Shown: one piece after another, positions 1 through 64,000 of the stretch | Numbering within the stretch: the first letter of the stretch is position 1 | How the letters are laid out: each line of letters begins with the position of its first letter | Source: Sphingomonas sp. JUb134 | GTDB taxonomy: Bacteria; Pseudomonadota; Alphaproteobacteria; Sphingomonadales; Sphingomonadaceae | Direction of reading: 5' to 3' | Assembly: GCF_004341505.2 (NCBI RefSeq) | Contig: NZ_SLYP02000001.1 | Location: forward strand, 1 to 64,000 | DNA length: 64,000 bases | Notes under the pieces: model-generated | Seen by the model: only the letters and a program-made list of their open reading frames with translations | Database searches by the model: none | Told to the model about the DNA's origin: nothing | Program-made: the position numbers and the translations under genes

Positions 1-360
1 TGCCCGGCCCAGCGGGCTAGCCGTGCCGGTGGCCCTCGCGATCATGCCGTCGAGTCCGTCCGCGATCAGCCAAGTGACCGACAGCACCGATCCCGCCACG
101 ACGAACGGCCAATGTTCCCAGCGGCCGAAGGCAAGAGCGGCCAAGACGCCGAGCGTCAGCCCCCCGACCGACACGGCGTTCGCCGAGATTCCCCGTGCGA
201 TGAACCAGGGCAGCAGCATCCGCCCCGCCGGGTGTATGACCCACAGGTTGGTAGGATCCTCGATCCGGCGATCGCGTGACTGGTCCGGTGGAGGGGGGGT
301 CATCGAAATGTCACGTACAGGTGCATCGGCCTTTCCAGCAAGCAGTTTGCGACGAGGCAT
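1..360 (-). CDS. CDP-alcohol phosphatidyltransferase family protein (3' part outside the window)
   Basis: The reading frame runs off the left edge, so only the N-terminal part is visible. The family transfers a phosphoalcohol from a CDP-alcohol to a second alcohol at the inner membrane during phospholipid synthesis. The diagnostic motif D-G-x2-A-R-x8-G is present (DGMIAR, then eight residues, then G), about 100 residues from the start; the two following catalytic aspartates fall outside the window. A hydrophobic segment (VSVGGLTLGVLAALAFG) precedes it, followed by a second (VVAGSVLSVTWLIA), as expected. Two starts are in frame: ATG at 360 (MPRRKLLAG) and ATG at 303 (MTPPPPDQ); neither has a strong ribosome binding site. 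The substrate cannot be told from this fragment. Confidence 0.8.
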   Translation of the reverse strand, partial: MPRRKLLAGKADAPVRDISMTPPPPDQSRDRRIEDPTNLWVIHPAGRMLLPWFIARGISANAVSVGGLTLGVLAALAFGRWEHWPFVVAGSVLSVTWLIADGLDGMIARATGTASPLGRA

Positions 361-507
361 CAAGCACTCAAGCCTTGAAGTGGGCGCGGCCACGCAGCTG
401 GGCATGAATACTGGAGGGTTTTGCAGGCCGCTTTCGACATCGCTGCCGGATCCGCACCATTCGCATGCGAGACTCTGCGGGAGATTGGTCTAAAGGGCTC
501 CCTCTCC

Positions 508-526
508 GGTCGCGACGGTCGCGACC
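508..526. promoter_or_regulatory. 19-bp perfect dyad upstream of the DUF6481 gene
   Basis: GGTCGCGAC, a single G, then GTCGCGACC form a perfect 9-1-9 inverted repeat ending 15 bases before the ATG at 542. Because the centre is one base, it looks more like a dimer-protein operator than an RNA hairpin. No regulator is recognised, and the site may also be chance in GC-rich DNA. Confidence 0.35.
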
Positions 527-541
527 CAAGACGGACTAGAC

Positions 542-877
542 ATGGCAGGGTACAAGACTCCCAATTTCTCCGAACGTGCAGCCGCATCGCGTGCCGCCAA
601 GCAGACGGCGCTCGAAAAGCTCCGCAACAAGCCCGCCGCGGATCCGGCGACCATCGCGGCGCGCGAGGCGACCCAGGCAGCCCGCAAGGCTGCCGCGGCC
701 GAGCGTCGTGCCGAGCGCCTGAAGGCCGCCGAGGCCGAGAGGGCAGCCAAGCTGGCCGAGGCGGAGGCAGCCCGTGCCGCCCAGGCACCTGCTGCGCCCA
801 AGCCCCAGAAGACGGCGGAAGAGCTGAAAGCCGCTCGCGACGCCCGCTACGCTGCGCGCAAAGCCCGCAAACGGTGA
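542..877 (+). CDS. DUF6481 family protein
   Basis: A 111-residue, very alanine-, lysine- and arginine-rich protein starting MAGYKTPNFSERAAASRAAK. The N-terminus 'YKxPxFxER' and the charged helical remainder fit the small DUF6481 family seen in sphingomonads and relatives. The middle and C-terminal parts should form a long, highly charged helix or coiled coil (repeats of A/E/R/K, residues 25-85), ending in a basic tail (YAARKARKR). There is no signal peptide or membrane segment. Its stop overlaps the GTG start of the next gene by four bases, so the two are probably translationally coupled. The molecular function is unknown; the basic tail would allow nucleic-acid binding, which is inference. 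Confidence 0.75.
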   Translation: MAGYKTPNFSERAAASRAAKQTALEKLRNKPAADPATIAAREATQAARKAAAAERRAERLKAAEAERAAKLAEAEAARAAQAPAAPKPQKTAEELKAARDARYAARKARKR

Positions 878-1551
878 CTCCGCGCGAGCTGATCGGAGTC
901 GCCGAGGTCCCGGGAGGGCCGCCGCTGCGGCTAGTCCGCCGCGGCAGCGACTTCATGATCCTGCTCGAACGCAATGAGTTGATGAGCAGCCGCATGCGCG
1001 GATCCGAGGTGGCGCTGGGCACGATGACCTGCGATCGACTCGGGACGCGCCCGGCACCGCGGCTGCTGATCGGCGGCTATGGCATGGGCTTCACGCTGCG
1101 TGCAGTGCTCGGCCTGGTGGGTCCCGAGGCCCAAGTGACCGTTGCCGAACTGGTGCCCGGCATCATCGAATGGGCGCGCGGCCCGATGGCGGAACTCGCC
1201 CAGGGATGTCTGGACGATCCGCGCGTCACCATCCGGATAGGCGACGTAGGCTCGGCAATCGGCGAGGCTGCAGCAGGCCCCGAGCGCTATGACGCGATCC
1301 TGCTGGACGTCGACAATGGTCCGGACGGTCTTACCCGGCAAGAGAATGACGGCCTGTACACGGCGCGCGGGCTGGCGCGGGCGCGGGCAGCGCTACGACC
1401 GGGCGGCATCCTCGCCGTGTGGTCGGCCGCGCCCGATCCGGCATTCGCACGGCGACTTGCCCAGGCGGGCTTTGCCGTCGACGAGGTCCGCGTCCGCGCC
1501 CGGGAGAATGGCAAGGGACCGATGCACGTCATCTGGTTCGCACGGGTCTGA
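874..1551 (+). CDS. Spermidine synthase-like SAM-dependent methyltransferase fold protein
   Basis: A 225-residue protein read from a GTG that overlaps the stop of the preceding gene (GTGA), giving VTPRELIGV. It has a Rossmann-type SAM/dcSAM-binding core: LLIGGYGMGFTLRAVL (motif I), an acidic residue after the second strand (VAELVPGIIEWAR), and DAILLDVDNGP (motif IV region). This arrangement resembles spermidine synthase-like proteins of unknown substrate that are annotated in many proteobacteria. The short N-terminal beta region (LRLVRRGSDFMILLERNELMSS) also resembles the spermidine synthase N-terminal strand pair. There is no signal peptide. It lies in the position upstream of rplK where secE-nusG is often found, but there is no sign of a functional link to ribosomes. 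Confidence 0.75.
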   Translation: MTPRELIGVAEVPGGPPLRLVRRGSDFMILLERNELMSSRMRGSEVALGTMTCDRLGTRPAPRLLIGGYGMGFTLRAVLGLVGPEAQVTVAELVPGIIEWARGPMAELAQGCLDDPRVTIRIGDVGSAIGEAAAGPERYDAILLDVDNGPDGLTRQENDGLYTARGLARARAALRPGGILAVWSAAPDPAFARRLAQAGFAVDEVRVRARENGKGPMHVIWFARV

Positions 1552-1721
1552 GGCTCCGGCACGGCCAATTGCCTTTCGCCCCGGCTTCGGCTATGCGCGC
1601 GCCTTCCAACGTCATGCGTGGAAAACTTGCGGGAGGCGTCTGTCCATCGGACGGCCGATCGAACCGCTAAACTTGAAACGGGCGAGGTCGCCAGACCCTG
1701 CCCCGCTACAGAGTGAGAAAC

Positions 1722-2153
1722 ATGGCAAAGAAGATCACCGGCTATATCAAGCTGCAGGTTGCAGCTGGTGCCGCCAACCCGTCGCCGCCGATCGGCCCGG
1801 CGCTGGGTCAGCGCGGCGTGAACATCATGGAATTCTGCAAGGCGTTCAACGCGCAGACCGGCGACGTAGAGAAGGGTACCCCCCTCCCCACCGTCATCAC
1901 CGTCTATGCCGACCGCTCCTTCTCGTTCGAGACTAAAACGCCGCCGGCGACCTACCTTCTCAAGAAGGCAGCGAACCTGAAGTCGGGCTCCAAGGAGCCG
2001 GGCAAGGTGACCGCGGGTTCGATCAAGCGTTCGCAGGTGGCCGACATCGCCACCGCGAAGATGAAGGACCTGAACGCCAACGACATCGAGGCAGCGACCA
2101 AGATCATCGAAGGCTCCGCCCGCGCGATGGGCCTCGAAGTGGTGGAGGGCTGA
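1722..2153 (+). CDS. rplK: 50S ribosomal protein L11
   Basis: Full-length L11 of 143 residues, a component of the GTPase-associated centre that binds 23S rRNA with L10/L12 and contacts elongation and stringent-response factors. The N-terminal domain carries the proline-rich [15 protein letters not shown] segment, and the C-terminal rRNA-binding domain contains [14 protein letters not shown]. The start is ATG at 1722 ([11 protein letters not shown]) with a weak GAG-type ribosome binding site just upstream; a GTG at 1713 is also in frame but adds a non-conserved MRN. rplA follows after four bases, giving the usual rplKA operon. In many bacteria nusG sits directly upstream; here it does not. Confidence 0.98.
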
Positions 2154-2157
2154 GATC

Positions 2158-2850
2158 ATGGCCAAGCTGACCAAGAAGCAGAAGACCTGGACGATCGACA
2201 GCGAGAAGCTGCACGGCGTTGACGAAGCGATCGCGCTGGTGAAGTCCAACGCGACCTCCAAGTTCGACGAGACCGTCGAAGTCGCGCTGAACCTGGGCGT
2301 CGATCCGCGCCACGCCGACCAGATGGTCCGCGGCGTCGTGACCCTGCCCAAGGGCACCGGCAAGACGGTGCGCGTGGGCGTGTTCGCCCGCGGCGCCAAG
2401 GCTGACGAAGCCACGGCAGCCGGTGCGGACGTCGTCGGCGCCGAGGACCTGATGGAAGCGATCCAGGGCGGCAAGATCGACTTCGATCGCTGCATCGCCA
2501 CCCCGGACATGATGGGCCTGGTCGGCCGCCTCGGTAAGGTGCTGGGTCCCAAGGGCCTGATGCCGAACCCGAAGCTCGGCACCGTGACCATGAACGTCGC
2601 AGCCGCCGTGGAAGCCGCCAAGGGCGGTCAGGTCGAGTATCGCGTCGAGAAGGCCGGCATCATCCATTCCGGCATCGGCAAGGCGAGCTTCTCGGCCGAG
2701 GACCTGCGCGAGAACTTCGACGCGCTGGTCGATGCGGTCGTCAAGGCTAAGCCGTCGGGCGCCAAGGGCAAGTACCTCAAGAAGGTCGCGCTCTCGTCGT
2801 CGATGGGCCCGGGCGTGCGGGTGGACGTGGCGGAAGTCGCCACCGCCTGA
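2158..2850 (+). CDS. rplA: 50S ribosomal protein L1
   Basis: Full-length L1 of 230 residues, which binds 23S rRNA at the L1 stalk near the E site and, in other bacteria, represses its own rplKA mRNA. Family hallmarks include the start [36 protein letters not shown] (the conserved central block, residues about 117-141) and [15 protein letters not shown] near the C-terminal third. The gene lies four bases behind rplK and is followed within about 30 bases by a strong terminator, so the operon ends here instead of running on into rplJL. Confidence 0.98.
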
Positions 2851-2875
2851 TCCCTTCGGGACTCGAGACAAACGG

Positions 2876-2910
2876 AAAGGGGCCGGGAGCGATCCCAGCC
2901 CTTTTTGTTT
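2876..2910 (+). terminator. Rho-independent terminator after rplKA
   Basis: GGGCCGGGA, loop GCGA, TCCCAGCCC (one C/A mismatch), followed by TTTTTGTTT. It separates rplKA from the downstream TonB receptor gene. Confidence 0.85.
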
Positions 2911-2960
2911 GTGCGGCCGGGAGGATCTGCGGGACGGCACTATTTACCTTTGTTTACATA

Positions 2961-3013
2961 GTGTTGCCCGTAGACAACACCCTGCATGTTTTTGCAGCAA
3001 TGCTGCGCAGCAT
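2961..3013. promoter_or_regulatory. Cluster of palindromes upstream of the TonB receptor gene
   Basis: Three symmetric elements lie in 53 bases: GTGTTG-N8-CAACAC (2961-2980), GCAGC-AAT-GCTGC (2994-3006) and the perfect 14-bp palindrome ATGCTGCGCAGCAT (3000-3013). The last two overlap and would be mutually exclusive if formed as RNA hairpins. The surroundings are AT-rich (TTTACC, TTTACATAG), which suggests a promoter region. The first element could be an operator for a substrate-responsive repressor; this is inference. Confidence 0.5.
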
Positions 3014-3095
3014 GTTGTTCTTCGTGCGGGAGGGGTGTCTCACGTCTAGCTGGCGCAGCCGAGTAACGGGCAGCCGTGTAGACAGAGGGTTTCAC

Positions 3096-6000
3096 ATGAC
3101 ACGCGTATTTGTACGGAAGGCAGTCCTCGGGCTGACGGCCTCCACCATCGCATTGGCTCTCGCTGGCAGCGCTGCTGCGCAGACCACCACCCCGGCCGAC
3201 GCGGAGTCGGCCTCCACCGACCAGAACCAGATCGGCGCTCCCCAGACCGAGGTTCCGGCTCCCGCGCTCGAGGATACGGGCGGCGAAGTCATCGTTACCG
3301 GCTCGCGCATTTCCCGCCCGACGCTCAACTCGCCGATTCCGGTAACCAGCGTGACTGCGGCGGACCTGACTCGCACGGGCGCAGTCGTCGTCGGCGACGT
3401 TCTGAACGACCTGCCGTCGCTGCGCTCGACCTACAGTCAGGCGAACTCGACTCAGTACATCGGCACTTCGGGCGTCAACTTCCTCGACCTTCGGGGCCTC
3501 GGCGTCACCCGCACGCTGGTGCTGGTCAACGGCCGCCGTCACATTACCGGATCGGAAGGCGACTTCCTAGTCGACACCAACACCATTCCAACCGACCTGC
3601 TCGACCGGGTGGACGTAGTCACGGGTGGCAGCTCGGCCGTGTACGGTTCCGACGCGATGGCCGGCGTGGTCAACTTCGTGCTCAAGCGGAACTTCGACGG
3701 CATCACGCTAAACGCACAGGGCGGCCTCAGTGATGAGGGGGACCGCGGCACCTATCGCGTATCGGGCACGTTCGGAAAGAACTTCGCCGAGGGTCGCGGC
3801 AACATCGCGCTTGCACTTGAGTATAACCGTCAGAACCTGCTGACCTACAGCGACCGTCCGGATCTCACCGGCGCCTTCACGGGCCGCCGCCAGTTCCAGC
3901 TGGTCGACAGCCCGGCTGCCGACAACGACACCCCCAACCGCACCTATCTGAACCGTGTTCGCAGCTTCGGCTATGACAACGGCGGCAACTTCATTGCGTA
4001 CAGCGGCGCGGGCATCGGGACGTGCGGCAACGGCGTGACCATGGCGTGCCTGCCGAACGGCTATCCGCGCGTGTTCGGCTTCAACACCGACGGTTCGCTG
4101 CGCGAGTACAACTACGGCCAGGACTTCCGTCCTGCCGGCTCGAACAACAACAATGGCGGCGACGGCGCGATCCTCAACGACCGCGGCACACTCAACCCGT
4201 CGTTGAAGCGCTATGTCGCGAACCTGCTTGGTCACTACGACGTGTCGGAGGGATTTAAGCCGTTCTTCGAAGCCAAGTTCGTCCGAGTGGAGAGCTTCAA
4301 CCAGGGCACGCCGACCTTCGCCCAGGGTGGCGAGCAGGGCCTGGTTGCAGATACCGATGATGACGGGAACGATATTCTCCGCCCCGCAAATTCGGGCTTC
4401 GCGCGCCAGTCGATCGGCATCCCGATCTCGCTCGACAACCCGTATCTGCAGCCCGGCGCAGCGGCGACGATCCGCTCGATGCTGCCGGCAGGTGCGACCT
4501 TCTTCCGTCTGAACCGGAACAACAACGACTTCGGCACGCGCGACGAATATGACCGCCGCGACACCTATCGCATCGTCGTCGGCGCCGAAGGTACGTTCAA
4601 CGAGGACTGGAAGTACGATTTCTCGGTCAACTATGGCGAGTTCCGTAGTCGTTCGACCTTCTATAACAACCGCATCAATCAGAACTTCTACAACGCGGTC
4701 GACGCGGTGCGGAACGGTGCGGGCGAGATCGTCTGCCGGATCAACCAGGCGTCGGTCACCGACCCGAACTGCGTGCCGCTCAACGTCCTTGGCGAAGGTG
4801 CGCCGAGCCAGGCGGCGCTGAACTACATCAACACCAACTCGACTCGCACGGGCAAGGCCACCGAATTCGACATCAATGCGAACGTCGTCGGCGACAGCTC
4901 GCAGCTGTTCGAACTGCCGGGTGGTCCAGTTCGCTTCGCCTTGGGCGCAGAATATCGGCGCGAAACCGCGTCCTATGCCTATGACGAGCTCGTGAGCAGC
5001 GGCGCGACTTTCCTGAACGCCATCCCGCCGTTCAACCCGCCGTCCTTCGAAGTGAAGGAAGCCTATGGCGAGATTGAACTGCCGGTTCTACGCGACATGG
5101 CATTTGCAGAGGAACTGACCGCAACCGGCGCCGTGCGCGTCGCCGACTACAAGGGCTCGACGGGGACCGTCTGGGCCTACAACGTGGGCGGCATCTACGC
5201 ACCAGTCCGCGACATCAAATTCCGCGTGAACTATTCGAAGGCGGTACGCGCACCGACCCTGTCGGACCTCTACTCCTCGCCCACGCAGAACTTCGCGCAG
5301 CTCAACGATCCGTGCGATGTGAACTTCATCAACACGGGTCGACCAAACCGCGTCGCCAACTGCGCCGCAGCGGGCGTTCCGACGGGCTTCGTCAACAATG
5401 CGGCACGCGCGGGCAGCACGGAGATCCTGTCTGGCGGCAATCCGAACCTGGAAGCCGAGCGCTCGCGCAGCTGGACCTATGGCGTCATCGTTCAGCCGTC
5501 GTTCCTGCCGGGACTCGCGATCACCGCTGACTACTACGACATCAAGATCAGCAACGTGATCGCTTCGGTCGACGCGCAGACCATCCTCGACGCGTGCTAT
5601 GACGCGGCTTCGCTGGAGAACCAGTTCTGCGGTCTGATCAATCCGCGCCAGGCGAATGGCGAGTTCGCACCAACCGCGCTGCTGCAGAGCACGGTGAACT
5701 TCGCGGCGCTCCAGGCACGCGGTATCGACATGGATATCGCCTACAACCACAGCTTCGACGCGGACAACCGCCTCGCGCTGCGGGCAGTCGGCACCTGGGT
5801 GCGCACGCGGGACGACTATCCGTACCTCGACAATCCGGAGCAGCGCGAGCGGATCAAGGGCGAGCTTGGTGATCCGATCTGGAACATCAACTTGTCGGCG
5901 GATTACACCCACAAGAACGTCACGCTGGGCTATCAGCTGCGCTACATCGGCCGTCAGTCGATCACCGACTGGGAGGCCCAGCACGACACCTATGGCGTGC

Positions 6001-6221
6001 CCGCGCTTGATCCAAACTATGCGGACGTCGTCTACTATCCGCGTGTGTTCTACCATGCGATTCGTGCGTCGGCGGAGGTGAACGACCAGTTCCGTCTCTA
6101 TGGCGGCATCGACAACCTCACCGACAAGCGGCCGCCCTATGGCCTGCTGGGCAACGGCGAGGACGCGATCTACGACAACGTCGGTCGCTTCATGTACGTG
6201 GGCGTCTCGGTGAAGATGTAA
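3096..6221 (+). CDS. TonB-dependent outer-membrane receptor
   Basis: A 1041-residue receptor with a signal peptide (MTRVFVRKAVLGLTAST...AAAQ, cleavage after about residue 28), a plug domain beginning EVIVTGSRISRPTL and containing NFLDLRGLGVTRTLVLVNGRR and DRVDVVTGGSSAVYGSDAMAGVVNF, and a long C-terminal beta-barrel with YNHSFDADN, YGGIDNLTDKRPP and a last strand YVGVSVKM. It takes up an energised substrate across the outer membrane with TonB-ExbBD. The class resembles the large sphingomonad/Caulobacter receptors often linked to sugar or peptide uptake, but the substrate is not predictable. The ATG at 3096 is chosen because AGAGGG lies seven bases upstream and a signal peptide follows; a longer frame from 2961 adds non-conserved residues. 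It has its own terminator and stands alone between rplKA and rplJL. Confidence 0.95.
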   Translation: MTRVFVRKAVLGLTASTIALALAGSAAAQTTTPADAESASTDQNQIGAPQTEVPAPALEDTGGEVIVTGSRISRPTLNSPIPVTSVTAADLTRTGAVVVGDVLNDLPSLRSTYSQANSTQYIGTSGVNFLDLRGLGVTRTLVLVNGRRHITGSEGDFLVDTNTIPTDLLDRVDVVTGGSSAVYGSDAMAGVVNFVLKRNFDGITLNAQGGLSDEGDRGTYRVSGTFGKNFAEGRGNIALALEYNRQNLLTYSDRPDLTGAFTGRRQFQLVDSPAADNDTPNRTYLNRVRSFGYDNGGNFIAYSGAGIGTCGNGVTMACLPNGYPRVFGFNTDGSLREYNYGQDFRPAGSNNNNGGDGAILNDRGTLNPSLKRYVANLLGHYDVSEGFKPFFEAKFVRVESFNQGTPTFAQGGEQGLVADTDDDGNDILRPANSGFARQSIGIPISLDNPYLQPGAAATIRSMLPAGATFFRLNRNNNDFGTRDEYDRRDTYRIVVGAEGTFNEDWKYDFSVNYGEFRSRSTFYNNRINQNFYNAVDAVRNGAGEIVCRINQASVTDPNCVPLNVLGEGAPSQAALNYINTNSTRTGKATEFDINANVVGDSSQLFELPGGPVRFALGAEYRRETASYAYDELVSSGATFLNAIPPFNPPSFEVKEAYGEIELPVLRDMAFAEELTATGAVRVADYKGSTGTVWAYNVGGIYAPVRDIKFRVNYSKAVRAPTLSDLYSSPTQNFAQLNDPCDVNFINTGRPNRVANCAAAGVPTGFVNNAARAGSTEILSGGNPNLEAERSRSWTYGVIVQPSFLPGLAITADYYDIKISNVIASVDAQTILDACYDAASLENQFCGLINPRQANGEFAPTALLQSTVNFAALQARGIDMDIAYNHSFDADNRLALRAVGTWVRTRDDYPYLDNPEQRERIKGELGDPIWNINLSADYTHKNVTLGYQLRYIGRQSITDWEAQHDTYGVPALDPNYADVVYYPRVFYHAIRASAEVNDQFRLYGGIDNLTDKRPPYGLLGNGEDAIYDNVGRFMYVGVSVKM

Positions 6222-6246
6222 GCCAAGCGCTTTTGAATAAGAGACA

Positions 6247-6281
6247 GCCGGTCGGACCCATGGTCCGGCCGGCTTTTTTTT
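6247..6281 (+). terminator. Rho-independent terminator after the TonB receptor gene
   Basis: GCCGGTCGGACC, loop CAT, GGTCCGGCCGGC (one T-G wobble), then eight T. Very strong hairpin 25 bases after the stop codon. Confidence 0.93.
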
Positions 6282-6305
6282 GCGTTCGGCTCCGCGAGCA
6301 CCTCG

Positions 6306-6872
6306 CTAGTCTGCGGAGGCCACCTGCACCCCTTCGGCACCATACACCTCCGGCATCCAGTCGCGCGTCACTAGGACGGTGTCGCCCTTCCTGGCCTGCG
6401 CATAGAGCAGCGCTGCGAACTCGTCGGGGACGCCGATGCAGCCGTGGGTCGCGTAGCGGCTGTCGACGTCTTCGCCCGACCCGTGGATCGCGACCCCGCC
6501 CCAGGTGAGCCGCAGCATGTACGGCATCGGCGCATTGTAGAGGTTCGAGACATGGTCGCGATCCTTTTCCAGGATCGGGAAGCTCCCCGTCGGCGTCGGC
6601 TTGTGGTCCGCACCATAGATGATCAGCGTCCGCCCGATTTCCACGCCGCCGCGATAGACGTAGAGCCGCTCGCGCCGGAGATCGACCACGATGGCGAGCT
6701 TGCCCGGCGGCACGCCTTCCGGCGCCCAGAGATACTCGCCGGGTTGCAGCACGCCGCCGGTCTCCATCACGCTCACCACCTTCGGCTGCGGTGGCGCAGC
6801 TAGAACCGGCGCGGCCGCGAGCACCGTGCCCGCGAGCGCAGTTGCAAGGAAAAGGGAACGGGCGAAACGCAT
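6306..6872 (-). CDS. L,D-transpeptidase (YkuD domain), exported
   Basis: A 188-residue protein with an N-terminal signal peptide (MRFARSLFLATALAGTVLAAAPVLA) and a single YkuD domain. YkuD enzymes form 3-3 cross-links in peptidoglycan or attach proteins to it, using a catalytic cysteine in the periplasm. The active-site signature is complete: IHGSGEDVDSRYATHGCIGVP, with the cysteine at about residue 145 and the upstream histidine. The start at 6872 (MRFARS) is preferred over the in-frame start at 6896 because it directly begins the signal peptide. It is convergent with the TonB receptor gene. About 43 bases upstream lies TTAA-N7-TTTAC, one mismatch from the CtrA consensus, which may hint at cell-cycle control but could be chance. 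Confidence 0.9.
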   Translation of the reverse strand: MRFARSLFLATALAGTVLAAAPVLAAPPQPKVVSVMETGGVLQPGEYLWAPEGVPPGKLAIVVDLRRERLYVYRGGVEIGRTLIIYGADHKPTPTGSFPILEKDRDHVSNLYNAPMPYMLRLTWGGVAIHGSGEDVDSRYATHGCIGVPDEFAALLYAQARKGDTVLVTRDWMPEVYGAEGVQVASAD

Positions 6873-7011
6873 TGAACGGCCTCCGGGCCCTGGCACCGTG
6901 CCACGAGCCGAGTCTTAACGTTTCGTTTACCAGCTTGGCTCCCGATGTTTACCAGCAGCAGCTAAGTTGCTGGGACCGGCTTGTTTCGTTCCGGGACCCC
7001 GATCGGTTTCG

Positions 7012-7039
7012 CTTGCTTCGCCGCGCCGGTCTGCTATGG
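7012..7039 (+). promoter_or_regulatory. Candidate promoter of rplJL
   Basis: CTTGCT (7012-7017) and GCTATGG (7033-7039) match the alphaproteobacterial housekeeping pattern, whose -10 is often GCTA-like, with a spacing of about 16 bases. It would give a leader of roughly 250 nucleotides before rplJ. The rest of the 425-base stretch 6873-7297 holds no gene, only this site and the leader hairpin. Confidence 0.35.
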
Positions 7040-7227
7040 GCGCCACCTGATCCGGCGCGCGTGCGCGTCCGGCTCGCCGTCCGAGACAGCAGGTGCCGGC
7101 TTCCGGCTTAATGCCCTGCCTAGACGGGGAAGGTGATTCTATCCCTGGCGACCTGCATCCGCAGCGCCGGGTCCGCCATCGGGTTGATCCGCTGGCACCA
7201 GAGCCCATGCCCCTCGGACACGTCGCC

Positions 7228-7247
7228 CCCGGTGGTTCGCCATCGGG
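7228..7247 (+). promoter_or_regulatory. UUCG-capped hairpin in the rplJL leader
   Basis: CCCGGTGG, loop TTCG, CCATCGGG form an eight-pair stem (one G-U) with a stable UUCG tetraloop, 50 bases before the rplJ start. In other bacteria the L10-(L12)4 complex binds a structured leader just upstream of rplJ to repress its own translation. The position fits such a leader; whether this hairpin is the binding site is inference. Confidence 0.5.
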
Positions 7248-7297
7248 ACATGTACCGGGCTGTGCCTAGCGCACCGCCCATTTGTGAGGAGAACGGC

Positions 7298-7819
7298 ATG
7301 GATCGCGCTCAAAAGAGTGAGCTGGTATCCGAGCTGAACCGCACCTTCAACGAGGTCGGCGTGGTGGTCATCACCCGCAACCTCGGGATGACCGTCGCCC
7401 AGTCGACGGCACTCCGTACGAAGATGCGTGAAGCCGGCGCCAGCTACAAGGTCGCGAAGAACCGCCTTGCCAAGATCGCAGCGGAAGGCACCGACTATTC
7501 GGTCATCGCCGACCTGCTGACCGGGCCGACCGCGCTTGCGACGTCTGCCGATCCCGTGGCTGCTGCCCGGGTCGTCAACGACTTCGCCAAGACCACGGAC
7601 AAGCTCGAGATCGTCGGCGGGGCGATGGGCGGCCAGCTTCTCGACGCGGAAGGTATCAAGGCACTTGCCGGCCTGCCGTCGCTCGACGAGCTGCGCGCAA
7701 AGATCGTGGGGCTCATCGTGGCACCTGCGACCAAGCTCGCGACCATCACCCAGGCACCGGCGGCGCAGATCGCTCGCGTGCTTGCGGCGCATGCGGACAA
7801 GGAACAGGAGGCCGCCTGA
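7298..7819 (+). CDS. rplJ: 50S ribosomal protein L10
   Basis: L10 of 173 residues, which anchors the L7/L12 dimers of the ribosomal stalk to 23S rRNA. It starts MDRAQKSELVSELNRTF at ATG 7298, behind a good ribosome binding site (GAGGAGAACGGC). The conserved N-terminal RNA-binding part includes REAGASYKVAKNRLAKIA, and the C-terminal helix that binds L12 dimers is visible as QIARVLAAHADKEQEAA. In-frame codons upstream are not conserved. rplL follows after 54 bases with no terminator between, so the pair forms an operon. Confidence 0.97.
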   Translation: MDRAQKSELVSELNRTFNEVGVVVITRNLGMTVAQSTALRTKMREAGASYKVAKNRLAKIAAEGTDYSVIADLLTGPTALATSADPVAAARVVNDFAKTTDKLEIVGGAMGGQLLDAEGIKALAGLPSLDELRAKIVGLIVAPATKLATITQAPAAQIARVLAAHADKEQEAA

Positions 7820-7873
7820 TCGGCGCCCCTGCCCTGACTATCAACCCGAACTATCTGATTTTGGAGATTACAC

Positions 7874-8254
7874 ATGGCTGACCTGAACGCGATCGTCGAC
7901 CAGCTGAGCGAACTGACTGTCCTCGAGGCCGCTGAGCTCTCGAAGCTGCTCGAAGAGAAGTGGGGCGTTTCGGCCGCTGCTGCGGTTGCGGCTGCTCCGG
8001 CTGCTGGCGGCGCTGCTGGCGGCGCTGCTGCTGTCGAAGAGAAGACCGAGTTCGACGTGATCCTCACCGGCGACGGTGGCAAGAAGATCAACGTCATCAA
8101 GGAAGTCCGCGCGATCACCGGCCTGGGCCTGACCGAAGCGAAGGCTCTCGTCGAGGGCGCGCCGAAGCCGGTCAAGGAAGGCATCGCCAAGGACGAAGCC
8201 GACAAGATCAAGGCGCAGCTGGAAGGCGCCGGCGCGACCGTCGAGGTCAAGTAA
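7874..8254 (+). CDS. rplL: 50S ribosomal protein L7/L12
   Basis: L7/L12 of 126 residues, the multimeric stalk protein that recruits translation factors. The three usual parts are clear: an N-terminal dimerisation domain ([23 protein letters not shown]), an alanine/glycine-rich hinge (residues about 34-54, [17 protein letters not shown]) and the C-terminal factor-binding domain ([39 protein letters not shown]). It is the last gene of rplJL; a UUCG hairpin and a strong terminator follow. Confidence 0.98.
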
Positions 8255-8259
8255 GCGGC

Positions 8260-8329
8260 GCCCGGCTTCGGCCGGGCGGCACTTGCCGACAAGAAGAGGG
8301 GCGGCTCCGACCAGGAGCCGCCCCTTTTT
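8260..8329 (+). terminator. Terminator region after rplJL
   Basis: A UUCG-capped hairpin (GCCCGGC/GCCGGGC, 8260-8277) is followed by a perfect terminator stem, AGGGGCGGCTCC / GGAGCCGCCCCT (8297-8325), and TTTTT. This ends transcription, so rpoBC is not read through from rplJL by default. Bases 8330-8585 hold no recognisable gene or site. Confidence 0.93.
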
Positions 8330-8585
8330 CGTGCTTGAAGACGCCGGATGCGGGTCGCCGCGCCGACCGAAGCAGACACGGCCCTGCGCCTTGCCGTGCA
8401 AACGCGCCTTAGAAGCCCGACACCGGAGCTCACGCGCTTTTCTGTAAGGCCGGTCGAGTACAGCGGCTTAGGCCCTGGGCCCCTGCCTGCGCAGGAGCCC
8501 GATGCTCTCGGAAGCCCCAGCTTCCGCCGGCAATGTCACGGCCCCGCCCGCCTCCTGGAAGAGGCTAGGCGAGGCTGTGCCTCCC

Positions 8586-9917
8586 TCAGTCCCGACGAAC
8601 CTCGCCGTGGAGCCGCGCCTCGAGCCGATCGACCATCCGGTCGCCACGGTCGAGGAACACCGGTGCCAGCTTGTCGCTGCCCTGGATCTGACGACCGACC
8701 ACGAAGGCGACGCGCGTCCGGGCCTCGCGCCCGTCGGCCCAGCGATACCGCGCGTCGATCGCCATCACGGGCACGAAGAAGCGGCGATCACCCGCGCTCA
8801 GCACCGGCAGGTTGTCGAGCGGGAGCGACACGGTCGCCTCGACCTTGCGCGCCTCGCCCGCCTCAACCGGGAACGGCTGGAGCTGCGCGTGGAGCGGCAT
8901 CTCCGCAAAGAAGCGTTCGATCTCCGCGTCCTGCTGGGGGCTGGCTCCGAACAGGCCGGCGGCGAAGCGCAGCTCGGGCACAGCCATGTCGGTCGAATTG
9001 CCGGCCCCGAGTTCGAAGCGGATCACCGCATTGTTGCCGTCCGTGCCCATCGCCATCGGCAGGAAGGTGAAGTCGAGCGGCGCCCGCTCCGTCGCCGGCG
9101 CTGGAGCCGGGGCCGGTAAGACGGGCGGCGTGCGGAAAGCGGTCGACACGACCAGGCCCTCTGGTTCCGGCATCGGGCGCGTGAGGAAGCTCGGGCCTTC
9201 CGGCTCGGATGCTTGGACCGGAGCCGCAGGCGCTGGTGCCGGCACAGGGCCGGGCACCGCGCGGGTCAGGAAGCGCGGCTGCGCAGGCGTTGCGGGTTCC
9301 ACCGGAGCGGCAGGCTCCGGTGCGGCCATCACGCGCGGCGGGGCGACCGGCGCAGGATCCGCCGTCACTTCGGCAACCTCGTCTGAGGTTTCTTCGGGCT
9401 TGCGGCGGCGCCAGAACAGCAGCGCGGCCAGTGCGGCGACCAGCCCTGCCGCGAGCAGGATCCACAACAGCGAACTCCGCGACTCCCCTGCGGGCTCTGG
9501 CCTCGCCGGCGGCAGGTCGGTTGGGACCGATGGCTCCGGCGCGAGTTCGGCCTCGGGCTCGGCCTGGATCACCGGCGTCGGCTCAGCAGTCGGCGCGGCT
9601 TCCGGGATTGTTTCAGCCGTCGGTAACGCTTCGGGAGTCGGCGAAGGAGTTGGCCGCGGTCGTGGCGCCGCGACCGGTGCTGGCGCAGGCGTCGCGGTCG
9701 GCTGCGGGCGCGCCGTCCGGCGCGGGGTTGGCGTCGGTCGGGGCTCAGCTTCCGGACCGGGCGGCGTCGCTGCCGGCGGCTCGACCGCTGGCGGTGTCAC
9801 ACTGTTGCCGGGCGGCAGCGTCCAGGGAAGCGGAACCGGTCCTGGCGCCGCATCCTGCGCGGCGGCTGCCAGAGGCAGGAGAAGAACGGTGGTTGCAGCA
9901 ATGGCGCGAATGGTCAT
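8586..9917 (-). CDS. Exported proline-rich single-pass membrane protein of unknown function
   Basis: A 443-residue protein from ATG 9917: an N-terminal signal peptide (MTIRAIAATTVLLLPLAAAAQ), a Pro/Ala/Thr-rich stretch to about residue 145 (many PxP and TPxP repeats), one membrane segment at about 148-170 (LLWILLAAGLVAALAALLF) followed by WRRRK, a second Pro/Ala-rich cytoplasmic linker, and a folded C-terminal domain of about 160 residues with an alternating beta pattern (AVIRFELGAGNSTDM, FFVPVMAIDARYRWADGREA, TRVAFVVGRQIQG). The stop-transfer arginines place the C-terminal domain in the cytoplasm. I do not recognise the domain. The longer frame from 10226 covers the rpoB promoter on the other strand and is not used. 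The gene sits alone, opposite in direction to rplJL and rpoBC. Confidence 0.8.
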   Translation of the reverse strand: MTIRAIAATTVLLLPLAAAAQDAAPGPVPLPWTLPPGNSVTPPAVEPPAATPPGPEAEPRPTPTPRRTARPQPTATPAPAPVAAPRPRPTPSPTPEALPTAETIPEAAPTAEPTPVIQAEPEAELAPEPSVPTDLPPARPEPAGESRSSLLWILLAAGLVAALAALLFWRRRKPEETSDEVAEVTADPAPVAPPRVMAAPEPAAPVEPATPAQPRFLTRAVPGPVPAPAPAAPVQASEPEGPSFLTRPMPEPEGLVVSTAFRTPPVLPAPAPAPATERAPLDFTFLPMAMGTDGNNAVIRFELGAGNSTDMAVPELRFAAGLFGASPQQDAEIERFFAEMPLHAQLQPFPVEAGEARKVEATVSLPLDNLPVLSAGDRRFFVPVMAIDARYRWADGREARTRVAFVVGRQIQGSDKLAPVFLDRGDRMVDRLEARLHGEVRRD

Positions 9918-10058
9918 GCGTTCCGCCAACGCCGATCCGCGTCTGCGCCGCCAGCACCCATCACGCCCCGGCGCGCCGAACCGTGGCAATGCTGCGCCAG
10001 GCCGAACCATACCCCGGATCGGGATCAAGCCGCGCCCTCGCCCGACGTTCGCGTTTCC

Positions 10059-10087
10059 TTGACTGTTTCCGGCCCCTGCCCTATATC
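10059..10087 (+). promoter_or_regulatory. rpoBC promoter
   Basis: TTGACT (10059-10064), a 17-base spacer and TATATC (10082-10087) give a near-consensus housekeeping promoter. The start would lie near 10094, giving a leader of about 185 nucleotides before rpoB. Confidence 0.75.
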
Positions 10088-10175
10088 CCGGCTCTGCCTC
10101 ACGATCGGGAAATGATGCGTCGTCGCGCAACGCATTGGACGAATGGATCGGCCGAGGTCTTTCGAGACGCCCCGA

Positions 10176-10209
10176 AGCTGCGATCCCATCAGGGATGACG
10201 CGGCTTTTT
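10176..10209 (+). promoter_or_regulatory. Terminator-like hairpin in the rpoBC leader (possible attenuator)
   Basis: AGCTGCG-ATCCC, loop ATCA, GGGAT-(GA)-CGCGGCT make a 12-pair stem (one G-U, two-base bulge) running into TTTTTG. It lies between the promoter and the rpoB start codon, about 70 bases before rpoB. A second hairpin, GCCCGGG-CCAG-CCCGGGC (10229-10246), follows. The order promoter, terminator-like hairpin, hairpin, gene suggests attenuation, possibly autogenous control of RNA polymerase; this is inference. Confidence 0.55.
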
Positions 10210-10279
10210 GCGTCTCGTTCGCGCACCTGCCCGGGCCAGCCCGGGCGCGAAATTTGACCAAGCGAGGCGACCTACTCCC

Positions 10280-14425
<4,146 letters not shown>

Positions 14426-14498
14426 GGGAGCGGGGGCGCCGCGCAGGCGGTGCCCCTCCCCGTTTCGCCCGGAGTTTTGCCCCTAGAGGGAATACGAC

Positions 14499-18764
<4,266 letters not shown>

Positions 18765-18791
18765 TCGCCGCGATCAGCCTGAACAACGAAG

Positions 18792-18826
18792 CCGCCGTCC
18801 GGGAAACCGGGCGGCGGTTTTGTTTT
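18792..18826 (+). terminator. Rho-independent terminator after rpoBC
   Basis: CCGCCGTCCGG, loop GAAA, CCGGGCGGCGG (one T-G wobble) followed by TTTTGTTTT. Confidence 0.93.
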
Positions 18827-19009
18827 GCGGATGATCCGGCGCCCCGCGCCGACAGGTGTGTCGCAGCCGATGAGGATCACCGCTCGGGGTGGCGCGACGC
18901 AGAGCGCATCGCTATCGCAGCCACGTCGAGGCAGGCCTGCCGAGCCTCCACACCCAGCTGGTCGCGTTTGCCGAACGCGATCGCACCACCCAATCTTCGG
19001 AGATCTTCG

Positions 19010-19798
19010 ATGCGCACGCGCTGTTCCGCCCCGGGAGCCAAGTCCCGCCTGTTTCTTCTGGTCGGCAGCGCCCTTCTCTCCGTTGCCGCCGCCCTGCCCG
19101 CCCGTGCCCAGAGCGAAACGGAGCGCTCAACCCTCTCCGTGGAACTCACCACCGACGACCGCGAGCGGGGAATCAGCTGGAGCGACGGCGACGTCAGCCT
19201 GCGGGGTACGGCGACCATCCCGCTAGGGGGCCAGGGCTTCTCGGTCACGGGTTCGGTCGCGACGCTGAACGACAGCCCGCGCCACGGCGGCGCTGCGGTG
19301 GGGATCGATCTCGCCGCCAGCTACGCACAATATCTGGGACCGGTCCGCCTGGACGGTGGGGTCACCGGCCACTTCTTCCCGGGCAGCGACCGCGCGCTCA
19401 GCTATCTCGAGCTCGGCGGCGGCGCCGGCTTTGCGCTGGGACCCGTGCAACTCGACGGCTTTGCACGCTATGCGCCGAAGCAGTCGGCGATCGGCGGCGA
19501 CAATTTCTACATCGGCGCGGAAGGACGCATGGGCATCCCCGTGACGCCGTTCACGGTAATCGCAGGGATCGGCCGCAGCTCCGGGAACGTCGACAACACG
19601 CTGCGCGCTGCGCGCCTGCGGCCCGGCGGCAACTACATGGACTGGCGCCTGGGCGTGGAGCATGTCACCGGGCCATCGGTGATCGGCATCGACTATGTCG
19701 ATACCGACATCTCCGATCGAGCGATCGTCGACTCCCCCTATGCGGATGGCCGCAACGCGGACAGCCGGCTGCTGGCGCGGGTCGGACTCAACTTCTGA
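19010..19798 (+). CDS. TorF family putative porin
   Basis: A 262-residue outer-membrane protein with a signal peptide (RLFLLVGSALLSVAAALPARAQ). The mature part starts with the family's first strand, STLSVELTTDDRERGISWS (the 'D-x-RxRGIxxS' pattern of TorF/gcw_chp porins), and continues as amphipathic strands to a C-terminal phenylalanine (LLARVGLNF), the usual barrel-assembly signal. The start at 19010 has GGAG nine bases upstream; the in-frame start at 18968 adds non-conserved residues. TorF proteins are thought to form outer-membrane channels of unknown specificity. It stands alone between rpoBC and the iron-permease-like gene. Confidence 0.8.
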   Translation: MRTRCSAPGAKSRLFLLVGSALLSVAAALPARAQSETERSTLSVELTTDDRERGISWSDGDVSLRGTATIPLGGQGFSVTGSVATLNDSPRHGGAAVGIDLAASYAQYLGPVRLDGGVTGHFFPGSDRALSYLELGGGAGFALGPVQLDGFARYAPKQSAIGGDNFYIGAEGRMGIPVTPFTVIAGIGRSSGNVDNTLRAARLRPGGNYMDWRLGVEHVTGPSVIGIDYVDTDISDRAIVDSPYADGRNADSRLLARVGLNF

Positions 19799-19858
19799 TG
19801 CTATGACCAGGGCGCGGCGCTGCTTGCTTTCGCGGCAGTTCGCGCTTTGGGTACGCGC

Positions 19859-20272
19859 ATGCTGGACAACATCTTCACTGCCATATCGACCCGCATCGCA
19901 ACTGCTGCCGGACAGCCGCTGACGTTCGTGCTTGCGCTCGTTACGATCCTAGCCTGGGGGGTTAGCGGGCCGATCTTCGGCTATTCCGACACGTGGCAGC
20001 TGGTGATCAACACCGCGACCACCATCGTCACCTTCCTGATGGTGTTCCTGATCCAGAACTCCCAGAACCGGGACGCAGCGGCGATGCAGGCGAAGCTCGA
20101 CGAGCTCATCCGTGCCCTTGGCCCGGCTCGCGGCGAGTTCATCGGCATCGAGCATCTGACCGACCGGCAGATCGAGCAGATCCGGGCTGCGCTGGAGCAG
20201 GAGGCCGGCCATGAGCCGGGCAAGATCGGCACCGTCGACGACAGCGTGGAGACGCTGCTCAAGCGTCGCTAA
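19859..20272 (+). CDS. Low-affinity iron permease family membrane protein
   Basis: A 137-residue protein with two membrane segments (PLTFVLALVTILAWGVSGPIFG and TATTIVTFLMVFLIQ) separated by the conserved YSDTWQLVIN, followed by NSQNRDAAAMQAKLDELIRAL. This is the signature of the Iron_permease Pfam family, named after yeast Fet4. In bacteria these small two-segment proteins are much shorter than the yeast transporter, and iron transport is unproven. The soluble C-terminus contains ILxIEHLTD-like text (GIEHLTDRQIEQIR). Start ATG 19859; a TTG at 19847 is in frame but less likely. Confidence 0.85.
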   Translation: MLDNIFTAISTRIATAAGQPLTFVLALVTILAWGVSGPIFGYSDTWQLVINTATTIVTFLMVFLIQNSQNRDAAAMQAKLDELIRALGPARGEFIGIEHLTDRQIEQIRAALEQEAGHEPGKIGTVDDSVETLLKRR

Positions 20273-20337
20273 GACGCCACCGCGAGCGAGTATGGCGCTG
20301 CCGATCGCGCCCGTTTGCGCGACCGGCAGCTACGGGC

Positions 20338-21840
20338 TCAGCGATACAGCGCCTGGGCATCCTGCTTGAACGACGCGCCGCTGTCGCTGCGGCTGTAGAA
20401 CATGTGCCCGCCCGGATAGACACGCAGCTGCACGCGCTCCGCCTGGCCGAACGCCGGCATCTGGTCGACGATCAGGCGCGAGGCGAAGAAGGGGCAGGAG
20501 AGGTCGTCCCAGCCATGGACGATCATCACCCGCATCTTGGGATCGTTGGCGATCGCCTTGCGCAGGTCGCTCACCGGCGTGTCGTCCGGCTTGCCGCGAT
20601 CCCAGGCCTGGTTCACCTCGTACGAAAGCGCATGGTAGCGCGCATCCGTCTTCCAGCCCACTTCGCGGGTGACGAAGTCGACCATCGCGCTGGTGGTGGG
20701 CGCGATCAACGCGTCCAGGATCGGGTCGTTCGATTGCTGCTGGGCCGACCAGGGGAAGGGATCGAACGCCGTCACGTTGGAATCATAGATGCTGCCGATC
20801 CGTCCTTCGTTGCGATGGATTTCGCGAAGGTAGGTGCGGCTGTCGATCCGGCCGCCCAGCTTCTGCACCATCGCAGGATCGAGTCCGGTCAGTTCCGCCA
20901 CGCGCTGCGAGATGCGCGCGGTCGCTTCGGGATCGGATCGGCCGCGCAGCAGGTCGCGGGCATAGTCGCCGCGGACATAGGCCTCCACTTCCGCCATCGC
21001 GGCGGGCGTCAGGCGTCCCTGCCGCTCCAGGTTGGAGGCCGCCATCGACGGCAGGTCGATCATCCACGGCAGCGGCGACAGCGCGGTCGCGCCGTCCCCG
21101 GAGGCGGGATCGAGATAAGGGGACACCAGAATCATCCCGTTGACCCCGACGCCGATCTGCGACTGGAGCTCATAGGCGATCCGCGGCGCGCGATACCCGC
21201 CGTAGCTCTCGCCCATCACATATTTGGGCGAGCGCAGCCGGCCTTCCTTGACGAGCCAGTCGTAAACGACCTTCGACAGATACTTGATGTCGGGATCGTT
21301 GGCGTAGAACGCCTTCTTGGTCTCCGCCTCGTCGACCAGGCTGCGGCTGAAGCCGGTGCCGACCGGATCGATGAACACCAGGTCGGTGAAGTCGAGCCAG
21401 CTATTGGGATTGTCGCTCGCGATCGGGGCGTCGGAGGGCGCATCGCCCTGCGCACCGAACTGGACGCGCTTGGGCCCGATGGCGCCCAGGTTGAGGTAGA
21501 CCGACGCGGCGCCCGGGCCGCCGTTGAAGGCGAAGGTCACCGGACGCGCCGGATCGCGTCCCGGCACGGTGTAGGCCGTATAGGTGACCTGGCCGATCTC
21601 CTTGCCCTTTCCGTCGCGCACGGGAATGGTTCCTACGGTCGCCTTGTACGACAGCGTGCGCCCGCCGATCCGCGCCGACTGGCTGATCGTCTTGTCGCCA
21701 GGCAGCGGCGGTGGCTTGGTCTCGTCCTCCGCCTTCTTCTTCTCGACGGTGGTGGTGGTCTCCGCCGACTGGGCATGGGCAAGGCTGCTGGTGCAGGCGA
21801 GCAGCAGGGCGGCGGCGGATAGGCGCAGAATCGATCGCAA
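20338..21840 (-). CDS. S10 family serine carboxypeptidase, exported
   Basis: A peptidase of about 500 residues with a signal peptide (SILRLSAAALLLACTSSLAHAQ) and a serine-carboxypeptidase alpha/beta-hydrolase fold. Landmarks: FAFNGGPGAASVYL (oxyanion region), NSWLDFTDLVFIDPVGTGFS, the nucleophile serine in MGESYGGYRAP, the aspartate in HGWDDLSCP and the catalytic histidine in PGGHMFYSR. It cleaves C-terminal residues from peptides in the periplasm or outside the cell. I place the start at a TTG (21840), because AAGGGGAG lies eight bases upstream and the signal peptide begins there; the ATG at 21930 would overlap the end of the next gene and adds an arginine-rich leader. A linker rich in K/E/P (residues about 25-50) precedes the enzyme domain. 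Confidence 0.9.
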   Translation of the reverse strand: MRSILRLSAAALLLACTSSLAHAQSAETTTTVEKKKAEDETKPPPLPGDKTISQSARIGGRTLSYKATVGTIPVRDGKGKEIGQVTYTAYTVPGRDPARPVTFAFNGGPGAASVYLNLGAIGPKRVQFGAQGDAPSDAPIASDNPNSWLDFTDLVFIDPVGTGFSRSLVDEAETKKAFYANDPDIKYLSKVVYDWLVKEGRLRSPKYVMGESYGGYRAPRIAYELQSQIGVGVNGMILVSPYLDPASGDGATALSPLPWMIDLPSMAASNLERQGRLTPAAMAEVEAYVRGDYARDLLRGRSDPEATARISQRVAELTGLDPAMVQKLGGRIDSRTYLREIHRNEGRIGSIYDSNVTAFDPFPWSAQQQSNDPILDALIAPTTSAMVDFVTREVGWKTDARYHALSYEVNQAWDRGKPDDTPVSDLRKAIANDPKMRVMIVHGWDDLSCPFFASRLIVDQMPAFGQAERVQLRVYPGGHMFYSRSDSGASFKQDAQALYR

Positions 21841-21910
21841 GTGTTGGGCTCCCCTTCGCAAGGGCGCGAATGTTGCAGCGCGGAGACTGCGAGGCAATGA
21901 TGAAGCCGGT

Positions 21911-22621
21911 TCAGAGGGCCTGGTACGCACCCTCGCGCATCATCGGCACGACGTCGGTAACATTTACCTCAAGCGCGACCTCGGTGTCGGCAGCGTATCC
22001 CCAACCGGAGAGTTCGCGGCCCGAGCGGCTGTCGCGGAGGATTTCGGCCAGGCGAGGCTTCGCTGCCCGGTACGCTTCGGCTGCCAGGTCGGCCTCTGCA
22101 TTGCGTGTCCCGCCAAGAGCATCGATGATGGCGCCTGCTCCGAGCCAATCCTCGATGGCGGGTCGCAGCGTTTGATCCGGCCACCGCTCCCCTGCAGCAA
22201 TCACGACGATCGTTCCATCGCCGGCGAGGCGCCTTGCCGCCGCACCGACTGCTCGGGCGTTGCGGAAGCAGCCGCAGATCGTCGGAGTGTCACCAGTGGC
22301 CAGCGACAGCCGGGAGCCATTCGGCGAAGGCAGCAGGAGGCGGCCCCCCGGCGCGACATGCTTCAGGCTGGCCGGCGAAAGACTGAGCTGCCCTCCTCCT
22401 GCACTACGCGGTGAAGCTGCAACCGCTCCACGCCGAGCAGCTTCGGCCGCTGCCGCGGCGGCGTCCCCGTACGGGAAGGGGAACACGATCGCACCGTTTC
22501 CGACGGCTACGCTCACCGCTGTCGAGAAGGACAACACGTCGACGATGATGAAGAGGTCCGCACAGGCCTTCCAAGCCTCAGTTCCGGACAGGCCCCATTC
22601 ACAGGCTATTTTCGGCATCAT
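21911..22621 (-). CDS. ComB-like 2-phosphosulfolactate phosphatase family protein
   Basis: A protein of about 236 residues with the ComB fold signatures: IVDVLSFSTAVSVAVGNGA near the N-terminus, LLLPSPNGSRLS in the middle and GCFRNARAVG shortly after, then WPDQTLRPAIEDWLGAGAII. The named activity is the second step of coenzyme M synthesis in methanogens; in bacteria such as this one the family occurs without the rest of that pathway, so the true substrate is probably another phosphoester. No coenzyme M genes are nearby. The ATG at 22621 (MMPKIACEWG) is preferred to the GTG at 22669, which adds a Gly/Pro-rich stretch. No close operon partner. Confidence 0.75.
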   Translation of the reverse strand: MMPKIACEWGLSGTEAWKACADLFIIVDVLSFSTAVSVAVGNGAIVFPFPYGDAAAAAAEAARRGAVAASPRSAGGGQLSLSPASLKHVAPGGRLLLPSPNGSRLSLATGDTPTICGCFRNARAVGAAARRLAGDGTIVVIAAGERWPDQTLRPAIEDWLGAGAIIDALGGTRNAEADLAAEAYRAAKPRLAEILRDSRSGRELSGWGYAADTEVALEVNVTDVVPMMREGAYQAL

Positions 22622-22689
22622 CGGACTGATGCCAGAGGGAAGCAGGCCTGCCAACCAGCCGGCCCCCACCGCGCCGACCAGTGTGGCCG

Positions 22690-24558
22690 CTACGCCGCTG
22701 CGCCCTCCAACGCCTCGCTGATCTCCATCCAGCGCGTCTCCGCGGCCTCGATCCGCTCGGACAGATCCGCTCGGCGCTTCATCAACTCGGTCATGGTGAG
22801 CTTCGCAAGCGCCGGCGCCGCCTCCGCAGGGGCGAACATCGCCTGGTCGATCGCCGTACGCTCGGCGGTGAGCTTCACCACCTCGCGCTCGGCAGCCTGC
22901 GCCTCCTTGCGCAGCCCCTGGGCACGCTCGCGTGCTTCGGCCGCGACCCGGCGGTCCTCCTTCTTGTTGGCTTTTTTCTCGGCCTTGTCCGCCTTGCTGC
23001 CGCCGCCCAGCACCAGCGCGATATAGTCGTCCAGGCTGCCGTCGAAGTCGCTGGCGGTGCCGCCGTCGACCAGCACCAGACGGTCCGCGGTGGTCTCGAG
23101 CATGTGGCGGTCGTGGCTGACCACCACCACCGCACCGGTGTAGGCGTTCAATGCCTGGATCAGCGCCTCGCGCGCGTCGACGTCGAGGTGGTTGGTCGGC
23201 TCGTCGAGGATCAGCATGTGCGGCGCGTCGCGGGTGATGAGCGCAAGCGCGAGCCGCGCGCGCTCGCCGCCGGAAAGCTTGCCGACCAGCGTCGTCGCCT
23301 TGTCGCCCGAAAAGCCGAAACGCCCGAGTTGCGCGCGCACCGCGCCCGGCGTCTTGCCCTTCATCAGCCGGGTCATGTGCTCGAGCGGCGTGTCGCGCGC
23401 GTCGAGTTCCTCGACCTGATACTGGGTGAAGTAGCCGACCCGCATCTTGGACGAGGATGCCATCTCGCCTTCCATCGGCGTCAGCTGTGCGGCGAGCAGT
23501 CGGGCGAGCGTGGTCTTGCCGTTGCCGTTGCGGCCAAGCAGACCGATGCGATCGTCGGGGTCGAGCCGCAAGTTCAGCCGCTTGAGGATCGGTTTTTCAC
23601 CATAGCCGACGCTCGCCATGTCGAGCGTCACCAGCGGGGGGCGCAGTTCGTCGGGATCGGGGAAATCAAACGACAGCGACGGATCCTCTGCCATCGCGGC
23701 GATCGGCGCCATCTTGGCAAGCGCCTTGATGCGTGACTGCGCCTGCTTGGCGGTCGAAGCGCGCGCAGAGTTGCGGGCGATGTAATCCTGCAGCTTTGCG
23801 CGCTGCGCGACCTGGTTGGCCCGCGCCGCCTCCAGCTGCGCCATCCGCTCGGCGCGTTGCCGCTCGAACGCGTCATAGCCGCCCGGGTAGAGCGTCACCT
23901 TGCCGCCTTGCAGGTGAAGGATGTGATCGACGACGTTGTTGAGGAAGTCGCGCTCGTGGCTGACGATCACGATCGTCGCGCGATAGCTTTTGAGGAAGTC
24001 CTCCAGCCACAGCACGGCTTCCAGGTCGAGGTGGTTCGAAGGCTCGTCGAGCAGCAGCACGTCGGGCTGGCTGAACAACAAGGCGGCGAGCGCGACGCGC
24101 ATGCGCCAGCCACCGGAAAAGCCGTCGAGCGGCGACTGCTGCATGCTCTCGTCAAATCCGAGGCCCACCAGAATGCGCGCGGCGCGTGCCGGCGCGGTAT
24201 GGGCGTCGATTGCGAGCAACCGCTCGTGCACCTCGGCCAGGCGGTCGGGGTCGTGTGACGTCTCGGCCTCTTCCATCAGCGCTGCCCGCTCCGTGTCGGC
24301 GGCGAGTACCGTTTCGAACGGCGTGGCGCTGCCAGCGGGCGCTTCCTGCGCGACATAGCCCAGGCGGCTGCCGCGCGGCATCTCCGCGGCGCCCCCATCG
24401 GGCTCCAGCTCGCCCGCGATCACGCGCACCAGAGTCGACTTGCCGGCACCGTTGCGGCCGATCAGGCCGACGCGGCTGCCAGGCGGAAGCGCCGCGTTCA
24501 CGCCGTCGAGAATGAGCCGCCCGCCCAGGCGCACCGTGATTCCATTGAGGTTCAGCAT
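22690..24558 (-). CDS. ABC-F family ATP-binding protein
   Basis: A 622-residue soluble protein with two tandem ABC ATPase domains and no membrane domain. First domain: Walker A GRNGAGKST (residues 34-42), signature DGFSGGWRMRV, Walker B VLLLDEPSNHLD. Second domain: GRNGNGKTT, signature KLSGGERARLAL, Walker B MLILDEPTNHLD. The linker (FERQRAERMAQLEAARANQVAQ...) has the charged helical hairpin of ABC-F proteins, and a C-terminal coiled coil rich in A/E/K follows. ABC-F proteins act on ribosomes (translation rescue or antibiotic protection) instead of transport. The architecture with the long C-terminal coiled coil is closest to YheS/Uup-type housekeeping members; the exact subtype is uncertain. 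Confidence 0.92.
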   Translation of the reverse strand: MLNLNGITVRLGGRLILDGVNAALPPGSRVGLIGRNGAGKSTLVRVIAGELEPDGGAAEMPRGSRLGYVAQEAPAGSATPFETVLAADTERAALMEEAETSHDPDRLAEVHERLLAIDAHTAPARAARILVGLGFDESMQQSPLDGFSGGWRMRVALAALLFSQPDVLLLDEPSNHLDLEAVLWLEDFLKSYRATIVIVSHERDFLNNVVDHILHLQGGKVTLYPGGYDAFERQRAERMAQLEAARANQVAQRAKLQDYIARNSARASTAKQAQSRIKALAKMAPIAAMAEDPSLSFDFPDPDELRPPLVTLDMASVGYGEKPILKRLNLRLDPDDRIGLLGRNGNGKTTLARLLAAQLTPMEGEMASSSKMRVGYFTQYQVEELDARDTPLEHMTRLMKGKTPGAVRAQLGRFGFSGDKATTLVGKLSGGERARLALALITRDAPHMLILDEPTNHLDVDAREALIQALNAYTGAVVVVSHDRHMLETTADRLVLVDGGTASDFDGSLDDYIALVLGGGSKADKAEKKANKKEDRRVAAEARERAQGLRKEAQAAEREVVKLTAERTAIDQAMFAPAEAAPALAKLTMTELMKRRADLSERIEAAETRWMEISEALEGAAA

Positions 24559-24610
24559 CGCCGCCGCCTAGCAGCCCGAACGCCGCCACGCGAGGGCTGG
24601 CGGAACCACT

Positions 24611-24633
24611 GATGCTGCCCAGACTTCAGCATC
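24611..24633. promoter_or_regulatory. Inverted repeat upstream of the cation efflux gene
   Basis: GATGCTG-N9-CAGCATC, a perfect 7-bp dyad, ends 21 bases before the start at 24655. It could be an operator for metal-responsive control of the efflux gene or a small hairpin in the leader. Support is positional only. Confidence 0.3.
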
Positions 24634-24654
24634 CGCACAGGCAGGGAACGGTTC

Positions 24655-25614
24655 ATGGCGAAGGACGGCGCGGGCGCGCACATCAAGAACAACCTCGTTC
24701 TCTATGGCGCGCTCGCGGCGAATCTCGGGATCGGTGTCGCGAAGTTCATCGCCGCCGGTATCACCGGCTCGTCCTCGATGCTGACGGAGGGCGTGCATTC
24801 GGTAGTGGACAGCGGCAATCAGGTGCTGCTGCTCTACGGGCAGAGGCGCGCGCGCCGGCCGGCCGATCCGAAGCACCCGTTCGGCTATGGCCGTGAGCTC
24901 TACTTCTGGGCATTCGTGGTCGCCCTGCTGATCTTCGCGGTCGGCGCCGGCGTATCGATCTACGAAGGCTACCTCCACATCCTGGACCCGGAGCCACTCA
25001 GCGATCCCGTCGTCAACTACGTCGTGCTGGGCGTCGCCGTCCTGCTGGAGGGTTCGTCCTGGACGATCGCCGTACGCGAGTTCAACGCCAAGCGCGGGGA
25101 CACCGGCTGGTGGCGCGCGATCCACGAGTCCAAGGATCCCGCCGGCTTCATCGTTCTGTTCGAGGATTCGGCGGCGCTGATCGGCCTTGCCGTCGCCGGC
25201 GCTGGCGTGTGGGCCAGCCATTATTTTGGGGATCCCCGCATCGATGGCGTCGCATCGATCCTCATCGGCCTGATCCTGGCGACCGTCTCCGCACTGCTGG
25301 CGCGGGAGGCCAAGGGGCTGCTGATCGGCGAGCGCGCGGACCCGGTGCTGATCGAGCGGGTGCGGTCCGTGGTGGGCGCGAAGCCCGGCATCTCGGCGGT
25401 GAACCACGTGCGCACCATCCACACCGCACCCGATGCGGTCTTCGTTGCGATCAGCGCCGATTTCGACGATGCGCTGACCATGGGCGCAGGCGAAACACTG
25501 ATCGAGGAACTGGAGGCCGAACTGAAGGCCGCGATCCCCACCCTCACCTCCATCTACATCCGTCCGGAGAAGCACGAGGAGGCCATCCTCAGCTTCGCGC
25601 CTGCCGCCGGCTGA
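24655..25614 (+). CDS. Cation diffusion facilitator (CDF) family transporter
   Basis: A 319-residue inner-membrane metal/proton antiporter exporting divalent cations. About six membrane helices are visible (NNLVLYGALAANLGIGVAKF, FWAFVVALLIFAVGAGVSIY, VVNYVVLGVAVLLEG, AALIGLAVAGAGVWAS, DGVASILIGLILATVSALL). Metal-binding positions: TEGVHSVVDSGNQ in helix 2 (H and D) and EDSAALIG in helix 5. The C-terminal cytoplasmic domain (VRSVVGAKPGISAVNHVRTIHTA) ends with IEELEAELKAAIPTLTSIYIRPE. Ribosome binding site AGGGAA, start ATG 24655. It is followed after three bases by the flavoprotein gene, so they are probably co-transcribed. The metal (Zn, Fe, Co or Mn) is not predictable by eye. Confidence 0.93.
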   Translation: MAKDGAGAHIKNNLVLYGALAANLGIGVAKFIAAGITGSSSMLTEGVHSVVDSGNQVLLLYGQRRARRPADPKHPFGYGRELYFWAFVVALLIFAVGAGVSIYEGYLHILDPEPLSDPVVNYVVLGVAVLLEGSSWTIAVREFNAKRGDTGWWRAIHESKDPAGFIVLFEDSAALIGLAVAGAGVWASHYFGDPRIDGVASILIGLILATVSALLAREAKGLLIGERADPVLIERVRSVVGAKPGISAVNHVRTIHTAPDAVFVAISADFDDALTMGAGETLIEELEAELKAAIPTLTSIYIRPEKHEEAILSFAPAAG

Positions 25615-25617
25615 TCG

Positions 25618-26790
25618 ATGGAGAGCTTCGATGCGATCGTGCTCGGCGCGGGTGGCGCCGGGCTGATGGCTTCGGCCGTCGCCGGGCAGCGCGGCAGGCG
25701 CGTGGTCGTCGTGGACCATGCGCCGGAGCCGGGCCGCAAGATCCTGATTTCGGGCGGCGGTCGCTGCAACTTCACCAACCTGGGCACCGCGCCAGACCGG
25801 TACCTGTCCGCCAACCCGCATTTCGCCAAATCGGCGCTCGGCCGCTACACCGCCGGCGACTTCCTGGAGATGGTCGAGCGGCACGGCATCGCCTGGCACG
25901 AAAAGACGCTCGGCCAATTGTTCTGCGACGGCTCCGCCCGGCAGATCGTGGCCATGCTGCTGGACGAGTGCGCGGCAGGCGCCGTGGCGATGCGCCTGGG
26001 TGCGGCGATCCGGGACGTCTCGCATGCGGACGGACGCTTTACGGTGGTGCATGGGGACGCCACGCTCACGGCGCCGGCATTGGTGATCGCCACCGGCGGT
26101 CCCTCCATCCCGAAGCTCGGCGCCACCGGCTTCGCCTATGATCTCGCCCGCAAGTTCGGGCTGAAGGTCGTCGAGCCGCGCCCGGCGCTCGTGCCGCTGA
26201 CGCTGCCGCCGGAGGAAGCGCTGTTCCGCTCCCTGTCCGGCGTGGCCACCGAAGTGGTCGCGCGCTGCGGCAAGGCGGCGTTTCGCGAGGCGGCGCTGTT
26301 CACCCACCGCGGCCTGTCGGGTCCGGCGATCCTCCAGGTGTCCTCCTATTGGCGCCACCGCGATGCGATCGGCATCGATTTCCTGCCCGATCAGGATGCG
26401 GGGTGGCTGCTGGAGGCGAAGCGCACCCGCCCCCGTGCGGGTCTGCGCACGGTGCTTTCGACGGCGCTTCCCGACCGACTTGCCGAGGCCCTCGCCGAAC
26501 GCCTGGCGGTGGTGGGAGAACTCGGCAACCAGCGTGACGCCACGCTTCGCGATGCCGAGCAGCGGCTTGGCGACTGGCGCTTCGTCCCGAACGGCAGCGA
26601 AGGCTTTGCCAAGGCGGAGGTGACGGTAGGCGGCATCGCGACCGAGGGGCTCTCGTCGCGCACCATGGCGGCGCGGCACCTGCCGGGGCTGTACGTCGTC
26701 GGCGAGGCGATGGACGTGACCGGCTGGCTGGGCGGCTACAACTTCCAATGGGCCTGGGCGAGCGGCTGGGCGGCGGGCCAGGCGCTGTGA
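25618..26790 (+). CDS. TIGR03862-type flavoprotein (BaiN/HI0933-like NAD(P)/FAD oxidoreductase)
   Basis: A 390-residue FAD protein. N-terminal dinucleotide-binding motif VLGAGGAGLMASAVAGQRG, second conserved block GRKILISGGGRCNFTNL (typical of the HI0933/BaiN family), internal VIATGGPSIPKLGATGFAY, and the C-terminal FAD-binding block GLYVVGEAMDVTGWLGGYNF followed by QWAWASGWAAG. The family's reactions are largely unknown; some relatives reduce bile acid or other enone substrates. It begins three bases after the CDF gene and its stop overlaps the next gene's GTG start by four bases, so it sits in the middle of a tight three-gene operon. Confidence 0.88.
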   Translation: MESFDAIVLGAGGAGLMASAVAGQRGRRVVVVDHAPEPGRKILISGGGRCNFTNLGTAPDRYLSANPHFAKSALGRYTAGDFLEMVERHGIAWHEKTLGQLFCDGSARQIVAMLLDECAAGAVAMRLGAAIRDVSHADGRFTVVHGDATLTAPALVIATGGPSIPKLGATGFAYDLARKFGLKVVEPRPALVPLTLPPEEALFRSLSGVATEVVARCGKAAFREAALFTHRGLSGPAILQVSSYWRHRDAIGIDFLPDQDAGWLLEAKRTRPRAGLRTVLSTALPDRLAEALAERLAVVGELGNQRDATLRDAEQRLGDWRFVPNGSEGFAKAEVTVGGIATEGLSSRTMAARHLPGLYVVGEAMDVTGWLGGYNFQWAWASGWAAGQAL

Positions 26791-27284
26791 CCGACACGCT
26801 CAAGCGCAGCTTCCCGCCCGTGGTCGACGCCACGACGCGCGTCCTGGTGCTCGGCAGCCTGCCCGGCGAGCGCTCACTCGCCGAGCAGCGTTATTACGCG
26901 CACCCGCAGAACCAGTTCTGGCGGCTGATGTCGCCAGTCGCCGGGCGGGACCTGGTGCCGCTCGCCTATGCGGAGCGGCTCGCCGCCTTGCAGGCCTCCG
27001 GGATCGGCTTGTGGGACGTCGTCGCCCAGGCGCGGCGGACCGGCAGCAGCGACGCGGCCATCCGTGACCTCGCCGCCAATGACCTCGCCGCGCTGGTCGC
27101 GACGCTGCCGCAGTTGCGCGCGATCGGCTTCAACGGCGGCACGGCGCTTCGCCATGGGCGGGCACAGCTGGGCGAGGCGGCGGCGCATTATGCGATCGTT
27201 GCCCTGCCCTCCAGCAGCCCGCTGCACACCGTCGGGGTTGCGGCCAAGCAGAAGGCCTGGCTCGCGCTCGCCGACTATCTCTGA
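26787..27284 (+). CDS. DNA-deoxyinosine glycosylase (uracil-DNA glycosylase superfamily)
   Basis: A 165-residue enzyme that removes hypoxanthine from deoxyinosine, the product of adenine deamination in DNA. It starts at a GTG that overlaps the stop of the flavoprotein gene (GTGA), giving VTDTLKRSFPPVV. Superfamily motifs: VLVLGSLPGERSLAEQRYYAHPQNQFWRL (the LGS-PG motif A with the Y-HP-NxFW block of the HDG type) and VALPSSSPLHTV (motif B, PSSSP). There is no signal peptide. Translational coupling to the flavoprotein suggests joint expression, though a common pathway is not evident. Confidence 0.9.
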   Translation: MTDTLKRSFPPVVDATTRVLVLGSLPGERSLAEQRYYAHPQNQFWRLMSPVAGRDLVPLAYAERLAALQASGIGLWDVVAQARRTGSSDAAIRDLAANDLAALVATLPQLRAIGFNGGTALRHGRAQLGEAAAHYAIVALPSSSPLHTVGVAAKQKAWLALADYL

Positions 27285-27288
27285 CCGG

Positions 27289-27462
27289 TCAGCGGCCGCT
27301 CGGCTGCGGCTTGCCCACGTCGCCGGCGGGATCGAAGTCCTTGGCCGGGGACACCTCGTCCGCAGGCTTGTCGAGCGTGTCGCTCGGAAGGGCTGCGTCC
27401 CCCGTCTTCTGATGCTCGGTGGACAGATTGTGATCGGGCGTACCCATGTCGCGGTCGACCAT
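27289..27462 (-). CDS. Small hydrophilic protein, 57 residues
   Basis: MVDRDMGTPDHNLSTEHQKT begins at an ATG preceded by AAGAGGAG with an eight-base spacer, a strong reason to believe it. The rest is rich in D, P, S and K (KPADEVSPAKDFDPAGDVGK) and looks disordered; no membrane segment or cysteine. The in-frame ATG at 27489 lacks such a ribosome binding site. Function unknown. Convergent with the glycosylase gene, whose stop is only five bases away. Confidence 0.55.
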   Translation of the reverse strand: MVDRDMGTPDHNLSTEHQKTGDAALPSDTLDKPADEVSPAKDFDPAGDVGKPQPSGR

Positions 27463-27593
27463 GACGCGTCTCCTCTTCTTCCCCCTCAACCGACGAACCG
27501 CCCCGCGGTTGCGGCAACGGCTCGGAAGGCTCCTTGCGGGAGCGAAACGGCAGTCCGGACGTTATCTGCCTGCAAAATAACGAGGAGAAGCGG

Positions 27594-29027
27594 GTGCGCG
27601 TCGGTCTTATCGGTTCATCGTTGCTGGCGATGTCGCTCACGCTGTCGGCGTGCAACGTCAACACTTCCCCGTCCAACCAGACCGAAGCCGGCGAGAGCGC
27701 CCAGCCCGCGCAGTGGTCGAAGTCCACAGCCGACCAGCTGCGCGACGCCCTCAACAAGCGCGCCGCCCATGGCCTCGACAAGATGAACTTCGAGGTTCCG
27801 GCCGGCGAGGACGAAGCGCCTTTGACCAAGGCGGCGCTCGCCTATGCCGGCGCGCTGGCTCGTGGCGCAACCGATCCGACCAAGCTCTATGAGGTCTACA
27901 CCGTTCCCCGGCCCAACCCCGATCTGAAGCAGGGGCTCGTCCAAGCGCTTCAGCAGGGCAAGGTCGGCGAGTGGCTGGAAAGCCTGGCCCCGCAGGACGC
28001 GAACTACCGCAAGCTGTCGCAAGCCTATCTGGCGCTGCGCAAGCAGGGCGAGGGCGCGACGCCGGTGATCCCGGACAAGGGCGAGCCGCTGAAGCCGGGC
28101 GCAACCGACGCGCGCATCCCGCTGATCGCCAGCCAGCTGGTCGCTTCGGACTATCTGGATCGTGCGGCGGCAGGCGGCAATCGCTACACGCCCGCCATGG
28201 CGGCTGCCGTCAAGCAGATGCAGGCCGACTACGGCATCAAGCCGGACGGCGTGATCGGCAGCGACGCGCTGGCCATCCTCAACCTTTCCGACGCGGATCG
28301 TGCGCGCGCGATCGCGGTGAACATGGAGCGGCTGCGCTGGATCGAGCGCACCCCTCCCGGTACCCGCATCGACGTCAATGTGGCGGCGGCACGGCTGAGC
28401 TACTGGCGCGACGGCAAGCTCGTGAACAGTCGCAAGGTCGTGGTGGGCGAGCCGGACAACGAGACCCCGCAGCTGGGGTCGCCGATCTTCCGCCTGGTCG
28501 CCAACCCGACCTGGACCGTGCCCCGCTCGATCCAGGAAAAGGAGATCGCCGGCAAGGGATCGGACTATCTGCGCCGCAACAACATGGCGTGGGAAGACGG
28601 CTGGATCGTCCAGCAGCCTGGCCCGAAGAACTCGCTCGGCCTCGTCAAGTTCGACATGCAGAACGATCACGCCATCTACCTGCACGACACGCCGGCCAAG
28701 CCGCTGTTCCAGCAGGTGCAGCGCCAGCGCAGCCACGGCTGCGTTCGCGTCGAGGATGCGCTGGGCTTTGCCGAGATGCTCGCCAAGGACGAGGGCGTGA
28801 TCGACGAGTGGAACAAGGCGCGCGCGACCGGCAAGGAGACCTTCGTCAAGCTGCCGCGCGAGATCCCGGTGCGGATGCTCTACCAGACCGTGCTGTTCGA
28901 CGAAGCCGGCGAACCGGTAATCCGCAACGATCCGTATGGCTGGAACGACCGCGTCGCCCAGGCACTCGGCCTCGGCACCACCACCAACTATCGCCTGAAG
29001 CCCGACGGCGCGGACGTAGGCCCCTGA
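27594..29027 (+). CDS. Lipoprotein L,D-transpeptidase (YcbB-type) with peptidoglycan-binding domain
   Basis: A 477-residue protein from GTG 27594, chosen because GAGGAG lies seven bases upstream and a lipoprotein signal follows directly (VRVGLIGSSLLAMSLTLSAC; lipobox LSAC). Domains: an N-terminal scaffold region (DQLRDALNKRAAHGLDKMNF), a peptidoglycan-binding helix bundle (AMAAAVKQMQADYGIKPDGV, about residues 200-230), a substrate-capping region and the YkuD catalytic domain (residues about 260-420) with HDTPAKPLFQ and SHGCVRVEDA; the catalytic cysteine is at about 383. It makes 3-3 cross-links in peptidoglycan, anchored at the membrane. Together with the smaller enzyme at 6.3-6.9 kb, this is the second L,D-transpeptidase in the window. 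Confidence 0.93.
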   Translation: MRVGLIGSSLLAMSLTLSACNVNTSPSNQTEAGESAQPAQWSKSTADQLRDALNKRAAHGLDKMNFEVPAGEDEAPLTKAALAYAGALARGATDPTKLYEVYTVPRPNPDLKQGLVQALQQGKVGEWLESLAPQDANYRKLSQAYLALRKQGEGATPVIPDKGEPLKPGATDARIPLIASQLVASDYLDRAAAGGNRYTPAMAAAVKQMQADYGIKPDGVIGSDALAILNLSDADRARAIAVNMERLRWIERTPPGTRIDVNVAAARLSYWRDGKLVNSRKVVVGEPDNETPQLGSPIFRLVANPTWTVPRSIQEKEIAGKGSDYLRRNNMAWEDGWIVQQPGPKNSLGLVKFDMQNDHAIYLHDTPAKPLFQQVQRQRSHGCVRVEDALGFAEMLAKDEGVIDEWNKARATGKETFVKLPREIPVRMLYQTVLFDEAGEPVIRNDPYGWNDRVAQALGLGTTTNYRLKPDGADVGP

Positions 29028-29035
29028 TGCAACAT

Positions 29036-29068
29036 GAGGGCGGAGCTGACGGCATCAGCTCTGCCCTC
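29036..29068 (+). terminator. Hairpin downstream of the L,D-transpeptidase gene
   Basis: A 14-pair stem (GAGGGCGGAGCTGA / TCAGCTCTGCCCTC, one G-U) with loop CGGCA, nine bases after the stop codon. There is no T-run, so it may be a weak terminator or an RNA-stabilising 3' hairpin. Confidence 0.5.
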
Positions 29069-29196
29069 GCCGATGCCCCGCCTAAGCCAGCGCTATTCCC
29101 GTCCTCGCGCATAGTACCAAAGACATGCCGGCTTGCCCTTCATTGATGACCAGAAGACTCGGCCAGCAGGCAAATAGGCCTGCAACCGGTTCGACT

Positions 29197-29225
29197 CCGT
29201 AACAGATCTGTCATGGCTTTGCCGT
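29197..29225 (+). promoter_or_regulatory. Possible Pho box upstream of TonB receptor operon
   Basis: A perfect PhoB half-site CTGTCAT (29208-29214) is flanked at 11-base spacing by two weaker half-sites, CCGTAAC and TTGCCGT, each matching four of seven positions. It lies about 57-85 bases before the receptor start. The inner half-site also overlaps the palindrome ACAGATCTGT. Suggestive only. Confidence 0.35.
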
Positions 29226-29281
29226 AGCCGCTCGGCCCCAGTCGCCTGCCCTTTCCGGGTACTGTTCAGAACTGGGATATC

Positions 29282-31789
29282 ATGCCGAACATCAAGCAGC
29301 TCGCCTACGCCGCTCTTCCCGCGCTGTGCTTCGTCGCCGCACCTTCCTGGGCGCAGGAAACGACTTCAGCGGCTGCATCGGCCGAAGCGTCGGACCCGCA
29401 GGCAGCAGTCGGCGACGTGCCGCCCGAAGAAATCATCGTCACCGGATCGACCCGCGCGCAGCGGCGGTTCGATGTGTCCTATGCCATCAACACCATCTCC
29501 CAGGCGGACGTCGAGAAGATCGCACCGGTCAACTTCGCCGACCTGATCGGCCAGCTGCCCGGCTTCCAGACGGAGATCACCGGCGGTGAGGTGCAGAACA
29601 TCTACCGTATCCGCGGTCTGCCGAACGACGGCGGCTTCGTCAGCTTCCAGCAGGACGGCCTTCCCCTGTTCCACGAGAACGACGGCGTGTTCTTCCGCGG
29701 CGACGCGATCCTCAAGCAGGACCTGATGACGGACCATGCCGAAGTCGTCCGCGGTGGTCCGGCCCCGGTCTACGCCAGCTATTCGGGCGCGATCATCAAT
29801 GCCATCACCGTCACCGGTGAGGAGACGCCGCGCGGCAAGGCGCAGCTGACGCTGGGTGACACGGGCCTCTACCGCCTGGATGCCTATCAGTCCGGCCCCA
29901 TTGCCAAAGACACCTACTACGCCGTCGGCGGCTTCCTGCGGTATCACGACGGCTACCGCGACAACGGCTTCCCGAACGACAAGGGCGGCCAGATCCGCGC
30001 GAACCTCAAGCACGACCTCGACAATGGTTCGATCAAGCTGAACCTCAACTACGTCAACGACCACAACGTCTTCTATCTGCCGATCCCCATCGCCGACCCG
30101 CGCGACCCAAGCGTCTCGCTCGATCCGTACATCGACTATTTCACCGGCACGATGAACTCGCCGGCGCTGCGCAACGTGAACCTGAAGTATCGCGACGGCG
30201 CCGGCGTGATCCAGAGCCGCACCAGCGATCTCTCCGACGGTCGCCACATGCAGATGGTGAACTTCGGCGCACAATATGACGCCGATTTCGACGGGTGGCT
30301 CGTTTCGGCCAAGGTCGGATACACGCAGGGCAAGCTCGACTTCACCGCCTTCTACTCGACCACCAATCCGGCCGACGCCGACAGCTTCGCCAACGGCTAT
30401 CTGGCGCGCGCGACCGCTGCGTTCGGGGCGGTGAACCGCTTCGGCTATGTGCTGGCGGGGACCAACACCGTCTATGATCCCGATGCGGCATCGGGCCTGG
30501 TGATGCAGGGCCAGTATCGCGACATCCACTCGAAGTTCTATTCGGGCCAGGGCAATTTCACCGTCGCCAAGAAGTTCGAGACCGGCATCGGCAGCCACGA
30601 CATCAAGCTCGGCCTCTACGCCAGTCTCTATGGCGAGGACAGCCGGACGCTCTACCAGAACTATCTGATCGAGGTCGCGGGTAAGCCGCGCACGCTGGAC
30701 CTCGTCGCCTATTCGGCCTCGGGTGCAGAACTCGGCCGGGTGACGGACAACGGCGTGCTTAATTACGCCGCCACGCTGAACCAGGGCGACTCTGACGCGA
30801 AGATGTTCGCCATCTATGCCAACGACACCTGGGAGATCGTCCCGGGCCTGCGCATCGACGCCGGCATCCGCCACGAGCGCTACAGCTACGAAGGCTGGGC
30901 GGCACTGACCGAGCAGGCCGACCTGGGCGATCGCACCACGCTGGCGGACGATGCCACCCGCGCCTTCACCGGAGCGATCATCAACCAGAAGGGCAAGCCG
31001 AACGTCACCAACTGGACGGTCGGCGCCAACTATGACTTCAGCGACCATGTCGGCGTCTATGGCCGCGCCTCGCACCTCGAGACGCCGCCCAGCGTCCAGA
31101 CGGTGATGAGCATCAACCCGACCATCATCACCACGGTCGCCGACCAGTTCGAGGCCGGGCTGAAGCTCGCCGCCGGGCGCTCCTACCTCTACGTCACCGG
31201 CTTCTACACCAACTTCGACCCGCTCAACGCCTCGTTCCTGGCGTACGACCCGACCACCGGCCGCAACGACGTGAACGTCCCCTTCATCGGCGAGGCGCAG
31301 GTCAAGGGCGTGGAATTCGATGGCGCCTGGTCCGTGACCCCCTGGTTCACCCTGAACGGCGCGCTCACCGTCAGCGACCCGAAGTACAAGAACTTCGAAA
31401 GCGCGACCGGCGCCGATCCCGAGCAGGCGGAAGGCAATCAGATTGTGCGCCAGCCCAAGATCTACGGCAACATCCGGCCGAGCTTCGACTTCACCTCGGG
31501 CGAGACGGACATTTCGGTCTATGGCCGCTACACCTACATGGGGAAGCGCTACGTTGACCTCTACAACAACACCGCGCTGCCCTCCTACGGCACGATCGGC
31601 GCGGGCGTGACGCTGCGCCGGGCGAGCTGGCAGGTGCAGGTGGTCGGCGACAATCTGTTCAACGCGCATGGCCTGACCGAAGGCAATACCCGCACCGACT
31701 CGCTGAGCGGCCAGGGCAGCAGCGAGGCCATCTACGGTCGCCCGATCTTCGGCCGGAACTTCCGTCTGGTCGTCTCCAAGTCGTGGTGA
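29282..31789 (+). CDS. TonB-dependent outer-membrane receptor
   Basis: An 835-residue receptor with a signal peptide (KQLAYAALPALCFVAAPSWAQ), plug domain (EIIVTGSTRAQRRFDVSYAI, FADLIGQLPGFQTEI, YRIRGLPNDGGFVSF, AEVVRGGPAPVYASYSGAI) and a C-terminal barrel ending FRLVVSKSW. The tryptophan at the C-terminus is an accepted barrel-assembly end. It is shorter than, and only distantly related to, the receptor at 3.1-6.2 kb. Its stop overlaps the GTG start of a DUF218/YdcF gene by four bases, so the two form a coupled pair. A candidate Pho box upstream would fit a phosphate- or phosphoester-uptake role, which is inference. Confidence 0.94.
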   Translation: MPNIKQLAYAALPALCFVAAPSWAQETTSAAASAEASDPQAAVGDVPPEEIIVTGSTRAQRRFDVSYAINTISQADVEKIAPVNFADLIGQLPGFQTEITGGEVQNIYRIRGLPNDGGFVSFQQDGLPLFHENDGVFFRGDAILKQDLMTDHAEVVRGGPAPVYASYSGAIINAITVTGEETPRGKAQLTLGDTGLYRLDAYQSGPIAKDTYYAVGGFLRYHDGYRDNGFPNDKGGQIRANLKHDLDNGSIKLNLNYVNDHNVFYLPIPIADPRDPSVSLDPYIDYFTGTMNSPALRNVNLKYRDGAGVIQSRTSDLSDGRHMQMVNFGAQYDADFDGWLVSAKVGYTQGKLDFTAFYSTTNPADADSFANGYLARATAAFGAVNRFGYVLAGTNTVYDPDAASGLVMQGQYRDIHSKFYSGQGNFTVAKKFETGIGSHDIKLGLYASLYGEDSRTLYQNYLIEVAGKPRTLDLVAYSASGAELGRVTDNGVLNYAATLNQGDSDAKMFAIYANDTWEIVPGLRIDAGIRHERYSYEGWAALTEQADLGDRTTLADDATRAFTGAIINQKGKPNVTNWTVGANYDFSDHVGVYGRASHLETPPSVQTVMSINPTIITTVADQFEAGLKLAAGRSYLYVTGFYTNFDPLNASFLAYDPTTGRNDVNVPFIGEAQVKGVEFDGAWSVTPWFTLNGALTVSDPKYKNFESATGADPEQAEGNQIVRQPKIYGNIRPSFDFTSGETDISVYGRYTYMGKRYVDLYNNTALPSYGTIGAGVTLRRASWQVQVVGDNLFNAHGLTEGNTRTDSLSGQGSSEAIYGRPIFGRNFRLVVSKSW

Positions 31790-32976
31790 GGCACCGGGCG
31801 CTTCGCATCACCCTCGCCGCCGTGATGTGCGCGGCGGCGGTTCAGCCTGCTGTGGCAGCCGAGGTTCGCGACCGCGCGACCGAGGTTCTGGCGCAGCGGC
31901 TGTTCCCGATGCTCGATGCGATGGGTCGGTCGCCGGAGACGATCACCCGGCTCCGCGCCGATCGCAGCCTCGCCACCACACTTGCGACGCGTGCGAAACG
32001 CACCGCCGCCTGCGCAGAGGCGGCCCCGTGCGTGGCGGAGGCCGCGCTGTGGGATGAGCAGGAATTGGCAGCGCTTGCGCATGCGGTGGAGCGGAATGCC
32101 GCCCCGCTGCTGCGCGATCGGCGGCTGGTTCCCGACGACGGCCTCGCCTCCGGCCTTGCCCGGGAGATCCGCGGGCTGAACGCGATCGTCCGAGTCTATG
32201 CATTGGGAATGCCCGCGCGCTACCCTTCCATCGACGGGCCATCGGCGGCGTTCGGCAGCACGGAGGCGCAGACGCGCCTGGCGGCTGCGGTCCGCCTGCG
32301 CAACACGCCGCGTGCCGGCTCCTTGCAGACGCTCGATCCGAGCATGGAACTGGGCCTGGCGCTGCTCGACGTGAACGACCGCACCGATGCCAGCGGATTC
32401 GAGCCGATCGACGGCGGTGACAACGCCGCGGCGATGGCGCGGGCCCGCGGCCTCGACTGGTCCCGCTACCGCTATACGGCCGTCGTGCTGACAGGAATCG
32501 GCCCCGAGGTTCCCGACATGCCGCTCAGCCCCGGCGGAAAATACCACGTCCGGCTCGCCGCGAACCGCTTTGCGGACGGAGACGCCCCCTTCATCATCGT
32601 GAGCGGTGGCCGCGCACACCCGCACGGCACGCCCCATAACGAGGCCGCCGAGATGCGCCGCGCGCTGATCGAGCGCTATGGCGTGCCTGCCGAGGCGATC
32701 GTCATCGAGCCCTATGCTCGACACACCACCACCAACCTGCGCAACGCCACGCGACGGCTGATGGCATTGGGAGCGCCGCTCGATCGCGAGGCGCTCATCG
32801 TCTGCAACCCGGACCAGAGCCGGATGATCGAGAGCCCCGCCTTTGGGGAGAGGAACCGCCGCGAACTCGGCTACGAACCCGGCGTGATCGGCCGCCGGCT
32901 CTCGCCTACCGAGCTCACCTTCCGCCCCGATCCTCGTTCGGCACGGATCGATCCGCTCGACCCGCTCGATCCCTGA
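31786..32976 (+). CDS. Exported YdcF/SanA-type (DUF218) protein
   Basis: A 396-residue protein read from a GTG overlapping the receptor's stop (GTGA), giving VRHRALRITLAAVMCAAAVQ, a signal peptide. The C-terminal half (about residues 225-385) is a DUF218 domain: YTAVVLTGIGPEVPD, DAPFIIVSGGRAHPHGTPHNEA, VIEPYARHTTTNLRNATRR and ALIVCNPDQSRMI. The N-terminal half is helical (LRADRSLATTLATRAKRTAA with two cysteines) and not recognised. DUF218 proteins in other bacteria affect envelope integrity or carrier-lipid handling. Coupling to an outer-membrane receptor suggests an exported partner in uptake or in processing of the imported compound, but no activity is known. Confidence 0.8.
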   Translation: MRHRALRITLAAVMCAAAVQPAVAAEVRDRATEVLAQRLFPMLDAMGRSPETITRLRADRSLATTLATRAKRTAACAEAAPCVAEAALWDEQELAALAHAVERNAAPLLRDRRLVPDDGLASGLAREIRGLNAIVRVYALGMPARYPSIDGPSAAFGSTEAQTRLAAAVRLRNTPRAGSLQTLDPSMELGLALLDVNDRTDASGFEPIDGGDNAAAMARARGLDWSRYRYTAVVLTGIGPEVPDMPLSPGGKYHVRLAANRFADGDAPFIIVSGGRAHPHGTPHNEAAEMRRALIERYGVPAEAIVIEPYARHTTTNLRNATRRLMALGAPLDREALIVCNPDQSRMIESPAFGERNRRELGYEPGVIGRRLSPTELTFRPDPRSARIDPLDPLDP

Positions 32977-33087
32977 TCGGCGGGCTGAAGCGGGTTTGTC
33001 GGGAACCACCGGCCCGTCGGGCGGCGCCAAGTCGTCGAGATGTCGGACGAAAGATGTGCCGAATTTCTGGCACAGGGCACCAACATG

Positions 33088-33123
33088 AAAAAACCCGCCA
33101 ACGCAGTGCGCTGGCGGGTTTTT
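33088..33123 (-). terminator. Terminator after tRNA-Val
   Basis: AACCCGCCA/TGGCGGGTT with runs of A on one side and T on the other, so it can act in both directions. On the minus strand it lies directly 3' of tRNA-Val and ends in a T-run. Confidence 0.85.
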
Positions 33124-33126
33124 CCG

Positions 33127-33201
33127 TGGTGGGCGTGGCAAGGATTGAACTTGCGACCCCTGCGATGTCAACACAGTGCTCTACCACTGAGCTACACGCC
33201 C
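33127..33201 (-). tRNA. tRNA-Val (anticodon GAC)
   Basis: 75 nucleotides including an encoded CCA. Acceptor stem GGGCGTG/CACGCCC with discriminator A, D-arm GCTC-AGTGGTA-GAGC, anticodon stem CTGTG/CGCAG with loop TTGACAT (anticodon GAC, reading GUC and GUU), and T-arm with GTTCAATCC. All arms pair well. Confidence 0.97.
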
Positions 33202-33214
33202 GCCGGGAGTGCGG

Positions 33215-33243
33215 CCTCTAGCGGGGAGCGCTGGGGAGCGCAA
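33215..33243 (-). promoter_or_regulatory. Candidate promoter of tRNA-Val
   Basis: On the minus strand TTGCGC (33243-33238), a 17-base spacer and TAGAGG (33220-33215), with the -10 ending 14 bases before the tRNA 5' end. A short T-run upstream (minus strand, after cpdR) may separate it from cpdR. Confidence 0.5.
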
Positions 33244-33275
33244 GCACCGAAAGTGGCCGAACCCAAAAAATCTGC

Positions 33276-33653
33276 TCAGCTGTGCGAGGGGACGCTGTCC
33301 TCCGCAAACAGCTGGTCCACTTCGCGCACCAGGTCGCGCAGGTGGAAGGGCTTTGACAGCACCCGGGCCTGGGGCACGGCCTTGCCCGCCTTCAGCGTCA
33401 CTGCCGCAAAACCGGTGATGAACATCACCCGCATCTCGGGTGCGATCTCCTGCGCCTTTTGTGCGAGTTCGATGCCGTCCATCTCGGGCATTACGATATC
33501 GGTGAGGAGCAGATCGAACGTCTCGCTCTCCAGCAACGGCAAGGCGGCCGTCCCGCGATCGACCGCCGCCACGCGGTAGCCGGAACGTTCGAGCGCGCGC
33601 GTCAGATACTCGCGCATCACCTGATCGTCCTCGGCCAGCAGAATCCTGTACAT
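33276..33653 (-). CDS. cpdR: Single-domain response regulator CpdR
   Basis: A 125-residue receiver domain without output domain. It begins MYRILLAEDDQVMREYLTRA; the phosphoacceptor is Asp52 in LLLTDIVMPEMDGIELA, followed by VMFITGFAAV and VLSKPFHLRDLV. These blocks match CpdR of alphaproteobacteria closely as I remember it. In Caulobacter unphosphorylated CpdR primes the ClpXP protease for degradation of cell-cycle proteins at the pole, and phosphorylation through ChpT/CckA switches this off. The conserved lysine (SKPF) and the acidic pocket (EDD) are intact. Divergent from the N-formylglutamate amidohydrolase gene. Confidence 0.9.
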   Translation of the reverse strand: MYRILLAEDDQVMREYLTRALERSGYRVAAVDRGTAALPLLESETFDLLLTDIVMPEMDGIELAQKAQEIAPEMRVMFITGFAAVTLKAGKAVPQARVLSKPFHLRDLVREVDQLFAEDSVPSHS

Positions 33654-33749
33654 GCATCCCTCTCGTACGAGCGCCCGCGTCTATGGGCGAACCCCTGCCG
33701 CTTTTCCAGCGCGTTGCTCCGGATCGCCGCGGGGCCTAGCATCCAGGGC

Positions 33750-34598
33750 GTGCCCGCGCCGCCTCTCCCCTTTGACCTGCACGGTCCCGCCGATCCGGTA
33801 ACGCCGCTGGTGCTTTCGGTGCCGCATGCCGGCCGCGCCTATCCGGAGGCGATGCGGGATCTGCTGCGGGTGCCGCTTGCGGCGCTGCTACCGCTGGAGG
33901 ACCGGCTGGTCGACCAGGTGGCGCTTGCGGCGCGCGGACCTCACACGCTGTTCGTCGCCAAGCTTCCTCGCGCCTGGATCGACCTGAACCGGAGCGAGCA
34001 GGAGCGCGATCCGCAGGTCGACGCGGGCGCCGACCCCATGGTGCAGCCCCGGGCCTCGGCGCGGCTGCGCAGCGGGCTGGGGCTCATACCCCGGCGCGCC
34101 AGCAGCGCGGGCGACATCTGGAAGCGCCGGTTGCACGCGGACGAGGTTACTGCCCGCATCATGGCCCAACATCGTCCCTACCACGCCGCGGTGGCTGCCG
34201 CGCTCGCGTCGGCGCACGCGCGGTTCGGCGTCGCCATCCTGCTCGACATCCACTCCATGCCATCGCTGCCGGGCGTCACGCCTGCGCAGGTCGTGCTGGG
34301 CGACCGACACGGGCGCTCGGCAGCGCGGCGCCTGGTGGATGCGCTCGAAGCCGCCGCGCGGGATGCCGGCCTTCGGATCGCCCGTAACCAGCCCTACGCC
34401 GGTGGGCACGTGGTGACGACCCATGGGGCGCCCGCACGCAACGTGCACGCGGTCCAGATCGAGTTCGATCGCGGCCTCTATCTGGATCCCACGCTGACGG
34501 AGGTTGGTCCCGGCTTTCCCCGCCTCGCTGCCGCCCTCGCCCACATGATCGCAGCCGTCGCCGCGGAAGCGCTTCCGCCGGCGCTTGCCGCCGAATAG
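33750..34598 (+). CDS. N-formylglutamate amidohydrolase family protein
   Basis: A 282-residue protein from GTG 33750 (VPAPPLPFDLHGPADPVTPL). Family motifs: LVLSVPHAGRAYPE near the N-terminus, WIDLNRSEQERDP, and LLDIHSMPSL (a metal-binding DxHS pattern), followed by VVLGDRHGRSA and VQIEFDRGLYLD. The reference activity is hydrolysis of N-formylglutamate to glutamate and formate in one histidine-degradation route; no hut genes are nearby, so a broader amidohydrolase role is possible. No signal peptide. It starts about 100 bases from the divergent cpdR start. Confidence 0.88.
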   Translation: MPAPPLPFDLHGPADPVTPLVLSVPHAGRAYPEAMRDLLRVPLAALLPLEDRLVDQVALAARGPHTLFVAKLPRAWIDLNRSEQERDPQVDAGADPMVQPRASARLRSGLGLIPRRASSAGDIWKRRLHADEVTARIMAQHRPYHAAVAAALASAHARFGVAILLDIHSMPSLPGVTPAQVVLGDRHGRSAARRLVDALEAAARDAGLRIARNQPYAGGHVVTTHGAPARNVHAVQIEFDRGLYLDPTLTEVGPGFPRLAAALAHMIAAVAAEALPPALAAE

Positions 34599-34603
34599 CG
34601 CAT

Positions 34604-34712
34604 AAAAAAACCACCCCGTGCACGAAGCACGAGGTGGCCTAGGTTCAGGGAGGAGACACGCTGAAAGCGTGTCACACGATCCCGCGAAAGGGGGGAACAC
34701 GAGACCGCGTAC
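34604..34712 (-). ncRNA. Candidate trans-acting small RNA with exposed anti-Shine-Dalgarno motif
   Basis: No ORF explains this stretch, yet the minus strand carries a promoter with a near-consensus -10 (34718-34745) and, about 109 nucleotides later, a perfect intrinsic terminator: CCACCTCGTGC, loop TTCGT, GCACGGGGTGG (one U-G), then seven T. Between them is a 7-pair hairpin GACACGC-TTTCA-GCGTGTC, followed by an unpaired TCTCCTCCCTGAACC. The CCUCC core is complementary to ribosome binding sites, as in several alphaproteobacterial small-RNA families (the suhB-like/alpha-r8/alpha-r14 type and CcsR RNAs). Membership in one of those families is a guess from the motif. It lies between the N-formylglutamate amidohydrolase gene and sapC. 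Hfq-type action would fit the terminator's U-tail. Confidence 0.7.
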
Positions 34713-34717
34713 CAGAG

Positions 34718-34745
34718 AATATAGATATCAAGCGCAAAGGTTCAA
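34718..34745 (-). promoter_or_regulatory. Promoter of the small RNA
   Basis: Minus strand TTGAAC (34745-34740), 16-base spacer, TATATT (34723-34718). The -10 is one base from consensus and transcription would start at about 34711-34712. Confidence 0.7.
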
Positions 34746-34835
34746 GCGTTTGCCGACACTTGCGATGCATTGCCTGACGCGCACGACGAAACGCCGCCCA
34801 TCGGGAAGACGGACGGCGCTTGCGATTCGTACTGC

Positions 34836-34862
34836 GTCTCGCCGGGCTTGACCCGGCGGGAC
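34836..34862 (-). terminator. Hairpin downstream of sapC
   Basis: On the minus strand GTCCCGCCGGG, loop TCAAG, CCCGGCGAGAC (one mismatch) lies six bases after the sapC stop. It lacks a T-run, so it may be a weak or factor-assisted terminator. Confidence 0.45.
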
Positions 34863-34868
34863 GTCCGA

Positions 34869-35642
34869 TCAGGCGGTCGGCTGGGGCGCGATCATGCCCG
34901 CGCGCACTTGACGCGCGAACAGGTCCCGCATCAGCGACAGCGAGAAGATGTGCGCATAGAGCAGCGGCAGCATGCCGTTCTGCTGGATCTTGCGCAGCTG
35001 GTCGCCACGAAGCTCGTTGAGCTTCTTTTCGTCGACCATCTGGAAACCACGGTAGATGAACGGCTGCTCGGCGCCGTCCGGCTGGATCGAGACTTCACCG
35101 TCGATCAGAAGGCCCAGGTCCTTGACCTCCTTCATGAACATCGCGGTGCGCTGGCCGGCCTGCTCGAACTGCTCGTTGAACTGCAGGATCTGCTTGGTGG
35201 TCTCGCTCGGCTCGGTGCCGTCGAACAGCGCCTCGCCGTCCTCGAACGCGCCGATCGTGTCCGCGGTCGGATCGAAGCACAGCGACAGGTCCTCGCTGTC
35301 CGGACGCAGGCGGGCGAGCATGTACGGATAGCGGCGGACATAGGCCGGGACGTACACTTCCGGGTCGATCAGCCGGCCGTCGGCGTCGATGAAGGTGTTG
35401 ACGCCCTCGTTCAGGCCCATCAGCGCGAGCGGAACGGGATCCTCGCCCACCGAGAAGACGATCGGCATGCGACGCTGCACCAGCGGGAATTCTTCGACGG
35501 TGACCGGCACGGCATGCTCGTTGACCAGGAACGGCGCACGATCCGCAACGCGAACCTTGTAGTTGGCGTGCTGCTGGCTCGAAAGCGGTTCGAGCTGGTT
35601 GTAAAACAGAGGAAGCCCGTTGTTCTTCGGCGCCGTGGCCAT
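34869..35642 (-). CDS. SapC family protein
   Basis: A 257-residue protein starting MATAPKNNGLPLFYNQLEPL. The conserved SapC blocks are present: LEPLSSQQHANYKV, FPLVQRRMPIVFS, ALMGLNEGVNTFID, YVPAYVRRYPYML and LCFDPTADTIGAF. The family was named from a Campylobacter S-layer protein transport locus, but in sphingomonads and Caulobacter it usually accompanies TonB receptors or tryptophan halogenases and has no proven function. No signal peptide. It starts 31 bases after the stop of the FAD-linked dehydrogenase gene, so both are probably transcribed together. Confidence 0.9.
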   Translation of the reverse strand: MATAPKNNGLPLFYNQLEPLSSQQHANYKVRVADRAPFLVNEHAVPVTVEEFPLVQRRMPIVFSVGEDPVPLALMGLNEGVNTFIDADGRLIDPEVYVPAYVRRYPYMLARLRPDSEDLSLCFDPTADTIGAFEDGEALFDGTEPSETTKQILQFNEQFEQAGQRTAMFMKEVKDLGLLIDGEVSIQPDGAEQPFIYRGFQMVDEKKLNELRGDQLRKIQQNGMLPLLYAHIFSLSLMRDLFARQVRAGMIAPQPTA

Positions 35643-35672
35643 TCTTGATCTCCTGGAACCCAGCTTGCGCGT

Positions 35673-37118
35673 CTATTTCGCCCCGTCGACGGGCGCAAGC
35701 GTCACCAGTTTGCCGGGATTGAACAGGTTCATCGGGTCGAGCCCCTGCTTGATCCCCCGCAGCGCCGCCAGGCGGGCGGGCGAGCCGAGACGGGCCAGTT
35801 CGTCGCGCTTCATCTGGCCGATGCCGTGCTCGGCCGAGATCGAGCCGCCGGCGGCAACCACCAGGTCGTGAACGAAGGTGGTGATGCCGGGCGCCTCCTC
35901 CGCGATCCAGCGTGCCGGATCGACGCCCGCAGGCGCCCGCACATGAAAGTGGACGTTGCCGTCGCCCAAGTGTCCGAAGGCGGTGGCGTGGGTGCCGGGA
36001 AAGCGCGCCTCTGCCGCCGCTGCCGCCTCGACCATGAAGCGCGGCATCCGGTTCACCGGCACGGAGATGTCGTGCTGTACCGCCGGGCCTGCGGCGCGCT
36101 CTGCTGCCGAGAGCGAGTCTCGCAGCCGCCAGAACGCCTCCGCCTGCGCCTCTGATGTGGCGATCACCGCGTCGGCAACGAGACCGGCGTCCAGCGCGTC
36201 GCCGAGCAGTCGCGCGAGCAGGGCATCCGGCGCCTCGGCCTCCGGGGTCGCAGCGACCGCCTCGATCAACAGGTGCCATGGGTGGGTGCCGCTGAGCGGC
36301 GACCGCGCGTCCGGCAGATACTGCACTGCGCGCTCCAGCGTGTCGCCGGGGATGATCTCGAAGCTCTCGATCGCATCGGTCGCCCCTCGCATCCGTCGCA
36401 GGAGCGCCAGCCCCGCCTCCGGGTCGGCGATGCCCACCCAGGCGACAGCGCGGCCAAGGATCGCGGGGGCAAGGCGCAATGTCGCGGCGGTGATGATCCC
36501 CAGCGTGCCTTCGGCGCCGACGAGCAGTTGGTCGATGTCGTAGCCGCGATTGTCCTTGGGCAGCGGCGTGAGCCCATCGTGGATGCTGCCATCGGGCAGC
36601 ACTGCCTCCACCCCGGCCACGAGCCGCCGCATCGTCCCCCAGCGCAGCACCTGGGTACCGCCTGCGTTTGTCGAGATCAGGCCGCCGATCGTCGCCGTCC
36701 CGCGCGAGCCCAGGGTGAGCGGAAAGCGGCAGCCGGCTTCCGCAGCGGCCTCATGAAGGTTCTGCAGGATCACGCCTGCCTCGGCCACCGCGAGTGCAGC
36801 CCCAGCGTCGAGGCGTCGAATGCGATCGAGGCGGCGAGTAGACAGCAGCAGCGCCGATCCGTCCGCAGGCGGCGTCGCGCCGCCCACCATCGATGTGTTG
36901 CCGCCCTGTGCGACCAGCGGCACCCGATGCTCAACCGCCAGGCGAACCATGGTGGCCACCTCGGCGGTGGAGGTCGGCAGCAGCATCGCGGCGGCCGCGC
37001 CATGGAAGCGCCCGCGCCAATCGGTGAGAAAGGGCGCGATCTGGTCGGCGTCGGTGGTGAGGCTGCACTCGCCTAGCGCTTCCCGAATGGCATGGATCAG
37101 GCGGGTCTGTGCGGTCAT
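35673..37118 (-). CDS. FAD-binding oxidoreductase of the GlcD / D-2-hydroxyacid dehydrogenase family
   Basis: A 481-residue VAO-type flavoprotein. The FAD domain has VPLVAQGGNTSMVGGATP (the pyrophosphate loop), GTATIGGLISTNAGGTQVLRWG and LLVGAEGTLGIIT. The C-terminal FAD-oxidase domain has HATAFGHLGDGNVHFHV (conserved His pair) and GGSISAEHGIGQMKRDEL, then GLDPMNLFNPGK at the end. This pattern fits D-lactate, glycolate or D-2-hydroxyglutarate dehydrogenases acting in the cytoplasm with an electron-transfer partner; GlcE/GlcF subunits are not adjacent, so a single-subunit D-2-hydroxyglutarate dehydrogenase type is most likely. sapC follows closely downstream. Confidence 0.9.
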   Translation of the reverse strand: MTAQTRLIHAIREALGECSLTTDADQIAPFLTDWRGRFHGAAAAMLLPTSTAEVATMVRLAVEHRVPLVAQGGNTSMVGGATPPADGSALLLSTRRLDRIRRLDAGAALAVAEAGVILQNLHEAAAEAGCRFPLTLGSRGTATIGGLISTNAGGTQVLRWGTMRRLVAGVEAVLPDGSIHDGLTPLPKDNRGYDIDQLLVGAEGTLGIITAATLRLAPAILGRAVAWVGIADPEAGLALLRRMRGATDAIESFEIIPGDTLERAVQYLPDARSPLSGTHPWHLLIEAVAATPEAEAPDALLARLLGDALDAGLVADAVIATSEAQAEAFWRLRDSLSAAERAAGPAVQHDISVPVNRMPRFMVEAAAAAEARFPGTHATAFGHLGDGNVHFHVRAPAGVDPARWIAEEAPGITTFVHDLVVAAGGSISAEHGIGQMKRDELARLGSPARLAALRGIKQGLDPMNLFNPGKLVTLAPVDGAK

Positions 37119-37195
37119 CCCGTCGCGCTACACGGCCGAGAGGCTTGCCGCCAGTTCATCACCGGTTAAAACCCAGGGGCTGAGAAGAGAGCCCC

Positions 37196-37663
37196 ATGCC
37201 CGTACCGAAGCCTGTCCCCGTGCTTCTGCTGCTGACGCTCGCGGCCCCCATGGCCGGGGCCCAGCAGCGCGTGAGCGTTCCGGCCGGCACGGTCGTGCAC
37301 AGGGAGGTGCGCATCCAGCGAATCATCGTGCGGGTGCCGCGCATGGAAGTCACCCCCGCCTCCAGTTCGCGTGCGCTGCCGGCGATCAACTGGGTGGAGA
37401 AACGCACCGACCGCTGTGTGCCCGTCGCCAATCTGGCGGCGGTGTCGATCACCCGCACCGACAGCGTCGACCTGATGCTGACCGGCGGGAAGCGGCTGCG
37501 GGCGCGCCTGGAGGAGGATTGCCCGACGCTCGACTTCTACTCGGGCTTCTACCTCAAGCCGACCGCGGACGGGATGGTGTGCGCGTCGCGCGATACGATT
37601 CGCTCCCGCTCTGGGGGGCAGTGCCGCATCTCGTCTTTCCGAATGCTCGTTCCCGGCCGCTGA
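37196..37663 (+). CDS. Exported protein of unknown function
   Basis: A 155-residue protein with a signal peptide (PVPVLLLLTLAAPMAGAQ). The mature part has RIIVRVPRMEV, NWVEKRTDRCVPVANLA, LMLTGGKRLRARLEEDCPTL, DFYSGFYLKPTADGMVCASRD and QCRISSFRML: four cysteines, enough for two disulfides in the periplasm. I do not recognise a named family, but the text resembles small secreted proteins conserved in sphingomonads. Start ATG 37196 with GAGAAGAGA upstream. It may share a promoter with the downstream helicase, 88 bases on. Confidence 0.7.
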   Translation: MPVPKPVPVLLLLTLAAPMAGAQQRVSVPAGTVVHREVRIQRIIVRVPRMEVTPASSSRALPAINWVEKRTDRCVPVANLAAVSITRTDSVDLMLTGGKRLRARLEEDCPTLDFYSGFYLKPTADGMVCASRDTIRSRSGGQCRISSFRMLVPGR

Positions 37664-37751
37664 GGCGCGTTCTGCTTGACAATCCGGCAGAAATCCGCAA
37701 GGCGCGGACCTGCATTCCGGTGCCGCGACGGTGCCGTTTTCCGGAAACCCC

Positions 37752-39110
<1,359 letters not shown>

Positions 39111-39124
39111 TCGGGCAAGGCCGC

Positions 39125-39349
39125 GTGGACGATTTCATCGACTATGTTGCGCCGGTCGCGGTCGAAAGCCCGTGCGTCCTGGTGTGCACGCTCGACCTCG
39201 AGAGCGGCTGGTGTTTCGGCTGCGGCCGCACGCGCGAAGAGATCGCCAACTGGACGGCGATGTCGGCCGAGGAGCGGAGCACCGTGTTGGCGGCCCTCCC
39301 CGCGCGCTGCGGCACACTCGAACAGCGGATTGCAGCCTCGATCGGCTGA
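39125..39349 (+). CDS. DUF1289 domain-containing protein
   Basis: A 74-residue protein with the complete DUF1289 cysteine motif: SPCVLVCTLD, then WCFGCGRTREEIANW. The four conserved cysteines (C-x3-C-x8-C-x2-C) probably bind a metal ion such as zinc or an iron-sulfur cluster. The start is a GTG at 39125, 14 bases after the helicase stop, with GCAAGG upstream, so it is likely part of the same transcript. Function unknown. Confidence 0.9.
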   Translation: MDDFIDYVAPVAVESPCVLVCTLDLESGWCFGCGRTREEIANWTAMSAEERSTVLAALPARCGTLEQRIAASIG

Positions 39350-39366
39350 TCGCCGGCTTCGGCGGC

Positions 39367-40245
39367 CTAGCCGTCGATCCGGGCATGCAAGAAGCGCGTA
39401 GTCCGCTCCCAGGCGAGCTTTGCCGCCGCGGGATCATATCGTTGTGCCGACGTGTCGTTGTTGAAGGCGTGATCGACGTCCGGATAGACGTGGGTCTCGA
39501 CCTGCTTTCCTGCCGCCTCCAGCGCCTTTGCCCAAGGCAGGCCCGTTGCGTTCACGCGCTGGTCCTTGCCCGCATAGTGTAGCAACAGCGGCGTCTGGAC
39601 CTTCGTCGCCTCGGAAGGGGCGGGCGCAGGTCCGTAATATGCCACGCCTGCGCTGAGCGCAGGTCCGGCGGCGATCGCCAGGCGATTGACGAAGGCGCCG
39701 CCCCAGCAAAAGCCGACCGCGCCCACCTTTCCGGAGCCGCCCCGCTGCCGCGCCGCACGATCGATGGTGGCGACTGCCTGACGAAGGGCCAAGTCCATGT
39801 CGATGCTGGCGATCATCTCGCGTGCGCGGTCCTCGTCGGCAGGCGTGCCGCCCTGCGGCGCCAGCAGGTCGAGCGCGACGGCTCGGAACCCGCTCAGCGC
39901 CGCGCGCCTTGCCACGTCGCGAATATGCTCTGTCAGGCCCCGGTTCTCGTGGATGACCAACACCGTACCGAGCTTGCGACCGCCGGCCTCTCGGGGTGCC
40001 GCGAAATAGGCTGCGGCCGGCTTACCCGCCTCGACCCCTTTGCGCGTGGCAGTACGAAGGCGAGGATCGTCGGGCTGGACCTGCTGCGCTGCGGCAGGAG
40101 ACGCCGCGATCGCTGCGACCAGCGCCTCGGCAGCGACGGCGGAGCCCGTGAGGGCGACCATCTCCCGCATGAAGGCGCGACGATCGCGGTGCTCGTGGGT
40201 GAAGGCGTCGTAGAGCGCGACAGCGCGCTCGCGAAGGTCGGTCAT
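39367..40245 (-). CDS. Dienelactone hydrolase family protein
   Basis: A 292-residue alpha/beta hydrolase. After a basic N-terminus (DRRAFMREMVALTGSAVAAE) there is a hydrophobic Ala-rich stretch to about residue 53 (ASPAAAQQ), which resembles a Tat- or Sec-type leader in related proteins (the RR is not a full Tat motif). Active-site blocks: GTVLVIHENRGLTEHIRDVA, VGAVGFCWGGAFVNRLA with nucleophile Cys at about 180, LLLHYAGKDQRVN (Asp) and YPDVDHAFNND (His). These give the Cys-Asp-His triad of dienelactone hydrolases, which open lactone rings in aromatic degradation. No catabolic operon is nearby, so the natural substrate is open. Confidence 0.9.
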   Translation of the reverse strand: MTDLRERAVALYDAFTHEHRDRRAFMREMVALTGSAVAAEALVAAIAASPAAAQQVQPDDPRLRTATRKGVEAGKPAAAYFAAPREAGGRKLGTVLVIHENRGLTEHIRDVARRAALSGFRAVALDLLAPQGGTPADEDRAREMIASIDMDLALRQAVATIDRAARQRGGSGKVGAVGFCWGGAFVNRLAIAAGPALSAGVAYYGPAPAPSEATKVQTPLLLHYAGKDQRVNATGLPWAKALEAAGKQVETHVYPDVDHAFNNDTSAQRYDPAAAKLAWERTTRFLHARIDG

Positions 40246-40367
40246 GCCAGTTATCCCCGAGTCGGACGGGGAGAAGCTAATCGGCTTTCTGCCTCAGCAG
40301 AAGCGGCAGGGCCTCGGGCCCGCCGAGCCCGTCCCCCGCAAGCGCGGAGGGACGGGAACGTTGGCGA

Positions 40368-41045
40368 TCAGCGCTTGAACGGATCAATGAAGGCCGGGGC
40401 AGGCTCGGCAGTCTCGCCGTTCGCCAGTGCCTCGGCATCGCGCACCGCCTGCTGCCGCTCGTTGCGCAGCTGCTCCAGCAGTGCCTCGCGGTCGCCCTCC
40501 AAGCGCGTGTCGGTCGGTGCTTCCATGCCCGCGGCCTTGGCGGCCTTGGTCACCAGTGCATCGAGCTCCCGCTGCGAGCACAGGCCGAGCGTGACCGGAT
40601 CCTTCGGCACGATGTTGCCGATGTTCCAGTGCGTACGGTCGCGGATCGCGGCGATGGTGGTGCGGGTGGTGCCGATCAGCTTGCCGATCGCGCCGTCCGA
40701 GATCTCCGGATGGTTGCGGATGATCCAGGCGATGCCGTCCGGCTTGTCCTGGCGCTTCGACACCGGGGTGTAACGCGGCCCCTTGGTGCGGCGGACCTGC
40801 TCGGGACCCTTCTGGATCTTGAGGCGATAGTTCGGATCGGCCTGGCCCTTTTCGATCTCGTCCTGCGTCAGTTCGTGGGCGCGGACCGGATCGCGGCCGG
40901 TGAGCTTGGTTGCGGCAGTGTCGTCGGCGATCGCCTGCACTTCCAGGATGTGCAGGCCGCAGAAGTCGGCGATCTGCTCGAACGACAGCGACGTGTTATC
41001 GACCAGCCAGGAAGCGGTCGCATGCGGCATCAACGGCTGGGCCAC
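40368..41045 (-). CDS. trcR: Cell-cycle transcriptional regulator TrcR (DUF1013)
   Basis: A 225-residue cytoplasmic protein. The N-terminal part MPHATASWLVDNTSLSFEQI and ADFCGLHILEVQAIAD, then KGPRYTPVSKRQDKPDGIAW and IGKLIGTTRTTIAAIRDRTHW (a helix-turn-helix-like segment at about residues 118-145) match DUF1013 proteins. The Caulobacter member TrcR binds with RNA polymerase at cell-cycle promoters. The start is a GTG at 41045 with CTGGAG eight bases upstream. A GNRA-capped hairpin lies just upstream in the leader. The C-terminus is a charged helix (EALLEQLRNERQQAV) with a Pro-rich tail. Confidence 0.87.
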   Translation of the reverse strand: MAQPLMPHATASWLVDNTSLSFEQIADFCGLHILEVQAIADDTAATKLTGRDPVRAHELTQDEIEKGQADPNYRLKIQKGPEQVRRTKGPRYTPVSKRQDKPDGIAWIIRNHPEISDGAIGKLIGTTRTTIAAIRDRTHWNIGNIVPKDPVTLGLCSQRELDALVTKAAKAAGMEAPTDTRLEGDREALLEQLRNERQQAVRDAEALANGETAEPAPAFIDPFKR

Positions 41046-41068
41046 GGCAGTTCTCCAGAAACAATAAG

Positions 41069-41090
41069 GGCCACCCCTCGCGGGGTGGCC
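41069..41090 (-). promoter_or_regulatory. GNRA-capped hairpin in the trcR leader
   Basis: On the minus strand a perfect 9-pair stem GGCCACCCC/GGGGTGGCC with loop GCGA ends 24 bases before the trcR start codon and is followed by CTTATTGTTT. It may be an mRNA leader structure for trcR or a terminator for the flotillin operon upstream. Confidence 0.5.
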
Positions 41091-41241
41091 GTATCCGGAA
41101 CAGACTTAGTGCGCGAAGTGGACAGAGGCAAGCACAGCTGCCGGCAAAGCGTTATTCCGGCAATGCTTTGCGAAAAGGGGCGCGGGTCCGATCAGACCGC
41201 CCTGCGCAGGAGCAACACCGCTTCCCCTTCGCTTGGCGCCG

Positions 41242-42957
41242 CTACTCCGCCGCAGCCGGCAGGTTCGCGGCGGCTGGCGTCACCGGACCGCTGGCCGTAA
41301 GCGCCGCGCCCTTTACCAGCCCGTCCAGCGAGCCGCCGTCGAAACCGAGCTCCTTCATCAGCCCGTCGATCATCGGCGCCTGCGCGCGATAGCGGAGCGC
41401 CGCCTGCACCGCGGAGTTGGCGAGGTTGCGATCGCCGCCGCCGTCCGCGGGGACACCCGCCCCCGCCGTCCCGCCGGCGCCGGTCAACCCGTCGACCTGG
41501 ACGATCTTGATGCTGTCGATCGCCTCGAGCGGCTTGGATGCTTCACGGATGACCTCCGGCAGCACCTTCAAGAGCGCGAGCTTGGTCTGGAGCGACACCT
41601 GGTCCGACGACAGCAGGTTCGCCGCTTCGTTGACCGCACGCTGGCCGGCGGCCTCCACCTCGAAGCGGACGCGGTCGGCCTCGGCGCGCAGCTTGGCGGC
41701 CTCCGCCTCGCCCTCTGCGGCAAGGCGCGCGGCCTCTGCGCGATCGGCGGCGGCCTGTTTCTCCGCCTCTGCTTCGACGCGGATGCGGATCGCGGCGCGT
41801 TCGGCCTCCCGCGCGGCGTCGATCAGTTCGATCCGCTTGGTGCGCTCGGCGATCTCGGTCTCGCGGCTGGTCGAAACCTGTTCCTCGGCCGCCACCGCAT
41901 CGGCGCGCGCCTTGTCGGCCTCGGCACGAGCCTGGCTCTCGTCGCGGCTCTTGTTCTGGACGGCGATCTGCTGCTCCTGACGGGCGAGTTCGAGCGCCTG
42001 TTCCTGGGCAATGCGCGCTTCCTTGATCGCGCGATCCGCCTCGATTTGCTGCGCGTCGATCTGGCGCTTGGCCTCGATCCGCGCGGCATCGGCTTCGCGC
42101 TGCCGGGCAGCCTGCTCGCGCGCGACCTCGGCCGCCTGCTCGGCGCGGCGCACCTCCAGCTCGCGCTCCTGCTCGAGCCGGGCGAACTCCTGGTCGCGGC
42201 CGATCAGGAACGACTGGCGTGCCGCTTCCAGGTTCTTGGTCTCGATCTGGACGCGGGTGTCCTGTTCGATATCGTTGCGCGCCTTCTTGCGCAGCTCGAT
42301 CTGCTCGGTGAGCTTGGTCAGGCCCTCGGCGTCGAACGCATTGTTGGCGTTGAAGTGCTCGATCGACGTCTGGTCGAGGCCGGTAAGCGAGACGCTCTCC
42401 AGCTCCAGGCCGTTCATCGCCAGATCGGCCGACGAGACCTGCTGCACCTTCTGCACGAATTCGCTGCGCTGCTCGTGCAGCTGCGCCATGGTCATGCCGG
42501 CCGCCACCGAGCGCAGCGCGTCGACGAACTTGCCCTCGACCAGTTCCTTGAGTGCATCGGGGTGCATGGTGCGCATGCCCAGCGTCTGCGCGGCGATCGC
42601 GATCGACTGGGCGTCCGGCTTCACGCGGACGTAGAACTCGGCCTTCACGTCGATCCGCAGCCGGTCGAGCGTGATGAGCGCGTCGCTGTTCTTGCGCTCC
42701 ACCGCCAGCCGGACAGTGTTCATGTTGACAGGCATGGTCTCGTGAAAAACCGGCAGCACCAGCGCACCGCCGTTGATGACCACCTTTTCCCCGCCGGCGC
42801 CGGTGCGGACGAAGCCGATCTCCTTCGAGGCGCGCTTGTAGAGCTTGGCGAACAACAGGCCGATCACCAGCAGCAGCAGGAGCGCGGCGCCTGCCACGAT
42901 GCCGACGGTGGTCAGCATTCCGGATTGGGGCACCACCACGTCGGTATTCATCGTCAC
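41242..42957 (-). CDS. Flotillin family protein (YqiK-like)
   Basis: A 571-residue membrane-anchored scaffold protein. One N-terminal membrane segment (GIVAGAALLLLLVIGLLFAKLY, about residues 19-40), then an SPFH domain (EIGFVRTGAGGEKVVINGGALVLPVF ... IDVKAEFYVRVKP), and a very long charged coiled coil (about 235-455, dominated by A, E, R and Q) with the flotillin-type AE repeats. The C-terminus is Gly/Ala-rich and ends in a short helical segment (MIDGLMKELGFDGGS). Flotillins organise membrane microdomains. The ATG at 42957 overlaps the end of the upstream YqiJ-like gene by four bases, giving the known yqiJ-yqiK type pair. Confidence 0.93.
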   Translation of the reverse strand: MTMNTDVVVPQSGMLTTVGIVAGAALLLLLVIGLLFAKLYKRASKEIGFVRTGAGGEKVVINGGALVLPVFHETMPVNMNTVRLAVERKNSDALITLDRLRIDVKAEFYVRVKPDAQSIAIAAQTLGMRTMHPDALKELVEGKFVDALRSVAAGMTMAQLHEQRSEFVQKVQQVSSADLAMNGLELESVSLTGLDQTSIEHFNANNAFDAEGLTKLTEQIELRKKARNDIEQDTRVQIETKNLEAARQSFLIGRDQEFARLEQERELEVRRAEQAAEVAREQAARQREADAARIEAKRQIDAQQIEADRAIKEARIAQEQALELARQEQQIAVQNKSRDESQARAEADKARADAVAAEEQVSTSRETEIAERTKRIELIDAAREAERAAIRIRVEAEAEKQAAADRAEAARLAAEGEAEAAKLRAEADRVRFEVEAAGQRAVNEAANLLSSDQVSLQTKLALLKVLPEVIREASKPLEAIDSIKIVQVDGLTGAGGTAGAGVPADGGGDRNLANSAVQAALRYRAQAPMIDGLMKELGFDGGSLDGLVKGAALTASGPVTPAAANLPAAAE

Positions 42958-43571
42958 GCTCCTAGCTGGGGCAACTTGTGATCGCCGCGAGAAATGGCAC
43001 GGAACACGTCGTTCTCGCGCCGGACGAGCAGCACCTGCTCCCCCTCTTCAAAGATCTGTCCGGGGTTGTCGGGTTCGACCATGACGTAGTGCGGCTGCCC
43101 GTGACGGTCCTCGACCCGAGCCCGAGCAGGCGCGCCGGGAACTGCACGACCCATCACGATCCGGGCGAAGCGACCGACCAGCTCCTCGAGCAGGATTGCA
43201 GTGGTGTGGTCTTGCGGGAGCACCCGCGCCAGGCCACGCGCCGCGAGCCCGGTGAGCGGCAGCGCGGCGATGCCCGCGGCCGGCACGGCGATCCAGCCGC
43301 TCAGCAGGGCGCCCGTCCATTCGAGCGCCGCCTGTTCACCCAGCAGCCCGATCGAGCCGAAGATCCCGAGGAACAGGACCAGCAGCATCAGCAGCGGCAC
43401 TCGGCCGACTCCGAGCCACGACAGCAGGTCGCCACCCATGTCGGCGTCCAGATCTGCATCGGCATCCAGCTCGACGCCGAAGCCGATCAACTGCACCAGT
43501 CCGATCAACAGCATCAGAACAAGCGCCGCAGTAAAGGCGATGTTCTGCGGCAGGCCCAGAAACTCGAGCAA
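42954..43571 (-). CDS. YqiJ family / NfeD-like membrane protein, flotillin partner
   Basis: A 205-residue inner-membrane protein. Three hydrophobic segments (NIAFTAALVLMLLIGLVQLIGFG, VPLLMLLVLFLGIFGSIGLLG, LLSGWIAVPAAGIAALPLTGLA) surround an acidic repeat (ELDADADLDADMGGD), and a soluble C-terminal domain (LVGRFARIVMG ... YVMVEPDNPGQIFEEGEQVL) has the beta-rich OB-fold typical of NfeD-type proteins. NfeD proteins pair with SPFH/flotillin proteins and are thought to control their assembly. The gene overlaps the flotillin gene by ATGA, so the two proteins should be made in a fixed ratio. Confidence 0.88.
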   Translation of the reverse strand: MLEFLGLPQNIAFTAALVLMLLIGLVQLIGFGVELDADADLDADMGGDLLSWLGVGRVPLLMLLVLFLGIFGSIGLLGEQAALEWTGALLSGWIAVPAAGIAALPLTGLAARGLARVLPQDHTTAILLEELVGRFARIVMGRAVPGAPARARVEDRHGQPHYVMVEPDNPGQIFEEGEQVLLVRRENDVFRAISRGDHKLPQLGA

Positions 43572-43761
43572 CTCCCCCTCCCCGATTCGAAGTCGAGCTT
43601 AGGGGTGCTTCTACTCGCACTCTAGCGGAATCGGATCGACGCGGGGGAAGTCGCTACGCGGTATACCCCGCGGCTTTTCCTTGTCCGGTTGCGGCTTTGG
43701 TGGTTGTAGGCAGGCGCGGCGCATCGCGCCGCCGACGAGGCACCAACGAAGAGGGCCGTAC

Positions 43762-44958
43762 GTGATCACTTCCCAAGACGTCCACGCAGCCGCTACCCGG
43801 ATCGCCGGCAAGGTGATCCGCACCCCCGTAGTGCACAGCGACGCGATTAGCCGGATTACCGGCGCGGACGTCTGGCTGAAGCTCGATACGCTGCAGGTTA
43901 CCGGCGCGTTCAAGGAGCGCGGCGCCGCCAACCGGCTCGCGCTGCTCTCCGCAGAAGAGCGCGCGGCGGGGGTGGTTGCGATGTCGGCGGGGAACCACGC
44001 CCAGGCAGTCGCCCGGCACGCAGCGCTGCTCGGTATCCGCGCGGTGATCGTGATGCCGGCCTTCACGCCCTCCACAAAAGTCACCCGCACCGCCCGCTGG
44101 GGCGCCGAGGTCGTGCTGCACGGCACGACCCTGGCCGAGGCCGCCGCCCACGCCCACAATCTCGCCGACGACCAGGGGCTGGTGTTCGTCCACCCCTATG
44201 ACGACGACGCGGTGATCGCGGGCCAGGGGACGCTCGCACTCGAACTGATCGAGGATGTGCCCGAACTCGACACGCTGGCGATTCCGGTGGGAGGCGGCGG
44301 GCTGGTCGCAGGCGCGGCGCTCGCAGCACAGGGCGCGGGCCGGCCGATCGTCACCTATGGCGTCGAGGTCGAGAGCTATGCGGCCATGGCGCAGGAACTG
44401 GCGGGAGCGCCCGTCAGCGTCGGCGGTGCGACCGTGGCGGAAGGCATTGCCGTCCGCGACATCGGCCGCAAGCCGCTGGAGATCGTGCGCCAGCTGGTGA
44501 AGCAGGTGCTGACCGTGCCCGAACGCGCGATCGAGAGCGCGATCGCGCTCTTGGCCGAGGAAGCCAAGATCGTCGCCGAGGGCGCAGGGGCGACCGGCGT
44601 CGCCGCGCTCCTGACCTATCCGGAGCTGTTCCGTGGCCGCAAGGTGGGCGTGCCGGTGTGCGGGGCGAACATCGACAATCGCGCGCTCGCCAATGTGCTC
44701 CAGCGGGTGATGGTGCGCGACGGGCGGCTGATGCGACTGATCCTCGACATTCCCGACCGCCCGGGTGTCCTCGGCGAGATCTCCACGCGGATCGGGGCGG
44801 CCGGAGCCAACATCATCGAGGTGTCGCATCACCGGCTCTTCACCTCCCCCAGCGTCCAGGCGGCGCGGCTGGAGGTGATGTTCGAGGCACGCGACGCGAC
44901 CCACAGCGATGCCGTGGTGGCCGCGCTGCAGGAGCATTATGCGGTGACGCGGCTGTAG
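43762..44958 (+). CDS. ilvA: Threonine ammonia-lyase
   Basis: A 398-residue PLP enzyme converting threonine to 2-oxobutanoate and ammonia, the first step of isoleucine synthesis. The PLP lysine is Lys51 in LQVTGAFKERGAANR; SAGNHAQAVA binds the substrate and VGGGGLVAGAAL the PLP phosphate. A C-terminal ACT domain (about 325-398: RLILDIPDRPGVLGEISTRI, then HHRLFTSP) is expected to give feedback control. This is the single-ACT type of about 400 residues, shorter than E. coli IlvA. The start is GTG 43762 (VITSQDVHAAATRI) with GAGGG eight bases upstream. A 7-pair hairpin (43716-43732) lies in the leader; its role is unknown. Confidence 0.93.
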   Translation: MITSQDVHAAATRIAGKVIRTPVVHSDAISRITGADVWLKLDTLQVTGAFKERGAANRLALLSAEERAAGVVAMSAGNHAQAVARHAALLGIRAVIVMPAFTPSTKVTRTARWGAEVVLHGTTLAEAAAHAHNLADDQGLVFVHPYDDDAVIAGQGTLALELIEDVPELDTLAIPVGGGGLVAGAALAAQGAGRPIVTYGVEVESYAAMAQELAGAPVSVGGATVAEGIAVRDIGRKPLEIVRQLVKQVLTVPERAIESAIALLAEEAKIVAEGAGATGVAALLTYPELFRGRKVGVPVCGANIDNRALANVLQRVMVRDGRLMRLILDIPDRPGVLGEISTRIGAAGANIIEVSHHRLFTSPSVQAARLEVMFEARDATHSDAVVAALQEHYAVTRL

Positions 44959-44991
44959 AGGCGTTCCGCCGGCGACCGGGTCGCCGGCGGT

Positions 44992-46011
44992 TCAGTCGCC
45001 GATCGTCAGCACGATCTTGCCGACGTGGTCGCCCGCCTCCATGCGCCGGTGCGCCTCGGCTGCTTGCGAGAGCGGAAAGCTGCGGTCCATCAGCGGGCGC
45101 AGCTTGCCTTCGACCACGAAGGGCCAGACCAGCCGCGCGATCTCTTCGGCGACCAGTGTCTTGAACTCCGCATCTCGCGGGCGCAGCGTCGAACCGGTCA
45201 GCGTCAGGCGGCGGCGCATCACCTGCCAGATCGGGATGGTCGCCTCCGCGCCACGCTGCACCGCGATCGAGACGTGGCGCCCATCCTCGGCCAGGCACTT
45301 CAGGTTGCGCGGCACATAGTCGCCGCCGACCATGTCGAGCACCGCCGCGACGCCTGCGCCGCCGGTGATCGCCTTGACCCGTTCGACGAAGTCCTCGGTC
45401 TTGTAGTTGATCGCGTGGGTCGCGCCATGCGCCAGCGCCGCCTGGGCCTTGTCGTCGGAGCCTACCGTCACGATGATCTCGACCCCGAACAGCGCGCACA
45501 GGCTGATCGCCATGGTGCCGATGCCGCTGGTGCCACCATGGACGAGCACCGTATCCCCAGCCTGGACATAGGCGCGCTCAAACAGGTTGGTCCACACGGT
45601 GAACAGCGTCTCCGGCAGTGCCGCCGCCTCTGCCATCGAAAGCCCCTCGGGAACCGGCAGGCACTGGCCAGCGGGTGCCAGCGCATATTCGGCATAGCCA
45701 CCGCCAGCCAGCAGCGCGCAGACGGTGGCACCGCTCAGTCCCGGATCCACGCCCTCGCCGATCGCGGCGACCGTGCCGGCGACCTCAAGCCCGGGGATGG
45801 ACGGCGCGCCAGGCGGCGGCGGGTAATTGCCCGCGCGCTGAAGCAGGTCGGGCCGGTTTACGCCGGCCGCCGCGACCCGGATCAGCACCTCGCCGGGCGC
45901 CGGCTGTGGCACCGGACGTTCGACCGGCACCAGCACCTCGGGCCCGCCCGCCACCTCCGGGTCGATCGCGATCATGGTACCCGGAATGCTCTCGGGAAGG
46001 TTCATCGGCAT
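44992..46011 (-). CDS. NAD(P)H-quinone oxidoreductase (zeta-crystallin/PIG3 type, MDR superfamily)
   Basis: A 339-residue medium-chain dehydrogenase/reductase without structural zinc cysteines. Landmarks: EVLIRVAAAGVNRPDLLQR with the conserved N-R-x-D-L-L-Q-R of PIG3-like enzymes, NYPPPPGAPSIPGLEVAG, AALPETLFTVWTNLF, VLVHGGTSGIGTMAISLC (the NADPH-binding site) and ATHAINYKTEDF. The start is ATG 46011, with AGGGAG a few bases upstream; a downstream ATG at 46005 is also possible, while the 46116 start lacks a ribosome binding site. It reduces quinones with NADPH in the cytoplasm. Divergent from the DUF1192 gene, with 67 bases between the starts. Confidence 0.92.
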   Translation of the reverse strand: MPMNLPESIPGTMIAIDPEVAGGPEVLVPVERPVPQPAPGEVLIRVAAAGVNRPDLLQRAGNYPPPPGAPSIPGLEVAGTVAAIGEGVDPGLSGATVCALLAGGGYAEYALAPAGQCLPVPEGLSMAEAAALPETLFTVWTNLFERAYVQAGDTVLVHGGTSGIGTMAISLCALFGVEIIVTVGSDDKAQAALAHGATHAINYKTEDFVERVKAITGGAGVAAVLDMVGGDYVPRNLKCLAEDGRHVSIAVQRGAEATIPIWQVMRRRLTLTGSTLRPRDAEFKTLVAEEIARLVWPFVVEGKLRPLMDRSFPLSQAAEAHRRMEAGDHVGKIVLTIGD

Positions 46012-46078
46012 CTGGCTCCCTTTGCTTCCCCGCGCGTTGCCCAGCGTTATTGACATCGCGCAAAGGAGGGTCAACGCT

Positions 46079-46282
46079 GTGCCGATGGACGCCGAGGAAT
46101 TTCTGCCGCGTCGCAAGGACGATCCGCTGGCGCAGCTGGCCCGCGAGGACCTGGATCCGTTGTCTGTCGCGGAGCTTCACGCACGCATCGCAGCGCTGGA
46201 GGCGGAGATCGCCCGGTGCCGAAGCCAGGTTGAGCGGGCGACGACCCATCGGGCCAGCGCCGACGCGCTCTTTCGAAGGTGA
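46079..46282 (+). CDS. DUF1192 family protein
   Basis: A 67-residue protein with the DUF1192 pattern: RRKDDPLAQLAREDLDPLSV, ELHARIAALEAEIAR, then ATTHRASADALFRR. It is a short alpha-helical, coiled-coil-like protein common in alphaproteobacteria; function unknown. I choose the GTG at 46079 instead of the ATG at 46085 because the excellent Shine-Dalgarno AGGAGGG (46064-46070) is eight bases from the GTG but 14 from the ATG. The difference is only two residues. clpA follows after 133 bases. Confidence 0.85.
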   Translation: MPMDAEEFLPRRKDDPLAQLAREDLDPLSVAELHARIAALEAEIARCRSQVERATTHRASADALFRR

Positions 46283-46303
46283 CCATCGGGGCGCTGGTCA
46301 AGG

Positions 46304-46318
46304 GAACGTTCCTGGAAC
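46304..46318. promoter_or_regulatory. GAAC-N7-GAAC motif, possible LexA-type site upstream of clpA
   Basis: GAAC (46304-46307), exactly seven bases, GAAC (46315-46318). Read on the other strand it is GTTC-N7-GTTC, the LexA box of alphaproteobacteria. It lies about 100 bases before clpA. About two such matches are expected by chance in 64 kb on both strands, so this is weak. Confidence 0.25.
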
Positions 46319-46415
46319 GCCGGGGCCGGCAGCCGCTTGATGTGGGCCCCTTGCGTTCCGACATAGATGCAAACGGCCGATGCACGCTCGTCGGCCCGGT
46401 TGGAGTATCCGTCTG

Positions 46416-48728
46416 ATGCCATCCTTTGCCTCCGCCCTCGAAACCACGCTGCACAAGGCGCTCGAGGCTGCGTCCACCCGCCGGCACGAATATGCCACGC
46501 TCGAGCACCTGCTGTTCGCGCTGGTGGAGGACGAACATGCGTCCAAGGTCATGAACGCCTGCGGCGTCGACCTGGGCGAGCTCAAGGCGACCGTCGCCCA
46601 GTATCTCGACACCGAACTCGACGCGCTGAAGGTCGATTCGGCCACCGATCCCTCGCCCACTTCGGGCTTCCAGCGCGTCGTCCAGCGCGCGATCCTTCAC
46701 GTCCAGTCCTCCGGCCGCGACGAAGTGACCGGCGCCAACGTGCTCGTTGCGCTGTTTTCCGAACGCGAAAGCTACGCCGTCTACTTCCTCCAGCAGCAGG
46801 ACATGAGCAGGCTCGATGCGGTCAGCTATATCAGCCACGGCGTCGGCAAGGGCGGCTCGCCGTCCGAGGCACGCGAAGTGAAGGGCGCCGACGAGGAGAA
46901 GCCCAAGGCCGATCCCAAGGGCAAGGGCGAGAGCGCGCTGAAGCAGTTCTGCGTCGACCTCAACGAAAAGGCCAAGAACGGCAAGGTCGATCCCCTGATC
47001 GGCCGTTCGGCCGAGGTCGATCGCACGGTGCAGATCCTGTGCCGCCGCTCCAAGAACAACCCGCTCTATGTGGGCGATCCGGGCGTGGGCAAGACCGCGA
47101 TCGCGGAAGGGCTGGCGCGCAAGATCGTCGAGGGTGACGTGCCGGAAGTGCTGCTGCCCGCCGTCATCTATTCGCTCGACATGGGCGCGCTGCTCGCCGG
47201 CACCCGCTATCGCGGCGATTTCGAGGAGCGGCTGAAGCAGGTCGTCAACGAGCTCGAAAAGCTGCCGCACGCGATCCTGTTCATCGACGAGATCCACACG
47301 GTGATCGGCGCGGGTGCGACCTCGGGTGGGGCGATGGATGCGTCCAACCTGCTGAAGCCGGCGCTGTCGGGCGGCGCGATCCGCTGCATCGGCTCGACGA
47401 CCTACAAGGAGTTCCGCAACCACTTCGAAAAGGATCGCGCGCTGCTGCGCCGGTTCCAGAAGATCGACGTCAACGAGCCGTCGGTCGAGGACACGATCAA
47501 GATCCTGACCGGCTTGCGCACCGCGTTCGAGGGGCACCATTCGGTGAAGTACACCCCCGACGCGATCAAGTCGGCGGTGGAGCTCTCCGCGCGCTACATC
47601 AACGACCGCAAGCTGCCCGACAAGGCGATCGACGTGATCGACGAGGTCGGCGCGATGCAGATGCTGGTGGCGCCCAACAAGCGCAAGAAGACCATCACCA
47701 CCCGCGAGGTGGAGGCGGTGATCGCCACCATGGCGCGCATTCCGCCGAAGTCGGTCTCGACCGACGACACGCGCGTGCTCGCGAACCTCGACACCGACCT
47801 CAAGCGGGTCGTGTTCGGGCAGGATCCGGCGATCGAGGTGCTTTCCTCGGCCATCAAGCTCAGCCGGGCCGGCCTGCGCGATCCCGACAAGCCGATCGGC
47901 AACTATCTGTTCTCCGGCCCGACGGGCGTCGGCAAGACCGAGGTTGCGCGCCAGCTCGCCGAGATCTTGGGCATTCCGCTCCAGCGCTTCGACATGTCCG
48001 AATATATGGAGCGCCACTCGGTCAGCCGGCTGATCGGTGCCCCTCCGGGCTATGTCGGCTATGACCAGGGCGGCCTCTTGACGGACGCGGTCGACCAGAA
48101 CCCGCATTCGGTGCTGCTGCTCGACGAGATCGAGAAGGCGCATCCGGACCTGTTCAACATCCTGTTGCAGGTGATGGACAACGGCAAGCTGACCGACCAC
48201 CACGGCAAGACCGTCGATTTCCGCAACACCATCCTGATCATGACGACCAACGCCGGTGCGTCGGACATGGCCAAGGAGTCGATCGGCTTTGGCCAGATCA
48301 GCCGCGAGGACGTGCAGGAGGAGGCGGTGAAGAAGCTCTTCACCCCGGAATTCCGTAACCGCCTCGATGCGATCGTGCCGTTCGGGTACCTGCCGACCGA
48401 AGTGGTCGAGCGCGTGGTGGAGAAGTTCATTCTCCAGCTCGAGCTCCAGCTTGCCGACCGCAACGTCCACATCCACCTGGATGAGGCCGCCAAGGCGTGG
48501 CTGACCGAGCGCGGCTATGACAAGCTCTACGGCGCACGGCCGATGGGCCGCCTGATCCAGGAGAAGATCAAGCAGCCGCTCGCCGAGGAGCTGCTGTTCG
48601 GCAAGCTCGTCCACGGGGGCGAGGTGTCGGTGAAGCTGAAGGACGGCGCGCTCGCCTTCGAGATCACCCCGGCAGCTCCCCGCAAGCCCAAGAAGGGCGG
48701 CCGGGCCAAGGCACCCGCCAAGGCGTAA
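46416..48728 (+). CDS. clpA: ATP-dependent Clp protease ATP-binding subunit ClpA
   Basis: A 770-residue Hsp100 unfoldase that feeds ClpP and degrades N-end-rule and other substrates. The N-domain (about 1-145) has [20 protein letters not shown] and [13 protein letters not shown]; the first AAA+ domain has GDPGVGKTA (about 220) and [13 protein letters not shown]; the second has [13 protein letters not shown] (about 500), [15 protein letters not shown] and [13 protein letters not shown]. The C-terminus is basic ([14 protein letters not shown]). No ClpB-type middle coiled coil is present. Start ATG 46416 ([11 protein letters not shown]). The adaptor gene clpS, which usually sits just before clpA, is not here; the gene upstream is DUF1192. 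Confidence 0.96.
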
Positions 48729-48735
48729 CCAATCT

Positions 48736-48770
48736 CCGGCCCCGGTCCTCGCGACCGGGGCCGGCGCTTT
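48736..48770 (+). terminator. Terminator after clpA
   Basis: CCGGCCCCGGTC, loop CTCGC, GACCGGGGCCGG, a 12-pair perfect stem, then CGCTTTCC. Strong stem, short T-run. Confidence 0.8.
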
Positions 48771-48833
48771 CCTCCAATTATTTCCGAACTAGGTTAATGG
48801 TTTTTTCGTTGGCGTAACGATATTGCGCCAGCG

Positions 48834-50517
48834 GTGACCGGGAGCCTGATTCGAATAGCGCAGATGCTGTGCGCTCTGCTGTTGGCGAATGTCGCCCTTG
48901 CTCCCGCGTCCGCCGTATCGCTTTCCGTCGAGCCGCTTGCCACCTGCGTGCTGCCGGCGGCGGCCAGCCACGACTCACGCGCGCTTTTTGCCCGGCCGGA
49001 CTGGTTCAACTGCACCAAGCCCCAGCAGGACTGGGGACCCGGCAGCTTCTGGGTAATATCCAACCCGCTGACGCTGCGGGGAAGCACAGAGGAGCCGCTG
49101 CGGCTGCGGATGGGCAGCCTTTGGCAGCGCGCGGTGGTGCTGCACATTCTCTATGCCGATGGCCACATCGCGTCGTTCCGTGCCGATCAGCAGGAACTGA
49201 CGCGCCGCATCCAGATGGGCGCGCTGGTGGAGTTCGCCCTTCCCACCCGCACCGCGCCTGCCACCCGGCTGTTGTGGCGAGTGGAGGACTCCGCCAATTT
49301 GCGTGGCCTGGTGGTCGGGCCGAAGCTCGTGACGCGCAGCGAGGCGGAGCGCGAGACGCTCACGCTGACGGCGGTGTACGCCGCCTTCCTGGGGCTGTGC
49401 GTGGCGCTGATCGTGTACAATCTGGCCTTGTGGAAGGTGCTGCGCCACCGCTTCCAGCTCGCCTATTGCGCAATGCTGCTGTGCCTGGCGGGCTATGCCT
49501 TTTCCTCGTCGGGCGCACTTGCCTGGCTGTTGCCCGACATCGCCAACAACCAGCGGATCACCGTCAACTATGTGTTGCTAGCCTGGGCCGCAGCGGCCGC
49601 GCTGGCGTTCAGCCGCAGCTTCTTCGAGGCGCGGATCTTCCAGGGCTGGGTCGGCCGGGTGACCGAAATCGCGATGGTGGCCATGCTGGTGCTGGGCGTA
49701 GTGTTCCTGCTGCTGGCGCCTGTCGCGATCCGTACACTGGACCCGATATTCTCGCTGATGTTCGTTGCGCTGACCGCCGTGGTGGTGCCGTTCCTGTGGC
49801 GAGCGTGGCGACGGCGCAGCAACTATCTATGGCTGTTCGCGCTCACCTGGGCGTCACCGCTCGCGATGGCGGTGCTGCGGATCTCGGCCAATGCCGGGCT
49901 GGTGCCGTGGAATTTCTGGATCGACAACTCGACCGTTCCGGCAATGACCTGGGAAGCGCTGCTCACGAGCCTGGCGATTGCATATCGCATCCGCCTGCTC
50001 AGCATCGAGCGCGATACGGCCGTCCGTCAGGAAATCAGCACGCGGCGCCTGGCCGAGACGGACCCGCTCACCGGCCTGCTCAACCGCCGCGCCTTTCTGG
50101 AACAGGCGATCGGCCGCGCGGCCGACCAGCAGTTGCTCGTGGTAGATGTTGACCACTTCAAGCAGGTCAACGAGGCGGTCGGCCATGATGGCGGCGATGA
50201 GGTGCTGCGCGTGATCGCTCGCACGCTGCGCCGAGCGACGCCCCCCGGCACGCTGATCGCGCGCATGGGGGGCGAGGAGTTCGTGATCCTGGCCGATGCG
50301 CGCGTCGCGCTCGATGCCGAGGCTCTGCTGGCGGCGGTACGCTCTGCGCCCATACGCGCTGGAGGTCACCGCCAGCATCGGCAGCTGCACCGGTCCGCTT
50401 CACGACAAGACCGACTGGCAGCAGCTGTACCATGAGGCAGACGGGGCGCTGTTCGCCGCCAAGCACGCCGGCCGCAACCGGGCGCATCACGCCCGGCCCG
50501 CGCTTCACGCCGCCTGA
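48834..50517 (+). pseudogene. Membrane diguanylate cyclase (7TM sensor plus GGDEF), frameshifted near the 3' end
   Basis: The protein has a signal peptide (MLCALLLANVALAPASA), an extracellular 7TMR-DISM-like domain (residues about 30-180), seven membrane helices (about 185-385) and a GGDEF domain (ETDPLTGLLNRRAFLEQAIG; MGGEEFVILA active site). The main frame goes out of register after codon 50349-50351 and stops at 50435 with an unrelated tail. The correct C-terminus (YALEVTASIGSCTGPLHDK, YHEADGALFAAKHAGRNRAH) continues in another frame from 50353 to 50517. One extra base, or two missing, at about 50352 explains this. The shortened product loses the last third of the catalytic domain and is probably inactive. 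The I-site RxxD before GGEEF is absent. Start GTG 48834 or ATG 48864. Confidence 0.75.
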
Positions 50518-50550
50518 GACGCGCCCGCCGCCGTCAGCAGGGCAACGATG

Positions 50551-52359
50551 CTATTGCTCGTCGCCCATCCGCAAGGCGGCGATGAAGGCTTCTTGCGGGA
50601 TGCTGACCGAGCCGTACTCGCGCATCTTCGCCTTGCCCTTCTTCTGCTTCTCCAGCAGCTTGCGCTTGCGGGTGGCGTCGCCGCCATAGCATTTGGCGGT
50701 CACGTCCTTGCGCATCGCGCTGATCGTCTCGCGCGCGATCACCTTGCCGCCGATCGCCGCCTGGATCGGGATCTTGAACATGTGCCTGGGGATCAGCTCC
50801 TTCAGCCGCTCGACCATGCCGCGGCCACGCACTTCGGCGGTGCCGCGATGGACGATCATGCTCAGCGCATCGACAGGCTCCTCGTTGACCAGGATGCTCA
50901 TCTTGACGAGGTCGCCCTCGCGATAGCCGATCTGCTCATAGTCGAAGCTCGCATAACCCTTCGACAGCGACTTCAGCCGGTCGTAGAAGTCGAACACCAC
51001 TTCGTTGAGCGGCAGTTCGTAGGTCGCCTGCGCGCGGCCGCTGACATAGGTCAGGTTCTTCTGGATGCCTCGCCGGTCTTGGCACAGCTTCAGGATCGAA
51101 CCGAGATATTCGTCGGGGACATAGATCGTCGCCTCGATCCATGGCTCGCTGATGCTCGCGATCTTGTTGGGATCGGGCATGTCGGCCGGGTTGTGCAGGT
51201 CGATCTTTGTCACGCCCGCGGGATCGGGATGGGTCAGCTCAATCTCATACACGACCGACGGCGCGGTGGTGATGAGGTCGAGGTCGTATTCGCGGGTCAG
51301 CCGCTCCTGGATGATCTCCAGGTGGAGCAGCCCCAGGAAGCCGCAGCGAAAGCCGAAGCCCAGCGCCGCCGAGGTTTCCATCTCGAAGCTGAAACTCGCG
51401 TCGTTCAGCCGCAGCTTGCTGATTGATTCGCGCAGCTTCTCGAAGTCGTTCGCGTCGACCGGGAACAGCCCGCAGAACACCACCGGCTGGACTTCCTTGA
51501 AGCCCGGCACGGCTTCGGCCGCGGGTCGCTTGGCATCGGTGATCGTGTCGCCGACCGCGGTCTGGGCGACTTCCTTGATCTGCGCGGTAATGAAGCCGAT
51601 CTCGCCCGGGCCAAGGTCGGTCAGTTGCTCGATCTTCGGCCGGAAGCAGCCGACGCGGTCCACCAGGTGCGTGGTGCCCGCGTTCATGAACTTGATCTGC
51701 TGGCCCTTCTTGAGGGTGCCGTCGATCACGCGGACCAGGATGACGACGCCCAGATACGGGTCGTACCAGCTGTCGACGAGCATCGCCTTCAGCGGCGCGT
51801 CCGCATCGCCCTTGGGCGCGGGGATCCGCTCGACCACCGTGTCGAGGATTTCCTCGATGCCGATCCCCGCCTTTGCGGAGGCAAGCACTGCGTGGGACGT
51901 GTCGAGGCCGATCAGGTCTTCGATCTCGGCCTTCACGCGTTCGGGCTCGGCGGCGGGCAGGTCGATCTTGTTGATGACCGGGATGATCTCGTGATCGTGC
52001 TCAATCGACTGGTAGACGTTGGCGAGCGTCTGCGCCTCTACGCCCTGCGCCGCGTCCACCACCAGCAGCGCGCCTTCGCACGCCGCCAGGCTGCGCGAGA
52101 CTTCATAGGCGAAGTCGACGTGGCCGGGCGTGTCCATCAGGTTGAGGACGTGGCCCTTCCATTCCAGGCGCACGGTCTGCGCCTTGATGGTGATGCCGCG
52201 CTCCTTCTCGATCTCCATGTTATCGAGCACCTGCGCCGACATCTCGCGGTCGGAGAGGCCTCCGGTGCGCTGGATCAGCCGGTCCGCAAGCGTCGATTTG
52301 CCGTGATCGATGTGCGCGATGATCGAGAAATTGCGGATCTTGCTGAGTTCTGTCGCCAT
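50551..52359 (-). CDS. lepA: Elongation factor 4 (LepA)
   Basis: Full-length LepA of 602 residues, a ribosome-bound GTPase that affects translation fidelity and 30S biogenesis. G motifs: G1 [15 protein letters not shown] (about 15-29), G2 region [16 protein letters not shown]3 [15 protein letters not shown]4 [14 protein letters not shown]5 ASAKAGIG. The LepA-specific C-terminal domain is present ([59 protein letters not shown]). Start ATG 52359. Convergent with the broken cyclase gene; the two stop codons lie 34 bases apart. Confidence 0.97.
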
Positions 52360-52452
52360 GATCCCGCGCGGTTAGCACCGGGCCGGGCGGATGCGAAGGG
52401 GGCGCGCGTGCAGACCGCGTGTCCCGACGGCAGAAAAGCGCAAAAGAGACGC

Positions 52453-52480
52453 TTGTCACCCGCGAAATCGCTGATATAAG
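52453..52480 (+). promoter_or_regulatory. Promoter of tRNA-Pro
   Basis: TTGTCA (52453-52458), 16-base spacer, TATAAG (52475-52480). The -10 ends 42 bases before the tRNA. Confidence 0.72.
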
Positions 52481-52521
52481 CCGCCGCCTGCCACCTGGTC
52501 AGCGACTGGGATGGCATCGGT

Positions 52522-52598
52522 CGGGGAATAGCTCAGCCTGGTAGAGCACTGTGTTCGGGACGCAGGGGCCGGAGGTTCGAATCCTCTTTCCCCGACCA
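52522..52598 (+). tRNA. tRNA-Pro (anticodon CGG)
   Basis: 77 nucleotides with encoded CCA. Acceptor CGGGGAA/TTCCCCG, D-arm GCTC-AGCCTGGTA-GAGC, anticodon stem CTGTG/CGCAG with loop TTCGGGA (anticodon CGG, reading CCG), T-arm GGAGG-TTCGAAT-CCTC(T). CCG is a frequent proline codon in this GC-rich genome. Confidence 0.97.
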
Positions 52599-52700
52599 TT
52601 TTCTTCCAAGACATCAATAAGACACCCCCTTCGGGGAGCGTTCGCCGAGGCGAGCGCGACGCCGGGCTACGTGCCGTTCGGTCCGCTTTTCAGCGTCCAG

Positions 52701-53402
52701 CTAGCGCGAACCCTGCGTAGCCGAGGTCCTGCTCCGCACGAACGTCTCTGCCTGGGCATGGCTGATCTGCTCGACCGGCCCGAAGGTTTCCGTCGAGCAA
52801 TCCGTGGTTGCCTCGGTATCTTCGTCCGCCTGCACCTCCGCAAGCGAAGGGATGTGGCCATCCAGTCGGTAGCGGATCGACCAGCTCGCGATCGAAATCG
52901 CTAGGGGCGCGTCGAACGCGTAGACGGCAAGGAAGCCCGGCCGCTTGCCCGGCGCCGCGACAAGGAAATAGTTCGTTCCTTCAGAGACCATCGGCGAGCA
53001 GTATAGCGCCTGCACCTTGAAGCCCTTGCTCCGGAGCGCCTGCACCGGATTGAACCCGAAGGGCTGACCGGGCGGGCCGTCCCATTCGAAGGTGAGTTCC
53101 GAGACCGCAGCGGCGTTGGGCGCAAGAACGGTGCCGCCTGCAAGCTTGCCGATGGTTCGAAGCGTGTCTTCAGCCGAGGGCGGTGCGTCGATCCACCGTA
53201 TCGGTGAGGCCTTTGCCCGCAGCGCAGCGATCGTGGGCGTGCCGACGGCATGCGCTTCCGGGGCGAGCGCGAGCAGGGTCTCTGCCAGCGCGTCCATCGG
53301 TGCGGAAGTCCTGGATCCCTGCCGACCAGCGGCGCGCACTTCCGCCGGCCCCGAAGCCGCCAAAGCGGCAATGCAGATGCTCGCGACGACCGCGTGACGC
53401 AT
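52701..53402 (-). CDS. Exported protein of unknown function
   Basis: A 233-residue protein with an N-terminal signal peptide ([20 protein letters not shown]). The mature part has alternating strands and helices ([59 protein letters not shown]) and two cysteines (YCSP and TTDCSTE). No family is recognised. It is divergent from the MFS transporter gene and follows tRNA-Pro on the other strand. The coding reading is supported by length, signal peptide and a stop-free frame; experimental evidence is absent. Confidence 0.65.
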
Positions 53403-53656
53403 TCTGGTCCCCTTCCCTGAGATACCCCCGACGCCTGCGAACGCCGCGGCGTCGACATACCGCGACGGCCATGGTGGGCGTCAAGCGACAGCACGTGCGG
53501 CGTCTTTGTGCACCCGCAGCATTGCATCGGCGACTCCAGACGCCAAATTGCGGGTTCATGTCTTTGCACCTCCCGCACGGACTCGATCCGCGCAACTTCC
53601 TTCGCCCGCGGCGTCGCGGCATCGCTTCCGTCCACTCCGAAGTGCGCGACGGCATC

Positions 53657-55102
53657 GTGCCGGCGGGGGAGCGGATCGCCGAGACCACCGACCAACAGGG
53701 CGGCGCGCCGGCGAGCGCCAACTACCGGACGGTGGCGCTGATCATCGCCTGCGCGATGTTCATGGAGAATCTCGACGCCACCGTGCTCGCGACGGCGCTC
53801 CCGACGATGGCGCGGGATTTCGGCGTGCGCGCGCCGGAGATGAGCATCGCCCTCACCTCCTATCTGCTCGCGCTCGCCATGTTCATCCCCGCCTCTGGCT
53901 TCGTCGCCGATCGCTTCGGTGCCAAGCCCGTGTTCCGGTGGGCAATCGCGGTATTCGTGCTGGGTTCGCTCGCCTGTGGCCTCGCGCCCAACCTGCCGAC
54001 CATGGCAGTCGCGCGCTTCCTGCAGGGCGTGGGCGGTGCGATGATGATGCCGGTGGGGCGACTGGTGCTGCTGCGCTCCGTCGCCAAGCGCGACATGGTG
54101 TCGGCGATGTCGTGGCTGATCATGCCGGCGCTGATCGGGCCGATCCTGGGTCCGCCGGTAGGCGGCTTCATCGTCACCTATGCCGACTGGCGCTGGATCT
54201 TCTGGCTCAACCTGCCGATCGGCATCGTCGGCTTCGTGTTGGTGGGCAAGTTCATCGCCGACATTCGCGAGGGAGAGGCCCAGCCGTTCGATCGAACCGG
54301 CTTCCTCCTGTCGGCGGCAGCGCTGGGCTGCCTGCTGCTGGGGTTCGAGATGATGAGCCGATCGGAAGGGGCAGGTGTCGCGGTGCCGCTGATCGTCGTC
54401 GGCGCGGTGACCGGCCTGCTCTATGTGCTGCACGCGCGCCGCACCGAACACCCGATCCTCGACCTTTCGCTGATGCGCATCCCGACTTTCCGGCTTTCGG
54501 TCCTGGGCGGCTCGCTGGCGCGGATCACCCAGGGCGCGCAGCCGTTCCTCCTGCCGCTGATGATGCAGCTGGGCTTCGGCCTCACCGCCGCGCAGAGCGG
54601 CGGGATGACGGTTGCCACCGCGATCGGATCGTTCGGGATGAAGGGCGTGGCACGCCGCCTGCTTCATCGCTTCGGCTTCCGGTCTAGCCTGGTGGTGATG
54701 GGCGTGCTCGGCACGGCGGCCTACGCGGTCTGCGGCCTGTTCCGCCCGGATTGGCCGCTGCCAGCGATCTTTGCGGTGCTGGTGGTCTCGGGCTTCCTGA
54801 TGTCGTTCCAGTTCACCGCCTACAACACCATCGCCTACGACGAGATCGACAAGGAGCGGATGAGCGCGGCGACCAGCTTCTACTCGACGTTCCAGCAGCT
54901 GATGCTGTCGCTCGGCATCTGTACGGCCAGCGTCGCGCTGCACGTATCGATGGGCGCGAGCGGCCGGGCGAGCCCAGGCTTCCCCGACTTCTCCGCCGCA
55001 TTCTGGACGGTGACGGCGATCTCGCTGGCAGCACTGCTGGTCAACCTGCGCTTCGACCCGCAGGCGGGCGCCGAGCTGAGCGGCCGGGCGAAGCCGGCGT
55101 AA
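53657..55102 (+). CDS. MFS transporter, DHA2 (EmrB/QacA-like) drug:proton antiporter
   Basis: A 13- to 14-helix exporter. The N-terminal block NLDATVLATALPTMARDFGV is the conserved first-helix D1 motif of DHA2 pumps; motif A is GFVADRFGAKPVFRWA, and motif C is close to PALIGPILGPPVGGFI. Further helices include FIVTYADWRWIFWLNLPIGI. The 3' half carries GGSLARITQGAQPFLLPLMM and SFGMKGVARRLLHRFGF. Length about 480 residues from GTG 53657. Earlier in-frame starts (GTG 53642, ATG 53558) give an Arg-rich leader without ribosome binding site, so I favour 53657, but the start is uncertain. Substrates cannot be predicted. Confidence 0.88.
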   Translation: MPAGERIAETTDQQGGAPASANYRTVALIIACAMFMENLDATVLATALPTMARDFGVRAPEMSIALTSYLLALAMFIPASGFVADRFGAKPVFRWAIAVFVLGSLACGLAPNLPTMAVARFLQGVGGAMMMPVGRLVLLRSVAKRDMVSAMSWLIMPALIGPILGPPVGGFIVTYADWRWIFWLNLPIGIVGFVLVGKFIADIREGEAQPFDRTGFLLSAAALGCLLLGFEMMSRSEGAGVAVPLIVVGAVTGLLYVLHARRTEHPILDLSLMRIPTFRLSVLGGSLARITQGAQPFLLPLMMQLGFGLTAAQSGGMTVATAIGSFGMKGVARRLLHRFGFRSSLVVMGVLGTAAYAVCGLFRPDWPLPAIFAVLVVSGFLMSFQFTAYNTIAYDEIDKERMSAATSFYSTFQQLMLSLGICTASVALHVSMGASGRASPGFPDFSAAFWTVTAISLAALLVNLRFDPQAGAELSGRAKPA

Positions 55103-55174
55103 TCCGATCCCGCCGCTTGCCGCCGGGCGGTGCGCTGCATAGACCCGAACCACTGGAACTTGTGGGGGTCGTCG

Positions 55175-56965
55175 ATGCGCTCTGGTCTGTTTGCCCTGTT
55201 GCTCCTGGCCGGGGCGACGTTGCCCGGCAGCGCGATCGTCGCCAAGCCTGCAGCACCCGCCGCCGCTTCCGCACAGGACGCGGCGTTCGAAGCGCTGGGC
55301 AAGCGTTTCCTGGACGAGATGGCGCGGCTGCGCCCGACCTATGCGACGTATCTGGGCGACCATCGCTTCGATGCAGAGGTCGACGACCTGTCCGCCGCGG
55401 GCCGTGGGCGCGAGGTAGCGGCGCTGAAGCGTACCCAGGCGGCGCTGGCGCGGATCGATCGCAGCAAGCTGAGCCGCGAGAACCAGGTCGATGCGGCGCT
55501 GCTCGCCAACGAGCTCGCCTACCAGCTGTGGACGATCGAGACGCTGAAGCCCCACGAATGGGACCCGCAGGGCGCCAACGAGTCCGTTTCCGGAGGCCTC
55601 TACCTGCTCGCCGCGCGCGACTTTGCGCCGTGGCCGCAGCGGCTGCGGGCGGCGATCGCGCGGATGGAGAAGACGCCGCAGCTGTTCCAGCAGATGCGCG
55701 CCAGCCTGGTACCCGCACGCGTGCCGGAGGTGTTCGCGAAGACCGTGGCACAGCAGAACTCGGGCGTGCTGCAGATCGCCGAGGGGATGCTGGCGCCGCA
55801 CAAGGGCGAGCTTTCCGCCGCCGACCAGAAGCGCTTCGATGCCGCGCTCGCAACGCTCAAGACGGCGGTCGCGGACCAGCAGAAGTGGCTCGACACGGTG
55901 CTGGTGCCGCAGGCGAAGGGCGATTTCCGGCTTGGCGCCAACCTCTATGACCAGAAGCTGCGCTTCGCCCTGGTGACCGATCTCACCCGGCCCGAGATCA
56001 AGGCGCGGGCGCTCAAGGCCAAGGCGGATGCGCGGGCGGAGATGTATGCGATCGCGCGCACCGTGCTGGCGGGCAAGCCGAACGCGCCGGCGCTCCCCGC
56101 CTCCCCTACGCCCGCCCAGCAGCAGAAGGCGATCGAGGCGGCGCTGGAGCTGACCTATGCCAAGCACCCCGCACGGGGCGGCGTGATCGCGGAGGCGACC
56201 AAGACGCTCCAGCAGGCGACCGCGTTCGTGCGCGCCAAGAATCTCATCACCGTGCCCGACACGCCCGTCCAGATCATCGAGATGCCCAAGTTCCGCCAGG
56301 GCGTAGCGGTCGCCTATTGCGACAGCCCGGGGCCGTTCGAGAAGCAGCTCGGCACCTTCTTTGCCGTGTCGCCGATCCCTGAGGACTGGAGCGACGCGCA
56401 GGCGGAGTCCTTCCTGCGCGAATACAACGACTACATGATCCACGACCTGAGCGTGCATGAGGCGATGCCGGGGCATTACCTCCAGATCGCGCACGCCAAC
56501 GAATATCCGTCGATGCTGCGCGCGGTGCTCGCCTCCGGACCGTTCATCGAGGGCTGGGCGGTCTATGCCGAGGGGATGATGGCGGACCAGGGCTATTTGA
56601 ACGGCGATCCGCTGTTCAAGCTCACCGTCCTCAAGATGCGGCTGCGCTCGATCACCAACACGCTGCTCGACATCGGCATCCATACCGAGGGGATGACCGA
56701 GGCGCAGGCGATGGAGCTGATGATGCAGGGCGCGTTCCAGCAGGAGCGCGAGGCCGCCGGCAAGTGGACGCGCGCGCGCCTCTCCTCCACCCAGCTGCTG
56801 AGCTATTTCGTCGGCTACTCCGAGCATCTGGAACTGCGCGCGGCGGCGGAGAAGCGCGAGGGCGCGGCGTTCGACCTGAAGCGCTACAACGATGCGGTGC
56901 TGGCGCACGGATCCCCGCCGGTCCGCTACGTCCGCGCGCTGATGCTGGACGAGGCCATTCACTAG
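55175..56965 (+). CDS. DUF885 family exported metallopeptidase-like protein
   Basis: A 596-residue protein with a signal peptide (RSGLFALLLLAGATLPGSAI). The key motif is HEAMPGHYLQIAHANEYPSM, with the H-E-x3-G-H core at about residue 428, typical of DUF885 proteins and resembling zinc metallopeptidase sites. Other conserved parts are RPTYATYLGDHRFD near the N-terminus, FIEGWAVYAEGMMADQGYLN, a likely third zinc ligand within EGWAVYAE, and the C-terminal VGYSEHLELRAAAEKREGAA. The start is ATG 55175, just before the signal peptide; the ATG at 55130 is longer. A peptidase role is inferred from the motif, not proven. Confidence 0.87.
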   Translation: MRSGLFALLLLAGATLPGSAIVAKPAAPAAASAQDAAFEALGKRFLDEMARLRPTYATYLGDHRFDAEVDDLSAAGRGREVAALKRTQAALARIDRSKLSRENQVDAALLANELAYQLWTIETLKPHEWDPQGANESVSGGLYLLAARDFAPWPQRLRAAIARMEKTPQLFQQMRASLVPARVPEVFAKTVAQQNSGVLQIAEGMLAPHKGELSAADQKRFDAALATLKTAVADQQKWLDTVLVPQAKGDFRLGANLYDQKLRFALVTDLTRPEIKARALKAKADARAEMYAIARTVLAGKPNAPALPASPTPAQQQKAIEAALELTYAKHPARGGVIAEATKTLQQATAFVRAKNLITVPDTPVQIIEMPKFRQGVAVAYCDSPGPFEKQLGTFFAVSPIPEDWSDAQAESFLREYNDYMIHDLSVHEAMPGHYLQIAHANEYPSMLRAVLASGPFIEGWAVYAEGMMADQGYLNGDPLFKLTVLKMRLRSITNTLLDIGIHTEGMTEAQAMELMMQGAFQQEREAAGKWTRARLSSTQLLSYFVGYSEHLELRAAAEKREGAAFDLKRYNDAVLAHGSPPVRYVRALMLDEAIH

Positions 56966-57091
56966 GGCGGGTTCGCCTCCTCGGATCATTTGCCGCTGCC
57001 GGTGGTTGCTGGCGGACGATCCGAGGGAGAAGCCGATTGCCCGAACCCAGCGCCGCGCCGTTCCTCCCCTGTCTGCGGCAGGGGTAAGGGC

Positions 57092-57535
57092 GTGTACCTG
57101 CTCTTCATCCTGTTCGCGGCCGGCGCCGGCATCACCAGCGCGCTCCAGTCGGGCACCAACAATGCCCTGCAAAAGGCGCTGGGCACGCAGCTTTGGACGG
57201 TCTCGATCGTCTCGGTGGTGACGCTCACCGTGTCGCTGCTGCTATCCCTGGCAGCGGGCGAGCGGCTGCCGAGCGGCCAGGCGATCGCGCAGGCGCCGTG
57301 GTGGTCGTGGACCGGGGGCGTGCTCGGCATCGTGTTCGTGCTGGCGACCGTCTATGCCTCCCCCCGGCTGGGCGCGGGGCTGTTCGTAGCGCTGATCGTT
57401 ACCGCCTCCACGGTCGCGGCACTGGTGCTCGACCATTTCGGCTGGATGGGGTTCGAGGTGCACCAGGCGGGCTTCGGTCGCATCGCCGGCGCGGTGCTGA
57501 TGATCCTGGGCGTCGCGCTGATCTCGATCTTCTAG
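57092..57535 (+). CDS. DMT superfamily transporter, YdcZ (DUF606) family
   Basis: A 147-residue inner-membrane protein with four to five helices (VYLLFILFAAGAGITSALQ; TVSIVSVVTLTVSLLLSLA; WTGGVLGIVFVLATVY; AGLFVALIVTASTVAALVLD; IAGAVLMILGVALISIF). The conserved SGTNNALQKALG and VQS-like N-terminal pattern and the half-length size fit YdcZ-type DMT transporters, which pair up to form a pore. Start GTG 57092 with GGGG seven bases upstream. Its stop overlaps the gspK stop on the other strand in a shared CTAG (57532-57535). Substrate unknown. Confidence 0.85.
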   Translation: MYLLFILFAAGAGITSALQSGTNNALQKALGTQLWTVSIVSVVTLTVSLLLSLAAGERLPSGQAIAQAPWWSWTGGVLGIVFVLATVYASPRLGAGLFVALIVTASTVAALVLDHFGWMGFEVHQAGFGRIAGAVLMILGVALISIF

Positions 57536-58419
57536 GCAGCTGGCTTGCGGGGCGCCACGAACGCCGGCGCTTCGGGCGGAACCGCGGCGTTGCGCCAGCG
57601 GGCGACCGGCACCACCACCGGGCCCTCCTCGCCCGCGCGGCGCTGGATCAGGGTGGCGCCTTGCTGCGCGGTGCCGCCCACCGTGGCACGGGTTCGCACC
57701 CAGAAGGTGTTGGAGCGAAGGCTGGCGCCCGGCGGCATGGTCACGCCTTCGTCGGCCAAGTCCTGGAGCGACAGGAAGCCCTGGCGGGTGCGGGTCGCCA
57801 CCAGCCGCTCGGCCACGACGGGATCGTCGAACAGCACCGTCATCAGTTCGGGCGAGGCGGCGTTCAAATTTATCGTCGTGCTGCCCGGCAATGCCGTCGC
57901 CAGCCGCTCGAGCCGGTCGGCGAGTTCGGACGGTACCCCGGAGTAGCGCAGGGGACGCAGGTCGCTGATCGGGCCGTATTCGCGGATCAACCCGACCGCG
58001 ACGGCGAGCTGGTTGTCGTCGAAGCCGGCCGCGCGGCCGATCTTTGCGAACAGCAGCTGGGCGGAGAGGTCATCCTTGCGCACGGCGTTGACGTTGAAGC
58101 GCCCTTCGGCATCCGCGATCGCGAGGTCGAAGCGGCCGCCCTCGATCGGCACGTCGCTATCGGCGATCGCCCCCCAGGGCTCGCTCGCATAGTCTGCATC
58201 CGGCGCGTCGCGCGCATCCCGGCGGAGCGCCACCAGCGCCGAAGTCTCGCCGCCGCGCACGATCGCGAGCGCGCGCGCGGCTTCCCGGGAGCGGATCGCG
58301 CGATCGAGCGCGATTTCCTCCCGGCTGATGAGCAGCAGCACGATGCCGCTGGCGATGGCCACGAACATGAGCACGTTGACGAGGATCATGCCCTCGTCGC
58401 CAGGGGTGCGTCGGCTCAT
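57532..58419 (-). CDS. gspK: Type II secretion minor pseudopilin GspK
   Basis: A 295-residue minor pseudopilin that caps the pseudopilus with GspI and GspJ. The N-terminus has the prepilin features: a short leader (MSRRTPGDEGM) before a hydrophobic helix (ILVNVLMFVAIASGIVLLL). The large C-terminal globular domain (GGRFDLAIADAEGRFNVNAV; TTINLNAASPELMTVLFD; LSLQDLADEGVTMPP) includes the two helix-hairpin-helix-like saposin folds of GspK. The start overlaps the end of gspJ by four bases (ATGA), so K is coupled to J. Expected next are gspL and gspM, but the YdcZ gene follows instead. Confidence 0.92.
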   Translation of the reverse strand: MSRRTPGDEGMILVNVLMFVAIASGIVLLLISREEIALDRAIRSREAARALAIVRGGETSALVALRRDARDAPDADYASEPWGAIADSDVPIEGGRFDLAIADAEGRFNVNAVRKDDLSAQLLFAKIGRAAGFDDNQLAVAVGLIREYGPISDLRPLRYSGVPSELADRLERLATALPGSTTINLNAASPELMTVLFDDPVVAERLVATRTRQGFLSLQDLADEGVTMPPGASLRSNTFWVRTRATVGGTAQQGATLIQRRAGEEGPVVVPVARWRNAAVPPEAPAFVAPRKPAA

Positions 58420-58961
58420 TTCGGCTCGGCCGCGGGAATCGGCAGCGTGACGACGCGGCGGACCGTGCCTGCCATGCCGCTGGGGGCGGAGACTGCAAGC
58501 TCCACGGCCACGGCACGCGGCCAGGCGTCGACCCGCTCCTCGTCGGGAGGCCAGGAGTCGAGCCAGCCGCCGTCGAAATAGCGCCAGCGGGCCGACTGGA
58601 CGCCGCCGAGCACCCGCTGCGCCCGGCCGTCCACCGTGCGGACGAACACGCCGTTGGCGAGGGTGTAGGTAACGGCGAGCGCAGGGCCGCCAAAGCCGCC
58701 GGCGGCACGCGAGAAGGCGACCCGGCCGCCGTCCCCCTGCACGCGCCCGCGCGCGAGCTGGTCGAAGTCGCTAGCAACGACGAACATCGCGCGCTGAACC
58801 TCGGCAATACGGTCGAGCCGCTTCTCGGTGCGGCCCTGGACCGAGAGGATGCTGTCGACCAGCGTGACGCCCGCGACCGCGATCAGCGCGAACAGGCCGA
58901 GCGAGATCATCAGCTCGATGAGGGTGAAGCCGCCCTCCCCGTGCCGGACGGGCTGAGTCAC
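58416..58961 (-). CDS. gspJ: Type II secretion minor pseudopilin GspJ
   Basis: A 181-residue minor pseudopilin. From a GTG (58961) overlapping the stop of the upstream gene it reads VTQPVRHGEGGFTLIELMIS: a prepilin-peptidase site (G-FTLIE, with the +5 glutamate) and N-terminal helix. The globular part has LDRIAEVQRAMFVVASDFDQ, RVAFSRAAGGFGGPALAVTY and ARWRYFDGGWLDSWPPDEER, typical of GspJ. The longer frame (start 59072) lies inside the preceding gene and is not used. Upstream partner is the binding-protein-like gene, not gspI as usual. Confidence 0.9.
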   Translation of the reverse strand: MTQPVRHGEGGFTLIELMISLGLFALIAVAGVTLVDSILSVQGRTEKRLDRIAEVQRAMFVVASDFDQLARGRVQGDGGRVAFSRAAGGFGGPALAVTYTLANGVFVRTVDGRAQRVLGGVQSARWRYFDGGWLDSWPPDEERVDAWPRAVAVELAVSAPSGMAGTVRRVVTLPIPAAEPK

Positions 58962-60034
58962 GCGCCCTGGCTCACCGCCACCTTGGAGTAGCCGTCGCGC
59001 CCGGCGAGCAGGATCGCGAAGCTGCGCGCGCAGCTGCCATCGGTGCGGAAGCGGACGGCGCCCGTCGCGCACTGGAAGCCGCTTTCGGCGAGCAGCCCCT
59101 CGCGGTTGAGGCTGTTGGCGGCGCGCAGCTGGCGAGCGATGCCGGCCGCGTCATAGGCGAGCGCGGCGATGGTCCCCGGGCGGCCGCCGTTGCGCGCCGC
59201 ATAGGCCCCGGCAAAGCCCTCGAACGCCTCCGGATCGGGGCTGGCGATCCACGCGCCTTCGAGCGCGGTGAGCGCTTCGGGGCGATAGTCCACGCCCTGG
59301 AAGGTCGCGAGCAGCTGCACGCTGGCATCGCGCAACGCGCGGGCCGCGGCGAGGAGCGTCGCACCGCCACCCGGCACTAAGACGGCATCGGGCGCATCGC
59401 CGACCGCAGGCAGGGGCGTGCCGGGAGCGACCGTCACCGTCCGGACGGTCATGCCGAGCTCCGCCTCCATCGCCTTGGCCGCATCGACCGAGGCGACGGA
59501 CCAGGCGCCGCCGTCGCCGATCACCAGCACCGTCCGCACGCCACGGGAGCGGGCATATCGCAGGATCGCCTGGGTGCTCTGCGACGCGGTGATGCCGAAC
59601 AGGAAGGCGCCGCTGTTGCGCAGCGCCAAGTCGTTGGAAAAGGCGAGCACCGGCACCTTGCCGCCGGCCGCCTGCACCACCGCCGGCACCTCGGCCGCGG
59701 TGAGCGGCCCGAGCAGCATGCCGGCCTTCGCCTTCAACGCCAGCCGGACGGCAGCGGCAGCCCCCGCCGGGGTGCCCGCGGTGTCGAACACGCGCAGCAT
59801 TCCCGTTTCGGCGGGTGCGCCGGATTGCGGAAGCATCGCCGCCTGCTGCATGCTAAGGCCCAGCGCCGCATGGCTGCCGGTCAACGGCACCAGCAGCGCC
59901 ACGGGCCGGGTTTCCTTCCGCGCCGCCAGCAAGGGAGCAGCGGCCCATGCCGCAGACGATAGCACTAGGGTCGACCGCAGCAGGCGAAGCGTCTGCCGCC
60001 GCGATACTTCCGGAAGGGGCGCGAGCTCAGGCAC
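58958..60034 (-). CDS. Periplasmic-binding-protein (LppC/Peripla_BP_6-like) gene within the type II cluster
   Basis: A 358-residue exported protein. The N-terminus (SRRQTLRLLRSTLVLSSAAW) suggests a signal peptide with an RR but no full Tat motif. The rest has the bilobed type 1 binding-protein fold: VALLVPLTGSHAALGLSMQQ, MLLGPLTAAEVPAVVQAAGG, FGITASQSTQAILRYARSRG, RTVLVIGDGGAWSVASVDAA, AVLVPGGGATLLAAARALRD and AALAYDAAGIARQLRAANSL. These fit LppC-like penicillin-binding-protein activators and amino-acid binding proteins. Its stop overlaps the gspJ start (GTGA), so it is co-expressed with the secretion genes. Start GTG 60034 overlaps the divergent gspN start region by 88 bases. Confidence 0.82.
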   Translation of the reverse strand: MPELAPLPEVSRRQTLRLLRSTLVLSSAAWAAAPLLAARKETRPVALLVPLTGSHAALGLSMQQAAMLPQSGAPAETGMLRVFDTAGTPAGAAAAVRLALKAKAGMLLGPLTAAEVPAVVQAAGGKVPVLAFSNDLALRNSGAFLFGITASQSTQAILRYARSRGVRTVLVIGDGGAWSVASVDAAKAMEAELGMTVRTVTVAPGTPLPAVGDAPDAVLVPGGGATLLAAARALRDASVQLLATFQGVDYRPEALTALEGAWIASPDPEAFEGFAGAYAARNGGRPGTIAALAYDAAGIARQLRAANSLNREGLLAESGFQCATGAVRFRTDGSCARSFAILLAGRDGYSKVAVSQGA

Positions 60035-60720
60035 GGCGGCGCTCTATCGCGTTCGCGGGGTTGGGCATAGCCTCGTTCGCCGTCGCCATGATCGCAACGC
60101 TGCCGGCCAGCGCAGTGCTGTCCGACCGTCCGTGGCGCAGCGGCGTCGCGGGCACGATCTGGAACGGCGAAGTGGGCGTCGCCGGCGGCAGCAAGGTCGA
60201 ATGGCAGTGGGCGCCGCTGCGCTCGCTCACCTCGTTGGGCTTTGCCGTCGACTGGCGGGCGACGGGGCCCGACACCGATCTTGGCGGCCAGGCGCTGTTT
60301 CGCCTGGGGGGCACCGTGCGCCTAGACCGGGTGAGCGGGTCCGCCGACGCGAGCCTGCTCCAGGCGGTGGCGCCGGACCTGCCCTTCACCTGCGACATGA
60401 CCATGCAGGTCGAGCTTCCGCGACTGGTGGCCGGCGGCAGCGACCAGCAGGCGCAGGCGACGATCCTGTCCGACGCCGGCAGCTGCATGGCAAAGCCGGC
60501 GGGCGCCGGAAGCACGGTGCCGGCGATGATCCTGACCGCCGAGCACGTCGGCAGCGAGACGCGCGTCCGCCTGGCGCCGCAGACCCAGCGCCGCCAGACG
60601 CTGGTGGAGGCCGTGCTGGCCGAAGACGGCGCATACCGGGTGACGCTCACCAGCGACGGCGCGGCGGTGCTGCCGTTCACCGGCTTGCCACCGGGCGTGA
60701 CGATCGAGAGCCGGCTGTAG
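59947..60720 (+). CDS. gspN: Type II secretion system protein N
   Basis: A 257-residue inner-membrane-anchored protein. One membrane segment lies at about residues 35-58 (IAFAGLGIASFAVAMIATLP), then a beta-rich periplasmic domain: GVAGTIWNGEVGVAGGSKVEWQW (the typical 'GTxWxG' of GspN), LGFAVDWRATGPDTDLGG, ADASLLQAVAPDLPFTCDMT and LAPQTQRRQTLVEAVLAED. Start ATG 59947 with AAGGGAG nine bases upstream. It is encoded opposite to gspF, gspJ and gspK and overlaps the 5' end of the binding-protein gene. GspN is an optional T2SS part of unclear role. Confidence 0.87.
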   Translation: MPQTIALGSTAAGEASAAAILPEGARAQARRRSIAFAGLGIASFAVAMIATLPASAVLSDRPWRSGVAGTIWNGEVGVAGGSKVEWQWAPLRSLTSLGFAVDWRATGPDTDLGGQALFRLGGTVRLDRVSGSADASLLQAVAPDLPFTCDMTMQVELPRLVAGGSDQQAQATILSDAGSCMAKPAGAGSTVPAMILTAEHVGSETRVRLAPQTQRRQTLVEAVLAEDGAYRVTLTSDGAAVLPFTGLPPGVTIESRL

Positions 60721-60729
60721 GGCGGCGCA

Positions 60730-61956
60730 TCAGATCGTCACCAGATTGTTGAGGTTGATGATCGGCAGCAGGATCGCGAGCACCATCAACAGCACCAGCC
60801 CGCCCATCAGCAGCAGCACCAGCGGCTCGACCAGGGCGACCAGCGTGGCGGTGAGTGCGTCGAGTTCACGCTCCAGCTCGGTCGCGGCGCGGTCGAGTGC
60901 CGGGGCAAGCCGGCCGCTCGATTCGCCGGAGGCGACGATCGCGACCAGCATCGACGGGAACGCCTCCGCCTCCGCCATGGCGGCGCGCAGGCTGAGTCCT
61001 TCGCGGACGCGGTGGGCGACGCCGAGCGCCTTGTCGCGCACCCAGCGGTTGGGCGTGACGGCGGCGGCGGCGTGGAGCGCCTCCACCAGCGGCACCGCGC
61101 TGCCGACCAGGGTCGCGAGGCTGCCGGCGAAGCGTGCGGCATTGTGCTGGCGGCTGAAGCGGCGGAAGGGCCGCCGTTCGGACAGGAAACGATCGACGCG
61201 AAGCCGGTTGGCGGGCACCTTTGCCCAGCGGCCGGCGACGAGCCCCAGTACCAGGGCCGCGACGGCGACATAGAGGCCGTAGTTCTGGATGAAGGCGGAC
61301 AGTGCGATGAGCGCGCGCGTCAGGAACGGCAGCTCGGCGCCGCGCGACACGAACACGCGCACGATGTCCGGCACGACATAGACCATCAGCAGCACCATCA
61401 TCCCGAAGGAGACGGCGGCGAGCAGCGCGGGATAGAGCAGCGCGAGCTGGAGCTTCTGCCCGTTGGCGTGGCGCGTCTCGACGAAGGCGGCGAGGTGGTT
61501 GAGCACGTCCGTCAACCGTCCGGACTGTTCGCCGGCCGCGACGGAAGCGGTGTAGAAACCGGGAAAGGCGCGCGGGTGCTTGGAGAGAGCCGCGGCGAAG
61601 CTGCGGCCGTCGAGGATCGCCGAGCGCACGTCGAGCAACAGCGCGCTCACCGCCGCCTGTTCGGCCTGCCCGGCTACCAGGCGCAGCGACTCCTCGATCG
61701 AGACATCGGAGCCGACCAGGGTCGCGATCTGGCGGGTGATGGTGGCGAGCTGGCGCGGGGTAATGCCGCGCCGACGGAGCGAGGGCAGCCGCAGCGTTCC
61801 GAGCGAGGCGCGCTTCTCCCCCGCGACCTCCACCGACAGCGGCAACAGGGACTGGTCGCGCAGCATCGCGCGGGCCGCAGCGGGGCTCGACGCCTCGATG
61901 ATCCCCTTGCGGGTGGCGCCGCCACGATCGGCGGCGCGATAGGCATAGGCAGTCAT
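60730..61956 (-). CDS. gspF: Type II secretion inner-membrane platform protein GspF
   Basis: A 408-residue polytopic protein. It starts MTAYAYRAADRGGATRKGII. The two GspF domains are at about 70-195 (ITPRQLATITRQIATLVGSD; FAAALSKHPRAFPGFYTASV; AGEQSGRLTDVLNHLA) and 270-395 (FAGSLATLVGSAVPLVEALH; VREGLSLRAAMAEAEAFPSM; IVASGESSGRLAPALDRAAT). Three membrane segments separate and end them (LLAAVSFGMMVLLMVYVVPDI; NYGLYVAVAALVLGLVAG; VLLLMGGLVLLMVLAILLPI). It forms the platform between GspE and the pseudopilus. An inverted repeat (GTTGAGGC-N14-GCCTCAAC, 61989-62018) lies just upstream. Confidence 0.94.
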   Translation of the reverse strand: MTAYAYRAADRGGATRKGIIEASSPAAARAMLRDQSLLPLSVEVAGEKRASLGTLRLPSLRRRGITPRQLATITRQIATLVGSDVSIEESLRLVAGQAEQAAVSALLLDVRSAILDGRSFAAALSKHPRAFPGFYTASVAAGEQSGRLTDVLNHLAAFVETRHANGQKLQLALLYPALLAAVSFGMMVLLMVYVVPDIVRVFVSRGAELPFLTRALIALSAFIQNYGLYVAVAALVLGLVAGRWAKVPANRLRVDRFLSERRPFRRFSRQHNAARFAGSLATLVGSAVPLVEALHAAAAVTPNRWVRDKALGVAHRVREGLSLRAAMAEAEAFPSMLVAIVASGESSGRLAPALDRAATELERELDALTATLVALVEPLVLLLMGGLVLLMVLAILLPIINLNNLVTI

Positions 61957-62179
61957 GCGAGGCCTTCGGGAGCGCGGAAGTTGAGGAAGTTGAGGCTCAA
62001 ACGCACTTCTGCCTCAACCATGTCAGTACCGTGACACAAGGCGTGGACCAGCAAGGCGGCAAAGCGAGACATCGCCGACGACGAAAGCACAAGCGCGCCG
62101 CGTAGGACAGGGGCAAGCCGGCCTCTTGAGCATCGAGCCAGAGTGACGTCATATAGCAGATAAATAAGAGGAGAGGTTG

Positions 62180-63196
62180 ATGCGCGCTTCACGGTGGATC
62201 CTGCCCGCCTTGGCTTCGGCCACCCTGGTGCCGGAAGCGGGGGTGGTTCGCGCCACGGCAGGCGGCGTCGCGGCGCAGGTCGCCACGAACCCGCTGCTCC
62301 CGGGGGGACCGGACCCCTGGATCGTCCGGCAGGGCGACACCTATTACTATATGGCGACGCTGGGCGACCGGCTGGCGATCCGGGCGACGCGCGACCTTTC
62401 CCGGCTGGCTGAGGCGAAGGAAACGGTGGTGTGGCGGCCGCCGGTTTCGGGGCCGAATGCGCGGTCGATCTGGGCGCCCGAACTGCACCGCATCGATGGC
62501 AAATGGTACATCTATTATACCGCAGCAGCAGCCGGGCATGACGACGATGCGCATCGCGGCGTGTTCGTGCTGGAGAATGCGAGTGCCGACCCGCTGACGG
62601 GCACGTGGATCGACCGCGGCCGCGTCGCGACCGCGCGGCCGGGGATCGACGGCACCACCTTCGAGCACCGCGGCAAGCGCTACTTCGTCTATTCGCCTTA
62701 TGTCGGGAGCGAGAGCGACCTGGCGATCGTCGCCATGACGAACCCGTGGACGGTGACAGGGCCGGAGACGATCCTCGCGCGGCCGGATCGGGATTGGGAG
62801 CGCCAGGGCGGGCGGCAGATCCTGGAGGGGCCGGCGTTCGTGAAGGGGCCGAAGGGCGACCTGTTCCTGAGCTATTCGGGCAGCGCCTGCTGGTCGGACG
62901 GCTATGCGGTGGGGCTGCTGCGTGCGGCTGCGGGTGCGGATCCGCTGAAGGCGTCGTCCTGGATCAAGGCACCGGAGCCGATCCTGAAGACCACGCCCCC
63001 GGCCGGGGTGTACGCGCCCGGGCACAACGGCTTCTTCACGGGCAAGGATGGGTCGACCTGGATGGTCTACCACGCCAACACCGCTGCCGAGATGGGCTGC
63101 ACCGGCAAGCGTGCACCGCACATCCAGCGGGTGACGTTCGATGCGCGCGGCGTGCCGACGCTGCCGAAGCTGGAGCGGGAGGCGGTGGTGCCGTGA
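62180..63196 (+). CDS. Exported glycoside hydrolase family 43 protein
   Basis: A 338-residue secreted enzyme with a signal peptide (RASRWILPALASATLVPEAG). The five-bladed beta-propeller of GH43 is visible: TNPLLPGGPDPWIVRQGDTY with the general base Asp at about 45, SIWAPELHRIDGKWYIYYT (WAPEL motif), GTWIDRGRVATARPGIDGTT, ILEGPAFVKG with the acid Glu at about 216, and YAPGHNGFFTGKDGSTWMVY. GH43 enzymes cleave arabinose or xylose from plant polysaccharides. Ribosome binding site GAGGAGAGG just before ATG 62180; a TTG at 62177 is in frame. It lies between gspF and gspE on the other strand, so it may be a type II substrate. Confidence 0.88.
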   Translation: MRASRWILPALASATLVPEAGVVRATAGGVAAQVATNPLLPGGPDPWIVRQGDTYYYMATLGDRLAIRATRDLSRLAEAKETVVWRPPVSGPNARSIWAPELHRIDGKWYIYYTAAAAGHDDDAHRGVFVLENASADPLTGTWIDRGRVATARPGIDGTTFEHRGKRYFVYSPYVGSESDLAIVAMTNPWTVTGPETILARPDRDWERQGGRQILEGPAFVKGPKGDLFLSYSGSACWSDGYAVGLLRAAAGADPLKASSWIKAPEPILKTTPPAGVYAPGHNGFFTGKDGSTWMVYHANTAAEMGCTGKRAPHIQRVTFDARGVPTLPKLEREAVVP

Positions 63197-63219
63197 CGCA
63201 GGACGATTTGGAACCGATA

Positions 63220-63330
63220 CCGTTCGTGCTGAGTAGGGGCTGAGCCTGCCGAAGAACCGTATCGAAGCACCGCCGACGGTCCTTCGATACGCCATTTCGA
63301 CTTCGCTCAATGGCTACTCAGGACGAACGG
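63220..63330. repeat. Palindromic interspersed repeat (REP/MITE-like)
   Basis: A 111-bp element bounded by a 17-bp inverted repeat, CCGTTCGTGCTGAGTAG and CTACTCAGGACGAACGG (one mismatch), with an inner pair ACCGTATCGAAG / CTTCGATACG. The text CTGAGTAG...TATCGAAG is, from memory, a widespread palindromic repeat in sphingomonad genomes. It lies between the stop codons of the convergent GH43 and gspE genes, where it could fold as a terminator-like structure. Only one copy is in this window. Confidence 0.75.
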
Positions 63331-63373
63331 GTCCGGCGCACCCTCTGGGACACCGCTCCTCAGCGGGAGCGGC

Positions 63374-64000
63374 TCACCCCTCGTCGCGGACGACGCGGGC
63401 GACTTCCTCGACCGTGGTGATGCCGGCGCGGACCTTGGCGGCGCCGTCGTCGAGCATGGAGGGGTTGTCGCGGCGGGCGGCGCGCTCGAGTTCGGCCTCC
63501 GATGCACCGTCGTGGATCAGCGCCTGGAAGGCGTCGTCCACCGCGACCACTTCGTAGAGGCCGGCGCGGCCGGTGTAGCCGTCGCCGTGACAGGCGTCGC
63601 AGCCGTTCGCGCGCCACAGCGGCTCGCCCGCCTGGATTGCACCGCCCATCAGCAGCACGTCGCCCTCTCCCGCCACGTCCTCGCGCCGACACTCGGGACA
63701 GAGCTTGCGGACGAGCCGCTGCGCGACCAGGCCCACGACCATCGGCGCCAGCAGATAGCGCTCAACCCCCATGTCGATCAGGCGCGTCACCGAGCCGACC
63801 GCGGAGTTGGTGTGCAGCGTCGACAGCACGAAGTGGCCGGTCATCGACGAGCGCACGGCCACCTGGGCGGTCTCCTGGTCGCGGATCTCGCCGACCATGA
63901 TAACGTCGGGATCCTGGCGCAGGATGGCGCGCAGGCCGCGCGCAAAGGTCAGGTCGGTGCGCGGATTGACCTGGGTCTGGCCGATGCCGGGCAGCTCATA
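63374..64000 (-). CDS. gspE: Type II secretion ATPase GspE (5' part outside the window)
   Basis: The C-terminal 208 residues of the GspE ATPase; the start lies beyond the right edge. Visible motifs: [20 protein letters not shown] (Walker B region), [40 protein letters not shown] (His box) and the zinc-binding tetracysteine part CPEC, then [19 protein letters not shown]. GspE hydrolyses ATP in the cytoplasm and drives pseudopilus assembly through GspF and GspL. It is on the same strand as gspF but separated from it by the GH43 gene and the repeat. Confidence 0.93.

Follow-up and report, generated by a model that had tools for sequence, protein, structure and literature searches.

A predicted FGase-linked small RNA of the suhB/alphaR8 type in Sphingomonas sp. 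JUb134 and its conserved 5' C-loop hairpin

The minus strand between a gene for N-formylglutamate amidohydrolase (FGase) and a SapC-family gene of Sphingomonas sp. JUb134 raises the question of whether a short stretch with the marks of a promoter, hairpins and a terminator is an RNA gene of its own, to which family such an RNA would belong, and how it would act. The stretch is located at 34745-34604 of the window, which is the whole of the DNA analysed (64,000 nt, contig NZ_SLYP02000001.1, positions 1 to 64,000), and features a promoter followed by a predicted RNA of ~108 nt with three hairpins, an unpaired UCCUCCCUGAACCU segment, and a terminator. All comparative tests, which are tests on sequence, indicate that this minus-strand element is a real, conserved RNA gene. 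The best explanation, to which we assign a probability of about 0.85, is a sphingomonad alphaR8 (suhB/MmgR/SisA) small RNA at the ancestral FGase-linked locus that would act as an Hfq-type repressor by pairing its CCUCCC with ribosome-binding sites.

Promoter, fold and conservation

The -35 element TTGAAC (34740-34745, minus strand) and the -10 element TATATT (34718-34723, minus strand), which are separated by 16 nt, were both located by a promoter scan. The original prediction named this pair, and it is the sole sigma-70-like site in the 1.5 kb scanned (34000-35500; shuffle mean 0.2). A TTG lies upstream of the -10 element in 58/58 orthologues from the genus, at a distance of 16 nt in 41 and 17 nt in 17. 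The -10 element has A at position 2 in all 58 sequences; T is frequent at position 1 (50) and less so at position 6 (only 32), and the hexamers differ among sequences. A TTG-type -35 element with a combined score of at least 7/12 was found in 65/67 loci from other genera by a permissive scan in which TTG was required. The promoter places the 5' end of the RNA at 34709-34713 and the U tract is taken as its 3' end, which gives a predicted small RNA of ~108 nt at 34604-34711 on the minus strand. We infer that it is transcribed from its own promoter.

The 108 nt from 34711 to 34604 fold with a free energy of -55.7 kcal/mol (z = -7.65), a value that none of 200 shuffles equals. RNAalifold predicts three hairpins on A1, an alignment of the window sequence with 57 loci from other genomes that contains 57 distinct rows. 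The 5' hairpin (34674-34710, minus strand; MFE and RNAalifold) consists of 13 pairs and an 11-nt loop, UUCCCCCCUUU, at 34697-34687. The middle hairpin (34655-34673, minus strand; MFE and RNAalifold) has 8 pairs, of which 6 show two-sided changes, and corresponds to the 7-pair hairpin proposed from the sequence. The unpaired UCCUCCCUGAACCU at 34654-34641, identified by fold and conservation and likewise anticipated between two hairpins, is complementary to the Shine-Dalgarno sequence and is the presumed mRNA-pairing core. Within the genus CTCCTCCCTGAACCT is invariant (58/58 sequences), and exactly 9 of the 11 positions around the core are unpaired in 54/58 MFE folds. The intrinsic terminator (34604-34640, minus strand; fold and promoter/terminator scan) is formed by a stem-loop at 34640-34608 with seven U at 34610-34604, as had been predicted. 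It shows two-sided changes in 7/13 modelled pairs, with 99% of cells paired. The original prediction therefore had the middle hairpin and the terminator right, but overlooked the 13-pair 5' hairpin at 34710-34674.

The same prediction described the stretch as having no ORF. As worded this does not hold, since two of the three forward frames pass through the RNA without meeting a stop and open frames run into the region, for example a GTG ORF at 33888-34700. Depending on the orthologue, 38, 39, 40 or 41 nt separate the C-rich loop from the core; over all 58 these distances cover all three frames, so the RNA is very unlikely to be coding.

A DNA search of 100 relatives found orthologues in 58/61 genomes of the genus, the own genome counted, with E 1.9e-9 or better. 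The three genomes without a match (G007, G015, G019) are all 83-86% complete, and weak hits (E 0.002-0.08) to other families of the order were excluded from the count. In A1, 97.1% of cells pair (shuffle mean 87.6), two-sided changes occur in 22/34 base pairs (shuffle mean 14.2), and 199 cells are changed on both sides (shuffle mean 50.3). None of 500 shuffles, which do not preserve the relatedness among the sequences, reaches the observed value on any of five measures. Slid versions of the structure pair 34-53%, a comparison that favours the structure because it was derived from the same sequences. The hairpins and the CCUCC motif are conserved with compensatory changes in related genomes, as the prediction required.

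A covariance model, R1, was built from the alignment of the window RNA with the 5' hairpin included, so the presence of this hairpin in R1 matches is partly by construction. R1 matches were found in 171/199 genomes and 87/96 genera sampled from the family Sphingomonadaceae (E <= 0.001), leaving 28/199 family genomes without a match at this threshold, and in 34/190 genomes class-wide (E <= 0.01). A second alignment, A2, is made up of 76 sequences, namely the window sequence, 8 loci of the genus, and 67 R1-matched loci of other genera. Of these 67, 27 are the best scorers, 20 stand near the bottom of the matches listed, and 20 come from the middle range (one per genus as far as seen); the weakest R1 matches are absent. 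A2, which was fitted to R1, shows two-sided changes in 30/34 pairs, and none of 500 shuffles is as high. A joint-motif scan of named genomes found at least 120 stretches. Among the 80 listed, the named isolates all belong to Sphingomonas except for Stakelama and Hephaestia, and the remainder are MAGs labelled as Sphingomonas, as Sphingomonadales or only as unspecified bacteria.

Family identity

The best Rfam match is RF00519 (suhB/mmgR), which covers 34597-34677 with the full length of the model (1-77) at 33.9 bits (E 1.3e-5 for the 241 bases searched). The kinship with RF00519 that had been suggested is thus recovered by the covariance search, but below the gathering cutoff of 41 bits, which leaves the RNA formally outside the Rfam family; a gathering scan of the whole window passes only two tRNAs. 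When 20 of the 57 genus loci were compared with RF00519, one passed (the window orthologue in G042), 14 more matched under the cutoff at E <= 0.05, and 5 had no match at that threshold. For 20 of the 67 loci from other genera, none passed, 4 matched below the cutoff, and 16 had no match at E <= 0.05. With 39/40 of the FGase-linked copies tested under the cutoff, Rfam-based annotation would mostly miss them.

RF00519 is nevertheless over its cutoff somewhere in 92/100 relatives. All 9 same-genus loci among the RF00519 matches listed are of a second RNA type with GCCTTTCAGGCATCCTCTCCTAA, and two such suhB-like RNAs, both over the cutoff, are found in the own genome at C1:571837-571911 and C1:1453908-1453982 (L089, L090). 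Rfam-based annotation of sphingomonads may therefore describe mainly paralogues of the FGase-linked copy. The second type reads GCCTTTCAGGCATCCTCTCCTAAACCTTTC and then a terminator, with CCUCUCC in place of CCUCCC.

The alphaR8 RNAs are described as present in most species as a single copy beside the FGase gene (PMC12559287). The window RNA is adjacent to an FGase gene and has a Rho-independent 3' terminator, and it agrees with the alphaR8 10-mer UUUCCUCCCU at 9/10 positions. The exact 10-mer is found in 0/58 genus, 11/67 other-genus, and 32/36 order/class sequences, and CCUCCCU is found in 58/58 genus sequences. Because UUUCCUCCCU is not exact, the window RNA is a variant and positional orthologue and not a standard alphaR8 member. 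The hairpin just before the core covaries and is stable, in contrast to the weak hairpin described for alphaR8. Since the FGase-linked position is the one described for the family, the RNA is best taken as a positional orthologue of SisA/alphaR8 that has diverged and is formally outside the Rfam model. The best Rfam match, the covarying hairpins and the FGase-linked position together uphold the initial assignment to a CCUCC-type alphaproteobacterial small RNA.

Comparison with the characterized RNAs reveals the same mixture. The RF00519 RNAs share the hairpin, the unpaired CCUCCCU core, and the terminator; however, the window core starts with UCU where the model has UUU, and the C-loop 5' hairpin is outside the model. 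SisA of Caulobacter crescentus is also located downstream of the FGase gene and also features a single-stranded core after a hairpin and a terminator, but it carries UUUCCUCCCU after a weak hairpin and has three siblings elsewhere in the genome (PMC12559287). In place of such siblings, the window genome has one R1 locus with a contig-end duplicate, and two second-type suhB-like RNAs elsewhere. SuhB of Sphingopyxis granuli TFA is, like the window RNA, a sphingomonad small RNA of the suhB name; it is Hfq-dependent and lowers thnR translation, and it is reported as 61 nt, whereas ~108 nt are predicted here (PMC6563040). Judging only from this length, SuhB may belong to the second paralogue type (GCCUUUCAGGC-AUCCUCUCCUAA) and not correspond to the FGase-linked RNA.

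The 5' C-loop hairpin

The new part of the finding is the conserved 5' C-loop hairpin, which is absent from the standard RF00519 model and lies upstream of the RF00519 match (34597-34677). A search of titles and abstract openings returned no prior description of a 5' hairpin in an alphaR8-type RNA, a scope that leaves room for an earlier description in the body of a paper. In the window the loop contains CCCCCCUUU. Two-sided changes affect 9/13 pairs of the stem within the genus and 13/13 pairs across genera (A2, an alignment fitted to the model). The loop features CCCCCUUUC in 58/58 genus sequences and CCCCCCUUUC in 55/58; the motif CCCCCTTTC is present in all 58 loops and CCCCCCTTTC in 55 of them.

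The loop was also checked in MFE folds, which are independent of the model. In 66/67 sequences from other genera the first hairpin carries a C-rich loop, and these 66 loops consist of 41 with a C-run plus UU, 19 with a C-run plus UCA, and 6 others. The remaining sequence, L237, contains the C-run, yet the first loop of its MFE fold is not C-rich. A C-run-UU loop is found in only 2/36 order/class sequences, with CCC in another loop in 8 more, so the module is not class-wide. C-rich runs occur near the same place in some loci of other families of the order (L032, L036, L037, L040), on which basis the 5' module may be older than the family.

The -10 element of the window ends 7 nt upstream of the first pair of the 5' hairpin, and in other genera the promoter-like pair picked up by the permissive scan that required TTG ends anywhere from 2 nt inside the R1 match to 6 nt ahead of its start. 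The 5' hairpin is therefore inside the transcript if the promoter is used. The stem varies freely with compensation and the loop remains C-rich, and this constraint on the loop sequence suggests a contact site for an mRNA, another RNA or a protein. The 5' hairpin is probably a lineage-specific module that provides a second pairing site or a protein-binding site. A more specific proposal, which we regard as tentative, is that the sphingomonad alphaR8 is a two-site regulator in which the 5' C-rich loop (CCCCCCUUUC or CCC-UCAU, depending on the genera) would serve as a second seed beside the CCUCCC core, and the two would grip G-rich ribosome-binding sites or a dedicated RNA or protein partner. 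If this is true, the target set would extend beyond that of MmgR and SisA.

It is somewhat improbable, though the strongest of the alternatives, that the functional RNA is the 3' part only, ~70 nt with the middle hairpin, the core and the terminator, and that the 5' hairpin is a removable, protective or processed-away leader. RF00519 covers just this part, and a length of 61 nt is reported for the SuhB of Sphingopyxis (PMC6563040), although that RNA may be a different paralogue. The covariation of all 13 stem pairs across genera argues against a dispensable leader. Additionally, the loop is kept besides the stem, with a C-run plus UU throughout the genus and a C-rich loop in all but one of the other-genus folds, and a mere cap needs no constant loop. 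The full-length RNA with its 5' hairpin remains the preferred reading.

Gene neighbourhood and proposed action

The FGase gene (PF05013, Pfam 208.3 bits) is located at 33651-34598 on the plus strand, with an uncertain exact start, and is convergent with the small RNA; the end of its stop codon is 5 nt away from the U tract. The SapC-family gene (PF07277, Pfam 219.8 bits) is located upstream at 34869-35642 on the minus strand, the same strand as the small RNA. Neighbours were counted in flanks of ~1.5 kb, and absence below means absence within the flank. FGase is convergent at the 3' side of the small RNA in 50/57 loci of the genus, 65/67 of other genera, 14/22 of the order, and 15/28 of the class. 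Seven of the 57 genus loci, including one that sits at a contig end, lack FGase at the expected place in the flank. The 14 FGase-linked order loci (L032, L033, L038, L043, L044, L046-L048, L050, L052, L054-L056, L096) hold an RNA over the suhB cutoff, by which they were picked, so their informative part is the FGase position and not the score. SapC is found upstream in 51/57 genus and 58/67 other-genus loci, on the same strand whenever found, and in the flanks of 0/22 order and 0/28 class loci. The tRNA, response regulator (33276-33653), FGase, small RNA and SapC follow one another over 33130-35642 of the window as a long-lived block; the response regulator is present in 50/57 genus orthologue loci and the tRNA in 18/20 loci tested.

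This arrangement also allows a cis-acting reading, in which the element is the 3' boundary of the convergent FGase gene or antisense to the 3' end of its mRNA, or in which, conversely, FGase read-through serves as an antisense sponge. The FGase stop lies within 30 nt of the RNA 3' end in 100/117 FGase-bearing loci and touches or overlaps it in 35 of these 117 (8 of the 125 loci have no FGase in the flank), and the convergence reaches class level. The U tract, however, follows the stem on the minus strand only, and genus loci whose flank has no FGase (L028-L030, L066, L067; a further one, L017, ends at a contig end) still preserve both the core and the promoter. SisA, moreover, acts in trans (PMC12559287), and we consider a cis-acting element improbable. 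In the window the FGase stop and the U tract lie almost in contact (34598-34610), and FGase read-through would yield an RNA perfectly antisense to the small RNA.

Membership in another CCUCC family, or an independent origin of the motif, is very improbable. SorX (RF02784) shares CCUCCCUG after a hairpin, and there are weak Rfam matches to SorX (19.9 bits), anti-hemB (18.5 bits), and the Betaproteobacterial toxic small RNA (17.3 bits). These scores are far from the respective cutoffs of 46.6, 49.5 and 50 and are all under the 33.9 bits of suhB, a meaningless match to a hepatitis C element at 22.8 bits in the same search indicates the noise level, and the FGase position fits alphaR8. Chance hairpins, or a piece of the sapC 3'-UTR with neither a promoter nor an RNA of its own, are hardly credible despite the upstream sapC on the same strand, given the covariation and the TTG kept 16-17 nt from the -10 element in 58/58 orthologues.

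The sphingomonad alphaR8 RNA would be transcribed from its own sigma-70-type promoter and end at the intrinsic terminator, which would leave UCCUCCCUGAACCU exposed between two hairpins. With Hfq, CCUCCC most likely pairs with the Shine-Dalgarno region of several mRNAs, and this pairing would block ribosome binding. By analogy with the characterized relatives, the targets are probably in nutrient uptake and catabolism. The core UUUCCUCCCU of SisA pairs with mRNA 5' regions together with Hfq (PMC12559287), and SuhB in Sphingopyxis binds the thnR 5' UTR and reduces translation with Hfq (PMC6563040). From the homology to SisA/SuhB, the window RNA would be expected to cover Shine-Dalgarno regions and thereby act as a repressor, and Hfq binding, the targets, and trans-acting Hfq-dependent repression as a whole are proposed on this analogy. 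Hfq is encoded in this genome (G000:C1:2242985-2243416; L361, L362), where it appears to comprise two Sm domains within a single open frame of 185 codons.

The pattern AGGGAGGA-N3-11-ATG occurs at 13 sites in the genome, compared with 1 for the reversed pattern. By eye, the genes after these sites include a TonB-dependent receptor, GH10 and GH2 glycosidases, a cupin, a 2Fe-2S small subunit, a hemerythrin-like protein, and a SufA-like protein, and the other six are short or unclear frames. These sites were set aside as evidence for a regulon because the pattern is also that of an ordinary strong Shine-Dalgarno sequence, which makes them compatible with a nutrient regulon but no evidence for one. 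The complement of the 5' loop, GAAAGGGGG-N2-11-ATG, has one site (control 0) and is uninformative. In Caulobacter SisA is sponged by CrfA (PMC12559287). A search for TTCAGGGAGGA in 62 genomes found no perfectly complementary CrfA-like sponge at that stringency; in the own genome this sequence has no occurrence other than the one opposite the small RNA and that in the contig-end duplicate, and extra sites are found in other genomes.

Sphingomonads are studied for pollutant degradation. The alphaR8 RNAs have been tied to carbon status: in Sinorhizobium to PHB storage, and in Caulobacter to the switch from feast to famine (PMC12559287). SuhB in Sphingopyxis has been tied to catabolite repression (PMC6563040). 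With the model and alignment, the positional orthologue and its 5' module can be searched for and tested.

R1 finds a single locus in the own genome and its duplicate at the contig end, C1:3430025-3430134. The last ~41 kb of contig C1 (~3395366 to 3436294) appear to repeat window 1-40873. Compared in pieces, window 37579-40873 recurs without a difference as C1 3433000-3436294, and 13 samples, each of 40 bases and taken between C1 3395500 and 3397900, match window 135-2535, with an offset that differs by 56 bases between the two ends of the overlap. The end repeat appears to be an untrimmed overlap of a circular assembly, so the second small RNA "copy" is a duplicate of the window locus.
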